Origin: Larkinella rosea
GTDB lineage: Bacteria; Bacteroidota; Bacteroidia; Cytophagales; Spirosomataceae
Length of the DNA: 64,000 nucleotides
Direction of reading: 5' to 3'
NCBI RefSeq assembly: GCF_003858635.1
Contig: NZ_RQJO01000007.1
Span: 683,941-747,940 of the forward strand
The notes beneath the pieces are model-generated. The model saw nothing but the letters and a program-made list of their open reading frames with translations, ran no database searches and was not told where the DNA came from. Position numbers and translations under genes: made by a program. How positions within the stretch are numbered: position 1 is the stretch's first letter; every line of letters starts with the position of its first letter. Of the stretch, positions 1 through 64,000 are shown one piece after another.

Positions 1-1
1 T

Positions 2-3000
2 AAATTTGCCAACAACGTCCGAACGACGGAATTCCGCACACCCGAAGAGGAACGCCTGGGATTTACGTTACCGGAAGGTTTTGAAGTCACTCTCTTTGCT
101 TCTGAACCCGATATTACAAAACCGATGAATATGGAGTTCGACGATCGGGGCCGCCTGTGGGTCACCCAATCGTCGGAATATCCGCTGCCCGCTGCGCCCG
201 GCGACGGTAAAGACCGGATTACGATCCTGGAAGATACCAATGGGGATGGCAAAGCCGACCGGTTTACGCCGTTTAACAACAAACTCAACATTCCCATTGG
301 CATTTTGCCGGTCACCGACGGGGCAATTGCGTTCAGCATTCCAAACCTGACCCATTTCAAGGACACGAACGGCGACGATAAATCCGATCAGCAGACGAAG
401 ATTCTGGGCGAATTTGGCCACAAGGATACACACGGTATGGTCAACAACCTGACGCGCGGCTTTGATGGCTGGGTGTATGCCTGTCACGGGTTTACGAACA
501 CGTCCAGCATTGCCGGAACAGACGGCGATTCGATTACAATGGTATCAGGAAACACCTTCCGGTTTAAAACGGACGGTAGCCGGGTTGAGCAAACTACCTT
601 TGGCCGGGTGAATCCGTTCGGCTATGCCTACGATGAATCCGGGTATTTATATTCGGTCGATTGCCATTCCAAGCCCATTTACCAGTTAATCTTTGGTGCG
701 GAATACCCGCACTTTGGCAAGAAAGCGCCCGCGATCGGTTTTGCGCCGGAAATGATGAGTTACGAACTGGGTTCCACCGCCATTGCCGGATTGGTGTATT
801 ACACCGGTTTGCAGTTCCCGGAAGAGTACCGCCACAGTTTTTTTACCGGCGATGTGGTGACCTGCCAGATTAACCGCAACACCATTACGCACAAAGGCTC
901 GACGCCAGTTTCAAAACGCGAAGCTGATTTTTTGCGGAGCGACGATCCCTGGTTCCGGCCCGTCGACATAAAAGTGGGCCCCGATGGGGCGCTTTATGTA
1001 GCCGATTTTTACAACCGGATTATTGGTCACTACGAAGTCTCATTGAGCCATCCCGGACGCGACCGGGTGAGCGGGCGCATCTGGAAAATCAAATACACCG
1101 GCAAAAAACCGCACGAAAATTTGGCGGTCAGAGATTGGTCGAAAGCCCCTTTGCCGGAACTGGTGGCCGGGCTGAACCATCCGCAGTTGAACGTTCGTCT
1201 GAAAATTGCCGATCGATTGGTGGATGTCTGGCAATCGAAGGCTATCGAGCCGGTGCGGCAGATGATAAAAACCGCTACAAATGAGCCCAAAATGGTGGTC
1301 CAGGGACTTTGGATTCTGAACCGCTTGAATGCCCTGACAGACAATGAGTTGAGCAGCGCGTTGACCAGTGCCGATCCGTTAATCCAGATTCACGCGCTAC
1401 GGATTGCGATGGAACGGAAAACATTGAGCGCTCCAAATCGGGTGTTGGTGGCCCAGGCGTTGGCCAGCCCGAATCCGGATGTTCAGCGGACGGCAGCCGC
1501 GGTACTGGGCACTTTCCCGGAAACCGCCGACCTGGTGCAGTTGTGTAATTTGTACGAGAAAATAAATGCGGACGATTCGCATTTGCGGTATACGACGATC
1601 ATTGCCATCCGCAATTCCCTGCGGAATAAAAACGTGCTGTCGGAAGTGGCCGGACGCAATTGGACCAATCCACAACGGGCGTTGCTGGCGAAAGCCATGA
1701 CGGATGTGCCCAAGCCGGAGGGGGCGGTTTTTGTGCTGAACGAATTGCAGAATGATCGGTTGCCAGCCGCGCAGCTGACGGATTATGTGGCGTATATCAG
1801 TCGCTATTTGCCCGCTTCGCGACTGGAAGAAGTAATTCGGGTCGTTCGGAAAAAGTTTGCCAACGACTATGACGACCAGTTTGCCCTGCACCGAACCATG
1901 CTCGGCGGAATAGCACAAAGCGGTTCGGCAGTGAGTCCGCTGATGAAGGAATGGGGAAGCGAACTGGCGCAAAAATCCCTTTCGGGCATTTCGGAATCCT
2001 CCGATACCTGGAAAATCCAGGCGCTGGATAAATCGGGAGAAACCGGACAGTGGTTTATCATAAAAGACCTGTCGACCGATGCGTTTCCGGCCGTGCCGAT
2101 GCTGATTGGCCAGCGTGCACCGATTGCGCAGGTATTTTCCGCCGTGTTTGAACTCCCGCAATCGCTGCAAATGAACGTCTACGACAATGATTTAGTGAAC
2201 AGTGATGCCAAAACCGGTACATCAAAAAATGGGATTCGCGTTCGGTTATCTGGCTCGGGTAAGGTGATTGCCGAATACCGGGTGCAGCAGAAAAAAGACG
2301 CCGGAAAAAACGACCTGATAAAACGGGCGGTTTTGGACTTGAGTGCTTACAAAGGGCAACGTGGGTTTCTGGAAATATTGGATAGTTCAAGAACCGGTAA
2401 CATTGGTATCGGAAATCTGACACCAGCGGTTCTTCCCCTGACCAAAAGCCCGACGGATCTGGCGGACCAGCGAGTGCAGGCGGCAGAAATGGCCGGGAAA
2501 TACAAGATTACGTCGCTGGAACCGGTTTTGCAAAAGCTGGTGCGGTCCAATTGGGTGGATCCCCGGGTGCGAATGGCGTCGGCAGATGCCCTGATGAACA
2601 TCAACCCGAACCAGAATGCCCCTTTGCTCACGGCGGTTTTTGCGGACCGGTCCGAATCGCTGGCGTTGCGTCAGAAGCTGGCCATGTCGTTGAATCGGGT
2701 ACCCTCGGCGGCCGTTTACGAGTCCCTGGAAAAAGGACTGATGGGCGGTGCGCGCCCCTTGCAGGTAGCGATTGCGTCGGTATTAGCGAATTCGGAGGAA
2801 GGAATCAATCACCTGATCCGTGCTTTGAAAGAAGAGCAGGTTGGGGTCGATATTCTTTCCGAAACGTCCGTCAGTGAGCGCATTTCGGCCAAAGCCCGGC
2901 CCGAGCAGCAAAAACTGCTGAGCGAAATTCAGGCCAGCGGAGCCAGCGAGCGCGAAGAACGCGAAAAACTGATCAAGGCCCGGCTCACCGGATTCAATGA

Positions 3001-3412
3001 GGTTGTGAACTCGCCCGCAGCGGGTCGGGAAGTGTTTCAGCTCAACTGCAGCATGTGCCACCAGATCAAAGGCACAGGCGGTTTGGTGGGACCGCAACTC
3101 GACGGAATCGGCAACTGGGGCCAAAAGGCGTTGACCGAAAAAATTCTGGACCCCAACCGGAGTATTTCCGAAGCCTTCCGGACGTACAACATCGTTCTTA
3201 AAAACGGCCAGACCCAGACCGGTTTATACCGCCGGACCGAGGGCGAAGTGATGGTTTTCGCCAGTCCGGACGGGAAAGAGTTTTCGGTGGCTAAAAACGA
3301 TATGAAGGAATACAAAGCCTCGAAATTTACGCTCATGCCCGATCAGTTCCGGCACACTATTCCCGAGAAAGATTTTTATGCCCTGGTGGCCTATTTACTG
3401 AGCGTTAAGTAG
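2..3412 (+). CDS. PVC-type membrane-bound dehydrogenase with HEAT repeats and heme-binding C-terminus (5' partial)
   Basis: The reading frame is open to the left window edge, so the true start lies upstream; the first internal ATG is at 125 but homologous-looking residues (TPEEERLGFTLPEGFEV) precede it. The N-terminal third is a beta-propeller-like dehydrogenase domain of the Pirellula/Verrucomicrobium type, with calcium-style DTNGDGKAD repeats. The middle is helical, HEAT-like and rich in Leu/Ala. The last ~130 residues form a cytochrome c-like domain with a CxxCH heme motif (CSMCH, about residue 974 counted from the ATG at 125). Proteins of this family are periplasmic or outer-membrane redox enzymes, proposed to oxidise carbohydrates or alcohols. 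The exact substrate is unknown. An FG-GAP protein follows after 60 bp, probably co-transcribed. Confidence 0.85.
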   Translation, partial: KFANNVRTTEFRTPEEERLGFTLPEGFEVTLFASEPDITKPMNMEFDDRGRLWVTQSSEYPLPAAPGDGKDRITILEDTNGDGKADRFTPFNNKLNIPIGILPVTDGAIAFSIPNLTHFKDTNGDDKSDQQTKILGEFGHKDTHGMVNNLTRGFDGWVYACHGFTNTSSIAGTDGDSITMVSGNTFRFKTDGSRVEQTTFGRVNPFGYAYDESGYLYSVDCHSKPIYQLIFGAEYPHFGKKAPAIGFAPEMMSYELGSTAIAGLVYYTGLQFPEEYRHSFFTGDVVTCQINRNTITHKGSTPVSKREADFLRSDDPWFRPVDIKVGPDGALYVADFYNRIIGHYEVSLSHPGRDRVSGRIWKIKYTGKKPHENLAVRDWSKAPLPELVAGLNHPQLNVRLKIADRLVDVWQSKAIEPVRQMIKTATNEPKMVVQGLWILNRLNALTDNELSSALTSADPLIQIHALRIAMERKTLSAPNRVLVAQALASPNPDVQRTAAAVLGTFPETADLVQLCNLYEKINADDSHLRYTTIIAIRNSLRNKNVLSEVAGRNWTNPQRALLAKAMTDVPKPEGAVFVLNELQNDRLPAAQLTDYVAYISRYLPASRLEEVIRVVRKKFANDYDDQFALHRTMLGGIAQSGSAVSPLMKEWGSELAQKSLSGISESSDTWKIQALDKSGETGQWFIIKDLSTDAFPAVPMLIGQRAPIAQVFSAVFELPQSLQMNVYDNDLVNSDAKTGTSKNGIRVRLSGSGKVIAEYRVQQKKDAGKNDLIKRAVLDLSAYKGQRGFLEILDSSRTGNIGIGNLTPAVLPLTKSPTDLADQRVQAAEMAGKYKITSLEPVLQKLVRSNWVDPRVRMASADALMNINPNQNAPLLTAVFADRSESLALRQKLAMSLNRVPSAAVYESLEKGLMGGARPLQVAIASVLANSEEGINHLIRALKEEQVGVDILSETSVSERISAKARPEQQKLLSEIQASGASEREEREKLIKARLTGFNEVVNSPAAGREVFQLNCSMCHQIKGTGGLVGPQLDGIGNWGQKALTEKILDPNRSISEAFRTYNIVLKNGQTQTGLYRRTEGEVMVFASPDGKEFSVAKNDMKEYKASKFTLMPDQFRHTIPEKDFYALVAYLLSVK

Positions 3413-3472
3413 CTTTTTCCAACTTTCCGCTTTCAAAACCGTAGTGTATCGGATACCTTTCAACCTAACAAG

Positions 3473-4687
3473 ATGAGACAACGTACCAAAAAATCGGACG
3501 TAATGAGTAAACTGGGCGTGATCCTGTGCGGTGGTCTGGCACTGGGCGTACTGGTCAGCAATGTCCCGAATAAAGAAAAAAAAGCCGCTGATCTGAAATT
3601 TAAGCGATCGGTTTTGACCCAGGATTTCATTGCGGAAGGCGCCACCGTTGGAGACGTCAATAAAGATGGAAAAAAAGATGTGATGGCGGGTGCCTACTGG
3701 TTTGAAGCGCCCAACTGGACTCCGCACGAGCTGGCCCAACCCCAAAAGTTTTCGTACATGACCGGTTACAGCAACTCGTTCCTGAGTTTTGCACTGGACG
3801 TCAACAAGGATGGCTGGGTTGATCTGATCCGGATTGATTTTCCCGGAAAAGCCGCCGTTTGGCACGAGAATCCTAAAAACCAGCCCGGCATCTGGAAAGT
3901 ACACCCCATTCATTCATCGGTCGGAAATGAATCCCCGCTGTTTGTCGATGTGGATGGCGACGGACGGCAGGATTTGCTGTGCAACGATCCGACGGCCAAG
4001 GAAATCATCTGGCTGAAGTCACCCGCTAAAAACTTCGACGAAGAATGGGAGAAGTTCGTGATCAGTAAAGGAGAAGGAACGATGGGAACCCACCAGTATA
4101 CCCACGGTCTTGGACTGGGCGACATCAATGGCGACAAAAAACTGGATGTGATCATTCATACCGGCTGGTGGGAAGGCCAAACCGATCCGAAACGCAGTAA
4201 CTGGACCTTTCACCCCGCCAAACTGGGCGAAGAATGTTCACAAATGTACATTTACGACGTCAATGGCGATGGCCTGAACGACGTGATCAGTTCGTCGGCG
4301 CACAAGTATGGCATCTGGTGGCATGAGCAGGGCAAAGACGGACAGGGCAATCCAACCTGGACGACCCACGAAATTGACAAGTCGATTTCCCAAACCCACG
4401 GCCTGGCGTTTGTCGATATGAACGGGGATAAAAAACCGGATCTGGTAACCGGGAAGCGGTATTATGCCCACAACAACACCGACAACGATCCCGGGCGCGA
4501 TGAGCCTTCGGTTTTGTACTGGTTTGAATTTAAGCCCGGCAAAAACCCCAGTTGGACTCCGCACGAAATCGACAACAATTCAGGAGTCGGTCTGCAGGTT
4601 ACCGTTGAGGACATGAACGGCGACAAAAAACCGGACGTTACGATTGGCAACAAAAAAGGAGTGTATGTTTTCGAGCAGCAAAAGTGA
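3473..4687 (+). CDS. FG-GAP/VCBS repeat protein
   Basis: A 404-residue exported protein with an N-terminal hydrophobic segment at about residues 14-30 (an alternative ATG is at 3503). It carries at least seven calcium-binding loops of the DxNxDGxxD type, for example DVNKDGKKDV, DVDGDGRQDL and DMNGDKKPDV, spaced about 50-60 residues apart. This is the pattern of an integrin-like beta-propeller. Such proteins lie in the periplasm or on the cell surface of Bacteroidota, often next to PVC-type dehydrogenases, as here. No catalytic motif is visible, so a binding or scaffold role is inferred. The unit ends in a strong terminator at 4731-4783. Confidence 0.8.
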   Translation: MRQRTKKSDVMSKLGVILCGGLALGVLVSNVPNKEKKAADLKFKRSVLTQDFIAEGATVGDVNKDGKKDVMAGAYWFEAPNWTPHELAQPQKFSYMTGYSNSFLSFALDVNKDGWVDLIRIDFPGKAAVWHENPKNQPGIWKVHPIHSSVGNESPLFVDVDGDGRQDLLCNDPTAKEIIWLKSPAKNFDEEWEKFVISKGEGTMGTHQYTHGLGLGDINGDKKLDVIIHTGWWEGQTDPKRSNWTFHPAKLGEECSQMYIYDVNGDGLNDVISSSAHKYGIWWHEQGKDGQGNPTWTTHEIDKSISQTHGLAFVDMNGDKKPDLVTGKRYYAHNNTDNDPGRDEPSVLYWFEFKPGKNPSWTPHEIDNNSGVGLQVTVEDMNGDKKPDVTIGNKKGVYVFEQQK

Positions 4688-4730
4688 GCTGATATAACCA
4701 GTCGATTGGTCAGCCTGCTGGCTTCATTCC

Positions 4731-4783
4731 GTCTCCGGTCCGTTCAAAATGACTCTTATTTTGAACGGACCGGAGACTTTTTT
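4731..4783 (+). terminator. Rho-independent terminator after the FG-GAP gene
   Basis: Two perfectly complementary 20-base arms (4731-4750 and 4758-4777) flank a 7-base loop and are followed by six T residues. The hairpin covers the ATG at 4749, which argues that the next gene starts at 4860. Confidence 0.9.
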
Positions 4784-4859
4784 AATTTATGCGTATTTTA
4801 CGGAATCAATCAGCCAGCGCTCAAAACCGCTCGGTTTCCATCCTCCCCAACTTCAGGTC

Positions 4860-7280
4860 ATGCTCAGACATTACTGTACCGTCGTTTTTCGAAACATTCT
4901 TCGCCATAAAATCTACACCGGTATTGTCCTCATCGGCCTGGCATTTGGCATGGCGGCTTTCCTGTTGATTTCCGGCTATGTGCGTTTTGAACAAAGTTAC
5001 GACCGCATTCACCCGGACGGCGACCGGATTTACCGGGTCGAAAGTGTCTTCTACAAAAACAATGTTCAAACCGATCACTGGGCTACGAGCAGCAATGGTT
5101 ATGTTCCGGCAATGAAACAGGCATTTCCGGAGATTGAAGCCTTCACGCGCATTGCCTGGCGCGGGTCAACCCGGGTTGTTCGGTACCAGGAAACCAAGTT
5201 CCGGGAAGATCACGTGTGTTTTGCGGACTCCAATTTCTTTACCTTTTTCGGCTATCCGGTTCGGAAAGGCGATCGGCGGACATTCCTGACGGCACCGAAT
5301 ACCGTAGTCATTTCGGAATCAGCCGCCCGGCGGTACTTCGGTACTGCGAATCCGGTAGGCAAATACCTGGATATCAGCACCATTGCGAGTTCTTATCATT
5401 GTGAGGTGACGGGTGTCTTTGCGGATTTGCCGGTCAATTCGACCATGCAATTCAGTATGCTGATGTCGTTTGCTACATCGAACCGGCGCAACTGGGATTT
5501 CTGGTACCAGCACGAAAGTTATTCGTTTGTCCGGCTTCGTCCGCAAACCGATCCGGCAAAACTGATCGCCAAATTTCCGGCTTTATCGGAAAAGTATAAA
5601 ACCGCCGAAGCCCTGCGCGACCACGTCTGGAGCATCGATCTGGTTCCGCTGCACGATATTCACCTGAATCCGGCCACCCAAAACGAAATCGAGATCAAGG
5701 GCAATCGCCGGGCGGTTCAGTTTCTGTCGGTCATCGCATTTGTCATTCTGATCATTGGCTGGGTCAACTACATCAATTTATCGACCGCCCGGGCCATGGA
5801 TCGGGCAAAAGAAATTGGGATTCGAAAAGCCGTTGGATCGCACAAATCGCTGCTGGTGTTTCAGTTTTTATTCGAATCGCTGCTGCTCAATGGAATGGCG
5901 TTGGTCCTGGCCGCCGTGTTGATACTGGTCGCTCATTTCATTTTGCCGGACTTTCTGGACATTCCGACGTCGTCCTTCGACTGGCAGGAAACGGCTCAAT
6001 ACGCGAGCTTTGCGGCTATTTTTCTGACGGGAATCGTCGTTTCCGGAATTTATCCGGCCCTGGTTTTATCCCGGGTAAAACCGGCATTGGCGTTGAAAGG
6101 ACAATACCGGTTTACGGGCAGCGGAGCGGTTTTGCGCAAAGGGCTGGTTGTATTCCAGTTTACGGCGTCGATGATTCTGATTGTCGCAACGTTTGTCGCC
6201 GGGCGGCAGTTGGCCTTCATGTTGGATCAAAATCTGGGAATTCGGGTCGATCAGGTACTGGTGTTGAAAGCGCCGGTGAAAACCGATCAGTATCAGCAGA
6301 AAACCCGTACCCTGAAAAATGAACTCCGGTCCATTCCGGGCGTTACCGAGGTAACGGGATCGGGGGCGGTTCCGGGTAAGGAAGTGGGCCAGATGCTGGC
6401 CAACCGTCGACTGCATGAGGGCCCGGAATCTGATCGCTTGTATGAGAGCCTGATGATCGATTTTGATTTTCTGAAAACCTATGACCTGAAACTGGTTGCC
6501 GGTCGCGCTTTCGACCGCAGCCGCCCGGCCGATTCGACGGGGCTGATCCTGAACGAATCGGCAGTGAAACAGTTTGGTTTCAAATCGAATGAGGAGGCCA
6601 TCGGTGAAAAAATTCTGCTGGAAGTGACCCATGACCGCACGAACGAAATCATTGGCGTCGTTAAAGATTATCACCAGCAGGGGCTACAGAAGCAGTTTAC
6701 GCCCCTGATTTTGTTCATGGATCCCGAATATAGCTGGCTGCCGACCGATTTTTATTCCCTGAAATTGAACACGAATCAGGTAGATGGACTGGTCAAAAAA
6801 GTGGAAACCGTCTGGGGGCGGTTTTTCCCGGAATCGTCGATGGATTACTTTTTTCTGGATGATTTTTTCAACCGGCAATACCGGCAGGATCGCCAGTTCG
6901 GCCGTACCTTTATGCTGTTCTCGTCGCTGGCGATTCTGATTGCCTGCATGGGCCTGTTCGGAATGACTTCGTACAGCACGGCCCGGCGGACGAAAGAAAT
7001 TGGCGTTCGGAAAGTGTTGGGTGCATCCGTGACGAGTGTGCTGGGCTTGCTGGCCTGGGACTCTATGCGGTTGTTGCTGGTTGCGGGTTTGCTGGCAATC
7101 CCGGTTTCGTGGTATCTGATTAATCAGTGGCTGTCGGTGTATGCCTTCCGGATTGAACTCAATCCCATTCACTGGCTGGTTCCGATGCTGATCCTGGTCC
7201 TGATTTCACTGGCAACCATCAGTTACCAGACGATCAAGGCGGCTTTGAGTAATCCAACCCAATCGCTGCAAAGTGAGTAA
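4860..7280 (+). CDS. MacB/FtsX-family ABC transporter permease
   Basis: An 806-residue permease with the Bacteroidota two-module layout. An N-terminal membrane helix (about residues 20-40) leads into a MacB-type periplasmic domain, then three helices with the FtsX signature DRAKEIGIRKAVGSHK; a second periplasmic domain follows, then three more helices with TRRTKEIGVRKVLGAS. These proteins transmit ATPase motion to the periplasm and are linked to export of small molecules or lipoproteins. No ATPase subunit is adjacent, which is usual for this group. The start at 4860 is preferred because an upstream in-frame ATG (4749) lies inside the preceding terminator and the family begins with a short basic stretch (MLRHYCTVVFRNI). 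Confidence 0.88.
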   Translation: MLRHYCTVVFRNILRHKIYTGIVLIGLAFGMAAFLLISGYVRFEQSYDRIHPDGDRIYRVESVFYKNNVQTDHWATSSNGYVPAMKQAFPEIEAFTRIAWRGSTRVVRYQETKFREDHVCFADSNFFTFFGYPVRKGDRRTFLTAPNTVVISESAARRYFGTANPVGKYLDISTIASSYHCEVTGVFADLPVNSTMQFSMLMSFATSNRRNWDFWYQHESYSFVRLRPQTDPAKLIAKFPALSEKYKTAEALRDHVWSIDLVPLHDIHLNPATQNEIEIKGNRRAVQFLSVIAFVILIIGWVNYINLSTARAMDRAKEIGIRKAVGSHKSLLVFQFLFESLLLNGMALVLAAVLILVAHFILPDFLDIPTSSFDWQETAQYASFAAIFLTGIVVSGIYPALVLSRVKPALALKGQYRFTGSGAVLRKGLVVFQFTASMILIVATFVAGRQLAFMLDQNLGIRVDQVLVLKAPVKTDQYQQKTRTLKNELRSIPGVTEVTGSGAVPGKEVGQMLANRRLHEGPESDRLYESLMIDFDFLKTYDLKLVAGRAFDRSRPADSTGLILNESAVKQFGFKSNEEAIGEKILLEVTHDRTNEIIGVVKDYHQQGLQKQFTPLILFMDPEYSWLPTDFYSLKLNTNQVDGLVKKVETVWGRFFPESSMDYFFLDDFFNRQYRQDRQFGRTFMLFSSLAILIACMGLFGMTSYSTARRTKEIGVRKVLGASVTSVLGLLAWDSMRLLLVAGLLAIPVSWYLINQWLSVYAFRIELNPIHWLVPMLILVLISLATISYQTIKAALSNPTQSLQSE

Positions 7281-7389
7281 CGTACCCACGGACTTCAGTC
7301 CGTGTATCTCCGTTTTGGCCATGATTTTTTGCCTGAATTTACATCACAAACCGCTATTTAAAAAGCACGGACTAAAGTCCGTGGGTACG
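7281..7389. repeat. REP-like inverted repeat element
   Basis: Two 24-base arms (7281-7304 and 7366-7389) are complementary at 23 of 24 positions and separated by 61 bases. Each arm is itself a small palindrome, CACGGACT-NN-AGTCCGTG. The same core (ACGGACT..ATCCGT) recurs as a single copy at 26865-26880. Confidence 0.75.
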
Positions 7390-7392
7390 TTT

Positions 7393-9258
7393 ATGAAAAT
7401 CCAATTTCTGGTTATTTGTTTTCTGGCTGTTGCCTTTCAAAGTTTGGCACAGGCTCCGGCGGCCAATCCGTTCATCAAAGAAAATTATAACAAGTTCGAA
7501 TACCAGATTCCGATGCGCGACGGGATCAAACTGTTCACGGCGGTTTATGTTCCGAAGGACATTTCGGCAGAAAAGAAATACCCGATTCTGATGCAGCGCA
7601 CGCCGTATTCCTGCCAGCCATACGGTGCCGACCAGTTTCCCCGACGCCGGTTTGGCCCTTCGGAATTTATCATGAAAGATAAGTATGTCATTGTCTATCA
7701 GGACGTTCGCGGTCGCTGGATGAGCGAGGGCGTTTTTCAGGAAATGACGCCACAGATTCCCAATAAGAAGTCCAAAACCGACGTCGACGAAAGCACGGAT
7801 ACGTATGATACCGTCGACTGGCTCATCAAAAACATTCCCAACAACAACGGGAAAGTCGGGCAGTGGGGCATTAGTTACCCCGGTTTTTACGCGTCGGTGG
7901 GGGCGTTAAGCGGTCATCCGGCCTTGGTGGCGTCTTCACCGCAAGCCCCGATGGCCGACCTCTGGCGCGACGACAGCTACCACAACGGCGCTTTTCTGAT
8001 TCCGCATAACTTCAATTTTTACCCGTATTTCACCAATCGGACCGATGGAACGCCGACCAAAACGCCTTCCGGCAAGGAATTTAAGTACGGCACGGAAGAC
8101 GGCTACGAGTTTTTCCTGAACCTCGGCCCGATGAAAAATTCGCAGAAAACCGGTTTGTACGAAGGCAAAGATCCGTATTGGAATGGCAATCTGGCCCACC
8201 CGAATTACGACCAGTTCTGGCAGTCGCGGAACATTTTGCCGCATCTGAAAGGCATCAAACACGCAGTGATGATAGTCGGCGGCTGGTACGACGCCGAGGA
8301 TTTGCACGGTATTTTCAAGACATACGGAGCCATTGAAAAACAGAACCCCGGCATTTATAACATACTGGTGGCGGGTCCGTGGACGCACGGCGGCTGGAAT
8401 GACACCGGCGATCAGCTGGGCAGCGTGAACTTCGGCGAAAAAACCGGACCGTATTTTCAGGAGAACATTGAACGGAAGTTTTTTGCGTATTTTCTGAAAG
8501 GGGAGGGCGATGCGAAATTTCCCGAAGCGCAGCTTTTTGAAACCGGTACGAATAAATGGCGGAGCTTCGATGCCTGGCCGCCCAAAGCCGCCGTCGAAAA
8601 GAATCTATACCTGTTGCCGAATGGAAAACTTTCGTTCGATGCCCCAACCGCCAGCACCGGTTTTGCGGAGTTTGTATCCGATCCGAAAAAACCGGTGCCA
8701 TTTACCGAAACCATTTCGCTCGACATGAACCGCGATTACATGGTGGAAGATCAGCGGTTTGCCGCCCGCCGTCCCGACGTTTTGGTGTTCCAAACCGAGG
8801 TGCTTGACAAAGACGTCACGCTGGCTGGTAACATTCTGGCGAATTTGAAAGTCTCCACCACTGGCACCGACGCCGACTGGATGGTGAAGCTCATCGATGT
8901 CTATCCCGGCGATGCGAAGGACAATGCCAATACCGCTAAAAACGAGAAAATGAGTGGTTTTCAGCAAATGATCCGGCATGACGCCTTCCGGGGGAAATTT
9001 CGGGACGATAAAACCAATCCGAAACCGTTCAAGCCGGGCGAAGTGACCAACGTCAATTATGAACTGATTGATATTCTGCACACCTTCAAAAAAGGCCACC
9101 GCATTATGGTGCAGGTTCAGAGCACGATGTTCCCGCTCTACGACCGGAATCCGCAGAAATTTGTCCCGAATATCCACAACGCCAGCGAATCCGACTACCA
9201 AAAAGCAACCCACCGCGTCTACGGTGGGAGCTTGTTGAAAGTTCGGGTGATGGATTAA
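7393..9258 (+). CDS. CocE/NonD family hydrolase (X-Pro dipeptidyl-peptidase-like)
   Basis: A 621-residue secreted alpha/beta hydrolase. The chosen start gives a clean signal peptide (MKIQFLVICFLAVAFQSLAQA); the frame also opens further upstream within the inverted repeat, which is unlikely to be coding. The N-terminal hydrolase domain has the family markers RDGIKLFTAVYVP, QDVRGRW and the nucleophile elbow GQWGISYPG. The C-terminal part is the jelly-roll domain of X-Pro dipeptidyl acylpeptidases and cocaine esterase-like enzymes. It probably hydrolyses ester or amide bonds (acyl esters, peptides or beta-lactam-type substrates) in the periplasm. The gene is separated from the upstream permease by a REP-like element. 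Confidence 0.88.
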   Translation: MKIQFLVICFLAVAFQSLAQAPAANPFIKENYNKFEYQIPMRDGIKLFTAVYVPKDISAEKKYPILMQRTPYSCQPYGADQFPRRRFGPSEFIMKDKYVIVYQDVRGRWMSEGVFQEMTPQIPNKKSKTDVDESTDTYDTVDWLIKNIPNNNGKVGQWGISYPGFYASVGALSGHPALVASSPQAPMADLWRDDSYHNGAFLIPHNFNFYPYFTNRTDGTPTKTPSGKEFKYGTEDGYEFFLNLGPMKNSQKTGLYEGKDPYWNGNLAHPNYDQFWQSRNILPHLKGIKHAVMIVGGWYDAEDLHGIFKTYGAIEKQNPGIYNILVAGPWTHGGWNDTGDQLGSVNFGEKTGPYFQENIERKFFAYFLKGEGDAKFPEAQLFETGTNKWRSFDAWPPKAAVEKNLYLLPNGKLSFDAPTASTGFAEFVSDPKKPVPFTETISLDMNRDYMVEDQRFAARRPDVLVFQTEVLDKDVTLAGNILANLKVSTTGTDADWMVKLIDVYPGDAKDNANTAKNEKMSGFQQMIRHDAFRGKFRDDKTNPKPFKPGEVTNVNYELIDILHTFKKGHRIMVQVQSTMFPLYDRNPQKFVPNIHNASESDYQKATHRVYGGSLLKVRVMD

Positions 9259-9264
9259 GCGGTT

Positions 9265-10335
9265 TTACAGACAGCCGCCGGGTGCGCCGTTCAGGTTAAA
9301 CCGGAAACGGTCTTCGGCATAATGCTGCATCGTATTCGGGGTCGCACAACCGCCTTTGGCCACAATGGCATCGAAGGTAGCGTTGTTGACGACGAAAAAA
9401 TCTTTCGGTCCAATGGCCATTGGAAGCAGCCACGAAAGCTGGAATTCAACCAGTTGGGTGGAACCCACCGCCAGCGTTGCCAGACTTGACAAGTCCACTG
9501 GTACCAGGTGAGAAGCTTCCAGGCGCGAAGGCAGCGAGGAATTGGAATAACGAAACGAGTAAGTCGGAGCCGGGCCCGCCGGAGCCGCTTTTAACCGTTT
9601 GACGTACGCCCTAACTTTAAAAGTTGCCGAAGGTCCCGAGGTCAGGAAAGCCTGGGCTGCCGTCAATGAGATGGCGCAATCGGCCGAGGTGAGCGTTTTG
9701 ATGATGGCGGGACCTGAATTAGCCAGGATTTCAATGCTTTCGAAGTTGAATTCCGGCGGGTATTTCAGACACCGTTCGAGCTCGCAGGGCGTTTCTTTGG
9801 TCACAAAACAATAGATATACCTGGAAATCGGGAGAACGAGTCGGGCGTAGGCTGTCCACGGGCGATTGATCAGATCTTCCTTCTTGATAATCATTGGAAA
9901 TGTCAGGGGGATGGGAGCGTCCAGAAGTTGATAATCCCATTGAAACGCTTTCGCCGTTATGAGCTGTTCGCCCGGAAGTGTGATCACGTTCTCGTTCAGG
10001 TACTGCGCAATCGGGTAGGCTTCGCCCATCAGGAATTGGTTTTTTTCGTCGTAAAGTAACCGGAGAACCGCCGGGTTTTTGGATTTCTTCATTTGGCTTA
10101 ACTGATCCGGTGTCAGCGTCAGCCGCGAACCGTAGTAAACCCCCTTGTCGTCCCTGCGAACGGGGTAAAGCGGAGAGGACGCATCGGCTTTTTCATTGAG
10201 CACGAGCGTGTTGCCATCTATACCCACCAATGCGACGTTGAGCGAGTTGCTGGAAACCTTTTTTGGATCAATCTGGCAACTGCTAACGGCCAGAAAAAGG
10301 AGAGTTGAAGCGACGGGAGCGAGATGTTTCCACAT
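9265..10335 (-). CDS. Predicted lipoprotein of unknown function
   Basis: I do not recognise the family. Starting at 10335 gives a standard lipoprotein signal (MWKHLAPVASTLLFLAVSSC), with the lipobox Cys followed by Gln, so outer-membrane or periplasmic anchoring is likely. An upstream ATG (10368) would add eleven residues without any signal character. The body has no obvious repeats or catalytic motif, but contains several cysteines, including a CELERC-like pair and a C-terminal GGCL end. It converges on the CocE-type hydrolase gene with only six bases between their stop codons. Confidence 0.6.
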   Translation of the reverse strand: MWKHLAPVASTLLFLAVSSCQIDPKKVSSNSLNVALVGIDGNTLVLNEKADASSPLYPVRRDDKGVYYGSRLTLTPDQLSQMKKSKNPAVLRLLYDEKNQFLMGEAYPIAQYLNENVITLPGEQLITAKAFQWDYQLLDAPIPLTFPMIIKKEDLINRPWTAYARLVLPISRYIYCFVTKETPCELERCLKYPPEFNFESIEILANSGPAIIKTLTSADCAISLTAAQAFLTSGPSATFKVRAYVKRLKAAPAGPAPTYSFRYSNSSLPSRLEASHLVPVDLSSLATLAVGSTQLVEFQLSWLLPMAIGPKDFFVVNNATFDAIVAKGGCATPNTMQHYAEDRFRFNLNGAPGGCL

Positions 10336-10494
10336 GACTTTGAAGGAGTTAGGATAGGTGCAAATCAATTGATCAGGCTAAACTAACTCATTTGCAGACT
10401 GGCAAATCGCTATAATTAGGCAACGGTAAAACCTTTAATGGAATGGTAATAGGTAAGTTACACGATGTAATCGGTACCCATTTCATCTAAAATC

Positions 10495-10528
10495 AAAAAA
10501 CCGGCATCGAGTCGAATGCCGGTTTTTT
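10495..10528. terminator. Bidirectional terminator downstream of dps
   Basis: A 7-bp GC stem (CCGGCAT/ATGCCGG) with an 8-base loop is flanked by A6 on the left and T6 on the right, so it can work in both directions. It lies just below the dps stop codon. Confidence 0.85.
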
Positions 10529-10544
10529 AATCGGGAAATGGAAT

Positions 10545-11015
10545 CTATGACAAATACTTCCGAAGCATCCACGCCATTTTCTCGTGGTCTTCCATCAGAT
10601 TAGTCAGGAAGTCGGCGGTTCCGGCATCCTCCAGTTCTTCGCATTTGCTGACATCTTCACGCAGTTCCCGAATCGATTGTTCGTGGTCGTCGAGCAGGCG
10701 TTTGAACATGTCTGGGGTCTTAATCTCATCACTTTTGTCTTCCTTCAGGCTCGTCAGTTTCAGGAAATCTTCCATCGTTGAAACCGGGCGTCCCCCCAGG
10801 GTTCGGATGCGCTCGGCTACTTCGTCGATGGCCGCTTCGAGCTGGGTATACTGTTTTTCAAAAAATTCGTGGTATTCCAGAAAACTTGGCCCGCTCACGT
10901 TCCAGTGGTATTTGCGGGTTTTAATGTATAAAACGTGTTGGTCGGCCAGTAGGGCGTTCAATAGTTCGTTGACTTGTTTCAGGGTGTCTTGATCAAGACC
11001 GATGTTGAGTTTCAT
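10545..11015 (-). CDS. dps: Dps-family ferritin-like DNA protection protein
   Basis: A 156-residue four-helix protein of normal Dps length. The inter-subunit ferroxidase ligands are all present with the canonical spacing: His37 (in YHWNVSG), His49, Asp64 and Glu68. The protein should assemble into a dodecamer that oxidises Fe(II) with hydrogen peroxide, stores ferric iron and may bind the nucleoid during starvation or oxidative stress. It is transcribed alone and ends at a strong bidirectional terminator. No clear peroxide-regulator box was seen upstream. Confidence 0.93.
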   Translation of the reverse strand: MKLNIGLDQDTLKQVNELLNALLADQHVLYIKTRKYHWNVSGPSFLEYHEFFEKQYTQLEAAIDEVAERIRTLGGRPVSTMEDFLKLTSLKEDKSDEIKTPDMFKRLLDDHEQSIRELREDVSKCEELEDAGTADFLTNLMEDHEKMAWMLRKYLS

Positions 11016-11224
11016 GTCTTTTGTGTCTTAAAATGAGCAACAGCTTGTGTAAGCCGATCTAATTTTTAAACCACTGAAACTTCGGTTTGTTTTACTGGAA
11101 TTACAAAACAACACTCTATCATTCTAGTTTAGCCATAGACAAGAGAAGTAGGACAAGTGAGTAGAGAGCGGTGTGGGATCTTTTGTCTCACCTCTTATCG
11201 CGCTTGTCTTAAAAAATCAACGGT

Positions 11225-12190
11225 ATGAAGCAATCGAAAACAAAGCGGTTTTTCTCGGATGCCTGGACGCTTCTCGTAGGATCCTTCAACGGATTTTCCG
11301 ACGATCGGGGATTAAAACTAAGTGCCGCGCTGGCCTATTATACGGTTTTTTCGTTGGCCCCTCTTCTGGTTTTGCTGATTTCCATAACGAGTATTTTTTA
11401 TGGCGAAGAGGCCATTCGGGGGCAGGTTTTTTCGCAAATCAACGGGTTGGTTGGCAATCAGGCGGCTGGCCAGATTCAGGAAATGATCAAGAGCGTGGAG
11501 CTTTCGGGGAAAACCAACGTTGCCCTGATCACCGGTATTTTCACCCTGATTCTGGGTGCAACCAGTATTTTCGTTGAAATTCAGGATTCGATCAACCTGA
11601 TCTGGCGGGTGAAAGCCAAGCCCAAGAGGGGTTGGGTCAAGATATTGAAAGACAGACTTTTATCGTCCTCACTAATCGTCAGCCTGGGTTTTCTGCTCGT
11701 GGTATCGCTAATTGTCAATGGGATTATTCTGGCGCTGAGTGATCGATTGACCCGGCATTTTCCTGATCTGGCCGTCATTTTTGTCGAAGCACTTAATTTC
11801 CTGATTAGCTTCGGGGTCATTACGGTTTTATTTGGCGTCATTTTTAAAGTGCTTCCTGATGCTAAAATAGCCTGGAAGGACATTCGATGGGGTGCCATTT
11901 TTACCGCCTTGCTCTTTATGCTCGGTCGATACCTGATCGGTTTATACATCGAAACCTCCAGCACCGGTTCGACCTACGGAGCCGCAGGTTCGCTGATCGT
12001 TATTCTGGTCTGGATTTATTACACGGCGGCCATTCTGTATTTCGGTGCGGAATTTACGCAGGTCTACGCCGAGCATTACGGGATTAAAATCGAGCCAGCC
12101 GACTATGCGGTTTATGTCGAGCAACAGGAAAAAGAGCGGAATATTCGTACGCTGCCGCCCCAAAAAAACACGGAAACGGTGAAGGAATAG
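11225..12190 (+). CDS. YihY/BrkB-family inner membrane protein
   Basis: A 321-residue polytopic membrane protein. The family marker LSAALAYYTVFSLAPLLVLL lies near residue 35, followed by several further hydrophobic helices (about six in all), the late motif YGAAGSLIVILVWIYYTAAILYFGAEFTQVY, and a charged cytoplasmic C-terminus. Members were once annotated as ribonuclease BN by mistake; the true function is unknown, with transport proposed. It is divergent from dps and shares its intergenic region. The start ATG at 11225 is the first in frame with the family N-terminus. Confidence 0.9.
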   Translation: MKQSKTKRFFSDAWTLLVGSFNGFSDDRGLKLSAALAYYTVFSLAPLLVLLISITSIFYGEEAIRGQVFSQINGLVGNQAAGQIQEMIKSVELSGKTNVALITGIFTLILGATSIFVEIQDSINLIWRVKAKPKRGWVKILKDRLLSSSLIVSLGFLLVVSLIVNGIILALSDRLTRHFPDLAVIFVEALNFLISFGVITVLFGVIFKVLPDAKIAWKDIRWGAIFTALLFMLGRYLIGLYIETSSTGSTYGAAGSLIVILVWIYYTAAILYFGAEFTQVYAEHYGIKIEPADYAVYVEQQEKERNIRTLPPQKNTETVKE

Positions 12191-12194
12191 GCGG

Positions 12195-12398
12195 TTATTT
12201 CAGGTGCGAATAACCGTATTCCTTGCGTAGAATTTCTTTCAGAATCGTCTCCTCTTCATCGTCCAGTCCGGCAACGGTCAGCTGAGATGCATCGGGTTCA
12301 ACGGTGATGGTATGTGCGTTGTCTTTATTCAAAAAGGGCATTCGTTTGGCAAGAACTTCAATAGCGTCCTGCTGTAGTTTTTCCTGTTGGGGAGTCAT
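12195..12398 (-). CDS. Small hypothetical protein
   Basis: A 67-residue acidic protein ending four bases after the convergent yihY-like gene. It begins MTPQQEKLQQDAIEVLAKRM and ends with a charged helix, EEETILKEILRKEYGY. There is no signal peptide, membrane segment or known motif. Codon use resembles neighbouring core genes, so it is likely real, but I cannot assign a function. Confidence 0.5.
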   Translation of the reverse strand: MTPQQEKLQQDAIEVLAKRMPFLNKDNAHTITVEPDASQLTVAGLDDEEETILKEILRKEYGYSHLK

Positions 12399-12440
12399 TT
12401 TGAGAAAGGAATTGGTTGAATTTAGTTTTACTTTCAGACG

Positions 12441-12941
12441 TTACTTATCACGAATAAATGTTTGGATTCTTTCTTCTAATTCCTCGGCGTATGGATTTGC
12501 TTCTCTGAAAATTGCTGAGCTGAAGAAACTTTCACCGTCATTATAATCTAATTTTCGGTACCCTGCTTTAAATTGTTGATACAATTTTTCGAACAATGTA
12601 TTTCTTACTTGTTGCAGTCCGTTGGCCTGACTACAGACATAAACAACGATCAAATCAGGCTGTTTTTGAAAAGCAAGGTAAAGGACTTTGACAACAGTTG
12701 GTAGAATTCTTGGGTCAAATCCAGAACGGCTACGTACCCGATGTTTGCGTTCAAAACCAAACATCAAAACGAAAGTTGAGAAGGAAGCGTCGGGTAAATA
12801 ATTTGAACCGTCGGTGAAATAAACACTGTAGATGCTACCATTTTCGGTAGTAAAAAGAATGTCATCGTTGTCCTCAACGAGAGGATAACTTAAAAGGTTT
12901 GACAAATTTAATTCCGGCCGGTTTGTTGGATTTGTCTCCAC
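12441..12941 (-). CDS. DUF6169-like protein
   Basis: A 166-residue soluble protein. The N-terminal beta-rich part (DDILFTTENGSIYSVYF), the central VVYVCSQANGLQQVRNTLFEKLYQQF and the acidic C-terminus resemble the small Bacteroidota DUF6169 family as I remember it; this needs a profile search. Its function is unknown. Its start overlaps the 3' end of a 49-codon gene by 68 bases, suggesting a two-gene unit. Base composition is more AT-rich than the flanking core genes, hinting at later acquisition. Confidence 0.55.
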   Translation of the reverse strand: METNPTNRPELNLSNLLSYPLVEDNDDILFTTENGSIYSVYFTDGSNYLPDASFSTFVLMFGFERKHRVRSRSGFDPRILPTVVKVLYLAFQKQPDLIVVYVCSQANGLQQVRNTLFEKLYQQFKAGYRKLDYNDGESFFSSAIFREANPYAEELEERIQTFIRDK

Positions 12942-13023
12942 TCTTGATGTACTCTTCTATTTTCTTTTGATCCTCAGTCATCTTCTTGATGACATCTTTG
13001 GGTCTCACTATTACTTCTGCCAT
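12874..13023 (-). CDS. Small basic protein upstream of the DUF6169-like gene
   Basis: A 49-residue ORF starting MAEVIVRPKDVIKKM and rich in lysine; an in-frame upstream ATG at 13071 would make it 65 residues. It overlaps the start of the following DUF6169-like gene by 68 bases, the layout of a translationally coupled pair or toxin-antitoxin-like module. No domain is recognised. Confidence 0.4.
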   Translation of the reverse strand: MAEVIVRPKDVIKKMTEDQKKIEEYIKSGDKSNKPAGIKFVKPFKLSSR

Positions 13024-13150
13024 ATCTAATTCCAGTTTTGATATGCGGCTTGTACGTTGTGAAACATACATCTTGTTTTAAGAATTCATTTAATTCTCAT
13101 TTAGTAATATTACTGGAATCGTTGCTTATATCCAAATGCATAAACGCCAC

Positions 13151-13184
13151 AAAAAAACCGCCTAAGCGTAAAGGCGGTTTTTTT
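13151..13184. terminator. Terminator downstream of glnS
   Basis: Arms AAAAAAACCGCCT and AGGCGGTTTTTTT flank an 8-base loop. The stem is perfect and bidirectional, and lies just after the glnS stop codon. Confidence 0.88.
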
Positions 13185-13205
13185 GTTGGGTTGGTTTTAA
13201 TTGGC

Positions 13206-14939
13206 TTACGATTTGCGCTGCTCTTTCGCCCAGGTGTCTTTCAGCGTAACCGTGCGGTTAAAGACCAGTTTTTCATCCGTCGAATCTTGATCGATGCAGA
13301 AATAGCCTTTGCGGATGAACTGGAATCGATCACCTGCCCGGGCGGTTTTCAGGCCCGGCTCCACGAAAGCCTGAATGGTTTCCAGCGATTTGGGATTGAT
13401 AAAGTCTTTAAAATCACCTTCTTCCGATGAAGGATCTTCAACCGTCAGCAAGCGATCATACAACCGAACTTCCGCCGGAACCGCATGAGCCACCGAAACC
13501 CAATGGATGGTTCCTTTCACATTGATACCCGACGTATCCGAACCGCTCCGGCTTTCCGGAATGTAAACGCACCGGAGTTCGGTTACCTCACCTGCTTCAT
13601 TTTTGACGACTTCCTCGCATTTAATGATATAAGCACCTTTCAGCCGAACCATGCCGCCGGGCGACAACCGAAAGTACTTTTTCGGTGGATTTTCCAGAAA
13701 ATCGTCGTGCTCAATGTAGAGTTCCCGCGAAAAAGGCACCAGACGATGACCGCTTTCGGCGTCTTCCGGGTTATTTTCAATCGCTACTTCATCGACCTGA
13801 CCTTCGGGATAATTGGTCAAAACCACCTTGATCGGTTTTTCGTCGACCACCGCCATCACCCGCGTCGTGGTTTTGTTCAACTCTTCCCGAATGCAAAATT
13901 CGAGCAAACCGACATCGATCAGGTTATCGCGCCGGGCAATCCCGATGCGGTCGGCAAACTCCCGAATGCTCGCCGGGGTGTAGCCGCGACGGCGCAAACC
14001 GGCAATCGTCGGCATGCGTGGGTCGTCCCAACCGCTTACGTGGCCTTCGTTCACCAGTTGCAGCAGTTTCCGTTTGCTCATGACGGTGTAAGTCAGGTTC
14101 AAACGGGCGAATTCGATTTGCCGGGAGGGAAATATAGCGAGCTTGTTGATGTACCAGTCGTAAACCGGGCGATGCACTTCAAATTCCAGCGTACAAAGCG
14201 AGTGTGTGATCTGTTCGATGGAATCCGACTGCCCGTGGGCGAAATCGTACATCGGGTAGATACACCATTTGTTGCTCGTGCGATGGTGATGAATGTGCCG
14301 GATGCGGTACATAATCGGGTCGCGAAAGTGCATGTTGGGCGACGCCATGTCAATTTTAGCGCGCAGCACTTTGGCACCGTCCGAAAATTCGCCCGCTTTC
14401 ATGCGCCGGAATAAATCCAGGTTTTCATCGACCGAACGCGTCCGGTATTGGCTTTCTTTTCCGGGTTCGGTGGGTGTGCCTTTTTCCGAGGCAATCACTT
14501 CCGCCGTCGAATCGTCGACGTAAGCGTAGCCTTTCTGAATCAGATTTTCGGCAAACGTGTAGAGCTGATCGAAATAATCGGACGCATAAAACTCGTTTTC
14601 CCATTCGAAACCGAGCCAGCGCACATCCGCTTTGATCGAATCGACGTATTCGGTATCCTCCGTAACCGGGTTCGTATCGTCGAAGCGGAGATTGGTTTTT
14701 CCACCGTATTTATCCGCCAGTCCAAAATTCAGGCAAATGGATTTGGCGTGGCCGATGTGCAAATAGCCGTTGGGTTCGGGCGGAAAGCGCGTGTGGACGC
14801 GACCGCCGTTTTTGCCGCCGGCGATATCCTCTTCAACAATTTGCTCAATGAAATTCAGCGAACGTTCCGCTGGCGCATCGTTCCGGCGTTCCGATTCGTC
14901 AGACGTACGAATATGGGTATCTTTGGGTACTTCAGGCAT
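13206..14939 (-). CDS. glnS: Glutaminyl-tRNA synthetase
   Basis: A 577-residue class I aminoacyl-tRNA synthetase that charges tRNA-Gln with glutamine in the cytoplasm. The class signatures are clear: [15 protein letters not shown] at residues 53-67 (HIGH) and VMSKR at 286-290 (KMSKS equivalent). Catalytic-domain blocks such as LRFDDTNP and the beta-barrel anticodon-binding domain follow to the normal family length. GlnRS rather than GluRS identity is supported by the RDPIMYRI and YPMYDFAHG blocks. A promoter-like TTG-N19-TAATTTAG lies 27 bases upstream. Confidence 0.96.
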
Positions 14940-14965
14940 ACCACATTAATCAGGTGATGAATGTA

Positions 14966-14995
14966 CTAAATTACAGCCTAAGTTGGCTTTGACAA
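14966..14995 (-). promoter_or_regulatory. Predicted glnS promoter
   Basis: On the minus strand, TTG is followed after 19 bases by TAATTTAG, close to the Bacteroidota -33/-7 pattern (TTTG and TAnnTTTG). It sits directly upstream of the glnS start. Confidence 0.5.
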
Positions 14996-15002
14996 GGGAA
15001 GT

Positions 15003-15599
15003 CTAATTCCGACGGCTCATTTCGTCCCGAATTTTGGCGGCTTTTTCATATTCCTCCTTTTTCAGGGCTTCGTCCAGCGATTGCTGGAGTTCGTCGTACG
15101 TCATGTCTTTCAACTGTTCGGTCAGGGACCGCGACGAGCGGGACGTCGTCTGGGGAACGAGTTCTTCCTGTTCCTCGGCTTCGTCGGTCGCGCTGGCGGT
15201 AATACCGGCTTCGGAAAGAATGGATTCGTAGGTGTAAATCTGAACGTTAAACCGGATTCCAATCGCAATGGCATCGGAGGGGCGGGCGTCCACAACGGTT
15301 TCGCGCGTGCCGTCGGTACAAACGATCCGGGCAAAGAAAATGCCTTCCCGCAGGTCAGAAATGACGATTTCACGAACCGTAAAGCCGAATTTATCGGCAA
15401 AGGATTTGAAGAGGTCGTGGGTCATCGGGCGGTTGGGCACAATCTTCTCGATCTCGATGGCGATGGCCTGTGCTTCAAACATACCGATGATGATCGGCAA
15501 CCGGCGGTTCCCGTATTCTTCTCCCAATACCAGTGCAAACGAACCCGACTGCGATTGGCTGGGCGACAAACCTAAGATTTCAAGTCTAATCTTCTCCAC
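15003..15599 (-). CDS. Bifunctional nuclease (DUF151) with C-terminal UVR motif
   Basis: A 198-residue protein. Residues 1 to about 135 form the BFN/DUF151 domain (ILGLSPSQSQSGSFALVLGE, then RPSDAIAIGIRF); some members have been reported to act as nucleases on DNA and RNA. An acidic linker leads to a UVR-type helical hairpin (DELQQSLDEALKKEEYEKAA), the motif by which UvrB and UvrC interact. The start codon is GTG at 15599, which matches the family N-terminus; the next Met is 39 residues in. A perfect TAnnTTTG element ends only four bases before this GTG, so the transcript may be leaderless. Confidence 0.88.
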   Translation of the reverse strand: MEKIRLEILGLSPSQSQSGSFALVLGEEYGNRRLPIIIGMFEAQAIAIEIEKIVPNRPMTHDLFKSFADKFGFTVREIVISDLREGIFFARIVCTDGTRETVVDARPSDAIAIGIRFNVQIYTYESILSEAGITASATDEAEEQEELVPQTTSRSSRSLTEQLKDMTYDELQQSLDEALKKEEYEKAAKIRDEMSRRN

Positions 15600-15603
15600 G
15601 ACG

Positions 15604-15611
15604 CAAAGTTA
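15604..15611 (-). promoter_or_regulatory. TAACTTTG -7 element directly before the DUF151 gene
   Basis: A perfect TAnnTTTG match on the minus strand ends four bases before the GTG start, predicting transcription start at or next to the start codon. No good -33 element was found. Confidence 0.45.
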
Positions 15612-15616
15612 ATAGA

Positions 15617-15709
15617 GTTTGGGAGTTTAGCGGTTTGCAGGTTTAGGAGTTTTTTCACCAGAAACTAAAAAAATCCTAAAACCGCAAACCACTAAATGCC
15701 CAAACACAA
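15617..15709. repeat. Imperfect inverted repeat between etfA and the DUF151 gene
   Basis: The left part (starting GTTTGGGAGTTTAGCGGTTT) and the right part (ending CCACTAAATGCCCAAAC) pair over roughly 39 bases with scattered mismatches, around a short loop. It resembles the other palindromic elements in this chromosome's gaps. Confidence 0.6.
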
Positions 15710-15713
15710 AAGT

Positions 15714-16676
15714 TTAAAGTTCTTTCACCGCTTTCGTCAGCCGGGGCAACACGTCGAACACGTCGCCGACGATGCCGTAATCCGCGGATTTGAAAAACGG
15801 CGCTTCCGAATCTTTGTTGATAACTACAATGACCTTCGATGAGTTCACGCCCGCCAAATGTTGAATGGCGCCGGAAATTCCGCAGGCAATGTACAGGTTC
15901 GGGCTGATTTTGATGCCTGTCTGGCCAACGTGTTCGTGGTGAGGTCGCCAGTCGAGGTCCGAAACCGGTTTGGAGCAGGCGGTAGCCGCGTGCAGTGCTT
16001 TGGCCAGATTTTCCACAATACCCCAGTTTTCCGGGCCTTTTAATCCCCGGCCCGCCGAAACAACCAAATCCGCTTCGGGCAGGAGAACGTCGCCGGTCGC
16101 TTTTTCCACATTGGTCACTTTAACGGTAAAATCGGAGTCGTTCAAGGCCGGTTTGAAGGCTTCAACGGGAGCCACCGCGTCGGTTTCTTCGGGCGTAATC
16201 GTATTTTTCTTGATCGTCAGAATTTTCTTCTCCGCCGTCAATTCCGTGATCGCAAACGCTTTTCCGGTGAAGATGCTGCGTTTCACCCGAAAACCGCTGG
16301 ATAAATCCGGTAATTCGATGACATTGGCGGCCAAACCCGCTTTTAGCTTTCCGGCCAGACGAGCCGCCATTGAATCGGCCAGCGACGATTTTGCGAGCAC
16401 AATGATGGTCGCACCTTCCTGATGGACGGCTTCGGCCACGGCGCTGGCGTACGCCAGTGCATTGCCTTCGTTCAACCGGGTTTCGCTGGCATGCAACACC
16501 TTCGCGGCCCCAAACCGACCGGCTTTCGCTAATTCATCGGCGCTTCCTTCGCCCAGCACGAGGGCCGTGGCGGTGGTGCCGGTTTGTTCAGCGACTTTTG
16601 AACCGTAATATATTGCTTCGAGCGACGATTTCTTGATTGCTCCTTCTTCTAATTCAGCAAATATTAAAACTGACAT
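15714..16676 (-). CDS. etfA: Electron transfer flavoprotein subunit alpha
   Basis: A 320-residue FixB/EtfA protein. The C-terminal FAD-binding domain is clear: VGQTGKI, LYIACGISGAIQHLAG and INKDSEAPFF. It pairs with EtfB to form a soluble FAD heterodimer that accepts electrons from acyl-CoA and related dehydrogenases and passes them to ETF:quinone oxidoreductase. etfB lies 124 bases upstream on the same strand, so the order is etfB-etfA. A long hairpin element separates them. Confidence 0.95.
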   Translation of the reverse strand: MSVLIFAELEEGAIKKSSLEAIYYGSKVAEQTGTTATALVLGEGSADELAKAGRFGAAKVLHASETRLNEGNALAYASAVAEAVHQEGATIIVLAKSSLADSMAARLAGKLKAGLAANVIELPDLSSGFRVKRSIFTGKAFAITELTAEKKILTIKKNTITPEETDAVAPVEAFKPALNDSDFTVKVTNVEKATGDVLLPEADLVVSAGRGLKGPENWGIVENLAKALHAATACSKPVSDLDWRPHHEHVGQTGIKISPNLYIACGISGAIQHLAGVNSSKVIVVINKDSEAPFFKSADYGIVGDVFDVLPRLTKAVKEL

Positions 16677-16707
16677 GGATTTTTAGGGTTATAAAGGTTC
16701 GAAATTT

Positions 16708-16797
16708 GTTGTTACACAGGGTTTATCAGAGGAAATCAGGGTTAATCAAAGTTTCTCTGATCACCCTGATTTCCTCTGACAAACCCTGTGTAACAAC
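16708..16797. repeat. 35-bp-arm inverted repeat between etfB and etfA
   Basis: Arms 16708-16742 and 16763-16797 are complementary at 34 of 35 positions with a 20-base spacer. The hairpin occupies most of the gap between two genes whose products form a heterodimer. There is no T-tract, so it is not a typical terminator. Confidence 0.85.
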
Positions 16798-16800
16798 TCT

Positions 16801-17538
16801 CTATATCACTTTAGCCTCCGTACGCAGCAACTTGATCAGCGTTTCGGCTTCTGACGCGGGGATCATCTTGCAGGCTCCGCGGGCGGGCGGCAGTTCGTAG
16901 CTGGAAATCTGGGTGAGCGTATCATTTCCCGAAGGTTCAACGACGGTCAGCTTTTTGGTCCGGGCCGTCATGATGCCGCGCATGTTCGGAATTTTCCACT
17001 CGGCGATTGGTTCCTGACAGCCTAAGACCAACGGCAAACCGGCTTCCAGATCTTCGTGACCACCCTCGATTTCGCGGGTGATTTTTGCGGTGGTTCCTTC
17101 AATGGCGAGTTTCATCACCGGCGAGATCGACGGAATACCGAGCATTTCGCCCACGATGCCGTGAACCTGACCGCCGTTGTAGTCGATGGATTCGCGGCCC
17201 ATCAGGATTAAATCGTAGTTATTCTCTTTCGCAATGGCGGCAATCTGTTCGGCGACAAAATAGGCGTCGGTCGGTTCGGCATTCACCCGGATCGCGTCGT
17301 CGGCACCAATGGCGAGACACTTCCGGATTACCGGTTCCGCGTCGGCTTCCCCGACATTCAGCACCGTAACTGTTCCGCCCAGTTGCTCCTTTAACTCGAC
17401 CGCCCGTGAGAGCGCGTAATCGTCGTAAGGGCCGGTAATGAATTGCACGCCTGCTTTATTAAGTTTGGTATTGTTATCCGTGAGCGTAATTTTGGTGATG
17501 GTGTCCGGCACACTCGTGACACACACTAAAATCTTCAT
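16801..17538 (-). CDS. etfB: Electron transfer flavoprotein subunit beta
   Basis: A 245-residue EtfB/FixA protein with the expected N-terminus (MKILVCVTSVPDT), the nucleotide-binding block around ILMGRESIDYNGGQVHG, and the recognition-loop region near residues 180-205. It forms the AMP/FAD heterodimer with EtfA. A good -7 element and a palindromic operator-like site lie upstream (17567-17609). It is first in the two-gene operon, and its stop is followed by the long inverted repeat. Confidence 0.95.
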   Translation of the reverse strand: MKILVCVTSVPDTITKITLTDNNTKLNKAGVQFITGPYDDYALSRAVELKEQLGGTVTVLNVGEADAEPVIRKCLAIGADDAIRVNAEPTDAYFVAEQIAAIAKENNYDLILMGRESIDYNGGQVHGIVGEMLGIPSISPVMKLAIEGTTAKITREIEGGHEDLEAGLPLVLGCQEPIAEWKIPNMRGIMTARTKKLTVVEPSGNDTLTQISSYELPPARGACKMIPASEAETLIKLLRTEAKVI

Positions 17539-17566
17539 GTTGTCTGTGGTTTAGATGTGATACGGG

Positions 17567-17609
17567 CAAAAATACAAACTTGCCGGAAATAAAACGTATG
17601 CTTGCATAC
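17567..17609 (-). promoter_or_regulatory. etfBA promoter with adjacent palindrome
   Basis: TATTTTTG (minus strand, 17567-17574) fits the TAnnTTTG -7 consensus. A palindrome GTATGC-TT-GCATAC (17596-17609) lies where a repressor would cover the -33 region. Confidence 0.45.
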
Positions 17610-17629
17610 TAATTATCTGTCTCGGTGTT

Positions 17630-17696
17630 CAGTTTCCGGTTTTCGGTGGCTGACGCCTACTTACAATTTACGCGTCAGCCGCGGAAAACGAATACT
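17630..17696. repeat. Imperfect inverted repeat (GTTTTCGG/GCTGACG family)
   Basis: GGTTTTCGGTGGCTGACGC on the left pairs imperfectly with GCGTCAGCCGCGGAAAAC on the right. The same word pair (GGTTTTCG..GCTGACG) recurs at 29988-30120, so this is a dispersed family. Confidence 0.6.
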
Positions 17697-17712
17697 GTAA
17701 ACCTAAAAAACT

Positions 17713-18042
17713 GTGAACAATACCCGAATTCAGCTTCTCCTCCAATTTATAGAAGAACAACCGGACGATCCGTTCAATGTGTATGCGTTGGCAATGGAAT
17801 ACCGGGATGAACAGCCCGCACAGGCTTTGCAGTATCTGGAGAAATTACTCGACCAGCATCCCACGTATTTGCCGACCTATTATAAGGCGGCTGAGCTTCT
17901 TACCGAACGGAACAACCGGACCGAAGCGGAGACTGTTTATCTGCGGGGAATTGAACTTGCCCGGGAGCAGAAAAACGAGAAGGCCTTTCAGGAGTTGAAC
18001 CGGGCGTACCGGTCATTTCAGGATGAGGAGGATGATTATTGA
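17713..18042 (+). CDS. Small TPR-repeat protein
   Basis: A 109-residue soluble protein made of about two tetratricopeptide-type helical hairpins (DPFNVYALAMEYRDEQPAQALQYLEKLL, then YKAAELLTERNNRTEAETVYLRGIELA). It probably mediates protein-protein contacts; the partner is unknown. The start codon is GTG at 17713, which is the only start that places the first TPR helix after a short N-terminus. It is followed 69 bases later by a sugar epimerase-like gene on the same strand. Confidence 0.72.
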   Translation: MNNTRIQLLLQFIEEQPDDPFNVYALAMEYRDEQPAQALQYLEKLLDQHPTYLPTYYKAAELLTERNNRTEAETVYLRGIELAREQKNEKAFQELNRAYRSFQDEEDDY

Positions 18043-18111
18043 AACCGTTGGGATTGGTTACAGTAGGCGATGCGGTTTCTGTTCTTATTACGATAAACCT
18101 AATTAACGATC

Positions 18112-18957
18112 ATGAAAAAATACGTTCTGCTGACTTCGATTGCCTTTCTGCTGACTGCGACGACATTCGGTCAACGGTTTGGTAAAACGTTGAAAGACAC
18201 GCCCGGTATGGTGTCGTACACCATGCGTAATGAATTTGCGAAAGACATGCCCGCCACACTCGACAAAATTAAGTCGATGGGCATCACCAACATCGAATTT
18301 TCCAGCCTTTTCGGAAAAACCGCAGCCGAAATTCGCGCCGAACTCGATAAACGCGGTATGGTCTGCACCAGCCACGGTGTTGGATACGACGACCTGATGA
18401 AAAAGATGGACATGGTGATTGAGAATGCCAAAACGCTGGGTGCCAAATACGTCCGACTGGCCTGGATTCCGCATCAGGGAAAATTTACGCTGGAGGCTGC
18501 CCAAAAAACCGTCAGCGAGTTTAACACGATCGGGAAACAGTTGAAAGACAAAGGGTTGATGTTCGTATATCATAACCACGGTTTCGAGTTCGAACCGTAC
18601 GAAAATGGCACGCTGTTCGATTACATCGTTCAGAAAACGAACCCGGAAGATGTGAGCTTTGAAATGGACGTTCTGTGGGTTTATTTTCCGGGTCAGGACC
18701 CCGCCAAACTGCTCGAAAAATACCCGAAGCGGTTTAAGCTGATGCACATGAAAGACCTCAAAAAAGGGGTCGAGGGCAACATGTCGGGCGGTACACCTCC
18801 CGAAAACGACGTGGCTCTGGGATCGGGGCAGATCAATCTGACGGCCGTTCTGAAAGCCGCTAAAAAATCATCGATCGAGTATTTCTACATCGAAGACGAA
18901 AGCCCATCGGCGCAGCAGCAAGTACCACAAAGTTTGGCATATCTGAAGTCGATTTAA
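18112..18957 (+). CDS. Secreted sugar phosphate isomerase/epimerase-like TIM barrel
   Basis: A 281-residue protein with a signal peptide (MKKYVLLTSIAFLLTATTFG). The rest is an AP-endonuclease-2-like TIM barrel typical of xylose isomerase-like sugar epimerases; metal-ligand regions are visible in NIEFSSLFG, YHNHGFEFEPY, FEMDVLWVY, HMKDL and FYIEDE. Secreted members are common in Cytophagales and are thought to act on sugars in the periplasm, though substrates are mostly unknown. It ends 8 bases before a perfect 26-bp hairpin shared with the convergent oxidoreductase gene. Confidence 0.88.
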   Translation: MKKYVLLTSIAFLLTATTFGQRFGKTLKDTPGMVSYTMRNEFAKDMPATLDKIKSMGITNIEFSSLFGKTAAEIRAELDKRGMVCTSHGVGYDDLMKKMDMVIENAKTLGAKYVRLAWIPHQGKFTLEAAQKTVSEFNTIGKQLKDKGLMFVYHNHGFEFEPYENGTLFDYIVQKTNPEDVSFEMDVLWVYFPGQDPAKLLEKYPKRFKLMHMKDLKKGVEGNMSGGTPPENDVALGSGQINLTAVLKAAKKSSIEYFYIEDESPSAQQQVPQSLAYLKSI

Positions 18958-18965
18958 TGTTTGCT

Positions 18966-19027
18966 GATAGGAACGCGGATGGACCGGATTTTTATCCGTT
19001 CAAATCCGGTCCATCCGCGTTCCTATC
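18966..19027. terminator. Convergent bidirectional hairpin with 26-bp perfect arms
   Basis: Arms 18966-18991 and 19002-19027 are perfectly complementary, with a 10-base loop. It sits between two convergent genes, and the right arm encodes the last codons of the flavin oxidoreductase. Runs of T/A are short, but the stem is long and GC-rich. Confidence 0.7.
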
Positions 19028-20118
19028 CACTCCCGCGTATTTTCCAGAGAAACTGACGGCTTGATCATTCCGGACTCAAACGGCAACAGCGGTTCCTGCC
19101 GGAAAACCTTCTGGGGAAAATCCGGATTGGCAATCGCATACCGGCCAATTGCCAGTAAATCACCCAGTTCTTCCGTTAGAATCTTGTTTGCCAGGCTCAG
19201 ATCGTGCAAACCGCCGTTCGCGATAACCGGACAGTCCAGCATCTGGCGGGCAATCCCCGTCGACGAACTGCCGTCGGCATACACACATTCTCGCTGCCAG
19301 CCACCGCCCTCGGCGGCCAGGTGCAGGTAATCGGGAGCCGCTTTTTTCACTTCCGCAAAAACCGCCCGGGCCATTTCGGCGCCTTCTTCCCAGCGATACG
19401 TCAGGTTGTTCACTTTCCCTTCCGATAAGCGCAGGCCGACGATGAAATCGTTTGGAACTGCTGCGCGGATTTCATGCATCAGTTCGGCAATAAAGTGAAA
19501 GCGGTTTTCAACCGAGCCACCGTATCGATCGGTTCGCTGATTGGTATAAGTTGTCAGGAACTGGTCGGGCAAATAGCCATTGGCCCCGTGGATTTCAATT
19601 CCATCGAAACCGGCTTCAACGGCATTTAGGCCCGCCTTTACATAGCCTCTGATTGCGGTTTTGATGTCTTCAACCGTCATTTCTTTCGGATGGGTAAATG
19701 TCGGCAAGCCACCCGACGAGGCAGATGGTTTACCGATTGGCGGAATGGCCGAAGGAGCGAGGGTTGTTGTCAGGACTTGCGACAAGGCTCCGGCGTGCAT
19801 GAGTTGAGCGATAAAAACCGTCGGGTATTGTCTGACCCGGGTGGTGAGCCGGAGCCAGGATTTTACCTGTTGCTCCGTCACCAGTCCGGGTTGATTCGGA
19901 TTGCAGACCGACGCGATCGAATCGGTATAAATACCTTCTGTAATAATCGCGGCAAAACCGCCGGTTGCAAAAGCTTCGTAATAATCGGCCATTGAATCAG
20001 TCGGAATTCCGTCGGAGGTGGCACTGACACGCGTCATGGGCGCAACGACAAACCGGTTTGAAAGCCGCCGTTGACCAAGCCGAATGGAATCAAAAAAAGA
20101 GTGCGCGTTCGGGTTCAT
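19000..20118 (-). CDS. Old yellow enzyme-family NADH:flavin oxidoreductase / alkene reductase
   Basis: A 372-residue FMN-dependent TIM-barrel enzyme. Substrate-anchoring His177 and Asn180 and the proton donor Tyr182 are present in the block IHGANGYLPDQFL, followed by TDRYGGSVENR. Other family marks are NRFVVAPMTR at the N-terminus and VIANGGL near the end. These enzymes reduce activated C=C bonds with NAD(P)H. The physiological substrate is not evident. A Crp/Fnr regulator gene lies 86 bases upstream on the same strand and could regulate it. Confidence 0.9.
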   Translation of the reverse strand: MNPNAHSFFDSIRLGQRRLSNRFVVAPMTRVSATSDGIPTDSMADYYEAFATGGFAAIITEGIYTDSIASVCNPNQPGLVTEQQVKSWLRLTTRVRQYPTVFIAQLMHAGALSQVLTTTLAPSAIPPIGKPSASSGGLPTFTHPKEMTVEDIKTAIRGYVKAGLNAVEAGFDGIEIHGANGYLPDQFLTTYTNQRTDRYGGSVENRFHFIAELMHEIRAAVPNDFIVGLRLSEGKVNNLTYRWEEGAEMARAVFAEVKKAAPDYLHLAAEGGGWQRECVYADGSSSTGIARQMLDCPVIANGGLHDLSLANKILTEELGDLLAIGRYAIANPDFPQKVFRQEPLLPFESGMIKPSVSLENTREWIGTRMDRI

Positions 20119-20204
20119 TTTGTGATCGGTTTATTGACCACAAAATTCCGGCGGGTTTCGTTTTTTACACTTAAACCAGGTGAAGAAAACCGCTAAAACC
20201 AGTT

Positions 20205-20783
20205 TTAGAAACCGGGCTTTTCCCGGCGCAGTTTACTCAGAAAAACCGGGGTGATTCCCAAATACGAAGCGATGTCTTTCAACGGAATGCGCTGAACAAG
20301 GTGGGGATTGGCTTGAAGAAACAGGTGATACCGTTCGCTGGCGGGAATACTCAGGTTTTTGATAACGCGTTGCGAGGTCGCGATCAGGGCGTTTTGATTG
20401 AGCAGCCGGAAAAACGTTTCCAGTTTCGGAACGCACTGGTACAGTTGATCGAGCGACGGCTCGTCGATGACCAGCAGCGTAACGGGTTCCATGGCTTCGA
20501 TGTTGAACGAGGAGGGCGTCTTGTTGATAAAACTGTCCAGATCGCCCGCCCAGTGGTATTCGACCGAAAACCGCAGCACGTGATCGACGCCCTGATCATC
20601 GGTATGGTAGGATTTCAGGCAACCGGTTACCACAAAACTTTCGTAGCGGCAAACATCGCCCTGTTGCAGCAGAAACTGTTTTTTCTTGAGTTTTCGAATC
20701 GTAAACAAGGCAGAAGCCTGCGCAAACTCGTCGTCCGTCAGGCTGACTTTCTTCTCAATGTGGTTGCGCAAAACATCAAACAT
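20205..20783 (-). CDS. Crp/Fnr-family transcriptional regulator
   Basis: A 192-residue regulator. The N-terminal cyclic-nucleotide-binding beta-roll (about residues 20-120, with KKKQFLLQQGDVCRYESFVVTGCLKSY) is followed by a helical connector and a short C-terminal HTH ending IASYLGITPVFLSKLRREK. This is the compact Bacteroidota type that senses an unknown signal; no Fe-S cysteine set of the Fnr kind is seen. It lies between a beta-barrel gene (22 bases upstream) and the oxidoreductase gene on the same strand. Confidence 0.88.
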   Translation of the reverse strand: MFDVLRNHIEKKVSLTDDEFAQASALFTIRKLKKKQFLLQQGDVCRYESFVVTGCLKSYHTDDQGVDHVLRFSVEYHWAGDLDSFINKTPSSFNIEAMEPVTLLVIDEPSLDQLYQCVPKLETFFRLLNQNALIATSQRVIKNLSIPASERYHLFLQANPHLVQRIPLKDIASYLGITPVFLSKLRREKPGF

Positions 20784-20805
20784 GGCTCTAAAAAAAGCAG
20801 GACGG

Positions 20806-21633
20806 TTACCGGTTACTTAACGGAAAATTGAAGCCAAATAAGTATTTGTATTGCAGTGAATAAAAATGGTGCGTAGCCAGGCCCTGGTGGTCGGCACCCA
20901 GTTTGGTGTTTGTGTAATCGACCCAGGCACCCTGCAGGTCGGTTTGTAAAAAGAAATACTTCAAAATATCGAGTTTGAAGCCTCCGCTTAGTGCCGCAAC
21001 CACGCCGTGATAGTGGAAATAACCGGGGTCTTCGTTTCCGAGCACGGTCGAAATGGTGTACGAAATTAACGGCCCGGCACCGACTTTTCCAATTGCACTC
21101 AACTGAAAAGCGTTGGAATGCCAGAGTTTTTGACGCTTTACCAGGTTTATCATTAAATAGTTGTTGCCATTGGTGTGTTGTAAATGCACAAAATCGGGCG
21201 TCACGAGCGTGTCTTTATCAATTGGGCGCTCCCGGATCTGTCCTTTCACATGGATCACCTGATTGTCGGTAACGACATATTTGAGGTGGTCCCAACTCAA
21301 CTCAATTCCAAGGTCATGTTTGTCGTTGAAAAAATAGCCCAGATTCGCGTCGTATTGGGGAATGGTGAGGCTGGTGAGTTTATAAAAACTGGCAAAATCA
21401 GGGCTATCGTGTGCTTTCGCGTCGATAAATGTAAAGTCGTAGTTGTCCGTCGTTGTGTTGCGGAACCGGATCGTGCTTTTGGTGTACCAATCGCGGTTAT
21501 ACCCCCAAGTGAAATAGAAACTACCGCGCCGTTTGCCGAGCTTGATTGAATTTTCGGGAAGGGACTGTTGGGCAAAAACCGGTTGTAATAAACAGAAAAA
21601 TAAACTGCTGAACAGTAAAGATTTAAAATTCAT
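20806..21633 (-). CDS. Predicted outer-membrane beta-barrel protein
   Basis: A 275-residue protein with a signal peptide (MNFKSLLFSSLFFCLLQPVFA) followed by alternating aromatic/polar strands such as GSFYFTWGYNRDWY and YKYLFGFNFPLS, the pattern of a small outer-membrane barrel. The C-terminus is strand-like. The family is widespread but uncharacterised in Bacteroidota. Its stop lies 22 bases before the Crp/Fnr gene, so the two may be co-transcribed. Confidence 0.65.
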   Translation of the reverse strand: MNFKSLLFSSLFFCLLQPVFAQQSLPENSIKLGKRRGSFYFTWGYNRDWYTKSTIRFRNTTTDNYDFTFIDAKAHDSPDFASFYKLTSLTIPQYDANLGYFFNDKHDLGIELSWDHLKYVVTDNQVIHVKGQIRERPIDKDTLVTPDFVHLQHTNGNNYLMINLVKRQKLWHSNAFQLSAIGKVGAGPLISYTISTVLGNEDPGYFHYHGVVAALSGGFKLDILKYFFLQTDLQGAWVDYTNTKLGADHQGLATHHFYSLQYKYLFGFNFPLSNR

Positions 21634-21800
21634 ACGGACAGATCAAGTGACGGTGGTTGTATTCGTAATCGCTAACAAACGTTAGGTAAAGCGCAATCCA
21701 AGGTATTGAGTTCCTTTACTTCCGTATTATGACGGTCGATGGGGTGCTGCGTCACATTCGGAATTTTGAAGGATAAAAAGTAAGACCACCCGACGCGAAA

Positions 21801-21842
21801 AACCTCCTGGCAGGTTACCGGACGGTAACCTGCCAGGAGGTT
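21801..21842. repeat. Near-perfect 42-base palindrome
   Basis: Arms 21801-21820 and 21823-21842 are perfectly complementary, with a 2-base centre. It lies between two minus-strand genes and lacks a T-tract. Confidence 0.85.
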
Positions 21843-21870
21843 CGCTGAATTTTTGCTGAATGTTGGTGAA

Positions 21871-22833
21871 TTATTGGACGCCCAGGTAAGACACATTGTA
21901 ATCGTACGTCTCGGTTTCGAGCAACTGCGGGTATTGATCGTCGAACCGTTTCCGCTCCGTTACGTAGCCATCGGCGTTCAGCGAATAGGTGAAATTGGAA
22001 CCGTGATAACCCATGCCGTCCACATGCCAGTTGGCCGACGCCAACAAATTGGGGCTCATTTTGCCGTAAATTTTCAGATACCTTTCGGGTATGGCCTGGG
22101 CGTAATAATCGATGGAGTCATACGGGGTGGGCAGAAGAATCCAGTTGAAGTTTGTCGGATATTTATCTGCAACATACTCAATCACATTGATCTGACCGGG
22201 ATTTTGACTTTGACGTCCTTTGTTTTCCAAATAGCCGAGCGAGATGGTATACCACGGTTTTCCCTGGTTGAGGTTTTCCCAATAGGTCGATACCAGGTTC
22301 AGGTTGCCCTGCGCATTGTAGCCGTATTCGGTCCGGTTCTGTGATTTGTATTTTTCTCCGCAACTCGTCAATTGCCCCTTGGCATTATAGGCATAAACCC
22401 AGGTTCTGGTACGGTTTCCGCTTACATCGATATTAAACGGGGTTGGCAACACCAGGTAATCTACCTGTACCGATTCGGTAACGCGGCCCGTGTTGGGGTC
22501 GATCTGATACGTGTCCTTAAAGGCCATCTTGCCGTTTCGGTAGGAAATGGCCTGGATTGTATTGCCATTGTAAGTATAATCGCGGTGGAATTCCGCCCCC
22601 TGAGTCACTTTTTGCAGCCGACCATCCGGGTAATACGTTAAAACCGCTTTCCCCTGCTTGGTTAGGGTGTATTTTTTGGCCACATTCACGACGATTAAAT
22701 CGTCGGTGGCAGCTTGTTTTGCCGAACTGTGGGGCTGATCAGGGGTGATGGCACTGTCTTTTTGACAGGAAATAAGTCCGGATGAAACGGCCAAACCGAG
22801 GGCCAGAATGGTTTTTTGAACGATTGTATTCAT
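21871..22833 (-). CDS. Predicted lipoprotein with YD-like repeats
   Basis: A 320-residue protein starting MNTIVQKTILALGLAVSSG, with lipobox LISC. An upstream ATG (22953) would add forty residues without signal character. The body has tyrosine-rich repeats (YYPDGRLQKVTQG, YTYNGNTIQAISYRNGK, YAYNAKGQLTSCGEKY, YGYNAQGNLNLVSTY), similar to short RHS/YD beta-hairpins. This suggests an extended surface beta-structure, as in many Cytophagales DUF4595-like proteins. No enzymatic motif was seen; function unknown. Confidence 0.7.
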   Translation of the reverse strand: MNTIVQKTILALGLAVSSGLISCQKDSAITPDQPHSSAKQAATDDLIVVNVAKKYTLTKQGKAVLTYYPDGRLQKVTQGAEFHRDYTYNGNTIQAISYRNGKMAFKDTYQIDPNTGRVTESVQVDYLVLPTPFNIDVSGNRTRTWVYAYNAKGQLTSCGEKYKSQNRTEYGYNAQGNLNLVSTYWENLNQGKPWYTISLGYLENKGRQSQNPGQINVIEYVADKYPTNFNWILLPTPYDSIDYYAQAIPERYLKIYGKMSPNLLASANWHVDGMGYHGSNFTYSLNADGYVTERKRFDDQYPQLLETETYDYNVSYLGVQ

Positions 22834-23123
22834 TGGTATGTGATGTGGTTTGTTTGAATGATGCAAAGGTGCCGGATGCACAGATGATAACCACATCATA
22901 ATGAATACTGGGTAGGTATTGGTAAACAACTCCCTGGAATTGGCCACTTTCAAGTCACCGATTTAATCTTTTCAGCTGATTTATTAGTTATCGATATGAC
23001 TACTGGATCAAACCCGTTCTGATTCAATTAATTCAATCCTGTATTTTCTTTAAATGGTACTATCGGGTCTTTTCTTATCTTGCACCGACCGAATGTACTT
23101 TATTCAACCTGTTTACGAACCGA

Positions 23124-24782
23124 ATGACAAAATCGAACTTACCTCAGGCGTATCGCCATCCGTATGAATTTGCTCCCCAATTCAGAAAGTCCGTTGCGTA
23201 TTTTTCGATGGAATTTGCCATCGACCAGGCCTTGAAAATCTACTCGGGTGGCCTGGGGTTTCTGGCCGGTTCGCACATGCGGAGCGCGTTTGAACTGAAA
23301 CAGAATGTGATCGGAATCGGAATGTTGTGGAAATACGGCTACTACGACCAAACGAGGAAAACCGACAACGCGATGGATGTATTGTTTCGGGAAAAAATCT
23401 ACGGTTTTCTGGAAGACACCGGAATCAAATTTACGATTGAAGTGCATCATACGCCCGTCTGGGTTAAAGCGTATTACCTGGATCCCAAGCACTTTAATAC
23501 CGTGCCGATGTTCTTTCTGACGACCGATATCGACGAAAATGACTGGTTAGCCCGTTCCATTTCGCTCCGGTTATACGACAGCATTTCATCGGCTAAAGTG
23601 GCGCAATGCATGATTCTGGGATTGGGTGGCGCCAAGTTACTGGATGAACTGAATTATGAACCGGAGGTTTACCATTTGAACGAAGCGCACGCAGTTTCGG
23701 CGGCATTTCACCTGTACCAAAAGTACGGCAGTGCCGATGCGGTTCGGAAACGGATGGTTTTTACGACCCATACGCCCGAAGAAGCCGGAAATGACAAACA
23801 CGACATAACCCAGTTGAATGTCATGAGTTTCTTTGGTCAGGTGCCACTGGAAAAGGTTCGGGAGATAACCGGGATCGACGACAACGTGTTCAATCATTCG
23901 CTGGCGGCTTTGCGACTCAGCCGGAAAGCCAATGGGGTTTCAAAACTGCACGGCGAGGTGTCGCGACACATGTGGGGTTCTTACAGCAATATTCCCGAAA
24001 TCACGCACGTTACCAACGCCCAGAATTTGCGGTATTGGGCAGACCCCGAACTCGAAAACGCCCGGAAGAAAAGCGATGTAAAAGCAATTGCGGAACGAAA
24101 AAAAAGTCTGAAAGCGACACTGTTTAAAACCGTAGCCGACCAGTGCGGCAAACTCTTCGATCCCAATGTGCTGACGATCATCTGGGCACGCCGGTTTGCC
24201 GGATACAAACGTCCGGATTTGCTGGTGCAGGATCATGAACGGTTTCACCAATTAATGAACAATGAAAAATATCCCATCCAATTCATCTGGGCCGGAAAAC
24301 CGTATCCGTCTGACGAAGGCGCGACGCACACGTTCAATTCGTTGGTGTATTTGAGTCATCTTCACAAAAATATGGCGGTGTTGACGGGCTATGAACTGGC
24401 CTTGTCGAAGCTGTTGAAAGACGGCTCGGATGTATGGCTGAACACGCCGGTTGTTACGCGGGAAGCTTCCGGCACGAGCGGCATGACGGCAGCCATGAAT
24501 GCGGGCATCAATTTCTCCACCTTCGACGGCTGGATTTGCGAGTTTGCGGAGCACCAGAAAAATGCCTTTATTGTTCCCGTCGTGCAACCCGGTCTGTCGC
24601 CGGAAGAGCGCGATGCTTCCGATCGAAATCATTTTTTCGACCAGTTGGAAAACGTCATCCTGCCGATGTATTACGAAAAACCGGATGAATGGAATGCCCT
24701 GACGCTGCAAAGCATGAACGACGTGAACGGTTTTTTTAACTCCAACCGGATGGCGACGGAATATTACGAAAAGATGTATTAG
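23124..24782 (+). CDS. glgP: Alpha-glucan phosphorylase-like protein (GT35), lacking the usual PLP lysine
   Basis: A 552-residue member of the short glycogen/maltodextrin phosphorylase group. Recognisable blocks are VAYFSMEFAID, YHLNEAHAVSAAF, FTTHTPEEAGNDKHD, WARRFAGYKRPDLL, GKPYPSDEGA and EASGTSGM. Phosphorylases use PLP bound to the Lys that follows GTSGM/GTGNM; here that position is Thr455. The protein may therefore not bind PLP normally, or it may belong to a diverged subgroup. The DUF3417 domain found at the N-terminus of longer forms is absent. Its stop codon overlaps that of the convergent metalloprotease-like gene by four bases. Confidence 0.8.
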   Translation: MTKSNLPQAYRHPYEFAPQFRKSVAYFSMEFAIDQALKIYSGGLGFLAGSHMRSAFELKQNVIGIGMLWKYGYYDQTRKTDNAMDVLFREKIYGFLEDTGIKFTIEVHHTPVWVKAYYLDPKHFNTVPMFFLTTDIDENDWLARSISLRLYDSISSAKVAQCMILGLGGAKLLDELNYEPEVYHLNEAHAVSAAFHLYQKYGSADAVRKRMVFTTHTPEEAGNDKHDITQLNVMSFFGQVPLEKVREITGIDDNVFNHSLAALRLSRKANGVSKLHGEVSRHMWGSYSNIPEITHVTNAQNLRYWADPELENARKKSDVKAIAERKKSLKATLFKTVADQCGKLFDPNVLTIIWARRFAGYKRPDLLVQDHERFHQLMNNEKYPIQFIWAGKPYPSDEGATHTFNSLVYLSHLHKNMAVLTGYELALSKLLKDGSDVWLNTPVVTREASGTSGMTAAMNAGINFSTFDGWICEFAEHQKNAFIVPVVQPGLSPEERDASDRNHFFDQLENVILPMYYEKPDEWNALTLQSMNDVNGFFNSNRMATEYYEKMY

Positions 24783-25504
24783 GCCAGCGGCAAGGGCGGT
24801 TTGAAATCATGATAGACATTGGTCAGGCCGCCAAGCCTGGCGCGTCCCTGCCAGTCGTAATCAAGCTGATCGAGACCCAGCATGGCAATGTCTTCCAGCG
24901 TCGCTACCCGTTTGTCCGGTTTGAGCGTGCCCCCAAACTCGCCGGGCCGGGCCGACGGGTTCCACTGGTATTCGGGGTCGACGAGGGTACCGCGCGGATA
25001 CATAATACCCGGTTGTCCTCTGCCAATCAGGTTGAGGTTTTGCGGATGACCGTCGGGCGTTCCGGGAACGAGTCCCCAGCCGTGACCGATTTCGTGGGCT
25101 TCGGTGGTGGAGCCTTCGAAGCCCACGTTGTCGAGCCGGAAAAAACCGGTGTTGCTGTTCAGCCCGTCCATGTACGATATACCCCCCAGCGAATTATCGG
25201 TTTCGGTTTCGATCCGAAAGAACATTTTTTTGTAATCCCGGTTTTTGTGCAGCAGCGGCCGGGGATCGTCGACGTACATTCCGATGACCTGAAACCGGAT
25301 CAGAAAATCGACGTCGTCGAGCGAAAGAATGATTTCGGGGCGATCCCACACCCGCACGACGTTGTAGGCAATCCGGTTGGCCAGTTCATCCGTTGCGACC
25401 GAACCGTAGAGATATAGTTCCGTAAAAACCGTAATGGTTTGTTCGGAGTCGCTTTTAAAGACGTTGTGATTGCCTGAAAAGTCCAGAAATTGGGGCGTGG
25501 GCAT
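24779..25504 (-). CDS. Metzincin-like zinc metalloprotease domain protein
   Basis: A 241-residue protein with HEIGH at residues 137-141 (zinc ligands His137, His141 and catalytic Glu138), followed by GWGLVPGTPDGH and a Met-turn-like GIMYPRG (Met168). In classical metzincins the third ligand lies six residues after HExxH; here that position is Pro147, so His153 is the likely replacement. No signal peptide is visible. Similar HExxH...GIMYPRG modules occur in large peptidase-like proteins of unknown role. Protease activity is inferred, not shown. Confidence 0.6.
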   Translation of the reverse strand: MPTPQFLDFSGNHNVFKSDSEQTITVFTELYLYGSVATDELANRIAYNVVRVWDRPEIILSLDDVDFLIRFQVIGMYVDDPRPLLHKNRDYKKMFFRIETETDNSLGGISYMDGLNSNTGFFRLDNVGFEGSTTEAHEIGHGWGLVPGTPDGHPQNLNLIGRGQPGIMYPRGTLVDPEYQWNPSARPGEFGGTLKPDKRVATLEDIAMLGLDQLDYDWQGRARLGGLTNVYHDFKPPLPLA

Positions 25505-25526
25505 CGAATGCAGGAAAAAGACCGAC

Positions 25527-26003
25527 TTATTTGAAAATCTCCTGCAACGAAAGCCGGATATCCATAACGTGATCGATCAGCTGATCTTCCTGACCAGCCT
25601 GAAAGGTCTGGTAGTGTTCCGGACTGTCGAAAACGTGGATTTGCCGGAAAACCGGATCAACAACCCAGCACGAGCGCGTTCCGGCTTTGAAGTAATTTTC
25701 GGCTTTTTTGATGAACTGCTGGTTGGGTTGGGAAGGAGAAATAATTTCTATGGCGCAAAGCGGGGGGGTTGTCATTTCCACTTCATCATTGAAGGCTTCG
25801 TAGGAGGTTGGCGGATACAACGCAATGTCCGGAACTACTCCGCCCGTGGGCAAATCGACGCTGATTTCGGATAAGGTATCGTATTTCTCGTTGTAATCTC
25901 TGATTAATACAAATGAGAGAAGCCCTTGAATTTTGGCGTGGTTCTTACTCGGCATTGGCTTTCCGCGTTCGAGTTCGTATTGAGAGATCGTTGGGGTTTC
26001 CAT
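25527..26003 (-). CDS. Uma2-family PD-(D/E)XK nuclease-like protein
   Basis: A 158-residue protein with the DUF820/Uma2 pattern: VPDIALYP, AIEIISPSQ and YFKAGTRSCWVVDP, which supply the Asp and Glu of a restriction-like nuclease fold. Uma2 proteins occur in many copies in Cytophagales and Cyanobacteria; their role is unclear. The start at 26003 (METPTISQYELERGKPMP) fits family N-termini better than an upstream ATG at 26033. It lies just after the purine nucleoside phosphorylase gene. Confidence 0.75.
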   Translation of the reverse strand: METPTISQYELERGKPMPSKNHAKIQGLLSFVLIRDYNEKYDTLSEISVDLPTGGVVPDIALYPPTSYEAFNDEVEMTTPPLCAIEIISPSQPNQQFIKKAENYFKAGTRSCWVVDPVFRQIHVFDSPEHYQTFQAGQEDQLIDHVMDIRLSLQEIFK

Positions 26004-26037
26004 ACCGTTTTTATTACCAAACAAAAATAACATTTTT

Positions 26038-26853
26038 TCACAATCGGGCCACTATTTCCCGGAATAAGGCCGTCAGTCGGGGTTCGGCGGTGGCGGCTGC
26101 CGCCAGCACTTTTATAAAACTGACTTTTTCGAGTGTTTCCGGTATACACAGATCTGTAATAACTGAACAGGCGAGGACTTTCAGGCCCATTTGGTGCGCA
26201 ACGATTACCTCCGGTACCGTCGACATTCCGACGGCGTCGCCCCCCAACTGGCGGAGCAACCGGTATTCGGCTTTGGTTTCGAGCTGCGGACCCGTTATGC
26301 CACAATAAACACCCCGTTGAATCGGGAAATCAAATTTCTGAGCAATCGAACGCGCCAGCCAGACCAACTCCTTGCTGTATGGTTCGCTCATGTCGGGAAA
26401 CCGGTCGCCAAACTGGGCCGGATGCGGGCCTCGCAGTGGATTTTCGGGTAAAAACAGACTGATGTGATCTTCGATGATCATCAGATCGCTGATTTCGAAA
26501 TCGGGATTGAGTCCCCCGCTGGCGTTGGAAATCAACAGGGTTTCGACACCCAGCCACCGCATCACCCGCACTGGAAACGTCACCTGCTGCATCGAATAGC
26601 CTTCGTAATAATGAAACCGTCCCTGCATCACCATCACCTGCTTTCCCGACAGAGTGCCGAGCAATAATTTCCCGGAATGCGATTCGACCGTTGCTAACGG
26701 GAAATGCGGAATGGTTTCGTACGGAATTACCACCTCGACGTTTACTTCTTTCGCCAGCGCCCCTAAACCGGTGCCGAGAATAATGCCCACGGTGGGTTGA
26801 GGTGTTTTAAAGGAACGAATAAAGTCGGCGGCTTTTTGAATCTGTTCAGTCAT
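26038..26853 (-). CDS. punA: Purine-nucleoside phosphorylase (inosine/guanosine type)
   Basis: A 271-residue trimeric-type PNP that cleaves purine nucleosides with phosphate, releasing base and ribose-1-phosphate for salvage. Diagnostic stretches are [12 protein letters not shown] (phosphate loop, with Thr where many have Ser), [42 protein letters not shown] and [16 protein letters not shown]. The start at 26853 is preferred to a Met four codons upstream. The gene is cytoplasmic and shares its strand with the Uma2 gene. Confidence 0.92.
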
Positions 26854-26864
26854 AAGGAATACCA

Positions 26865-26880
26865 ACGGACTTCAATCCGT
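26865..26880. repeat. Single REP-like core
   Basis: ACGGACTTCAATCCGT matches the core of the paired element at 7281-7389, with one change in the second half. Confidence 0.5.
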
Positions 26881-26935
26881 ATTTCTTTCTTTGAAACGCA
26901 AGAAATCAATTCGCAAAAAGTGGGGTCTGAACAGG

Positions 26936-28177
26936 TTACTTGCCAATGTTTTTCCCGGCCACATACCCCGTAGTCCAGGCATTCTGGAAATTAAAACCGC
27001 CCGTAATGCCATCGACATCCAGCACTTCTCCCGCGAAAAACAAACCCGGATGGGTTCGACTCTCCAGCGTTTCAGGCTTCAGAGCATCGGTTGCGATACC
27101 GCCACAGGTCACGAATTCTTCCTTGAACGTGCTTTTTCCGGAAACGGCAAAGGTGCTGTTCGTCAACAAATTGATCAGGCGATTTTGGGATTTTCCTGGC
27201 AACTCCCCCCAACGTTCAACGGTCGAAATACCGGCTTCGGCTGCCAGGGCCGACCACAGACGGGCCGGCAGACCAAACAGCGATTGCGTCGCCACCTGCT
27301 TTTTCGGGTGTTGCTGCCGGTAGTTTTGCATCTGCTCCCGCACCTGATTTTCGTTCAGGGCCGCCAGCCAGTTGATGCGAATTTCGTGGGTGTAATTCAA
27401 CTCCGCCAGCTCGCGCGCGGCCCAGGCCGACAGCCGCAAAACCGCCGGACCACTGAACCCCCAGTGTGTAATCAAAACCGGTCCGCGCTGTTCCTGCTTC
27501 GTACCGGAAACCCGGATAACCGCATCCGGCACCGCAACCCCCGCCAGCGACAGCAGCGGATTGTCGGGCGTGTTGAACGTAAACAGCGAAGGCACCGGAG
27601 AAACAAGCGTTGTGTTTGGTTGGCCAGTTTCGTCGAGTCCCGGAATCCAGCCGTAGGAAGCTGCCTGCGGGTAGCCACCAACGGCAATTAACACCCGATC
27701 GACCTCCAGAAATTCACCGGAAAGGAGTTCGATTTGCCAGCTCGAAGCCGAAGGTAGTAGTGATTTGACCCCGCAACTGGTCCGGATCTGAACGCCAACC
27801 CGACGGGCTTCCTGGAGTAAACACGAAATGATGGTTTCGGATAAATCGGTAACGGGAAACATCCGCCCGTCGGCTTCGGTTTTCAACCGGATACCCCGAC
27901 TTTCGAACCAGTTGACGGTGGAGGTCGCATCGAATTGTTTGAGCAATGGACGCAGGAACGACTCGCCCCGTGGGTAGTTCTTGATCAATTTCCGGTTATC
28001 GAAACAGGAATGCGTGACGTTGCAGCGCCCTCCGCCCGAAATCCGGACTTTATTCAGGACGGTTTTGCTTTTTTCGAGTAACACAACCTCGGCGGCCGGG
28101 AACGTTTCGGCGGCCGTAATGGCACCAAAAAAACCGGCAGCTCCTCCACCGATAACGACTATTTTAAAAGGGGGCAT
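26936..28177 (-). CDS. HI0933/BaiN-type NAD(P)/FAD-dependent oxidoreductase
   Basis: A 413-residue flavoprotein. The FAD-binding Rossmann motif (VVIGGGAAGFFGAI) starts at residue 7, followed by the family signature KVRISGGGRCNVTH. The C-terminal FAD-contacting block is GGIATDALKPETLESR...GLFFAGEVLDVDG. Members are cytoplasmic flavin reductases or dehydrogenases of mostly unknown substrate. Length matches the family. The start ATG at 28177 directly precedes the Rossmann strand. Confidence 0.9.
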   Translation of the reverse strand: MPPFKIVVIGGGAAGFFGAITAAETFPAAEVVLLEKSKTVLNKVRISGGGRCNVTHSCFDNRKLIKNYPRGESFLRPLLKQFDATSTVNWFESRGIRLKTEADGRMFPVTDLSETIISCLLQEARRVGVQIRTSCGVKSLLPSASSWQIELLSGEFLEVDRVLIAVGGYPQAASYGWIPGLDETGQPNTTLVSPVPSLFTFNTPDNPLLSLAGVAVPDAVIRVSGTKQEQRGPVLITHWGFSGPAVLRLSAWAARELAELNYTHEIRINWLAALNENQVREQMQNYRQQHPKKQVATQSLFGLPARLWSALAAEAGISTVERWGELPGKSQNRLINLLTNSTFAVSGKSTFKEEFVTCGGIATDALKPETLESRTHPGLFFAGEVLDVDGITGGFNFQNAWTTGYVAGKNIGK

Positions 28178-28284
28178 GCAACTTCAGACTTTTAGCCAAT
28201 CAATGACAAAATTAATAACCGTATTTGGGTATTCAGTAACAATTATCAAAGCTCATCTTTGGAATGAATTCGTAACTTAGCACC

Positions 28285-29355
28285 ATGTTTTTTCGTTCGC
28301 AACATCCTTCAAAGCACTTTTATCGGAGCGGATTCCGGTTGCGTAGCAATACGCTGATTTTGCTGTTTATTTTTTTTCTGATTGGCCTGTTTCTCCATTA
28401 CGGCGGCCGGACCGAACCGGTTGTGGCATTCTGGAACGATGTGAAAAGCCTGGTGGGTATTAAGTCGTCGCCGAAAGAAACCGTCCGGGAAAATCCCTAC
28501 AAGGCCCCCGAACCGACGCAGGAAACCGCAGCCGATAACACCGATACGGAAGCGAGCGACGATCGTTCGATGTTGGAAAAAGCCAAATCGGAAGGAAGCA
28601 AAAACCGGTCGGTTCCGAAAGCCAATAGTACGAAAAAGCTGTTCGATTTCGAAAAACTCGTTGATTTTACATTGCCAGGTTTTCAACCGAATGACGAAAT
28701 TATTCGCCATGATGGCTACACCTTGCGGTATCGCGAAGAATATGAACAGGCCGACTGGGTTTCGTATCCCTTGCTGGAAAACGAAATTCTGGGCGACGCC
28801 GAACGGAAAAACGAGCAGTTCCAGCCCGATCCGACGGTTGAAACCGGTTCGGCTGTATCGTCGGATTATTCGCGCTCCGGCTACGACCGGGGGCATTTAG
28901 CTCCGGCGGGCGATTTCAAATTTTCGAAGGAAATGATGCGGCAAACGTTTTACATGAGCAACATCAGTCCGCAGGTACCGGATTTTAACCGGGGAATCTG
29001 GAAGAAACTGGAAGAACAGGTTCGGGTTTGGGCTTTGCGCGATAAAGGCCTTTACGTGGTGACTGGCCCGGTTCTGCGCCCCGGTTTACCAACCATTGGC
29101 AAGAAAAATCAGATTGCGGTGCCGGAATATTACTACAAAGTGCTGTTGTACTGCAACAACCCCGACGTTCGTATGATTGCCTTTCTGCTGAAAAACGAGG
29201 AGGCCGATGGCTCGCTGAAGCAATTTGTGGTCACGGTCGATGAGGTAGAAAAACGCACCGGAATCGACTTCTTTCCAAAGATTCCCGATAAACTGGAACA
29301 GCAACTCGAAAGCGCCCGACCGGCCCAGATGATCGCCAACTGGTTCAGTTTGTGA
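28285..29355 (+). CDS. DNA/RNA non-specific endonuclease (NUC1 family), membrane-anchored
   Basis: A 356-residue protein with one N-terminal membrane helix (about residues 20-40), a charged linker rich in Glu/Lys, and a beta-beta-alpha-metal nuclease domain. The catalytic motif YDRGHLAPAGD places the general base at His204; the metal-binding Asn is in MSNISPQVPDFNRG. Such enzymes cut DNA and RNA without sequence preference outside the cytoplasm, using Mg2+. A second NUC1-type gene lies in the AT-rich island (45030-45914). Confidence 0.9.
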   Translation: MFFRSQHPSKHFYRSGFRLRSNTLILLFIFFLIGLFLHYGGRTEPVVAFWNDVKSLVGIKSSPKETVRENPYKAPEPTQETAADNTDTEASDDRSMLEKAKSEGSKNRSVPKANSTKKLFDFEKLVDFTLPGFQPNDEIIRHDGYTLRYREEYEQADWVSYPLLENEILGDAERKNEQFQPDPTVETGSAVSSDYSRSGYDRGHLAPAGDFKFSKEMMRQTFYMSNISPQVPDFNRGIWKKLEEQVRVWALRDKGLYVVTGPVLRPGLPTIGKKNQIAVPEYYYKVLLYCNNPDVRMIAFLLKNEEADGSLKQFVVTVDEVEKRTGIDFFPKIPDKLEQQLESARPAQMIANWFSL

Positions 29356-29487
29356 TGTCGGTTGAGAATGCTAAAATGCCATTTCAAGTACCGAATCCCG
29401 CACTTTGTGACCTTCAGGGTTTCCGCAGGCTGAAAAGTTGAATTACTTGTCGTCGATTTAAGTAATTCACTGCATCCCGTAAACAAC

Positions 29488-29979
29488 ATGTACGCTCAAT
29501 CGACACCCTTTAACTCATTAAAGACGATTCTGAATAGTGCCCTCAACGGCAACAAAGACCACGTTGAAGCGGTTTGCCAGCGGATGGGCATCAATCCGAA
29601 CGAGGTATTCGATTCCATTTGTCAGGCGATGGAATACGGAACGGGTTACCTGCAAACCCAGCCACTCGCCGGGCAGGCTCGCGCCATTGTCTTGCGCCGA
29701 CTGGATCAACAGCAAACCGCCCAGATCGAGGATGTCGCCGATGAATTGGGATTATCGGTTCGGTCGTTGCAACGCCGTTTACAGGCCGAGAATGTGAATT
29801 TCCGGGAAATTATCGATTTAGCCCGCCGGGATATTGCTCTCCGGCTGATCCGTACCACCCAGCATAACATCAACGAGATTGCCTGCGTCATGGGATATGA
29901 CGAGCCAAGTTCTTTCCGCCGGGCTTTCAAAAAATGGACCGGCCATAATCCCAAGGCGTACCAGCTGGCGACGTGCTAG
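29488..29979 (+). CDS. AraC-type HTH transcriptional regulator
   Basis: A 163-residue protein. The C-terminal ~90 residues are an AraC/XylS double-HTH (IEDVADELGLSVRSLQRRLQAENVNFREII and NINEIACVMGYDEPSSFRRAFKKWTGHNPKAYQ). The N-terminal ~75 residues are a short helical region rather than a full sensor domain, so the ligand, if any, is unknown. It is monocistronic; a palindromic element follows its stop. Confidence 0.85.
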   Translation: MYAQSTPFNSLKTILNSALNGNKDHVEAVCQRMGINPNEVFDSICQAMEYGTGYLQTQPLAGQARAIVLRRLDQQQTAQIEDVADELGLSVRSLQRRLQAENVNFREIIDLARRDIALRLIRTTQHNINEIACVMGYDEPSSFRRAFKKWTGHNPKAYQLATC

Positions 29980-29987
29980 TCAGTCGA

Positions 29988-30120
29988 CGGTTTTCGGTAC
30001 ACGGTTTTCGCTAGCTGACGGATGTTGAATGACTCGCCTTTAACGCGTGAATCCGTCCAACGGGATTTGCACCCCTCCAGCGGCCCGGCGAAAACCGTAA
30101 ACGGAAAACCGTATACCGTC
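29988..30120. repeat. Inverted repeat (GTTTTCGG/GCTGACG family)
   Basis: The left part with CGGTTTTCGGTACACGG pairs imperfectly with the right part GAAAACCGTAAACGGAAAAC across about 60 bases. It shares words with the element at 17630-17696. Confidence 0.6.
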
Positions 30121-31369
30121 ATTTAAAATGCCGATCCATAAACCGCAGAAACTGCGCCCAGTCGTACCCTAAAACGTCGTGGCCACCCGGCCGGATGTGG
30201 TAACCAATCTGGCCCTGAACGGATTGGTTGAGGGGAGGCTGAGCGGTTGCCGATAAACCCGTTGTTCCTAAAAACCGGTAAATCGCATCGGCAGCTTTGG
30301 CGCTCGCAAATTCACCCGCCGGATCGGAACCCGCGTCGTTTTCGGCGCTGGCAACGTAAACCGGTCGGGGCGCAATCAGCGAAAGAAGCTCGTGTTGATC
30401 AAAGGGCAGCAGCGTGTCCTGATCCATGTATTTTCGGAAATTGCCGCAAAACCAGTGCGGAAAAACCGTGTTCAATCGCCGGATGTTTTCGCCCACGCCC
30501 CGGTGAAACAATTTGGCCCCGCCCGCGCCCGATTCATTGCTGATCACCATTGCAAAACGCGGATCGGTGGCGCCCGCCCAGAGGGCCGCTTTCCCCAGGC
30601 GCGACCAGCCGAAAACCGCCACGCGTTTCGAGTCAATGGCGGAGTCGGTCTGCAGGTAATCCATGATTCGGCTCAATCCCCAGGCCCAGGCCGCAACCGT
30701 CCCAAAATTATCGCTTCGGTTTTGAAATTCCGGATACAGCGGATGAACGCCCGTCGTAAAACCGGATTTCGGATTGTCGGAAGCAATGTCTTCGCGGTAG
30801 GCCGTGACCAGCGCATACCCCCGGCTCAGGATGCTATCCACGGGCCATTGGCGGGCGTTGATGCCGCGACAGGCTTCGGTGGCGCGGTGATCGACTACGC
30901 CCGAAAGATCGACGTACGGATTGCCACGGCCCGACTCCATCCAACTCGTCGTAATCCGAATTCCTGGATCAATAGTTATGGCGTGGTTGCCCCAGAAATT
31001 GAGCCCTAAAATAGCCGGGACCGGTTTTTTTGATTGATTCGGCAGGTAAATCAAAACGTCGATACGGGGCCCGGTTTCCTGTCCGTTCAACCAGATGGCA
31101 ACCTGCTTGCGGGTTGCTTTTCCTCCCAACGCATTTGGATTCGAATCAAAAACGCTAAACCGCATCGACGCTGGTTTTCCGGGTGAATGACCGTACATTT
31201 CGGTCGCAAACTGTTCCAGCAGTTCGATTCGGCGGGTCGTTTGCCACTGTTTTGGGGTTTTGACGGATTTACCATCATTAAATAGCAGCGGATTGGGCAA
31301 ACGCAGTTGCTGAGCGCGAAGGCCAATAACTGTAAACAAAAGCAGAAAGCAGGAAAGGGCGGTGTTCAT
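30119..31369 (-). CDS. CE15-type glucuronoyl esterase / acetylxylan esterase-like enzyme
   Basis: A 416-residue secreted alpha/beta hydrolase with a signal peptide (MNTALSCFLLLFTVIGLRAQ). The CE15 catalytic set is visible: Ser256 in VFGWSRLGKAALW, Glu279 in SNESGAGGA and His397 in RPGGHDVLGYDW. Bacterial CE15 enzymes cleave ester bonds between glucuronoxylan and lignin. This points to plant-polymer degradation by the host. The gene stands alone, with a small hairpin between it and the upstream gene. Confidence 0.88.
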   Translation of the reverse strand: MNTALSCFLLLFTVIGLRAQQLRLPNPLLFNDGKSVKTPKQWQTTRRIELLEQFATEMYGHSPGKPASMRFSVFDSNPNALGGKATRKQVAIWLNGQETGPRIDVLIYLPNQSKKPVPAILGLNFWGNHAITIDPGIRITTSWMESGRGNPYVDLSGVVDHRATEACRGINARQWPVDSILSRGYALVTAYREDIASDNPKSGFTTGVHPLYPEFQNRSDNFGTVAAWAWGLSRIMDYLQTDSAIDSKRVAVFGWSRLGKAALWAGATDPRFAMVISNESGAGGAKLFHRGVGENIRRLNTVFPHWFCGNFRKYMDQDTLLPFDQHELLSLIAPRPVYVASAENDAGSDPAGEFASAKAADAIYRFLGTTGLSATAQPPLNQSVQGQIGYHIRPGGHDVLGYDWAQFLRFMDRHFK

Positions 31370-31382
31370 GCGGTAAAGTTCT

Positions 31383-31432
31383 CAGAATTTTCGGCTGTTG
31401 GGGATAAAACGACCCGAAAACAGAAAATTCTG
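31383..31432. repeat. Short inverted repeat upstream of the CE15 gene
   Basis: CAGAATTTTC (31383) and GAAAATTCTG (31423) are perfectly complementary 10-base arms with a 30-base loop. It could end the upstream minus-strand unit. Confidence 0.45.
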
Positions 31433-31484
31433 CCGGTAATACCAGCAGAATTTCGCTACCTAACCTGAAAAATAGATACCCGAT

Positions 31485-32435
31485 TTACTTTTTTGAATCT
31501 AATTCTTTGACCCAGTTCTGAGCGAATGAGCGTGCCGCCTGAACCGGTTCTTTACCCATGCGGAACAATAATTTCCAGTTTTCGGGCTTGTTGCGGTATT
31601 CGGGATTGGCGAATTCAGATTTTGAGCCACGCTGGACCAACTGTGCGTTGAAATCGACGCTTCCGGCCAAAGCAATGAAGTCATTCAGCCGTTGTTTCAG
31701 GGCGGTGTTCAAATCAGGGGCTGCTTTGTAATCCGCCAGTCGCTTCTGGTAATCGGCGGCCTCTTGCTTCGATTCGGCTAGCTTCCCTTCCATATCACCC
31801 CGGCTTTGGGCCATTTGCTGCTTCAACATCTTGTCAAAGTTGGCGATGTATTGTTTCTTGAACTCATCCGGATTTGTTTTCGACAACGTTTGTATCCGCT
31901 TCAATTCGCCTAATTCCTTCGTTTTAGTGGTTTTGTCGTCCCCTTCGGCTCCTGACAATTCCTGTTGCAGCATCTGAATCTGGCTCTGGATCATCATGGC
32001 CAATGTGGCTGGCGGCATTTGGCTGTATGAACTCTGGATCATGGCTGCCTGTTGGTTATAAACCGCCTGAACATCGCCCACCGAGGTGTTTTGCGCCTGA
32101 GCCGCTTCCCGGGTTTTTTCGTCGCTGATACCGTATTTTTGCTTCAGCCAGTCCTGGTAGCGTTTTTTAAAATCGGCCGAACTGGCGTAGGTTTTGACCA
32201 CCGCGCCCATGGCCTGGACAGCCGCTACCCGCGAACCATCGGGAATGTTTTTGGCCAGTTGCCGAACCTTCGATGAAAAAGGGGCCGCCAGGCGGTCAGA
32301 AGTGACGTTGGTAAAGGCAGTTTGCTGAACCTGCTCACTGGTTAGTCCGAGGTCGGTTACAATGTCGGCGGTTCGGGCGGCTAACCACCCACCGGCGGCC
32401 AGCAGGAATGCTGCTCTTAAAAAGTGCTTTTTCAT
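31485..32435 (-). CDS. Secreted helical protein of unknown function
   Basis: A 316-residue protein with a signal-like N-terminus (MKKHFLRAAFLLAAGGWLAA). The mature part is mostly helical and rich in Gln, Ala and Lys, with coiled-coil-like stretches (MMIQSQIQMLQQELSGAEGDDKTTKTKELGELK). No known motif. It directly follows a small beta-barrel gene (12-base gap) and may be a periplasmic partner of it. Confidence 0.65.
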   Translation of the reverse strand: MKKHFLRAAFLLAAGGWLAARTADIVTDLGLTSEQVQQTAFTNVTSDRLAAPFSSKVRQLAKNIPDGSRVAAVQAMGAVVKTYASSADFKKRYQDWLKQKYGISDEKTREAAQAQNTSVGDVQAVYNQQAAMIQSSYSQMPPATLAMMIQSQIQMLQQELSGAEGDDKTTKTKELGELKRIQTLSKTNPDEFKKQYIANFDKMLKQQMAQSRGDMEGKLAESKQEAADYQKRLADYKAAPDLNTALKQRLNDFIALAGSVDFNAQLVQRGSKSEFANPEYRNKPENWKLLFRMGKEPVQAARSFAQNWVKELDSKK

Positions 32436-32447
32436 TGGAAAAGAGTT

Positions 32448-32987
32448 TTACTTGAACTTGGCCGCCAGGCCCACCCGTAAAACCGCCACTCCGTAACCCA
32501 CTTCCGCAAAACCGCCGAATTTCTCCGAGAACATATACCGCGAACCAAGGTGCAGACCCAGGAAAAGTGAATTTCCGTAAGGGCTGTAATAATCCCGCGA
32601 TGAGCCGTATGAATCGCTGTATGACGAGGTCCGAAGCCCCAGCGAAATCCCGGCATACGGATCGAATTTGCTGTCACTAATATCTAAAATTTCTCCGAAA
32701 TGATACGATCCGCGGGCCGTAAAAAACAGAAAGGTATAATTCCATTTGTAGCCACCGCTGTTGTAACCATAGCGGGCAAAATCGAAGGAACCGCCGACCG
32801 AAAAATTGTCTTTTACGGTATATTCAAAGGAGGCACCGATGGGCAGGCCCCGGTAGGTATAGGTACCCAGACCAATACCGGCATTCAGGAATTTCTCGCC
32901 CTTTTCGATGGTTTGCGCGTTGGCGGTAGGCATGAGGGCAACGGCGATGAGCCACGCCAGAATCGTCAGTAGTGTTAACTTTTTCAT
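32448..32987 (-). CDS. Small outer-membrane beta-barrel protein
   Basis: A 179-residue protein with a signal peptide (MKKLTLLTILAWLIAVALMPTANA) and eight or so amphipathic strands, including YTYRGLPIGASFEYTVKDNF and a final VGYGVAVLRVGLAAKFK, the usual small OmpA-like/OmpW-like barrel. Function unknown. It heads a likely two-gene unit with the downstream helical secreted protein. Confidence 0.72.
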   Translation of the reverse strand: MKKLTLLTILAWLIAVALMPTANAQTIEKGEKFLNAGIGLGTYTYRGLPIGASFEYTVKDNFSVGGSFDFARYGYNSGGYKWNYTFLFFTARGSYHFGEILDISDSKFDPYAGISLGLRTSSYSDSYGSSRDYYSPYGNSLFLGLHLGSRYMFSEKFGGFAEVGYGVAVLRVGLAAKFK

Positions 32988-33136
32988 GTGTATGTATTTG
33001 TTGTTGTTTGGTTTTAACCGGTTTTTCGCCGATCCTGGTTACAAAGATATTGGACAGAAAGGGCCGGGAGGATGTCATTTTACGCAGAAAACGCGCATTT
33101 GACGACACTTTCCGACCGGTTTTACAGTGTCGGAAT

Positions 33137-34477
33137 TTAAACCAGCACAGGCTGTCTTTTCGGAATGGTCGGGACGGGCGAACGGAGCGATTCACCCAGC
33201 ACTTCGGCGATGTAGGTCTCGCACAATTCGTTCGGACGATACGTCGAAAATTCGTTCTGTAAGCGGGCGATATTCCGCCGGTAGACGGGATTACTTATGA
33301 CGGTTTTAACCTGCGTCCGGATCTGTTCCGGTGTCGGCGTTTCCGTTTTCAGATTGATGCCCAGGTTAAAATAGCCAATGCGGGAAGTGATCTCGTTTTT
33401 GCCCTCGTGAACACCTGCGGCCACCATCGGCAGCCCGTTCTGAATGCTGAGCATGACACCGCCGTATCCGCCGTTGGTGACGTAGACGTCACAATACGGC
33501 ATGATTTCGTTGAAGTCCACAAAATCTTCGATAATGAGATTCGCCTGGGGATAGCGCGCCCGCAGCGCGTCCGTTTGGGATCCGCCCGTGGTTGCAATTA
33601 CCAGATATTCGGAGTCTTTGAAGGCATCAAGCGTCGGTACGATGATCTTTTCCGGGTCGCGCTCAACGGTTCCCTGGGTAACCAGAATGACTTTTCGGTA
33701 GAGCCTGAGTTTATCGTAATGCGCAAAACTGCTGCGCAAGCCCTTGGAATAGGGGAGTAGTGGGCCGACAAACCGGACATTCGGGCTCATGTCCCGACGG
33801 GCATATTCAAAACCGGGAACCCCGCTTTGCAGGTAGACATCCGCTTCCCGAATGAAGGCATCAAACACAAAATCGTTTGTTGGCACCAGGCCGTGCTGAC
33901 GCAGAAACCGGTTGTAGAGGTCGGTACACGGTTTCAGAAGAATATTTTTGGTTACGTAACGCAGTAAATCCTGTTTCCGTTTTCCCCAGAAACCGGTTGC
34001 GGGCTCCAGCCCCATTCCGGCGGGGGGCAAGTCCCGCGAGCTTTCCGAAAAGGGAACGATGCCGATGGTAACCACCGGTACTTCAAGCAATTGTTTGATG
34101 AACGGGGCACCCGTGAACAGGGCATCGCAAACCAGTAATTCGAAGCCAAACTCCTGGTAAATGTCGATGACATCCGCCACAAATTCAGGCGCCCGGTTCA
34201 GAAATACCTGGTTGATGTCGAACCGAAGCCGGGCAATGGTTCCCTTCAAGCGTTGGCGTTCGGGGAATAAATCTTCTAACGTATCCTGATTGACCACTTT
34301 AGCGGTTCGAAATGGATAAACCGGTATTCCCAGATTTTGGGCTTTGGTAACATACCGGCCACCGGTGTACCAACGGACATCGTGGCCCAGGTCCTGCAAA
34401 TGTTTGGCGATTCCGGTCAGGGGATTGAAATGTCCGTCGGCAGGAATGGTGGCGAAAAGAATTTTTTTAGCGTTCAT
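33137..34477 (-). CDS. MGT-family (GT1) glycosyltransferase
   Basis: A 446-residue UDP-sugar-dependent glycosyltransferase. The N-terminal acceptor domain begins MNAKKILFATIPADGHFNPL; the donor-binding C-terminal block is DVYVTNGGYGGVMLSIQNGLPMVAAGVHEGKNEI, the macrolide glycosyltransferase-type signature. It probably glycosylates a small lipophilic molecule. The start at 34477 is chosen over a far upstream ATG (34696) because the family begins with the Rossmann strand here. A cupin gene lies upstream on the same strand. Confidence 0.88.
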   Translation of the reverse strand: MNAKKILFATIPADGHFNPLTGIAKHLQDLGHDVRWYTGGRYVTKAQNLGIPVYPFRTAKVVNQDTLEDLFPERQRLKGTIARLRFDINQVFLNRAPEFVADVIDIYQEFGFELLVCDALFTGAPFIKQLLEVPVVTIGIVPFSESSRDLPPAGMGLEPATGFWGKRKQDLLRYVTKNILLKPCTDLYNRFLRQHGLVPTNDFVFDAFIREADVYLQSGVPGFEYARRDMSPNVRFVGPLLPYSKGLRSSFAHYDKLRLYRKVILVTQGTVERDPEKIIVPTLDAFKDSEYLVIATTGGSQTDALRARYPQANLIIEDFVDFNEIMPYCDVYVTNGGYGGVMLSIQNGLPMVAAGVHEGKNEITSRIGYFNLGINLKTETPTPEQIRTQVKTVISNPVYRRNIARLQNEFSTYRPNELCETYIAEVLGESLRSPVPTIPKRQPVLV

Positions 34478-34614
34478 GATTTGTTGTTTGGTTGGTAAGG
34501 TGTCTGGTACGAAATCCGGAAAAACATCCCGGCGAAGTGGGCAAAAAGGAAGGCAACCGCTTTCCCGCAAACCGCCTTGAAACGATTTAATGAATAATTC
34601 TGAATGAAAACCGT

Positions 34615-34995
34615 TTAAATCAGGGTAGCGTATTGCGGAGCGATGCTGTAAAAATACAGGCAGGAGTGAGCCGACCGATTCCGCAGGGTGTGGCATGTTC
34701 CGGCCGGGATGGTCAATGATTGACCGGCCGTCAGCCGAATCCAGCGATCACCCGCGAAAATTTCCAGTTCGCCGTACTCGACTGAAAAGTATTCTTCCTC
34801 GTCAGAGTGGGTGTGAAGTGCTGTTCCGTTGGCTCCGGCAGCCAACCAAACCACGCCGTTGTCGACTTTCGAATGGGCTGGAGTTGGCAAATACCAGTAT
34901 TTAATACCGCAGGTTGCAGCCAGATCCAAGTCAGCTTCCCGAATGGCTACGTGCGATAGATTCAGCGTAGCCTGAGCAGTTGCAAATGTGTTCAT
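34615..34995 (-). CDS. Cupin-domain protein
   Basis: A 126-residue single-domain cupin. Motif 1 is HTHSDEEEYFSVEYGELEIF (metal ligands His, His, Glu) and motif 2 is IPAGTCHTLRN (fourth His). It could be a small-molecule isomerase, dioxygenase or sugar-binding protein; substrates cannot be read from sequence. It lies upstream of the MGT glycosyltransferase on the same strand and may act in the same pathway. Confidence 0.82.
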   Translation of the reverse strand: MNTFATAQATLNLSHVAIREADLDLAATCGIKYWYLPTPAHSKVDNGVVWLAAGANGTALHTHSDEEEYFSVEYGELEIFAGDRWIRLTAGQSLTIPAGTCHTLRNRSAHSCLYFYSIAPQYATLI

Positions 34996-35430
34996 GAATT
35001 GCCGTTTAGTAGTAGTTGTTGTTTATGGTATTTCAGAAGTCGTAAACTTCATGTTCCAAAGGTCACTACCAACTCAGGCTATTCCAACCGTGTCCGGAAT
35101 GAAGTCGTCACTTTTGTACTTGAACTGACATCTTTGCGTCGTGAAACCGTTGGCTGGATGGGCTCCTTTGTCTGCGGATGGGAAACGGCCAAGGATTGAT
35201 TTGAAAGGCTGGAACGGGATAGTCCGCACGAACAGCGAATACAGCGTTTACACATGGGAATGGGTGTGGAAGTAAGGTGTGAAAAAAGCCGCTGAGCCGC
35301 GACCGGTTTTGCAAAAATAGTTGTGGGAATTCGCGGAGAAGATGGCATAAAATACAAAAAAGCGGGCATTGAGCGACGGGATTTAACCGTTTGCTCAATG
35401 CCCGCATCCAAAAACCGGTACGCGCTGCCG
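34996..35430. other. Non-coding gap with a terminator
   Basis: About 435 bases between the cupin gene and the next minus-strand gene. Short reading frames here show no protein-like composition or start context. The only clear element is the terminator at 35355-35405. Confidence 0.5.
35355..35405 (-). terminator. Terminator of the 'asparagine synthetase B'-like gene
   Basis: A perfect 12-bp stem (GCGGGCATTGAG/CTCAATGCCCGC), followed on the minus strand by a run of seven T residues. Confidence 0.85.
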
Positions 35431-36693
35431 TTAGGTTTTTTGCTTCTTCTTTTTGGCCGCCGGGAACAGGATATTATTCAGAATCAGACGGTAACCGGCC
35501 GAGTTTGGATGGAGGTTCAAGTCCGTAGGTTCTTCGTTGATTTCGTGCCGGTAATCTTCGGGGTCGTGACCGCCGTAAAACGTAAAGAACCCTTTGCCAT
35601 ACGGCGCATGGAGGTAACGGGCTTCATTAGCGGCCCGGTTTTCCGCCAAAACGACTACTTCCGGTTTGATAAACCCTTTCTTGAATGCGGTGGTCTGGCC
35701 CATGAATCCCTTAATAATATTCATGTGATTCTGGGTCAGCATGGTCGGGATGGGATCCCATTTCGCCGAAAACTGAAACAAGGTGAAATAATCGTTTTGC
35801 TCGATCAGACCGCGTTCTTCGGGTTGATTATCGATGTTTGAAAACTCGATTTGGTACGGATTGATGTATACCTGAAAATTCCGGAAAGCCAGCGTCTGGC
35901 TGTAATCCAGTTTGCTGTTTGCCGCCGGATCGGCCGGGTCACCGTCGTAAATCGACTCGGCAATGTCGGTATTTTGGGTAGCCAGGGCGATATCGTAGGT
36001 GTCGGTGGCATTACACATGGCAAACATGTATCCGCCACCGAGGCAATAGTCCCGGATTTTCTTGGCGACGTTTCGCTTGAGCTCCGATACTTTGGTCAGG
36101 CCATATTTCTTGGCAATGAGTTCGGCTTCCCGTTTCTGGGCCTGGTACCAGGGCTGGTCGCGGAATTGGAAAAACTTACCGTATTGTCCCGTAAAATCTT
36201 CGTGGTGCAGGTGCAGCCAGTCGTATTGCGCCAGTTTACCATCCATTACGTCCTCATCAAAAACCGTCTCATACGGGATTTCGGCGTAAGTCATGACGAG
36301 CGTTACGGCGTCGTCCCAGGGTTGTTTGGTTTTGGGTGAATAGACGGCCACTTTCGGCGCCTTTTGCAATTTGACGGCATCCATATTCACATCCGGCGAC
36401 GAAACTTCAGCAATGATCTGGCCGCCTTGTGCGTCAGAAATTACCTCGTAGCTCACACCCCGGATCACCATTTCGTTGACAAACCGCTGGTTGTGGGGCA
36501 TCATAAAACTACCACCCCGGTAATTGAGGAGCCAGTCCACTTCCGTATCATACTGGCGCAAAACCCAGTAAGCAATGCCGTACGCTTTGAGGTGATTTTT
36601 CTGGTTTTCATCCATCGGTATCAGGATTTTCGACGCAAAGAGGGGAGTCGTTAATGCCAAAATCAGGATGAGCGGTAATAGCAGCCTTTTCAT
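35431..36693 (-). CDS. Secreted protein of the 'asparagine synthetase B'-labelled family
   Basis: A 420-residue exported protein with a signal peptide (MKRLLLPLILILALTTPLFA). It contains long conserved-looking blocks (KILIPMDENQKNHLKAYGIAYW, DAQGGQIIAEVSSPDVNMD, and GGGYMFAMCNATDTYDIALA) and ends in a Lys-rich tail. Homologous Bacteroidota proteins are often labelled 'asparagine synthetase B', but the motifs of that enzyme (an N-terminal Cys2 glutaminase and an SGGLDS P-loop) are absent, so I regard the label as unfounded. The GGGYMFAMCNAT stretch resembles a glutamine-amidotransferase-like nucleophile region. The role is unknown. Confidence 0.65.
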   Translation of the reverse strand: MKRLLLPLILILALTTPLFASKILIPMDENQKNHLKAYGIAYWVLRQYDTEVDWLLNYRGGSFMMPHNQRFVNEMVIRGVSYEVISDAQGGQIIAEVSSPDVNMDAVKLQKAPKVAVYSPKTKQPWDDAVTLVMTYAEIPYETVFDEDVMDGKLAQYDWLHLHHEDFTGQYGKFFQFRDQPWYQAQKREAELIAKKYGLTKVSELKRNVAKKIRDYCLGGGYMFAMCNATDTYDIALATQNTDIAESIYDGDPADPAANSKLDYSQTLAFRNFQVYINPYQIEFSNIDNQPEERGLIEQNDYFTLFQFSAKWDPIPTMLTQNHMNIIKGFMGQTTAFKKGFIKPEVVVLAENRAANEARYLHAPYGKGFFTFYGGHDPEDYRHEINEEPTDLNLHPNSAGYRLILNNILFPAAKKKKQKT

Positions 36694-36858
36694 CGGTACT
36701 TTTTTTTTAGCTGTTTTGAGTAGCTTTGTATCTACTCGTATTCAACGAAGATAAGCAATTTTTATGCTAAATAGTTTGATGGAAGGCCGGATTGAAAGAT
36801 TGCGTTTAAAACCGTCTTTCCAATCGTGGCAGCCCTCATTCGTTCAACCAGTTGGTTT

Positions 36859-38097
36859 ATGAATCTCATCGAAAACATCCGCGAAGGACTGCGTTCCATC
36901 ATTTCCAATCGGCTGCGAACAATTCTGACGTCGCTCATTATTGCCATTGGTATCACCTCGCTGGTCGGCATTCTGACGGCCATCGACGGAATTCAGAGTT
37001 CGGTGGATAACAGTTTTGCCGGGCTGGGTGCCAATACCTTCGATATTCAGGGGCCGCGGATGTACCGCCGGTTTGGCGGACGGTCCGAAAAACGGGTTCC
37101 ACCAATCGACTATCACCAGGCGATGACGTTTAAACGGCGCTTTCAGCAAGGGGAAAACATTGCGGTTTATGCTTCCGTGACCGGAGCCGCGCAAATTAAA
37201 TACGCGTCTAAAAAAACCAATCCGAACGTCCAGTTGATTGGTATCGATGAAAATTATTTAGGAATCAAGGCTTTAAAACTGCAGTCAGGCCGAAACTTCT
37301 CACCCAACGATTTGGAGAACTCCCTGAATGTAACCATCATCGGCAGCGAAATTGCGACCACCTTATTTGACCGCGGCCAGAATCCGCTCAATAAGGAAAT
37401 CAATATACTGGGGGGAAAATTCAAAGTCATTGGTGTACTTGACAAAAAAGGCGGTTTTTCGGGTGGAGGAGATGATCGTCAGGCACTGGTTCCGCTGGAG
37501 AATGCCCGGGCGATGGCGGCCAACCGAACGCTGACGTTCGACATCACGGGTTCGGTTCCGAACATGGGTGACGCCGAAACGGCGGTTGATGAAGCCCGCG
37601 GGCTCATGCGTCAGATTCGGCGCGACGTGCTGGGAAAACCGGACTCATTTGAAATCAAACGGGCGGACGAATTGGCCAAAGATTTCGAAAACATTACAAG
37701 CTACCTGCGGATCGGCGGTTTTGGCATTGGTTTTATCACACTGCTGGGGGCCGCCATTGCCCTTATGAACATCATGCTGGTTTCGGTGACGGAGCGAACC
37801 CGCGAAATTGGCATCCGGAAATCGCTGGGTGCAACCCCAAAACGCATTCGTGAGCAGTTTTTGATCGAAGCCATTGTCATTTGCATCATTGGCGGATTCG
37901 GCGGCATCATGCTGGGAATCGGGATCGGCAACATTATTTCGACGGTTGTCAGTCAGGGAAAGGGTAGTTTTGTAGTACCCTGGTTCTGGATGGGAGTTGG
38001 TATTCTGGTTTGCGTTTCAGTAGGTTTATTTTCAGGGATTTACCCGGCCTTCAAAGCCTCGCGCCTGGATCCAATTGAAGCCCTTCGGTACGAATAA
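36859..38097 (+). CDS. MacB-like ABC transporter permease
   Basis: A 412-residue permease with the standard single-module MacB layout: N-terminal helix (about residues 20-42), a MacB_PCD periplasmic domain, then three C-terminal helices carrying TERTREIGIRKSLGATPKRIREQFLIEAI. It would couple an ATPase to periplasmic export or lipoprotein release. No ATPase gene is next to it. The start at 36859 (MNLIENIREGLRSI) fits the family; an ATG eleven codons earlier (36826) is less likely. Confidence 0.88.
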   Translation: MNLIENIREGLRSIISNRLRTILTSLIIAIGITSLVGILTAIDGIQSSVDNSFAGLGANTFDIQGPRMYRRFGGRSEKRVPPIDYHQAMTFKRRFQQGENIAVYASVTGAAQIKYASKKTNPNVQLIGIDENYLGIKALKLQSGRNFSPNDLENSLNVTIIGSEIATTLFDRGQNPLNKEINILGGKFKVIGVLDKKGGFSGGGDDRQALVPLENARAMAANRTLTFDITGSVPNMGDAETAVDEARGLMRQIRRDVLGKPDSFEIKRADELAKDFENITSYLRIGGFGIGFITLLGAAIALMNIMLVSVTERTREIGIRKSLGATPKRIREQFLIEAIVICIIGGFGGIMLGIGIGNIISTVVSQGKGSFVVPWFWMGVGILVCVSVGLFSGIYPAFKASRLDPIEALRYE

Positions 38098-38183
38098 CAA
38101 ACTTTGTCTGCTTTTAAAACCAGCTCCAAAACCGCCTGACGGCGCTGTATTTACAGCTATTTCCAAAAAATATTCATTATTCA

Positions 38184-38215
38184 TTGTTCATTATTCATTA
38201 TTAATCCTACTTTTG
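38184..38215 (+). promoter_or_regulatory. tRNA-Leu promoter
   Basis: TTG at 38184-38186 and TACTTTTG (TAnnTTTG) at 38208-38215, separated by 21 bases, fit the Bacteroidota -33/-7 pattern about 38 bases before the tRNA. Confidence 0.6.
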
Positions 38216-38252
38216 CACCCACGTTCGCTTGAGCGACACGCACCGTAAGTTT

Positions 38253-38336
38253 GCCGGGATGGCGGAATCGGTAGACGCGTTGGTCTCAAACACCAATGTC
38301 TGCAAGGGCATGCCGGTTCGAGTCCGGCTCCCGGTA
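38253..38336 (+). tRNA. tRNA-Leu (anticodon CAA)
   Basis: An 84-nt cloverleaf. The acceptor GCCGGGA pairs with TCCCGGT (one G-U), the D-arm includes AATCGGTAGACG, the anticodon stem TTGGT/ACCAA encloses loop CTCAAAC with CAA at 38287-38289, there is a long class II variable arm, and the T-loop is GGTTCGAGTCC. No CCA is encoded. It reads UUG codons and marks the border between GC-rich core DNA and the AT-rich island. Confidence 0.95.
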
Positions 38337-38340
38337 CAAC

Positions 38341-38387
38341 AAACACCTTACAAAAAGCTGATTTTCAGTGATTTGTAGGGTGTTTTT
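38341..38387 (+). terminator. tRNA-Leu terminator
   Basis: AAACACCTTACAAA pairs with TTTGTAGGGTGTTT (one G-T pair) and is followed by T residues, directly after the tRNA. Confidence 0.8.
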
Positions 38388-38553
38388 GGTTTGTTACTGT
38401 AACATTACTGAAACAATTCGAAAAACCTTTCCTATTTTTTCACTTCAGGCAAAACTCATTAATATTTTGGTGTTACCCTTAGAGTCTCGGATTTATGCTA
38501 AAATTGCAAATGAAGAGCTTGATAAACGATGAGTCTTTTTAATTAGGAGATAG

Positions 38554-39480
38554 ATGAAAGTTGGAGACTTAAACTTCTTTGCAGAGCTGCTCACCACTGA
38601 GGGATACAATAAATACTACCAGCGATTTGAATGGGCAGTAGAGTCTGAATGTGAGAATCTCGGAATTCACATAGTTGAACAGAACCAGCCAAAGGAATTT
38701 ATACTTGTTCTGTCAACTATAGATGATAATGATGGCAATATTATGCCCATACATGTCCATTATTATTTTAAGGATTTTATTGCAAACCAATCTAAAATTA
38801 TTGAAAACAAACTATTAGCTACTTTCGAAGTGGAATTAATCGCTTTACCAAATGACCAAATTGCATTTCAGGTGCCTTTTTTAATGGGTTATACCGCCCA
38901 TTTAATTTTCCATTCCGAGCAAAGTATATTAAGTTATAATCGCTTTCTTTTACAATCATTAATTCGCCTTTACGAGCGTTTACAGGAGATACAACTTGAT
39001 TATCTTCCGAAATTAGTACCATCACCTGAAACCCTGGAAAATTTTGTTGATCGAAATAAAGAATTAGATCAACTGAATAAGGTGGAAATTCCTAAAGCTT
39101 TAAGTTATATTAAAGGGCAGGTGAGAGAATCGACTTACGAAGATTTCATTGAAAAACTCTACATTACTCTTCGTAGCCAAGCATTAATAGAGTTCAAAAC
39201 CAGCAAGCCAAACTTCCGACATTTGTTTGTTGGCCCGGTAAAAGAAAAAATCGTTTGGTTAGGTAAAAATAGCCAATTAAAATATTTAATCCGAGGACTC
39301 GTAAAACGGAATTTCATTAAGGCAGACAGTGGTTATGAAATTACAGCTGCTTGCTTTAAACGACCCAATCAAGATCTGCTTGCATACAATATAGATCATA
39401 CAGGCCTGCCCAAGCTTAAAGACCAGAAAGACGAAATTGATAATATCTTAAAGGCAATTGAAGGTTCTATTCTACTATAA
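38554..39480 (+). CDS. Island hypothetical protein with RteC-like C-terminal pattern
   Basis: A 308-residue soluble protein. The N-terminal two thirds are unrecognised. The C-terminal stretch KIVWLGKNSQLKYLIRGLVKRNFI followed by YEITAACFKR resembles the end of RteC-like and related Bacteroidota mobile-element proteins, where a helix pair precedes a small winged-helix-like domain; this is a tentative match. A clear AGGAGA precedes the ATG by a few bases, unusual for this phylum. It is first of the island genes next to the tRNA, suggesting a regulatory or mobility-control role. Confidence 0.6.
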   Translation: MKVGDLNFFAELLTTEGYNKYYQRFEWAVESECENLGIHIVEQNQPKEFILVLSTIDDNDGNIMPIHVHYYFKDFIANQSKIIENKLLATFEVELIALPNDQIAFQVPFLMGYTAHLIFHSEQSILSYNRFLLQSLIRLYERLQEIQLDYLPKLVPSPETLENFVDRNKELDQLNKVEIPKALSYIKGQVRESTYEDFIEKLYITLRSQALIEFKTSKPNFRHLFVGPVKEKIVWLGKNSQLKYLIRGLVKRNFIKADSGYEITAACFKRPNQDLLAYNIDHTGLPKLKDQKDEIDNILKAIEGSILL

Positions 39481-39551
39481 AATTCTAATTTGGATTCTTA
39501 TCCATAAATAAAGTAAGAGCTTTTTTGTTTAAGCTCAATTACGTTTTTTCC

Positions 39552-39588
39552 GCCAAGGCTGAATGGGAACTCCGTTTGGCCTTTTTTT
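39552..39588 (+). terminator. Possible weak terminator
   Basis: GCCAA and TTGGC form a 5-bp stem with a large loop, followed by seven T residues, 70 bases after the upstream gene. The T-run is convincing; the stem is weak. Confidence 0.35.
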
Positions 39589-39698
39589 ATGTTCTAATTT
39601 AATTCTTACAGACTGATTCTGCTTTCGGTATCCCCTCCCTATTCATATAGGTTTGACTCAATCTTCAGCACGAAGCTGTAGAGTTAAATCAAAAAAAA

Positions 39699-39992
39699 AT
39701 GAATGTAGAGTTAGTAACCAAGACCGAACTAGAAGGTCTTGTTCGGAACCTGGAGACACTTATCCGGCGAGCCACACGAAACACCCATGGCGGTGAACAA
39801 GCAGTGTACGACAACGAGGCCTTATGCAAGAAGCTCAAATTGAGCAAACGAACCCTCCAGAACTGGCGGGATGAAGGATTGATCGAGTTCAGTCAGATCG
39901 GACACAAAATCTATTACACCGAGAAGGCAGTAAATCAGATGCTGGAAAAAAGTAAGGTTAAATGTTTCAACAACAATTACAATGGACGCTGA
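39699..39992 (+). CDS. Excisionase/MerR-like HTH DNA-binding protein
   Basis: A 97-residue protein with a helical N-terminus and a winged HTH of the excisionase (HTH_17) kind: DNEALCKKLKLSKRTLQNWRDEGLIEFSQIGHKIYYTEKAVNQML. Such proteins bind DNA near attachment sites or replication origins of Bacteroidota mobile elements. Its end overlaps the start of the DUF3987 gene by 11 bases, so the two are translationally coupled. It is the first gene of the candidate replication module. Confidence 0.85.
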   Translation: MNVELVTKTELEGLVRNLETLIRRATRNTHGGEQAVYDNEALCKKLKLSKRTLQNWRDEGLIEFSQIGHKIYYTEKAVNQMLEKSKVKCFNNNYNGR

Positions 39993-41283
39993 GAATACAC
40001 CATTTATACCGGCGTCTGTATACGACCGGTTACCTCGCTTTCTGAAAAATTTATGCGAGGAGTTTAAAGACAACAGAGAACGGGATGTTTTCCTGACCTC
40101 TGTTTTAGGGATTTTGAGTGGATGCTTCGATACCGTTTCAGGCAGTTATGCTGGCAATCGAGTGCATGCAAGTCTCTACGCGTTTGTAATAGCTCCACCA
40201 GCCAGCGGAAAAGGGAGCATGTCTTGGGCTAAACATTTGGCTAATCCGCTTCATAATCAAAGGAAGCAGGCAGGTTCAGAAGCTGTAGAAACCGTAAAGG
40301 GTCATGGGGTTCTTGACTTCTTTGATGATCAGTCGCGTCTGCTATATATTCCTGCTAACATAAGTGCAGCCGCGTTAATTGACCAGCTAAATAAAAACGG
40401 TGGAAACGGTATTATTTGCGAAACAGAAGCTGACACATTAGCAACAACCTTAACACAAGAGTGGGGTAAGATTTCAGATATTCTTCGGAAAGCCTTCCAC
40501 CATGAAACTGTTTCCTTGCGTAGGAAAACAAAAAATGAGTATGTAGAGATTAATAATCCACGCTTGGCAATGGTACTGACTGGGACGCCAGGACAGCTTA
40601 AGGGAGTTATACCATCGACCGAGAATGGGTTGTTTAGTCGATTTGTATTTTACATCTACCACGACGTTCCAGAGTGGAGAAAAGTATCCCCTAGTAATCA
40701 CAAGACAGATCGGGAGGAGATGTTTGAGAAATTCGGGAAATGGTTGGCTGATCGAGTTACCCAATTAGGAAAAGGGCAGGTTGAATTCCAGTTGACTGAT
40801 GGACAATGGGAAGCACTTGATGCGCACTTCAAGGGGCTGTTAGAAAACACGCAAAAGGAGTTAGGGGCATATGCCAGTGCAATTGCAACTCGATTAGGCT
40901 TAATTACTTTCCGATTGGCAATGGTATTGAGCGCCACCCGTCGATTGGAGCGAGTCAACAAAGATGGCCATGTGCTAGATGGGACTATCGAATGTATTGA
41001 TGCCGATTTCGATAGTGCCATGGAGTTGTCGGATATATTTTATCGACACGCCCTAGCTACCTATGACATGGTACCTAGCGGGGATGTGACTGACCTTACA
41101 GGGTCAGAAAGAAAACTTTATAATGCACTGCCAGATGAAGCTTGGTTCACTCGAAATAAAGCCGTTTCAAATGGTGTAGAGGCTGGCATGCCATTAAGAA
41201 CCGGCTATGCTTGCCTGCATCTGTTAGTTAAAAAAGGGTATCTGGAGCGCGATAAAGAGGGGCTTTACCGCAAAATCAAATAG
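39982..41283 (+). CDS. DUF3987 P-loop protein (putative mobile-element helicase/primase-associated ATPase)
   Basis: A 433-residue protein with a Walker A-like APPASGKGS at residues 71-79, a Walker B-like GIICETEAD near residue 140 and a sensor-like LAMVLTGTPGQL. The C-terminal ~60 residues look like a winged helix (LYNALPDEAWFTRNKAVSNGVEAG...LLVKKGYLERD). DUF3987 proteins in Bacteroidota plasmids, phages and conjugative elements are associated with replication primases or helicases; direct biochemistry is scarce. This copy lacks the extra N-terminal primase domain found in longer forms. It lies between the HTH gene and the polymerase-like gene. Confidence 0.82.
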   Translation: MDAENTPFIPASVYDRLPRFLKNLCEEFKDNRERDVFLTSVLGILSGCFDTVSGSYAGNRVHASLYAFVIAPPASGKGSMSWAKHLANPLHNQRKQAGSEAVETVKGHGVLDFFDDQSRLLYIPANISAAALIDQLNKNGGNGIICETEADTLATTLTQEWGKISDILRKAFHHETVSLRRKTKNEYVEINNPRLAMVLTGTPGQLKGVIPSTENGLFSRFVFYIYHDVPEWRKVSPSNHKTDREEMFEKFGKWLADRVTQLGKGQVEFQLTDGQWEALDAHFKGLLENTQKELGAYASAIATRLGLITFRLAMVLSATRRLERVNKDGHVLDGTIECIDADFDSAMELSDIFYRHALATYDMVPSGDVTDLTGSERKLYNALPDEAWFTRNKAVSNGVEAGMPLRTGYACLHLLVKKGYLERDKEGLYRKIK

Positions 41284-41381
41284 GTGATAATTCGACCAGT
41301 CGTGTAAAAAGATGGAAAGGCATTACTGTTTTGCAGCCTTTGCAAAAAGTGCACGGCTGGTTTTTTAAATTCAAAAACAAA

Positions 41382-42905
41382 ATGTTAAAGAAAACAATCC
41401 TACTTCCAGAAAATTTTGACTTGGAGCAACTTCTAATCGACCATCCACCACATGTCCGACTACGGATCGAAAAACTTAAATATATCCTTGGACTCATCAA
41501 TGAGCTCCCAGCATACGACCATCGGTTTTTTGAAGGCCAAAGGGATGAAGCGTTGTATGTGCCAATAAATTCCCAAATCATTAAGAGTAAGGTTTGGAAT
41601 TATCAAGAATACCTGGGTTATCTTGTGGAGGTAGGTGTGTTAGAATGCAATGGGGTTTACTTCCCTGGTTTTTCTTCGAAAGGGTATCGTTTTACGGAGC
41701 ATTATCAGATTAAGACTATCAGAGATTCTGTCAGCAATCCAAAGCTGATAGCGAAAACAAAGAGCCAAAAACAAAAGGAGGCTGCTGCGTTGGCCATGTA
41801 CCCTAATTTAATCCATCATTTTGACGGCTTGGAAATTGACCTTGAAAGAGCACAAGGCTATCTTCAACACGTATATGAGGAAGAATCCCAATCAGCTGAA
41901 AAAAAGATCAGTCGTAGGGCTGCTTCTCGCCATAGCGCTGCTTTGATCAACGTTAATAAGCTGGTAGAAAAGTCCTTTCACTTCAGCATTGACAACAATG
42001 GGCATCGCCTACACACTACACTGACAAACTTGAATAAGGCTTTGCGTCAGTTTTTATCTTATCAAGGTGAAAAACTGGTGGCATTTGACTTGAGCAATTC
42101 ACAGCCATTTTTGGCCCAAGTTTTGTTTAATAAGTCATTTTATGAACCTACTGAAGATTGCTTAACTTTGACATTATCTTCTTTGCCAAAAGAGACACAG
42201 CAGTTAATCAATGAAAATTTAAAAGCGCGAATAGGCGAGTATATACTTTCAAATACTAAAACTAGTAAGTATAGTATAAACTCTTCTACCCCTCTATCCA
42301 CTTGCCCCCTTATGTGCGGGAATTTAGAATTTAATGATCAAGCAGATGGAAGAGTAGAAGTTGTTCGAGAAGCAGAAGATTTCCAAATTAAATTGTTACA
42401 GAATCAGGAGTTAGAAAAATATTTATCTTTCTTAAATGGTGGGCTGTTTTATGAACAATTAGGAAAAGAAATAAGTCAACGCACTGGACGCGGTTACAGA
42501 GACCGGGATCAGTTAAAACAAGTGATTAGTACTGTTCTATTTTCCAGCAACGACGAGAAATTTCCTCCGATAGTAAACCGAAAACGGGTCTTCAAAGAAG
42601 TGTTTCCTTGGATAGCTGGTTTGTTTGAACTGTTAAAGTCTGATGATCATAGAACCTTGGCATTACTCTTACAGACGATTGAGTCTGAAATCTTTTTGAA
42701 CCGCATTGCTGGACGTATTAGTCAGGAAATGCCTGAAGTGCCCTTATTTTCTCTCCATGATAGTCTAGTGACGACTGGAGAGAATGAAGGTTACTTAAGC
42801 CAGGTAATGAAAGAGGAGATTGAAAGAGCAATTGGAGCCGTTCCTGACCTAAAAAGAGAGGAATGGAGTACCGATGGTATAGAAGTAGTCGTAAAATCTC
42901 TATAA
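41382..42905 (+). CDS. Candidate single-subunit polymerase (PolA/T7-RNAP-like) of a mobile element
   Basis: A 507-residue protein (a TTG at 41331 could add 17 residues). I see what looks like a full right-hand polymerase core: an upstream GHRLHTTLTNL block like the GRLSS..PNLQN of PolA (Arg209); motif A as FDLSNSQP with Asp236; motif B as R375-x3-K379-x7-F387, the exact spacing of the R-x3-K-x7-Y helix; and motif C as SLHDSLVTT with His459-Asp460. A helix LLLQTIESEIF between B and C mirrors the PolA QGTAAD region. No exonuclease domain. Whether it makes DNA, RNA or primers cannot be told. It follows HTH and DUF3987 genes, and its stop abuts an IS end. Confidence 0.6.
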   Translation: MLKKTILLPENFDLEQLLIDHPPHVRLRIEKLKYILGLINELPAYDHRFFEGQRDEALYVPINSQIIKSKVWNYQEYLGYLVEVGVLECNGVYFPGFSSKGYRFTEHYQIKTIRDSVSNPKLIAKTKSQKQKEAAALAMYPNLIHHFDGLEIDLERAQGYLQHVYEEESQSAEKKISRRAASRHSAALINVNKLVEKSFHFSIDNNGHRLHTTLTNLNKALRQFLSYQGEKLVAFDLSNSQPFLAQVLFNKSFYEPTEDCLTLTLSSLPKETQQLINENLKARIGEYILSNTKTSKYSINSSTPLSTCPLMCGNLEFNDQADGRVEVVREAEDFQIKLLQNQELEKYLSFLNGGLFYEQLGKEISQRTGRGYRDRDQLKQVISTVLFSSNDEKFPPIVNRKRVFKEVFPWIAGLFELLKSDDHRTLALLLQTIESEIFLNRIAGRISQEMPEVPLFSLHDSLVTTGENEGYLSQVMKEEIERAIGAVPDLKREEWSTDGIEVVVKSL

Positions 42906-44158
42906 TGTAGTAGCCACTACTTGATCTGACAGTAAGGGGAAAAATTAACTGTCGGCTGTCGCCTTCATCACTGACCAGTTGAATTGATGAGATGTAGTCT
43001 GATCCACTGTTTCCTGTTCGGCTTCCGCTTGTACAGAAGGGGAAAAAAGTGGGTTTGCCAACTGCTCCAGCAACTTTTCTCGGGCTAAGTCAACGGTGTC
43101 CATAAACGTCTGCATTGGGGTTTTACCAAAGCAATGCTTACCGGAATGTGTTCGTTGCTGGTTATAGTGGTTCATCCACAAATCTACATCCCGCTGGAGT
43201 TGTTCCAAACTGGTATAGAGTTTTTTACGAAAAGCGATGGCATAAAATTCGTCTTGAATCGTCTTATGAAAACGTTCACAAATACCGTTGGTCTGCGGGC
43301 TTTTGGCCTTAGTTTTCGAGTGATCGACATCTTCGAGGGCTAAAAACAGTTGGTATTCATGTTGTTCCCGGTTGCCGCAATATTCCGTTCCCCGGTCGGT
43401 CAATACCCGTAATAGCCGCAGTTGATGCTGTTCATAGAAAGGGATGACCCGATCATTCAACAGATCAGCCGCTACTAAAGCGTTCTTGCGATCCTAGATC
43501 TTGATAAAGGCCACTTTAGCGTAGGTGTCAATAAAGGTTTGCTGGTAGATATGACCTACCCCCTTGATATTGCCCACATAATAGGTGTCCTGAGCCCCCA
43601 AATAGCCTGGGTGGTGTGTTTCGATCTCACCCATCGCTTGTTTTTCCAGCTTGGCCTTTTCCAAAGCGGCTACCTGCTCCTCCGTCAGAATGATGCCTTC
43701 CTGAGCCACTTTGGCCTCCAGGGCTTTCAATCGTTTGGAAAACGTTTCTACATCATGCCGCAGCCAAATGCTGCGAACACCACCAGGTGAAATCACGATA
43801 GCTTGTTTCTTCAACTCATTTGATACCCGGAGCTGCCCCAAAGCGGGTTGTTCGATAGCCATCTTCAAAACGGCCTGTTCAATCGACTCGTCCACGCGAT
43901 TTTTCGGACATGGCTTACGGCGACTCATTTCCTGAAGTGCCATTTCACCACCTTGGTCATAGAGTTCTTTGAAGCGATAGAAGCTATCTCGTGAGTAGCC
44001 CATGATGCGGCAGGCTTTCGAGACGTTCTGAAGCTGGTCGGCCAAGTTGAGAATACCTAGCTTATTCTTGATAATCTTCTGTTGTGTTGTCATTGGCTTA
44101 ATCGTTGGTTTAAAGTTAAAAAACTTGTAAACTGTCAGATTAAGTCTTGACTACTTCA
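42906..44158 (-). mobile_element. IS481-like insertion sequence
   Basis: About 1.25 kb. The ends are inverted repeats of roughly 28 bases with about 22 or 23 matches (left 42906-42933, right 44131-44158; both contain ATCTGACAGT in the inward part) and finish in TG...CA. It carries one transposase gene on the minus strand. I saw no clear target-site duplication. Confidence 0.75.
42945..44093 (-). pseudogene. IS481-type DDE transposase interrupted by TAG
   Basis: The gene would encode about 382 residues: an N-terminal HTH (KACRIMGYSRDSFYRFKELY), then an rve-type DDE core with Asp in GAQDTYYVG, Asp in LTDRGTEYCG and Glu in GICERFHKT. A single in-frame TAG at 43494-43496 lies between FIKI and DRKNAL, where a Tyr codon is expected (KLYDRK in relatives). 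Both halves remain in one frame with no shift, so the damage is recent or the codon is read through. Unless suppressed, the element is immobile. Confidence 0.85.
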
Positions 44159-44184
44159 TTTCATGTTATTTAATAAGTCATGAT

Positions 44185-44715
44185 CTAGTTGTTCTGTGGG
44201 TTACACCGGCTGCAGTTCGTTGCTTCTATACCCATTTCTTTAGCAACTAATTTGGCAGCCTCCCCAGCTCTCTCGTATGAATCGAATGGTCCGCGCCATC
44301 CTCCATTATCCTCTCCGTGTATGGTTCTTTGTGCACCTGCTCCTTCGTTACAAAACGAACATTGTCCTCTGTGTAATCTTACCTTGCGATTTGGATAATT
44401 AAAGTAAAAGTAAATACTTTTTAGTAAGGCTCCTTTTTGTAAGTTAGTAACCAACCGACCTGTAGTATTCTGTGAATTCACGATGTCCCAATCCCATTTC
44501 GTCTTATAGCCGAAGTTTTCCAATACTCGGACTAAGCTGATAATGTGATTGGCAGGGATAGGACGATTAGTGGTTAAAAGATTAAGCAGTGTATTTTTTG
44601 GTATTTCGGCTATTTGTTCAATAGCTGATATGGATAGGACACGGCTGCGGGTGAAATCGAAGAAACGATGAATAGCCGCTGATTCTTCTGTGATTACTTC
44701 CTTTTCTAAGATCAT
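44185..44715 (-). CDS. HTH regulator with C-terminal Cys-rich (zinc-binding-like) domain
   Basis: A 176-residue protein (start at 44715; an ATG at 44820 is in frame but lies upstream of the operator-like palindromes). The N-terminal half has a helical HTH-like region (SISAIEQIAEIPKNTLLNLLTTNRPIPANHI). The C-terminal part has paired cysteines, CSFCNEGAG and CSRCNPQ, around GWRGPFDSYERA, a small module seen in many bacterial proteins, probably zinc-binding. Two palindromes directly upstream suggest autoregulation. Its role in the island is unknown. Confidence 0.65.
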   Translation of the reverse strand: MILEKEVITEESAAIHRFFDFTRSRVLSISAIEQIAEIPKNTLLNLLTTNRPIPANHIISLVRVLENFGYKTKWDWDIVNSQNTTGRLVTNLQKGALLKSIYFYFNYPNRKVRLHRGQCSFCNEGAGAQRTIHGEDNGGWRGPFDSYERAGEAAKLVAKEMGIEATNCSRCNPQNN

Positions 44716-44728
44716 TTTGCTTAAAGTT

Positions 44729-44784
44729 TTTCTTTGTGTGTAAAAATACACAAAGAAAATACTTGATGTGTATTTATGTACACA
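44729..44784. promoter_or_regulatory. Two operator-like palindromes
   Basis: TTTCTTTGTGT/ACACAAAGAAA (44729-44758, 8-base spacer) and TGTGTA/TACACA (44767-44784) lie just upstream of the HTH/Cys-rich gene. Both contain GTGT/ACAC half-sites and may bind the same protein. Confidence 0.5.
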
Positions 44785-45029
44785 TATATTTTTGTTTCTA
44801 CTAAAAACGGACTGGAGCATTCTGAGTAAAAAAATAGAAATATATATGAATATTATTCAGGGTCGACTAATTGCAAATCACAGGTGGATCGCTGGCAATG
44901 CTTCAGCATGCAGCCCGGTGGTTAAAAGAGAAGATTAGAAGCTTCAATAATGCGGTCGAGCGATAACGAAACGAACCTATCACTTAGAATGTCACCTACT
45001 AGGGTCACGACTGCCAATTAACTGACATG

Positions 45030-45914
45030 TTAAAATAGCACAAACTCATTTATTGTCTGCACCACTACTTTATCAGATTGTCCCTCAATTACCGACTCAA
45101 TGGAATCTGGTACATTAGCCAACAGATCATACCCAGTTAATCGCTCGACTTCATCAACACTAACCCGGTAAGTACTCCAAGACTTTTCCCCAGCGGCATT
45201 GTTGTTCGGTATCCAGATTGCAATAACCCTTGTCTGAGTATTTATACGGTTGAGGTCGTTACTTCCTACTGGAATCACAACGATAACCTTCCAAAGGACA
45301 GAAGGAACAGTTACTTTATTTCCAGAAATGGTGCTTGCTGTGCCGTTGTCTCCGGTACCTCCTTTGCCATGCGTTCCGGCAATAATATATGCTTCGTTAC
45401 CATCGGAGATTAGTTTACGGACATAACCTTCCAATTGATTCCAGCTATCCCGATTTAGTTTAGGTGCTTGGGGAACAATGTTGGTCATAAAGAACGTGGA
45501 GCGATTTTCCTCAACGGTTGAATCTCTATCATCACTTGGACATAAATGACCCCGATCAAAACCTGAGTTTGTATAATCATCATGCCGAACCTGGTACCAT
45601 CCATTCGGTAGTGTCTGATCAGGAATGAAGAGCCCCGAATACCGTTTAGCAGATCCTTTCCAAGCAGATGACAGATGCCAAGAACACCAATTTGCAATAT
45701 CGTTGCTTCGATTATAGCTCAAGGAGTAAGCTGATCTTTCAACGAGGTAATTATTTTCTTGACTCATGTTGGCACCGCTGGGATTCCCAAGTGCCATATT
45801 GGCGTCGCGAGTAGGCAACTTAGAATCTGGTTCCGGCTGATCGGCTGTTCTACAGGAGGTAAAGGTATTGAGTAAGAATAAGACTGAAAAAGTGTAAATG
45901 AGAATCTGATTCAT
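45030..45914 (-). CDS. NUC1-family DNA/RNA non-specific endonuclease lipoprotein
   Basis: A 294-residue protein starting [21 protein letters not shown], a lipoprotein signal with Cys21 as the acylated residue; an upstream ATG at 46010 gives no signal. The nuclease motif [13 protein letters not shown] puts the general base at His123; the metal-binding Asn is in [16 protein letters not shown]. It probably degrades extracellular DNA/RNA at the cell surface or in the periplasm. As island cargo it could supply nucleotides or act against competing DNA. Confidence 0.88.
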
Positions 45915-46107
45915 CTTTGCAAGACAAGAATTTTGGCGACAAATAAATGCATAAAGTAGGCTATTGGTGTTCATCTTTAAAATTGCAATAAGCCTTTTTC
46001 GACTTGTCATTCAAAAACGTATATTTACCACACCAACTAAACTTTATCGCTAATAGACGAAAAAAGACATTTCTGACAACATATAACTAGTGTTGAGCTA
46101 AGTTCCT

Positions 46108-46222
46108 GTCAATCGAAACCTGAGAAATTTCAATGCACGACGGGGAGCGAAGTTTCAACGCCTGCGGTTAGCGCGGGCGTTGCTTTGCTTTGTCGTGCAG
46201 GCTTCTCAGGGCCTCGATTGAC
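46108..46222. repeat. ~115-base GC-rich imperfect hairpin
   Basis: Outer arms GTCAATCGA/TCGATTGAC, then CCTGAGAA/TTCTCAGG, then TGCACGAC/GTCGTGCA, then an apical AACGCC/GGCGTT. All are nested in order, with small bulges, to give one long rod. It is much more GC-rich than the surrounding island DNA. Confidence 0.75.
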
Positions 46223-46274
46223 TAGCAGGTGACGTTCCGCGTTTTTCTTTTACTTTATATTTAACCGTAGCATA

Positions 46275-46883
46275 ATGAATAAATATTACTTTTTAGAGTC
46301 CATCTATAAAATTATCCATAAGGATTGTCGAAATAACTTTGCGCAAATAGCTATTCGATCAATAGTAATTTTGCTGCTTTCATTTTGCCATTTATCACTT
46401 TTGCCACTTTTTCAAAACGGAATCTATGCTAAGATGATTTATAGTGAATACTATAAAGATGCCTTATCTGGTGAAGAAGATCGTATTTCAACTTTAAAAG
46501 TTTGTCTGGACAACATTTTTGAAATTGAACCAATGAGCATGACCAATTTTGAAGCAGTTATGAAAGATCTGACTTATAGAAAGGAATTCTTCAGCAAAAT
46601 TGATAAAAATGCATATCGATTTGTTATCGGAAATGAAAACCGAATTAAAGGTATTCACACGGTTCAGAGGTATCCTCAAGGGATTTTTTATACTTGGAAA
46701 AGTTATGGAAATAAAACAAGGACGCTGGATGATTTATTAATGGAATTGAAGAAATATCGTATCGGTGAGCAATCTGGTGGTGTTTCATATAAATTTAATC
46801 GCAATGGAAAATTATATACTTTTATAATACGAAGTGAACCTGATTTTGAATCTTGTAATGTCCATATTCAGCCAACAAAATAA
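46275..46883 (+). CDS. Island protein of unknown function with one membrane segment
   Basis: A 202-residue AT-rich gene product. A hydrophobic stretch at about residues 27-45 (AIRSIVILLLSFCHLSLLPLF) suggests one membrane anchor. The rest is charged with no recognised motif. The stop is three bases before the next ATG, so the two genes form an operon. A long hairpin lies 50 bases upstream. Confidence 0.55.
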   Translation: MNKYYFLESIYKIIHKDCRNNFAQIAIRSIVILLLSFCHLSLLPLFQNGIYAKMIYSEYYKDALSGEEDRISTLKVCLDNIFEIEPMSMTNFEAVMKDLTYRKEFFSKIDKNAYRFVIGNENRIKGIHTVQRYPQGIFYTWKSYGNKTRTLDDLLMELKKYRIGEQSGGVSYKFNRNGKLYTFIIRSEPDFESCNVHIQPTK

Positions 46884-46886
46884 ACC

Positions 46887-47318
46887 ATGCGTCCACTTTT
46901 CTACCAAATAATTATTTTCATATTAATACTAATTATTTTGTCTATATTGATTTTTTATAATCTACCTGTATCTGAAAATAATGATACTATATCGTCCCAC
47001 CATTTCGTAATATTAACTGTCATTACTAAAGAAAAAGATATTTTAAATCCAGAGAATCCAGAAGGTACAAAGTTTCATCTTTCGCCTATTAAAGAAGTTA
47101 AAAGTGAGGAAGAGGAATACAAGTATCAAAACGAATATAAAAATATAACAATACATCAATTTGGCAAACAGGTGAAAGTTCTTGAAAGTAAGATATATAT
47201 ATTTAATACATATAAAGAAGCTAGTATAAAATCAGAAGAATTATACAGTATTGCACTTCAGCAAGAAAACCAGCAAGTGCAACCAGAAATATTGGAATAC
47301 CAAGAGGGGAATCATTGA
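46887..47318 (+). CDS. Small membrane-anchored protein of unknown function
   Basis: A 143-residue protein with an N-terminal membrane helix (about residues 6-27, QIIIFILILIILSILIFYNL) and a charged, Lys/Glu-rich remainder. No known domain. It follows the 202-residue gene after three bases, suggesting that both act together at the membrane. Confidence 0.55.
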   Translation: MRPLFYQIIIFILILIILSILIFYNLPVSENNDTISSHHFVILTVITKEKDILNPENPEGTKFHLSPIKEVKSEEEEYKYQNEYKNITIHQFGKQVKVLESKIYIFNTYKEASIKSEELYSIALQQENQQVQPEILEYQEGNH

Positions 47319-48060
47319 TTTTTTCAGAATTAATGCGTGTATATAGATAGCAGGTCGTAAATATAATTTTTTTATATATTATTAATTAAGTGACATCGAT
47401 TTAAATAATATAAATGATAGCATTTTCAATAATTAGTTACTTTATTCCTGTTGAAAAAAAACTATTGAATTAAATGTTTTGTATAGAATATAATGATAAA
47501 TCTGATTGACAAATTTAATTTCCCCAAATTGTGTATTACTCAAAATCAATTATTTTTTTTTCGAAACAATAATCAAAACTAAGTAATTAATTGATTATAA
47601 GTCGGTTGTCTACTTATAAGAAGTGTATGCGAATCAGAATTAGTCTATAGACATGAAAAGGATAACCAGTCTTAACTCCACCCCACCTATCTGGTTGAAT
47701 CGGCATATCCACCGGTACTTTAGTCGGGAATCAAACTAGTATGGTATTCTGGGTAGGTAGAGAACTGAAAATCGATAGACTATTTTCATTTTGCAAGTTT
47801 GTACAGTTTGCAACTTTGCAAAATCAAAGTGAACAACTCATTTTTGTAATTTCAGGCTTAACTCTTTAGTAAGTATCTGTTCGAAGCTTTATTGTATTTC
47901 TTTCTCATTATTTCGATTCTTTAATTTGAGTGTCCAAAATTTCCTGATTTTTATAGCAAAATGGCTATTTTTTTTTTAGGAAAGGAGTCGTCAATAAAAT
48001 TTATGGCGTTATACTAATGGTCGTTTGTATAACGCCATATAATACTGAAGTGCTTATTTT
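47319..48060. other. AT-rich gap of about 740 bases
   Basis: No protein-like reading frame. It holds the words TTCTGGGTAGGTAGAG (reverse complement of a word near 56402) and GTTTGCAACTTTGCA (similar to a word near 53015), plus the terminator at 48002-48039. Confidence 0.5.
48002..48039 (-). terminator. Terminator of the T9SS FG-GAP gene
   Basis: A perfect 13-bp stem (TATGGCGTTATAC/GTATAACGCCATA), 12-base loop, 22 bases after the stop, followed on the minus strand by AT-rich sequence. Confidence 0.65.
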
Positions 48061-51000
48061 CTAATGTCTTAGTAGAATTTTTTTCGTGCCTTTGCCTTGA
48101 TTGGTATCTATCTGAATTAGATAAATAGCATTGATCTTATGATAACCCAACAGAAGTTTATACTTATTGTTGTTAAGTTGATTATAGTCAACTTCAACAA
48201 TTCGTCCCGCCATGTCTATTACAGATAGGTTCTTAACACGAACACCAGATGGCAGTTCCATTATCAAATCGCCATCAGATGGATTTGGATACAACACCAT
48301 TTGCTCGCTCAATGTGCGCTCAACAGAGAGAATCTTTCTAATAGTTGTTCTAGAATCAAATAGCGCTGGAATCTGCTCTATATTACTTACACTATCAACA
48401 GCCACAGAATAAAACTGATAAGTTGAATCCACTTGGCCCTTAAACATTATATCCGTTGCAGTGGTATTGAAAATTAATTCTTGGTATGGCCTTCCATTAA
48501 TTGAGTAATAAACATTATAGTTACGAATTCCAGATTCACCGTCATTACCTTTCCATTTAACAGTAAATGTTGTCTCTGTCGTCACGTCGGGCAACGCATC
48601 CACCTTACTATCTGGGGCCTTTACATCTATAGTATTAGTCCAGATGGGTGTTGGAATTACTTGATTATTGTCGAAATAAATAAACGCCCGATTGTAGATC
48701 GCTGTTTTGTTTGGCAAATTCTTCTTAACATTAACTGTATAAAAAATACTACCCTCGCCTTCTGGTGCCTTTTTATTCGGCGGCAGAAAACCAAGAACTG
48801 GGTCATTAGTTAACATTCTGGTTACCGGATCTAGCGAAGTAAAAATCGTCTCTAAAATCCCTGTAGTTTCATTTAAAGTAGCTTGTATACGAAGTATTAG
48901 ATTCAATTTTGGCCGCAAATCAATCTCTTCAACACGGCTCCTCTGACCTGGTGGAATATAAATATACCTGTCGCCGAAATGGAAATAATTAAGCTGAAAT
49001 GTTGACAAATCATATTTGGTTCGGTCAAGTGTGTCAAGCAATCGAACAATCTGAGCAGATGCTGAAGCAGTGGCTTGATTTTCAAAACGAATGGCGTACT
49101 GAGCAGGCTCCTTTCCAGTTATATAATGTAGAGCATTAATTCCGACGCCAATTTTGTCATTGGGATCACAAGAATTCACAGTCCTGCTGCTACCTCTCTC
49201 ACCCTTCTTAGGATTGGGGACCATAGTCTCACGGCATTCATCCATTAATCTTTGGGTTTTGTCCCATAATTCCATTAGATCAAAAAGTATGCTACCTACT
49301 TTCAATGGAATTTTTGCTAGTAAAATAGGAGGAAACAGAATACCACTAGTAGTCGCTGCATCTAGGCAAGCTATAGCAGTTTGAGTAGCATCCATTCCTA
49401 CATCATAAGGTTTAGATGGAAGTCGGTAACCAGAAGCAGGATTCCCGTAAGCCGTAGTATAATACGATTTTTCAAAAGCATCTTTCATATTGACTTCCCA
49501 TGTACATGACATAATCCCGCTAAGGTCAAAGTTCAGCCCAGCACCAATCAACGCTTCCAAGCCAAGCTTTTTCAATTCAACTAGACATTCTTGTGCGCTG
49601 GGCTTCATGGGGGAAGAAAAAAGTGGTGGATTAATCCAAATATAATGATCAATATCACCTCCTGAAGATGTAACTTTAATTGGGATACTTCCAATTGATT
49701 TTGCTTCAATTAAGGGTATAGCCAGATAAAATAATTTTCCTTTAAAGGGCTTACCCAACAGGGTGTCTATTGGCGCGTAAAAAGTGGTGTCTACAGTACC
49801 ATAAGCATGCTGCAATTTTTCAATAAACTCAATTTTTGCATTACTCGATACAACTAACCATACTTGAACGACCAATGCATCTGTATTTCCTCTATTGCCG
49901 TATGTTATATTGAATGTTGTTGGAGTACCTGATCTAACAAGGTTAGGGCCAATAACAGTTGCCCAAATATCAGCAGCGACAAATTCTTCCACTGTGAAAC
50001 CTTTAACTAAAGTGAATATTTCATTATCTGAACTTATTACTACGTCATATTTACCAATCTGACGATTACGTAAATTGAGAGCAACCTTCATCTGAAAATC
50101 TGCTGGAAACCAAATCATCGAATCCGGCACTGTAATTTCTGATAAATCCGTGCCAACTAATTTAACTTTCATTCCCTTTCGTATTTGATTACCGTAGAAG
50201 TTAACAGTAACTGTTCCACCGTTTCCACCAGAATTAGGAAAGCATTGTATTGTTTTCGGAAAATTCACAATCGCAATGATATTACGGTTTTCAGAATCAA
50301 TACCAATCAAATCCATTTTACCATCATTATTTACATCGAAGGAAGCTAAACTGTGAGTTGATACATTAATAATTGAGGCTGTTGTATAAAAACCACCACT
50401 ACCATTTCCTCTATATATTTTTAAAGGTGATTTAGGGTTAGAAGGTGATCTTTCACTTAAATAAGAGCCAAATGCCAAATCAATATTGCCATCCAAATCA
50501 AAGTCTTCACATATCGTGCTTTCCCACCTTACTATGAGATCCTCTATTGGTGAGATTATTTCCGTACTAAGTTTAAACTTTCCCGCTCCAGTGTTTTTCA
50601 AAACAGAGCAAACATTTATGTAGTCTGGCGTGGATTTATAGTACGTAACTATTAACTCATCTACTCCGTCTTTATCAATGTCAGAATTCGTAATATGACC
50701 TACATTGGTCGCAAATGAGTAAGTAGAATCTACTTTATAACTCCCGGTACTATCGCCAATAAGAATAGAAAACCTGTTTTTATTAATTAGATCAGGAGTA
50801 ACAACAATATCTTTATACCCATCTTTGTTAATATCACTTACAACTAAAACTTCGCCCGCAAACGGGTTATTAGTGATAGTTGGCATAGAAAAGTTACCTG
50901 ATCCATCACCGATAAAAGAGCTAATTCTATTTTCTAAACTGCTTCCAATAATTAAATCTATCTTTTTGTCATTATTTAAATCTTTTGCAATCATATTCAT

Positions 51001-51456
51001 TGTCGCTACCCATCCTATATCATATGATTTAATGCTAATTCTCTTTTTTATGAAATTTATATTTCCATCACCTAGTAAAATAATTAAACTGTCTGGACTG
51101 GCAGAATTGCCAGTCCAGTTTGTAAAATAGGCAATATCAGCCCTGGAATCATTATTAAAATCAGCACATACTAAATTCCTTGGCGCCTTTGATCCGGATA
51201 ATGAAAGTGATCTGTCATAAACAAAATCGCCTGCCCCTTTTCCTAGATAAAAATCAATGAAAGTGCTTTCCCCTCGTTTGACTACCATATCCAGAATACC
51301 ATCACCATTAAAGTCAGCATTTTTAAAATTATAATCGCTACCAGTACCAATTATTGGCTTTTCAATGGGAGAAGTTACTGGAGTCAAAAAGTTTATTTGC
51401 GCAAATCCTTCAATTGTACAATGCAAGGCACAAATAAATAATAATAATTGTCTCAT
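48061..51456 (-). CDS. Large FG-GAP repeat protein with type IX secretion C-terminus
   Basis: A 1131-residue secreted protein (start 51456, signal MRQLLLFICALHCTIEGFAQ). The first ~400 residues carry FG-GAP/VCBS calcium loops (DFNGDGILDM, DFNNDSRADI, DLNNDKKIDL, DINKDGYKDI, DFDLDGNIDL, DVNNDGKMDL). An Ig-like segment follows, then a DPNDK-containing domain, a fibronectin-like module (TFTVKWKGNDGESGIRNY) and a T9SS type A sorting signal (MVLYPNPSDGDLIMELPSG...). It should be displayed on the cell surface through the Por machinery. The substrate is unknown, with adhesion likely. It is far more AT-rich than core genes. Confidence 0.82.
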   Translation of the reverse strand: MRQLLLFICALHCTIEGFAQINFLTPVTSPIEKPIIGTGSDYNFKNADFNGDGILDMVVKRGESTFIDFYLGKGAGDFVYDRSLSLSGSKAPRNLVCADFNNDSRADIAYFTNWTGNSASPDSLIILLGDGNINFIKKRISIKSYDIGWVATMNMIAKDLNNDKKIDLIIGSSLENRISSFIGDGSGNFSMPTITNNPFAGEVLVVSDINKDGYKDIVVTPDLINKNRFSILIGDSTGSYKVDSTYSFATNVGHITNSDIDKDGVDELIVTYYKSTPDYINVCSVLKNTGAGKFKLSTEIISPIEDLIVRWESTICEDFDLDGNIDLAFGSYLSERSPSNPKSPLKIYRGNGSGGFYTTASIINVSTHSLASFDVNNDGKMDLIGIDSENRNIIAIVNFPKTIQCFPNSGGNGGTVTVNFYGNQIRKGMKVKLVGTDLSEITVPDSMIWFPADFQMKVALNLRNRQIGKYDVVISSDNEIFTLVKGFTVEEFVAADIWATVIGPNLVRSGTPTTFNITYGNRGNTDALVVQVWLVVSSNAKIEFIEKLQHAYGTVDTTFYAPIDTLLGKPFKGKLFYLAIPLIEAKSIGSIPIKVTSSGGDIDHYIWINPPLFSSPMKPSAQECLVELKKLGLEALIGAGLNFDLSGIMSCTWEVNMKDAFEKSYYTTAYGNPASGYRLPSKPYDVGMDATQTAIACLDAATTSGILFPPILLAKIPLKVGSILFDLMELWDKTQRLMDECRETMVPNPKKGERGSSRTVNSCDPNDKIGVGINALHYITGKEPAQYAIRFENQATASASAQIVRLLDTLDRTKYDLSTFQLNYFHFGDRYIYIPPGQRSRVEEIDLRPKLNLILRIQATLNETTGILETIFTSLDPVTRMLTNDPVLGFLPPNKKAPEGEGSIFYTVNVKKNLPNKTAIYNRAFIYFDNNQVIPTPIWTNTIDVKAPDSKVDALPDVTTETTFTVKWKGNDGESGIRNYNVYYSINGRPYQELIFNTTATDIMFKGQVDSTYQFYSVAVDSVSNIEQIPALFDSRTTIRKILSVERTLSEQMVLYPNPSDGDLIMELPSGVRVKNLSVIDMAGRIVEVDYNQLNNNKYKLLLGYHKINAIYLIQIDTNQGKGTKKILLRH

Positions 51457-51824
51457 TTTTTTATTTAGTAAGGAACTCAATTTTGATGTTACAAATATCT
51501 CGTGTCTCATTAAAATGACTTATTTCTACATATTTTTGTTCATAATTGGTGTCGTTGATGATATGGTGGAAATATTCACTCAGGGTGAATTTTTACCACT
51601 TTATTTTCTTTGAAAAGAAGCTGCTAGGACATACTTAGTAGAATGCAATTAAAAATCTTGAACTATCAACCAAATTCGACTTTACTTATTTCTTGTAACT
51701 AAATTTAGCCAACAATAAGAATAATGAGAGCATAAAACATTTAAGAAAAAACTTCTTAAATAAAGAGTTATTTAAAAACGTGAAAGGCAGTCAAGACTAA
51801 TTCAACAATAAGTTATTTTGATTA
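51457..51824. other. Gap of about 370 bases
   Basis: AT-rich, with no convincing gene or repeat. It holds the upstream region of the T9SS gene and the end of the recombinase remnant. Confidence 0.4.
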
Positions 51825-52486
51825 TCATAAATTATTGATTACCCGTTGTACAGTTTTCCTACGAAATATCTTATCAGTAGAAATACGGAAACCATTTTTA
51901 TTAAGCTGTTCTGCAATTTGAGCAAGGCTTATATTACTTTTTCTGAACTCTGCAATAAAAGCAGTAGACCTCAAATTATTTTGGTTCTCTTTAGCCTTCT
52001 CTCTTCTCGCGGCAGCCCCGGCAATTCGGCCTGCATCTGTTTAATTTGATAATTTACCAAGCTTTTCACCTTGTTTCTTCTTGGTTTGCAATGCCTGCTT
52101 GGTACGGATACTAATAAGTTCTCTTTCCCGTTGAGCAATCCCAGCGTAAATAGAAAGTGTTAAAGCATCTGTTGTTGGCAGATCACAGCTTTTAAAAAGG
52201 GAACCAAGTTGTTTCTGCATTCTAAAAAAATGTTCTACATCCCGGCTCAATCGATCAAGTTTGGCCACTGTCAGAGTATACTTCTTGGCTTGGGCGTATT
52301 GGATAGCTTCCCTCAGAATTGGTCGGTCTTCAATATCCTTGCCGCTTTCAGTTTCAATGAATACTTTGTTAATCTCAGCCGGATCGATCTAAGCGTAGTG
52401 TTCAATAATTGCTTTTTGGGCATCAAAGAAAGGCCACTACGTTCTTGCCCTTTCGTGCTTACCCGGAAATAGGCTACATACTTCAT
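51825..52486 (-). pseudogene. Decayed serine recombinase (resolvase family)
   Basis: Starting at 52486 the frames read MKYVAYFRVSTKGQERSGLSL, then a one-base loss near 52425, then DAQKAIIEHYA, a TAG at 52389-52391, a long open stretch with TVAKLDRLSRDVEHF and SIYAGIAQRERELISIRTKQAL, a TAA at 52041-52043, and finally TDAGRIAGAAARREKAKEN and an HTH-like tail ending RKTVQRVINNL. Ser in YFRVST is the nucleophile position, and the R-x-x-R core is recognisable. With one frameshift and two stops it is non-functional. Confidence 0.85.
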
Positions 52487-53241
52487 ACGAGCAATATATT
52501 ACGAAAGTGACAAAGCTGCAATGGTCGTTCCAGATTTGTAACACCCACTTTGTTTCATCTTGGGAAAGGAAGAATTGACAAATGAAACAATTGTCATTTA
52601 AATTCTTCTATATCTATTCTTGCTCGCACAATAATTCACTTTTTCAGAAATTTACTTCCTTTGCCTACCCCAAAACATACTTAGAATCAATTACTTTATC
52701 CTGAAAGGATACTTGAAAATGATTATTTACCTAAAAGTGAGTATTGAGTATAATTAAAATGAAGTATTTTTCATTTTAATCAATTTGTTCAAAAAGGTAA
52801 AGGTAGTCATTGAATAGCCTCTATTGGCAAATCGCCCTTATCCTATCCAAGAACTCTGAAACCTATCCGATAAAATTGGTTTAAAATCGAAAGAATTTTT
52901 GGTAAACGTAATTCATACTTGCTTGAACCAATCGTACCCGCACGAGGAGAACGAATTGGTAGAGCTGCTAGAGAATATTAAAAATCTCCACATCGTGCTT
53001 TTTGTAGGTTTGCAAAGTTTGCAACCTTGCAGATAATTTGATTATACCTACCACATATGAACATTGAGAATCGCCTCCTTTCATGAATAAAACATTTTAA
53101 ATCGAATGTCGAGTTTACTATTTGAAGTTAAGGTGTAAAATTCACAACTAAAATAATAAGGGTAATTCAGACTAAAAACGGGAAATTTCCCATTGATTAC
53201 TTAAACTGATACTACTTAATTAGGTCTTTAATTTATATCCT
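52487..53241. other. Non-coding gap with repeat copy 1
   Basis: About 755 AT-rich bases with no convincing gene. It holds repeat copy 1 (52708-52767), the word AATCGTACCCGCACGAG near 52930, and TTTGCAAAGTTTGCAACC near 53013. Confidence 0.5.
52708..52767. repeat. Island intergenic repeat, copy 1
   Basis: The core ACTTGAAAATGATTATTTAC, then CTAAAAGTGAGTA, is shared with copy 2 at 56454-56513, with two substitutions over about 35 bases and weaker similarity on both sides. Confidence 0.65.
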
Positions 53242-54720
53242 ATGATAAAGCTATTTACCATTGGCGATAGTATTAGTCAAGGTTTTATGTCCGGGGCAGC
53301 TGCCCGAACCGATTTGGCCTATTCAACTCTAATTGCTAAAGTTTTAAAAAGCAAAGATTATCAAATTCCTAAATGGGAAAAAAGCGGACTCCCGGTTAAT
53401 TTGGAGGAATTGTTTCGAAAACTTGAAGAAACCTTTGGTTCAGAAATCAATACGGTTGAATGGACGCTTGCCCTGGCGATTACTATCCCCAGATTTATTG
53501 ACGAGATTGAAGATTATTATGAACGCGGAGCTGGAGCTGCTAACAAACCGTATCCAGAGCCATTCGAGTTTTTTCATAATGTTGCTGTTCGAGGTTTTAC
53601 TGTCTCCGATGCTTAGTTAATAACAGCTAAATATTGTCAAGACCTCATTAATTCAGCTATCAAAGGCGATGGCATCTATAGTATGCCCAACGAATCACTT
53701 GCTCGCACGGCGTTGAAGGTGTTAAACCCTTTACTCAAAACATCTCATAAGGATAAATCACAAATCGATTGGCTTAAATATCACGCCCAAGGTGAAGGAG
53801 TCGAAAACGCAATTGTGTGGTTAGGAGCTAACAATGCATTGGGTACTATACTAGACCTTTCTATTCGTTACACCCCAGGAGATGGTACTACGGCCAATAT
53901 GCCTCGTGAAACGTTGTTGAAAAAAGGCTGGAACTTGTGGCACCCAACCGATTTTGAAGCTGACTATAAAAAACTACTCGATAAGATTGACGATGCAATA
54001 GCGGGCAAAACTACCAAGGTTTTCTTAGGTACAGTCCCACTTGTAAGTATTGCTCCATTAGCTAAAGGCGTCGGCGATACCTTTGATGTGCCCATAAAAA
54101 ATGACGACGGAATAGAATCCAACGTAACGTACTTCAAATATTACACCTATTTCCCTTTTGACGAGCAGTACGCATTTGAAACGGGCATCAACCTCAGTTT
54201 CACCCAGGTATTACACATTGATAATTGCATTCGAGAATATAATAAGATCATCAAGCGCCTGCAAGAGGAACGTAATCGGCTCTATCCAGATCGGTATTAT
54301 ATTGTTGATGTGTCAAACGTTCTTGATCAACTAGCCTTCAAACGCAATAACGGTGTTCCAAAATATATCTTTCCGGAATATTTTAACTTCAAATACCCAA
54401 CCATAAACACCAAATATTACCATGTTGATCAAGAGAAAAATTTGAAACAAGGTGGAGTATTTTCATTAGATGGTGTTCATCCTACAGCTATTGCTCACGG
54501 ATTAATCGCCTATGAGTTTTTAAAGGTAATGCAGCGGGTGAACGTGGCAGGAGCAAACCCTAATTTACTGGATTGGGATGCAATTTTTGCTTCGGACTCC
54601 CTCTACCGAAACCCAATCACTATTATGCAAGAAATTTACCAGAATACCCATTTAGCAGAATGGGTATTAAGGATTGCCAAACGATTGCATCATGAAGATA
54701 AAGAGAAGATCATAATATAA
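53242..54720 (+). pseudogene. SGNH/GDSL hydrolase gene split by an in-frame TAG
   Basis: One frame runs from ATG 53242 to the stop at 54720 (about 492 residues), broken only by TAG at 53614-53616 between GFTVSDA and LITAKYC. SGNH blocks are present on both sides: FTIGDSISQG (nucleophile Ser10), IVWLGANNALGT (block III) after the stop, and SLDGVHPTAIAHG (Asp/His block V) near the end. The enzyme would be a cytoplasmic-type esterase or lipase; no signal peptide is seen. Because the active site needs both halves, the product is inactive unless the TAG is read through. Confidence 0.78.
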
Positions 54721-55333
54721 AAAAGATTTCAGCCTTGACTATTCTTCTAACAAAGAAAGGATAAAAAATATAATTATGTAAATGTTATTTGTTCCCCAAA
54801 TATACGTGTAAAAAAGCTGGGCCAGTAATTGCATAACCCGAATTGTCTACTCTGCCTTGCACTACTCCCGCACCTTTCAATCCGAAAATATAGGTTAAGA
54901 AGGGTAGGTGAAAATTGAACGACTTTCGAATTAATCGTACCCGTACGAGTAGTCTGGAAAGGTACGATCATTACGAATTACTAAGTGAAGTCTTGATTTA
55001 TACAAGCTAAAATTAAAGATTTTGTATAATACGAGCTTTGGTATATATTGCACTAGCATGGTAAGTAAATCATGTTTCTTTACACAAAGGCGTTTATAAA
55101 AATTAAGTCAATAACCATTTACTTGCTACCGATTTCCTATCCATTGCATACTTTACTTCATAAAAATCACTTGATCTTCAGATGAAGCTATCTTGGTACT
55201 TATTCTACACATGATTAATAGATGAATAAAACATTTCATACTTTTATGTATTCTATATTTTGAGAAGGCTAAAATGGGATTCAGTTATTAAGGATAAGAT
55301 ATGTTTTAAATTAAATAATAATTATCTCTAGCT
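54721..55333. other. AT-rich gap of about 610 bases
   Basis: No convincing gene. It includes AATCGTACCCGTACGAG near 54933, a third copy of a word also found near 52930 and 56701. Confidence 0.45.
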
Positions 55334-55927
55334 ATGAATGAACCGAATATTCCTAAAAAAAATGCTAAACCTAAGAAACGTTCTACACTATTAAAGCAAC
55401 TGCTTCCATTAACACCTATACTCACGTTAATAATTGGCTTCTTTCTTAATTCAGGATATGAGCAGTTTAAAGCTATGCAAACTTCTGATGCTCAAGACAG
55501 AGCCAGAAAGCGCGAGTTTATAGATAGGCAATTATCTGAATTTTATTACCCCATACTGCATCATCTTCAAAAAGATGATGCAGTATGGTCGATGTGGAAC
55601 GATAATCAGTTCTCGGATAAAAACGGGAGGCTAGCTAAATATATTGAGCAAGAGGTGTTGCTACCTAATCATGAAAGTATTAGTAAGCTTCTAGAGACAA
55701 AATTCAATTTGGTCAGAAATAGTAGTGAAAATATTGATATAAATAGTCTTAACAATCAACTACTTCAGTATCAGCGACATATTGCTGTATACAGAGCTTT
55801 ACGAAAAACCAATGATAAGAGAAACACTACTGGCCTGCCAGGATGTAATTGTAGCTTTCCTAATCAATTAGAAAAGGAAATTAACAAAAGAATTGCATCT
55901 CTTGAATCTCAAAGAAAGTCTCTTTAA
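55334..55927 (+). CDS. Small membrane-anchored helical protein
   Basis: A 197-residue protein: basic N-terminus, one membrane helix (about residues 24-42, LLPLTPILTLIIGFFLNSG) and a helical cytoplasmic or periplasmic part starting RQLSEFYYPILHHLQKD. This LSEFYxP start resembles a widespread family of short anchored proteins of unknown role. A perfect 17-bp hairpin with a 4-base loop (55551-55588) lies inside the coding region at YPILHHLQKDDAVW. It stands alone. Confidence 0.65.
   Translation: MNEPNIPKKNAKPKKRSTLLKQLLPLTPILTLIIGFFLNSGYEQFKAMQTSDAQDRARKREFIDRQLSEFYYPILHHLQKDDAVWSMWNDNQFSDKNGRLAKYIEQEVLLPNHESISKLLETKFNLVRNSSENIDINSLNNQLLQYQRHIAVYRALRKTNDKRNTTGLPGCNCSFPNQLEKEINKRIASLESQRKSL
55551..55588. 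repeat. Perfect 17-bp intragenic hairpin
   Basis: Arms CCATACTGCATCATCTT (55551-55567) and AAGATGATGCAGTATGG (55572-55588) with loop CAAA lie within the membrane protein gene. Confidence 0.85.
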
Positions 55928-56790
55928 TTAGTTCGTTCGTGTAAGCATAACTGCACCTGAGAGCAGTAACCTTTGTGCTCTGGTGAATGTCAATTTGTGT
56001 TTAAAAGAAGATGATAATTTCCTTTGCGTAAGAAAAAATTATTTAGAATTTGAAAACTTAATCATCGATTTAGATTTGTGAATTCGATATAGTGAAAATT
56101 TATCATAAAATATAAACTTAGTAATTCTGGGTCGTAATATGTTGCTAGAATTTTTCTTCTTGTACAACGCACATTATTCCGAGACAGCCGACAGGTCCAC
56201 CAAATTAACCTAAGCAGTGGTTGCGAATACTTCAAATTACTAAGTGTTGGATGTCTGCGTTTAAGTGACAATTGATTTAACAAACGTACGGCCAATGTAT
56301 AATGATTGTAAAGAGTTTCTTTTGCGAATATACGACTCATTGTAAACAGTGAGTCTACTTTTCAAATTGAAAAATCAACGAAGTTTTTTCATTATTCACT
56401 TACTCTACCTACCCAGAAGACCTACTCAAAACCAATTATTATTAATCTAGAAGGGTACTTGAAAATGATTATTTACTTAAAAGTGAGTACTGGAAATTAT
56501 CAAAATGAAGTAATTGCCATTGGAATTTGTGATAAATGTGTAAAAACGATGATCCGTTCATTGCACAGCCCCGTAATCTAATTAATCCTTCCATACCTCG
56601 GCGATATGTTTCTGAATTTAACCTAATTTCTGCTTCGGGGTAGGACGGTAAGTAAAAAATGTAAGACTTTTTGGTGAAGGTGAATCGTACTTATGCGAGC
56701 CAATCGTACCGGTACTAGGAGTTCGAGGGAGAATGGCTTTGAAGATTAATTGTCAGGTGAAGCCGTACCTTTCGAGTTTATGACCTATTA
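55928..56790. other. Non-coding gap with repeat copy 2
   Basis: About 860 bases. A minus-strand frame at 56062-56340 has no protein-like features. It holds repeat copy 2 (56454-56513), the word CCAATCGTACCGGTACTAGG near 56700, and the hairpin at 56781-56807. Confidence 0.5.
56454..56513. repeat. Island intergenic repeat, copy 2
   Basis: It shares ACTTGAAAATGATTATTTAC and AAAAGTGAGTA with copy 1 at 52708-52767; the flanks on both sides are also similar, though diverged. Confidence 0.65.
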
Positions 56791-56807
56791 TTATAAATAA
56801 TAGGTCA
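56781..56807 (-). terminator. Hairpin at the 3' end of the PorT-like gene
   Basis: A perfect 12-bp stem (TGACCTATTATT/AATAATAGGTCA) with a 3-base loop overlaps the last codons and stop of the minus-strand gene. No T-run follows. Confidence 0.4.
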
Positions 56808-57453
56808 GATTTAAAGAAAAGACTCGATTATACCATCCCTCACGCCGGTAGTAGGTCGGCACACCCGTCTGCGGATCTGGAGCTGTGAAATTAGCTAATA
56901 TAGGTTTCATTCCATGGAAGTATTTTAAGTCCGCAACCAGATGCCTGCCCAAACGGAACCCAACACCACCTATTAAACCAGCATCTAATTTATTAGTATG
57001 AGCAAACGGAGTTGTACGATCCGGAGCCGAAGCAAAATAAAACTTACTATCAATCAGATAACCGAATTGTCCACCTATGGCTAAAAAAACGCGTTCACTA
57101 CGGGGGCGAAACCGTAGCATAATAGGCATTGCCACATAATCGAAGTTAATAATTTGCGTGTCTTTGATAGTGCCAGTTTGAATCGTGTAAGTGTCTGCGT
57201 TAACCGTTTCTCCTTGCCGAGAGTAGGTGATTTCACCAACTAGAGCCATCGCTTTGTGAAAACGTTTTTCAACCGTTATACCAACCTTATAACGCCACAA
57301 GATATTTTGTAAACCCAGATGGTCTTTTTTAATCAGACCTGCGTTTACTCCTCCTGTCATTCCAAACCGTAGAGTTTTGATTGATTGGGCCTGACAACTA
57401 ACAGACCCAATCAACCAAAATAGAAGATATAAAATAAATGTGTTCCCTTTCAT
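56791..57453 (-). CDS. PorT-family outer-membrane beta-barrel protein
   Basis: A 220-residue protein with a signal peptide (MKGNTFILYLLFWLIGSVSCQA) and a small barrel of PorT/outer-membrane beta-barrel type: TLRFGMTGGVNAGLIKKD, YVAMPIMLRFRP, AIGGQFGYLIDSKFYF, GLIGGVGFRLGRHLVADLKYFHGM and the final VFSLNLTYYL. It lies five bases after the PKD-like gene and is probably co-translated with it. Function unknown; an envelope role is likely. Confidence 0.78.
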   Translation of the reverse strand: MKGNTFILYLLFWLIGSVSCQAQSIKTLRFGMTGGVNAGLIKKDHLGLQNILWRYKVGITVEKRFHKAMALVGEITYSRQGETVNADTYTIQTGTIKDTQIINFDYVAMPIMLRFRPRSERVFLAIGGQFGYLIDSKFYFASAPDRTTPFAHTNKLDAGLIGGVGFRLGRHLVADLKYFHGMKPILANFTAPDPQTGVPTYYRREGWYNRVFSLNLTYYL

Positions 57454-57458
57454 CGTGC

Positions 57459-58673
57459 TTAATTTAAAATGATTCGAATTGGGTCGATTTGATCGGGTTT
57501 ATCAGAACCGTATATGCCTTGGATATAGTAAGTACCTCTGGGAAAAACATGTACATCGATATCAACGCTCAAGCCGGATTTAATAATTTGGTCTGAGTAC
57601 TGGCCTTTCACTTTAACTTCTTTCACTACTTTACTTTTTTCATTTGCTATTCGGAGGACATCTGGTAATTTTTCAGAATTGTATTCGGCATCGAATAAAA
57701 CGGTAATTCGATCAGAAGCTGGGTTATTTGCAACTCGGAACCCAAAACAACTAGTAATGGAAAACGTTCGAGAAGACCCTCCGGTATTACCGCATCCAGA
57801 TTGAGTGACGTCCATCTGTAAGACAAAGCCACCACCAGCAGATCCAGCTCCTACTGTTGCGCTGGAACCAGAAGGAGAAAAATAAGTTACATTACTGCTG
57901 CCGATAGGTATAGACCAGTTGTAACTATACTGAGGTGAAGGGAGATTTGGGTTAGAAACAAAATTATAGTTGGTGCCACTGCACAGAAAAAAACCGGGAT
58001 CAGAACCGCCACTCCGAGTGAAGGTTATGGCACTGCTCCCCGGCGTTCCTACATATAAAGTAACGGCGTCACCCTGAAGATTACTGCAACCTGGAATAAT
58101 GGCATAGACACTGACCGTTCCAAAAGAATTGAATTGAATCGTTACGCTACTACTCGTTGTACTGCTGGCTGTATATGTACTGGACCCATTCACTGTAATA
58201 CCTCCCGTTGTTTGCCAGACAATATTTATGGGCTTTGTACCTTGGAAATTGTAGCTATTCGATACTGAATAAGTGGCTGAATTCCCCGTAGAACACAAGG
58301 CTGGGGAGGCTGTGAAAGAAGGGACAGGTGGCTTTTGTTTAACAAATACATTTATCGGGCCGGGATAACCTGTCCAGGTAACTTGAATTGACCCATCTTG
58401 ATGATTGGAGTCTAAGTTAAGTTGAGCAGTTAGTGAATTTGTGTAACTAAACGAAAAGTTGGATGAAGTCCCCATCGCAATTTCGAGTAAATCTCCATTT
58501 TCATCCTGAATGCCGTCTATGTAAACCGTTACATTACTTTTGCCGCATTCAATATACGCCGTTTGCCCATTGGTGTACCAGGTGCCATCGATATTTACTC
58601 TAGAAGGTTGTGCTATAGCAACTCCTACAGTTACTAATAGCAAGGTTGGAATAAAGTAGAACGTGTTTTTCAT
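57459..58673 (-). CDS. Secreted PKD-like adhesin-type protein
   Basis: A 404-residue exported protein with a signal peptide (MKNTFYFIPTLLLVTVGVAIAQ). It has Ser/Thr/Gly-rich Ig-like segments (SFTASPALCSTGNSATYSVSN, SYNWSIPIGSSNVTYFSPSG) of PKD/SprB-like type, paired cysteines, and a C-terminal sorting-like domain (FRVANNPASDRITVLF). This is the usual pattern of Cytophagales surface proteins. It precedes the PorT-like barrel by five bases, so the two probably make one surface unit. Confidence 0.72.
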   Translation of the reverse strand: MKNTFYFIPTLLLVTVGVAIAQPSRVNIDGTWYTNGQTAYIECGKSNVTVYIDGIQDENGDLLEIAMGTSSNFSFSYTNSLTAQLNLDSNHQDGSIQVTWTGYPGPINVFVKQKPPVPSFTASPALCSTGNSATYSVSNSYNFQGTKPINIVWQTTGGITVNGSSTYTASSTTSSSVTIQFNSFGTVSVYAIIPGCSNLQGDAVTLYVGTPGSSAITFTRSGGSDPGFFLCSGTNYNFVSNPNLPSPQYSYNWSIPIGSSNVTYFSPSGSSATVGAGSAGGGFVLQMDVTQSGCGNTGGSSRTFSITSCFGFRVANNPASDRITVLFDAEYNSEKLPDVLRIANEKSKVVKEVKVKGQYSDQIIKSGLSVDIDVHVFPRGTYYIQGIYGSDKPDQIDPIRIILN

Positions 58674-59047
58674 GATGTGTTGTAATTTTCATGGTCATTT
58701 GCTTAAATAATTTAACTTAGATGAACATAAATTTATATTGAAATAATATTATTTTCAATGTGTTCGCTTATTTTTAATTATCATTTAATACCTAAGAAGT
58801 TGCTCAACTTGCATTTGAGGTTTTTGATGAACAACGCATAATGTCTGCCTTTTTTGATCTTTGAGTTAACATTGTATGACTCCCCAGATTAGAACTTTAC
58901 CTCTTTGCAAGGCGATACCAATACTGATCTTAATAAAAGTCTGTCAAGATTTACTTCCCTTACCCAAAGACGTAGAACATAACCGATCGGCAGGTGAAAC
59001 CTGTGAAGTTGACCAGTGAGTGGAGTAACCGTTCCAAATTATAAAAT
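58674..59047. other. Gap of about 370 bases
   Basis: AT-rich upstream region of divergent units; no clear gene or repeat was seen. Confidence 0.4.
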
Positions 59048-59179
59048 ATGTCTGAGAAGGCTTGGGCGGTTGTAACGACTCCCGGCCACAATTTTGTGTC
59101 TGCCACTACCCCCGGTGGGTCTGTGCGGCATGAATTTCATTCCATCATCTTTTCACATTCAAAACCAAAAGAAAAATGA
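59048..59179 (+). CDS. Possible 43-residue leader-type gene
   Basis: The ORF MSEKAWAVVTTPGHNFVSA... ends at TGA 59177-59179, which overlaps the next gene's ATG as ATGA, the classic coupling arrangement. It contains two similar TTPG steps. Base composition resembles the downstream gene. It may be a real small gene or a leader peptide; no homology is known to me. Confidence 0.35.
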   Translation: MSEKAWAVVTTPGHNFVSATTPGGSVRHEFHSIIFSHSKPKEK

Positions 59180-59769
59180 GTACTCTCTTCACAGTACTGG
59201 GCATCGCTTTTGGCCTGTTCCTACTCAAATTCATTTACGACAACTTTCTAACCGACAACTCCGAACAAGCCTGGCAGAAGCTCAAAGAGCGAGATCCTGA
59301 AGCAGCACGCATGATTGAACAGAATCAGGGATTGAACCTCAAAACTAGTTACCGGATTCGGGAAGACGGTTTGTACCTCTGGGCTTATCAAGGCAATGGG
59401 CCTAATGGTTACATTTCCGGAATCACAATAGGATTGATCTTCAAAAAAGGTTGGGCCTATAAATTCGAGGTTGATTTTGTGGCGTCCTTAAGCCGAGAGG
59501 ACATTCAAGAACTTTTGGAAAATGCTACAGTCTTTGATGCGCATGGGCCTTCGCCAGATGTTTCACCCTTTCAATTAGACGGTAAACAACTTCACCTTCA
59601 TTTTTATCCAGACCCGGAGAAAACCAGTAATTATCTGGAAGCAAAGGGAGAGCTTACTATCAATGGATTACGGCTTGACCTTACTCAGCACTTTATTAAT
59701 TACGTAAAAGCTGATTTCGATAGCCAGACCCTTTTTACCGGTGCCGAATTTGTCTTTCTACCTGCCTGA
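59176..59769 (+). CDS. Island protein of unknown function with N-terminal membrane helix
   Basis: A 197-residue protein starting MSTLFTVLGIAFGLFLLKFIYD (one membrane helix), followed by a soluble alpha/beta part without recognised motifs (for example KTSYRIREDGLYLWAYQG and GFTIGL-like glycine turns). It begins within the stop of the 43-residue frame and lies 53 bases upstream of the Sak4-like ATPase gene, so it may belong to the same phage-type unit. Confidence 0.58.
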   Translation: MSTLFTVLGIAFGLFLLKFIYDNFLTDNSEQAWQKLKERDPEAARMIEQNQGLNLKTSYRIREDGLYLWAYQGNGPNGYISGITIGLIFKKGWAYKFEVDFVASLSREDIQELLENATVFDAHGPSPDVSPFQLDGKQLHLHFYPDPEKTSNYLEAKGELTINGLRLDLTQHFINYVKADFDSQTLFTGAEFVFLPA

Positions 59770-59822
59770 CAAGTATCCTCGATCAGGCTCAGTTTAATTC
59801 AATCACTTAACTCTCATTTTCT

Positions 59823-60680
59823 ATGCATTTACGCTATGCTGAACGCAGACAGGCACGAATACGGGTACTGCTGCAAGGAGCTTCGGGCTCTGGAAAAACC
59901 TATTCATCATTACTGTTGGCTTATGGACTTACGGGAAGCTGGTCGAGCATCGCTATTATCGACACCGAGAATAAGTCGGCTGATCTCTTTGAACATCTGG
60001 GTAAGTATCGTGTACTGATTCTAGAGCCACCGTATACACCTGAGCGTTATATCGAAGCTTTGAAAATGTGCGAGCTGGCAGGGGTGCAGGTGATCATTAT
60101 TGATTCCCTTTCGCACGAGTGGCAATGCCTGCTGGATGAACACGCTGCCATGTCAGGTAACTCGTACACTAATTGGGGCAAGTTAACTCCTCGGCATGAT
60201 TCTCTTGTGAACGCTCTATTGCAAAGTAACTGCCACCTGATTGCCACTGTCAGGGCTAAACAAGATTACGTTTTGGTCGAGAAAAACAACAAGCAGATAC
60301 CTGAAAAAGTAGGCATGAAAGGAATTACTCGTGATGGAATGGATTATGAATTCACGTTGGTCTTTGAGTTGGATAATCGTCATTATGCCAGAGCCACCAA
60401 AGATCGAACAGGTCTTTTTACCGACAAGCCTGATTTCTCCATTTCACCGAAGACTGGTCAGCAGATTCTTCGTTGGTGCCAAGAAGGAACAACTCAAGAA
60501 CAGGTAGAAGCGATGATTAAAACGGCAAAGGATACAATCCGACTAAAGGATTTGTACGATTTATATCCGGAATTCCGGGAGGCTTTAATGCCCTTATTTA
60601 CTGAACGCAAAAACGAACTTCAATTACTCTCATTACCCAAACACCCCAAATATTATGGTAACTCAAATCATGCCGCTTGA
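59823..60680 (+). CDS. Phage-type P-loop ATPase (Sak4-like)
   Basis: A 285-residue RecA-like ATPase. Walker A GASGSGKT is at residues 19-26 and Walker B VIIIDSLSHEW (Asp94) follows; RAKQDYVLVEKNNKQIPEKVG and the late YEFTLVFELDNRHYARATKDRTG are typical of the AAA_24 phage family. Related Sak4 proteins anneal or pair single-stranded DNA in phage recombination. Its 3' end overlaps the DUF3871 gene by 26 bases, showing a coupled pair. A strong terminator follows the pair. Confidence 0.82.
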   Translation: MHLRYAERRQARIRVLLQGASGSGKTYSSLLLAYGLTGSWSSIAIIDTENKSADLFEHLGKYRVLILEPPYTPERYIEALKMCELAGVQVIIIDSLSHEWQCLLDEHAAMSGNSYTNWGKLTPRHDSLVNALLQSNCHLIATVRAKQDYVLVEKNNKQIPEKVGMKGITRDGMDYEFTLVFELDNRHYARATKDRTGLFTDKPDFSISPKTGQQILRWCQEGTTQEQVEAMIKTAKDTIRLKDLYDLYPEFREALMPLFTERKNELQLLSLPKHPKYYGNSNHAA

Positions 60681-61644
60681 AGAAAGCTACGAAGCCGTTG
60701 TTATTGAACCAAGCCCTTCATCTGAGAGGGCTTTTTTATTGGCTAATACTTTGCCCTCTACCTTGAGGGAAATGCAGGAGAAGCACATTATCCCTGTTTA
60801 CAGTAAGGACAACGAACCATTGATTTCCCACAGTGATTTCATCGAGTCGGCCCTGGAAACTGTCGAGCGATTGTTCCCTCACGAAAGTATCCTGGAACCA
60901 TCAATTCGGGTATCACATCCGATCAAAGGCCGTATACCATCGGCACGTAACAAACCAGCGAAAGACCTGGAGGAATGGGAGAGGACGTTGTATTATGAAC
61001 GAGCTGCCTTCGTGATTGAAATACCATCAATACAAGAAATGGTAGGCGACAATCAACTTTCTTTAACTATTGGTGGAGTCAAGGCGTACAACCACGATAG
61101 CTTGCACCAGAAAAAAGGTGTTGATGAGCATTTCAAAGTCTTTATAGGCTTTCAAAATCTGGTTTGTACCAACCTCTGCGTTTCGACAGATGGTTACTTG
61201 GCTGACTTACGAGTGAAGTCGGTGGCTCAACTAATTACGGCAATTGAAGACTTGATTCGTCGGTATCAGCTTAACAAGCACTTGTCGCTAATGAGGCAAT
61301 TGACGGAATATTACCTGACCGAGCAACAGTTCGCCCAGTTAATTGGCCGATGTCGTTTGTACAATTTCCTTCCACAAGCACAAAAGCGGGAGATTGCCCC
61401 GCTTCTGATAACTGATCAGCAGATCAGTATGATAGCCAGAGATTACTACCGGGATCATTCGTTTTGCCGTGAAGATGATGGACGGATCAGTTTATGGAAG
61501 CTCTACAATCTTTTCACAGGTGCATTAAAGAGCAGTTACATTGATACATTTCTAGATAGGAATGTAAATTCACTTGATTTTACAGAGGGTATTTTGCAGA
61601 CATTGCAAGGTTTGCACACTTCAGAAGGATGGTTTCTAGAATAG
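60655..61644 (+). CDS. DUF3871-family protein
   Basis: A 329-residue soluble protein of the Bacteroidota phage/plasmid family DUF3871. Recognisable blocks are HPIKGRIPSARNKPAKDLEEWERTLYYERAAF, LTIGGVKAYNHDSLHQKKG, KVFIGFQNLVCTNLCVSTDG and ISMIARDYYRDHSF. The function is unknown; family genes sit near recombination and replication genes, as here beside the Sak4-like ATPase. Met6 at 60670 is an alternative start that would shorten the overlap with the ATPase gene to 11 bases. Confidence 0.8.
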   Translation: MVTQIMPLEESYEAVVIEPSPSSERAFLLANTLPSTLREMQEKHIIPVYSKDNEPLISHSDFIESALETVERLFPHESILEPSIRVSHPIKGRIPSARNKPAKDLEEWERTLYYERAAFVIEIPSIQEMVGDNQLSLTIGGVKAYNHDSLHQKKGVDEHFKVFIGFQNLVCTNLCVSTDGYLADLRVKSVAQLITAIEDLIRRYQLNKHLSLMRQLTEYYLTEQQFAQLIGRCRLYNFLPQAQKREIAPLLITDQQISMIARDYYRDHSFCREDDGRISLWKLYNLFTGALKSSYIDTFLDRNVNSLDFTEGILQTLQGLHTSEGWFLE

Positions 61645-61689
61645 AAGAAAGCAAGGATTATTAGATTCAGTCTACTTCAAGTAGAAACA

Positions 61690-61736
61690 GGTAGTATTGA
61701 TTAAACTTTTTAGGGTTTAATCAATACTACCATTTT
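61690..61736 (+). terminator. Terminator of the Sak4-like/DUF3871 unit
   Basis: A perfect 16-bp stem (GGTAGTATTGATTAAA/TTTAATCAATACTACC), 10-base loop, followed by ATTTTT. Confidence 0.85.
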
Positions 61737-61901
61737 TATCCCCTGTTACATACCAGAAGCGAACATCTTATTAAAATTAAGTAATGAACAGATATTTATA
61801 TTTTAAAATTGTATGAATATAATAAGTGTACATATAATTATTTTAGTTATATTCACAGGTGAAATTATTGTAGTTCATAAATATTTAAAAATCCTTTCAA
61901 A

Positions 61902-63827
61902 ATGGCTTGGATATTAATGCAATTGAAAGATCTACTATATAAAATAGTTACTTCAGAAGAATTTAAAGCATTACTTAGATTCTTTATTAAGAATAGAAGA
62001 CGCCTTACTTTACTAGTGGTTATGTTTTTATTACTGTTGTTTATTATTTTCTATAATTTTTATTCAATATCTAAAAGATATGAAATAACATTACAAAAAA
62101 CGCTTAAGACACTCAGCTCTGAAAACTATAGTAGAGGATTTGAGGCTTATATATTGTCAAATGTAAGTGGTATACAAAATATACTTGAGGCTGGTCAATC
62201 AAAAGCATATAAGGATAATTTTATTAAAATCAAGGATGAGCTATCTAAAAATAAATACCTTAATAATACAGACCTTCATCTAAAAACAGCAAGTACAAAC
62301 TCAACGAATAATGAAATAATAACTGATAATTATAAGGGTTTTTTATTTTTACCAAAGGGTCTATTAAAGGCTCCGAGTAATCAGGAAAAATTTAATAAAT
62401 TGCCTATAGCCGATCTAGCTCCAAATACATTAAATAAAATTTTAGATAATATATTAAAAAGAGAAAATAACTTAAGAGAAGAAGTTTTTTATACTCAAAA
62501 AATTGCAGATGTACTTCATAATTTTTCAATAAATGGTTTAATAGAACAAACAAGTCTGAAAGTTAATGATATTGTATTAATGCCATCACAAGTTTATTTT
62601 ATAACTCAAAACGGTTTAAATAGAATATTTAAGAATGGAGAAAAAAATCTTGAAGCGTATTATGCAAGACAGTTCCCGGCTACAATATATTTCCCATCAA
62701 GGCCATATTACGAATCAACATTTGAGAAAAACAAATTTAGTGGGCTAATAGATATGGCTAACTCGGCTAGTCAAATACCCATAAAAGATTTCTTTAATAT
62801 TACGGGGCCGTATTTAGATTTAGGTGGAAATGGCATTGTTTATACGTTGTCTAGAGGCATAATATTAGAAAATGGAACTAGAGGGGTAATATGTTTTGAT
62901 TTTCGATTAAATGACTCTAAATTGAAAGCTGTTTGTTTAGAAGCGTTTAAAAACTTAAATGCAGACCCATTTATTGCTACAATGAGTATGAATAATGGGT
63001 CTAAAAATACAGAATTGAAAATTGTTGAACAATCCAGCTTTTCATTTAGTAAAATTATTCCTCAAATTAAAAGCTTTTTCACGAAAGATTCAACTGGTGA
63101 GATTAACAGTAGTATAATCGATGACCTAAATATAATAATAAGTACACCAAAGGGTAGAACTCAGATTCTTGGCGGAATAAGTGTTTTAGAAAAAGGTGAT
63201 GAATTGGTAGTCACAATACCAATTTCAGGTATTTCGTATATAAACGATTCTCCAATAGGACAATTAATGGTTGCTCGAGTAAATTTAAATAGTTTAGATA
63301 AAACAACTAATTTTTTGGTTATTATTGGATTAGTTTTATTTTTCGTCGTTATTTCTTTAATGTTATATGCTTGGTCAGATGATTTAAGAAGAAAGCATGC
63401 ATATCAAAAAGCATTTGCACGTGTAGATGAAGTTATGAAATTTTCACCAGTTGCATATGCTAGACTAGACGATCAGGATAGAATTTTGCATATTAGTTTA
63501 GCATTTTGTGAGTTATTAGGGTATTATCATAACGGCAGCTTAGACCATGTTATAAGGAGTAAAACATTTTCATCCTTATGCACCAAGGAGTCTAAGGAGG
63601 CTTATGCAATCGTACAAAAGAATAGAGAACTTGGTCTTAAAGTTGAACCATATGATTTAACAATGGTAAAAAAAGATGGTACGAAAATAGAAGTTAAAGT
63701 AATTAGTGCTACTGTTCCTTCAGATACACATGGGAAGTTTCCTGAGACATTTGGAATAGCTATTTTAAGAGATGATCCAAAACAAAATGAATATTTAAAT
63801 TATTTAGATATTCTTGACAGTATATGA
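61902..63827 (+). CDS. Membrane-bound PAS sensor without an output domain
   Basis: A 641-residue protein: membrane helix at about residues 34-52 (LTLLVVMFLLLLFIIFYNF), a large extracytoplasmic sensor domain (about 55-465, no known fold seen), a second helix near 470-490 (FLVIIGLVLFFVVISLMLYAW), then one PAS domain (FSPVAYARLDDQDRILHISLAFCELLGYY...) to the end. There is no histidine kinase, GGDEF or chemotaxis domain. It may signal through a partner, or the output domain may have been lost. It is the last gene in the window and very AT-rich. Confidence 0.68.
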   Translation: MAWILMQLKDLLYKIVTSEEFKALLRFFIKNRRRLTLLVVMFLLLLFIIFYNFYSISKRYEITLQKTLKTLSSENYSRGFEAYILSNVSGIQNILEAGQSKAYKDNFIKIKDELSKNKYLNNTDLHLKTASTNSTNNEIITDNYKGFLFLPKGLLKAPSNQEKFNKLPIADLAPNTLNKILDNILKRENNLREEVFYTQKIADVLHNFSINGLIEQTSLKVNDIVLMPSQVYFITQNGLNRIFKNGEKNLEAYYARQFPATIYFPSRPYYESTFEKNKFSGLIDMANSASQIPIKDFFNITGPYLDLGGNGIVYTLSRGIILENGTRGVICFDFRLNDSKLKAVCLEAFKNLNADPFIATMSMNNGSKNTELKIVEQSSFSFSKIIPQIKSFFTKDSTGEINSSIIDDLNIIISTPKGRTQILGGISVLEKGDELVVTIPISGISYINDSPIGQLMVARVNLNSLDKTTNFLVIIGLVLFFVVISLMLYAWSDDLRRKHAYQKAFARVDEVMKFSPVAYARLDDQDRILHISLAFCELLGYYHNGSLDHVIRSKTFSSLCTKESKEAYAIVQKNRELGLKVEPYDLTMVKKDGTKIEVKVISATVPSDTHGKFPETFGIAILRDDPKQNEYLNYLDILDSI

Positions 63828-64000
63828 TCTCGTATATTAATTGTCGCTAGACTTCTGATTTTTGTTAATTCAAAACAAATTAAAAAATGACCCTCATAAA
63901 AATAATTTACAGGTTCATTAGCCAAAAATATAAAGGAATAGTCTTTTATAATTGATTGAGCTTATCATATCATAAATAATTGGCTTGCACACCTCGATTT
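63828..64000. other. Non-coding window end
   Basis: AT-rich, with no gene seen; the next gene would begin beyond the window. Confidence 0.4.

Follow-up and report, generated by a model that had tools for sequence, protein, structure and literature searches.

A putative minimal A-family polymerase of the TV-Pol family in a tRNA-Leu integrative element of Larkinella rosea

The window analysed here, a 64,000-nucleotide stretch of the 8.17-Mb genome of Larkinella rosea, contains one end of an integrative element. From the tRNA-Leu (CAA) gene, the order of features is a 308-residue protein, an HTH protein, a DUF3987 protein, the putative polymerase that is our subject, a transposase insertion, cargo, and a tyrosine integrase (Table 1). 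The integrase and the second copy of a 24-bp repeat lie beyond the window and are given in extended numbering. From the repeats at 38316 and 84390, the element measures 46,074 bp; the polymerase lies at one end and the tyrosine integrase at the opposite one. In the first 385 residues of the 414-residue integrase, Pfam found integrase arm, SAM-like, and catalytic domains. The DUF3987 protein also matches PHROG families of DNA helicases (2.4e-7) and DNA primases (4.7e-7). Upstream of the polymerase ATG at 41382, a TTG at 41331 is a possible start; the resulting TTG-start ORF (41331-42905, plus strand) encloses the ATG.

Table 1. Features of the polymerase gene and of the element around it; residue numbers refer to the polymerase
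Feature	Position	Strand	Basis or remark
tRNA-Leu (CAA), integration target	38253..38337	+	
Left attachment repeat, 24 bp	38316..38339	+	copy of the tRNA-Leu 3' end
308-aa protein, no known family	38554..39480	+	first element gene; relatives only in L046 and L047 (97 loci)
HTH_17, excisionase-like DNA-binding protein	39699..39992	+	Pfam, PHROGs
DUF3987 protein, helicase-like	39982..41283	+	Pfam PF13148, E 2.5e-54; 98 bp before the polymerase ATG
TV-Pol-family polymerase gene (assigned by sequence)	41382..42905	+	507 aa from ATG; ORF list
Predicted N-terminal winged-helix-like domain, residues 29-117	41466..41732	+	DSSP of the AlphaFold2 model
NNGHRLHTTLTNLNK block, residues 205-219	41994..42038	+	near-invariant R209; aligns near TGRLSS/PNLQN of Pol I
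Motif A, residues 232-242	42075..42107	+	D236; Q241 at the presumed Pol I E710 position
Motif B helix, residues 375-387	42504..42542	+	R375, K379, F387
Helix with Q431 and E434 (LLQxxES block), residues 425-449	42654..42728	+	
Motif C hairpin, residues 456-465	42747..42776	+	H459, D460, S461
AAA_24 ATPase and DUF3871 pair	59823..61644	+	same element
Tyrosine integrase, 414 aa	82973-84214	-	just inside the far repeat; extended numbering
Second 24-bp repeat	84390-84413		extended numbering, beyond the 64-kb window

In two further genomes of the genus, the contig that has the tRNA carries these 24 bases again beyond it, which gives stretches of 32,936 and 31,035 bp; polymerase relatives lie inside both. 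A tRNA-Leu(CAA) gene stands upstream of the polymerase at three surveyed loci (L046, L047, and L048). When both flanks were searched for in the genomes of the genus, no empty attachment site was established: the left flank is present in 9 of 9 genomes, and close copies of the right-flank gene occur only in G000, G001, G005, and G008; the G001 copy shares a contig with the tRNA and lies about 33 kb past it.

Used as a single sequence, the polymerase protein finds no credible family in Pfam, PHROGs, or NCBIfam, and PDB sequence searches, with the single sequence or with a profile, returned nothing relevant. An NCBIfam match to MPN262, which has been described as a distant RNase Y homologue, was judged to be chance (E 0.0027, with 16.5 bits where the cut-off is 800). 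The protein does not reach the curated cut-off of PF00476 (DNA_pol_A), a family that does pick up the Pol I of the host genome, and PF00476 is absent from the 15 families matched by 63 aligned members. Pfam returned no nuclease family match in the protein, and family scans, run on the aligned members and on ten distant viral relatives, connected neither group to a named DNA polymerase family.

The initial annotation had read the protein as a single-subunit polymerase from a series of short blocks, and these are present with correct numbering: GHRLHTTLTNL, FDLSNSQP (D236), RDQLKQVISTVLF (R375, K379, F387), LLLQTIESEIF, and SLHDSLVTT (H459, D460). We followed their conservation through three alignments. 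The first has 32 rows, the polymerase and 31 relatives, and was built by whole-protein searches with no motif used for finding; R209, D236, Y357, and E434 are kept in all 32 rows, Q241, K379, Q431, and D460 in 31, and H459 in 30, the exceptions being one row that stops before the HD motif, one with YD, and one with Q for K379. The second, A3, has 63 rows, the polymerase and 62 of 81 proteins (425-620 residues, more than 225 bits, thinned at 80% identity), and these nine columns (R209, D236, Q241, Y357, K379, Q431, E434, H459, and D460) are invariant in it, a result that is biased for R209, D236, and Q241 because the patterns by which members were found contain the R209 or the D236/Q241 stretch. 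The third has 112 rows, the polymerase included: R209 is kept in 111, D236 in 110, Q241 in 108 (H in 3), Y357 in 110, K379 in 108, Q431 in 105, E434 in 111, H459 in 106, and D460 in 109. Its 43 rows from whole-genome searches without patterns give corresponding counts of 43, 42, 40 (H in 3), 43, 41, 39, 43, 39, and 42. Both proposed catalytic aspartates, D236 and D460, are thus kept among homologues. The motif B proposal needs one correction, at its strict arginine: of the 63 A3 rows, 51 have R at the R375 site and 10 have K, so the motif is better written [RK]-x3-K-x7-[FY]. In the 112 rows, this site has R 87 times and K 11 times, 98 in all.

Several relatives within the genus are damaged: L004 has one TGA, and L006, L007, and L019 are partial. 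These broken copies would fit a relic without catalysis, or a regulatory protein that has a palm fold; we find this highly improbable, since more than 90% of the 112 rows preserve the catalytic columns and the Larkinella rosea copy is intact.

An AlphaFold2 model built from A3 has a mean pLDDT of 89.8 and a pTM of 0.87, with residues 295-321 below a pLDDT of 50. By DSSP, the model runs from an N-terminal region (29-117) through long helices (120-195), a motif A strand (232-237), an insert, and the motif B helix (375-387) to the helix that carries Q431 and E434 (425-449), the motif C hairpin (456-465), and then a helix and a strand. D236 lies in the strand 232-237, and H459-D460 lie between strands 456-458 and 461-465, as fits the placement of motifs A and C. 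The long helices 154-169 and 174-195 precede the hairpin and, from the order of elements in the model, probably form a two-helix thumb. The N-terminal domain consists of helices 29-45, 55-58, 64-70, and 74-83 followed by strands 87-93, 100-104, and 112-117, an order that suggests a winged helix.

Fold searches with this model retrieve palm/fingers/thumb enzymes, as the polymerase reading had called for. Against the PDB, Foldseek gave 48 matches at E<=0.001 for the full model (best E 4e-5), 46 to A-family DNA polymerases and 2 to mitochondrial RNA polymerases. A core-only model (residues 119-507; pLDDT 89.5) gave 54 matches, and the best 50 of these comprise 49 A-family DNA polymerases and 1 mitochondrial RNA polymerase. 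In the Foldseek PDB rows of both models, TM-scores by query length are 0.21-0.43 and rmsd values 11.7-23.5 A; the low TM-scores mean that the fold class is supported and close superposition is not. The top matches in a viral library were a 409-residue protein, at a target TM of 0.80, and an uncultured marine phage protein labelled 'Putative DNA polymerase I'. The Larkinella protein is in all likelihood a polymerase.

Profile comparisons bear on which polymerase it resembles. Pairwise profiles from the first, close-knit sets gave E values of 0.01 for Pol I, 0.005 for T7 gp5, and 0.023 for T7 RNA polymerase (RNAP), the best of eight unrelated families reaching 0.031. These first alignments are weak, yet in register for the blocks aligned: R209 falls near the Arg of TGRLSS, D236 on motif A, R375/K379 on motif B, Q431 on the Gln of QG-x-A, and H459-D460 on HD. 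A core profile reached merged Pol I and gp5 at E 0.0013 in local and 3.1e-5 in global mode, against 0.021 and 0.32 for the best of 30 column shuffles and 0.023 and 0.16 for the best of seven unrelated families; it reached Pol I alone at 0.0024 and gp5 alone at 0.0029 in local mode, with no link to either alone in global mode (0.83 and 0.85). The 112-row profile reached Pol I plus gp5 at 1.1e-4 locally and 1.3e-7 globally (best of 30 column shuffles, 0.16 and 0.41). Against T7 RNAP, it gave 0.018 and 0.77, with 0.057 and 0.24 for the best of 30 shuffles; the T7 RNAP set, being close-knit (19 sequences), has less power as a probe than that of Pol I. The far better E values for Pol I plus gp5 favour the DNA polymerase side. 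Of the two resemblances originally offered, that to A-family DNA polymerases is therefore borne out, and that to T7-like RNA polymerases is less well supported. Near-invariant columns, the model, and the profiles together agree with the assignment of motifs A, B, and C. With Pol I and T7 gp5 (PF00476), the Larkinella protein has motif order and fold class in common; it is shorter than they are, with no exonuclease found and no Pfam match. Flavobacterium phage immuto_13-6C, which bears divPolA1, has two family-A polymerases; in a two-sequence search, neither matched the family profile convincingly (E 0.036 and 0.021).

The residues at further sites were weighed against the idea that the protein is mainly a single-subunit T7-like RNA polymerase, which would transcribe the genes of the element or make RNA primers only. 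By its spacing from the motif A aspartate (D+5), and by E. coli numbering, we take Q241 to be the Pol I E710 site; it is Q in 63 of 63 A3 rows, a replacement of the Pol I glutamate that would suit an RNA polymerase. In motif C, HD is followed by S in 58 of 63, giving HDS in place of HDE, and the resulting IHDSxxT recalls HDSF, the T7 RNA polymerase form. Mitochondrial RNA polymerases appear in both fold searches, and PF00940 (T7-like RNA polymerase) is touched by 1 of the 63 members (E 0.0043). Against these stand the profile scores and the residue four positions after the motif B lysine, which is F in 41 of 63 A3 rows, as Pol I F762, though S in the Larkinella rosea protein. On balance, we judge that an RNA polymerase is quite improbable.

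A family with these properties has already been described. The transposon-virus polymerases (TV-Pols) of Iyer, Abhiman & Aravind 2008 (Biol Direct 3:39; PMC2579912) are proteins of 400-600 residues with thumb helices, a beta-hairpin Arg, two palm Asp residues, and fingers with RxxxK and a conserved Asp; a subset has an extra N-terminal domain (TV-PolN), predicted to be all-helical. They neighbour a lambda-type integrase, resolvase, or transposase, are linked to D5 helicases by synteny or through a C-terminal D5 helicase, and occur in species that include the Bacteroidetes Polaribacter dokdonensis, Psychroflexus torquis, and Cytophaga hutchinsonii. Primase and polymerase activity, used in priming and copying mobile elements, was proposed for them (PMC2579912).

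For comparison, we assembled six TV-Pols: MAP_030 of Microcystis phage Ma-LMM01, two Polaromonas plasmid proteins, an incomplete Calothrix plasmid ORF, and two ORFs from genomes of the phylum to which Larkinella belongs. MAP_030, the seed of the set, was assigned as the TV-Pol of the 2008 paper by its transposase neighbours and motifs. A3 matched all six at Prob 94.3, with E 1e-7 locally and 5e-11 globally (best of 50 shuffles, 0.16), a score that owes much to one bridging ORF, L383 (the same as L158), found independently from both families; without it, the values are 0.0014 and 1.2e-4. With four or three TV-Pols, A3 gave 0.0024 and 0.011 locally and no global match. The 112-row profile links to the five TV-Pols other than L383 at Prob 91.4, E 9e-7 locally (over the polymerase core) and 3.3e-10 globally, to four at 1.1e-4 and 1.3e-5, and to three at 0.0028 and 1.1e-6. 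In the controls, the best of 30 column shuffles with the five TV-Pols reached 0.36 locally and 0.75 globally, and eight unrelated families gave 0.11 or worse locally and 0.074 or worse globally. Residues 1-119 match the six-member set, which includes the bridging ORF, at E 1e-5 (best of 30 shuffles, 0.18). Single sequences do not span this distance: MAP_030 as query gave 3 weak matches in 395 genomes and the TV-Pol P0001 gave 2, one of them the bridging ORF, neither recovering the Larkinella polymerase family; the A3 model scores MAP_030 at E 1.5. Scans of viral contigs for further TV-Pols found 16 near copies of MAP_030 and otherwise none.

Because the 112-row profile links to TV-Pols without L383, and above controls, we file the Larkinella protein as a TV-Pol. 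Of the family's hallmarks, these are present: the hairpin Arg as R209 (111/112), the palm residues D236 (110/112) and D460 (109/112), and K379 (108/112), together with the layout of a two-helix thumb, palm, and fingers with no nuclease domain (by model order and Pfam), and an integrase near the polymerase, as in TV-Pol neighbourhoods. Size, motifs, and context are common to both, and the predicted N-terminal domain may correspond to the extra domain of the TV-Pol subset. Differences concern the D+5 residue, for which five of the six TV-Pols have H and one has Q, whereas the 112 rows of the Larkinella family have Q 108 times and H 3 times; the N-terminal domain, all-helical in the paper's prediction and four helices then three strands, in winged-helix order, in our model; and the partner, a D5 helicase there and DUF3987 here. 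The Q-x-x-E pattern is found in 4 of the 6 TV-Pols. The initial annotation's compact, exonuclease-free polymerase of a mobile island holds good, on conserved columns, fold search, and profiles, as an A-family type without detectable exonuclease; its suggestion of a possibly new lineage gives way, given the profile link and the Bacteroidetes members in the paper, to membership, as sequence comparison places it, of a known but little-studied family. Relatives of this polymerase may already be within the 2008 supplement. A 2026 survey of bacterial polymerases uses the classes PolA1, PolA2, PolA3, and PolA1-like, and the word TV-Pol is absent from its main text (PMC12926913).

With the Larkinella rosea genome itself counted each time, whole-protein searches found relatives in 11 genomes among 39 near ones and in 28 among 291 of the order, and a 31-row profile (A1) found them in 19 of 296 genomes across the phylum. 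Pattern scans yielded 109 relatives among 178 stretches of genome contigs, of which the best 80 were used, and 17 among 81 of viral contigs. The phage family phrog_4756, whose function is unknown and which has no polymerase annotation, matches 21 of the 63 A3 members at E<=0.01 (best 1.7e-7) and the polymerase protein itself at E 0.062; it was found in 1 of 61 genomes of the host family.

The neighbourhoods of 97 loci, 96 with a callable polymerase, place the family in mobile DNA. A gene of the integrase cluster, identified as tyrosine integrase by Pfam on its representative, lies within 6 kb at 55 of 96 loci (53 of 79 genome, 2 of 17 viral). The HTH cluster (representative HTH_17, E 6.2e-7) occurs in 15 loci, and integrase, HTH, and polymerase form a consecutive array in 12. 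DUF3871 is present in 19, with AAA_24 in 16 by clustering; the pair carried by the Larkinella element lies near the polymerase in other elements too. Helicase-like neighbours occur in a minority: DUF3987 in 2 of 97 loci, and two further clusters directly upstream of the polymerase in eight more, namely f43 in three (representative UvrD helicase, E 8.3e-64) and f15 in five (representative with a weak DEAD-box match, E 0.0027, below cut-off).

This survey bears on whether the enzyme copies the element at all. It might instead be a repair or gap-filling polymerase, or make the second strand after single-stranded transfer, and so not be the element's replication primase. No helicase cluster was seen beside the polymerase in the 12 integrase-HTH-polymerase arrays, and Rice 2023 raises second-strand synthesis, along with defence, as alternative roles for the related PolA-SSB primases (PMC10061031, in the text available). 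Helicase-like genes adjoin the polymerase in several sub-lineages, however (DUF3987; UvrD helicase f43), and the TV-Pol precedent of synteny with D5 helicases (PMC2579912) points the same way; we therefore hold a repair or second-strand role to be unlikely. Replication of its own element is the most likely task of the Larkinella polymerase, perhaps as a primase, and the excised element would most likely be primed and copied with the adjacent DUF3987 helicase-like protein.

The characterised precedent is CCPol-MP of SCCmec, for which primase activity has been demonstrated and which both primes and extends (Bebel 2020, PMC7581432; Rice 2023, PMC10061031; both in the text available). Like CCPol-MP, the Larkinella system combines a mobile-element A-family core, a helicase-like protein, and a site-specific recombinase. 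CCPol closely resembles housekeeping Pol I, has retained E710 and F762, and requires a separate OB-fold protein (PMC7581432, PMC10061031); unlike it, the Larkinella polymerase has no Pfam polymerase match, has Q at D+5, and has a predicted N-terminal winged-helix-like domain. An SSB (OB-fold) gene between polymerase and helicase-like gene is the hallmark of the PolA-SSB arrangement; the 41283-41382 gap holds no ORF of at least 60 residues.

Taking these lines together, we consider it highly probable that this protein belongs to the TV-Pols and is a Pol I-like, minimal A-family polymerase, with no detectable exonuclease, of a tyrosine-recombinase tRNA-Leu element, serving the replication steps proposed here. 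The fold class (by prediction), the conserved catalytic set, the family relationship, and the integrative-element location were computed here. The integrase would excise the element as a circle, as suggested by the integrase together with the 24-bp attachment repeats. Docking on element DNA, or holding the template, may then fall to the N-terminal winged-helix-like domain, perhaps assisted by the upstream HTH protein, and the duplex would be opened by the DUF3987 helicase-like protein. The polymerase could begin strands either de novo or on short primers and extend them by a two-metal reaction at D236/D460, with K379 and R375 contacting the incoming nucleotide and R209 and Q431 the template-primer, by analogy; we assume the roles of these six residues from those of Pol I. 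The copies would raise the chance of element survival and transfer. Priming, the nucleotide used, and the helicase partnership are the parts of this scheme that we only infer. A more specific version is possible and somewhat doubtful: Bacteroidota TV-Pols might be one-chain primase-polymerases, in which the winged-helix N-terminus replaces CCPol's ssDNA-binding partner and Gln or His at the E710 site relaxes sugar choice, so that strands start with ribonucleotides and are extended with deoxyribonucleotides at an element-specific origin.

Whether a minimal A-family core primes alone is a question that dates to the 2008 proposal (PMC2579912). The protein is a good object for it because it is compact, has many Bacteroidota records and no credible database match, and belongs to a family of which, to the knowledge of the CCPol authors in 2020, no other TV-Pol had been biochemically characterised (PMC7581432, in the text available). 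The points of note are the Gln at the presumed ribose-gate Glu710 site of Pol I and the predicted N-terminal winged helix. The family bears on the divergence of DNA and RNA polymerases in the superfamily, and it suggests a copying enzyme for some Bacteroidota mobile elements. The reading of the polymerase as sole replication gene of an H. qilianensis plasmid was dropped, the record having an annotated replication initiation protein; the plasmid does carry a polymerase relative.

Past the window end, the tRNA-Leu integrative element has a cargo block with the appearance of a restriction or defence locus; genes for a Vsr endonuclease, a C5 cytosine methylase and an HATPase_c_3 protein are followed there by large ORFs. 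The pairing of AAA_24 and DUF3871 recurs near the polymerase in Chryseobacterium, in Bacteroidales, and at other loci in our survey of neighbouring genes; in the open PMC literature searched, DUF3871 is mentioned in one paper.

Features of the element (extended, window numbering carried on past the window end on the same contig, G000:C10)
Feature	Position	Strand	Match
Transposase, two ORFs (171 aa; 199 aa)	window 42945-44093	-	rve_3; HTH_29 (Pfam)
DNA/RNA non-specific endonuclease	window 45030-46010	-	PF01223, E 2.1e-55
AAA_24 + DUF3871 pair	window 59823-61644		
Cargo block	extended 66717-77660		
Vsr endonuclease	within cargo block		PF03852, E 2.7e-35
C5 cytosine methylase	within cargo block		PF00145, E 2.1e-45
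HATPase_c_3 protein	within cargo block		E 4.7e-30

The two-ORF transposase is an insertion directly downstream of the polymerase gene. The PF01223 endonuclease gene is also within the element, and ORFs resembling it, as judged by eye, occur near the polymerase relatives at loci L047 and L124.

At L123, L094, and L105 the gene of the polymerase relative is divided among at least 2 ORFs. In the polymerase alignment, 1 of the 63 members has a domain of the HNH/NUMOD4 type (E 2.7e-10 to Pfam NUMOD4). Distant relatives are present in 3 unannotated genomes of uncultured huge phages, LR756511, LR756504, and LR745206 (595-636 kb).
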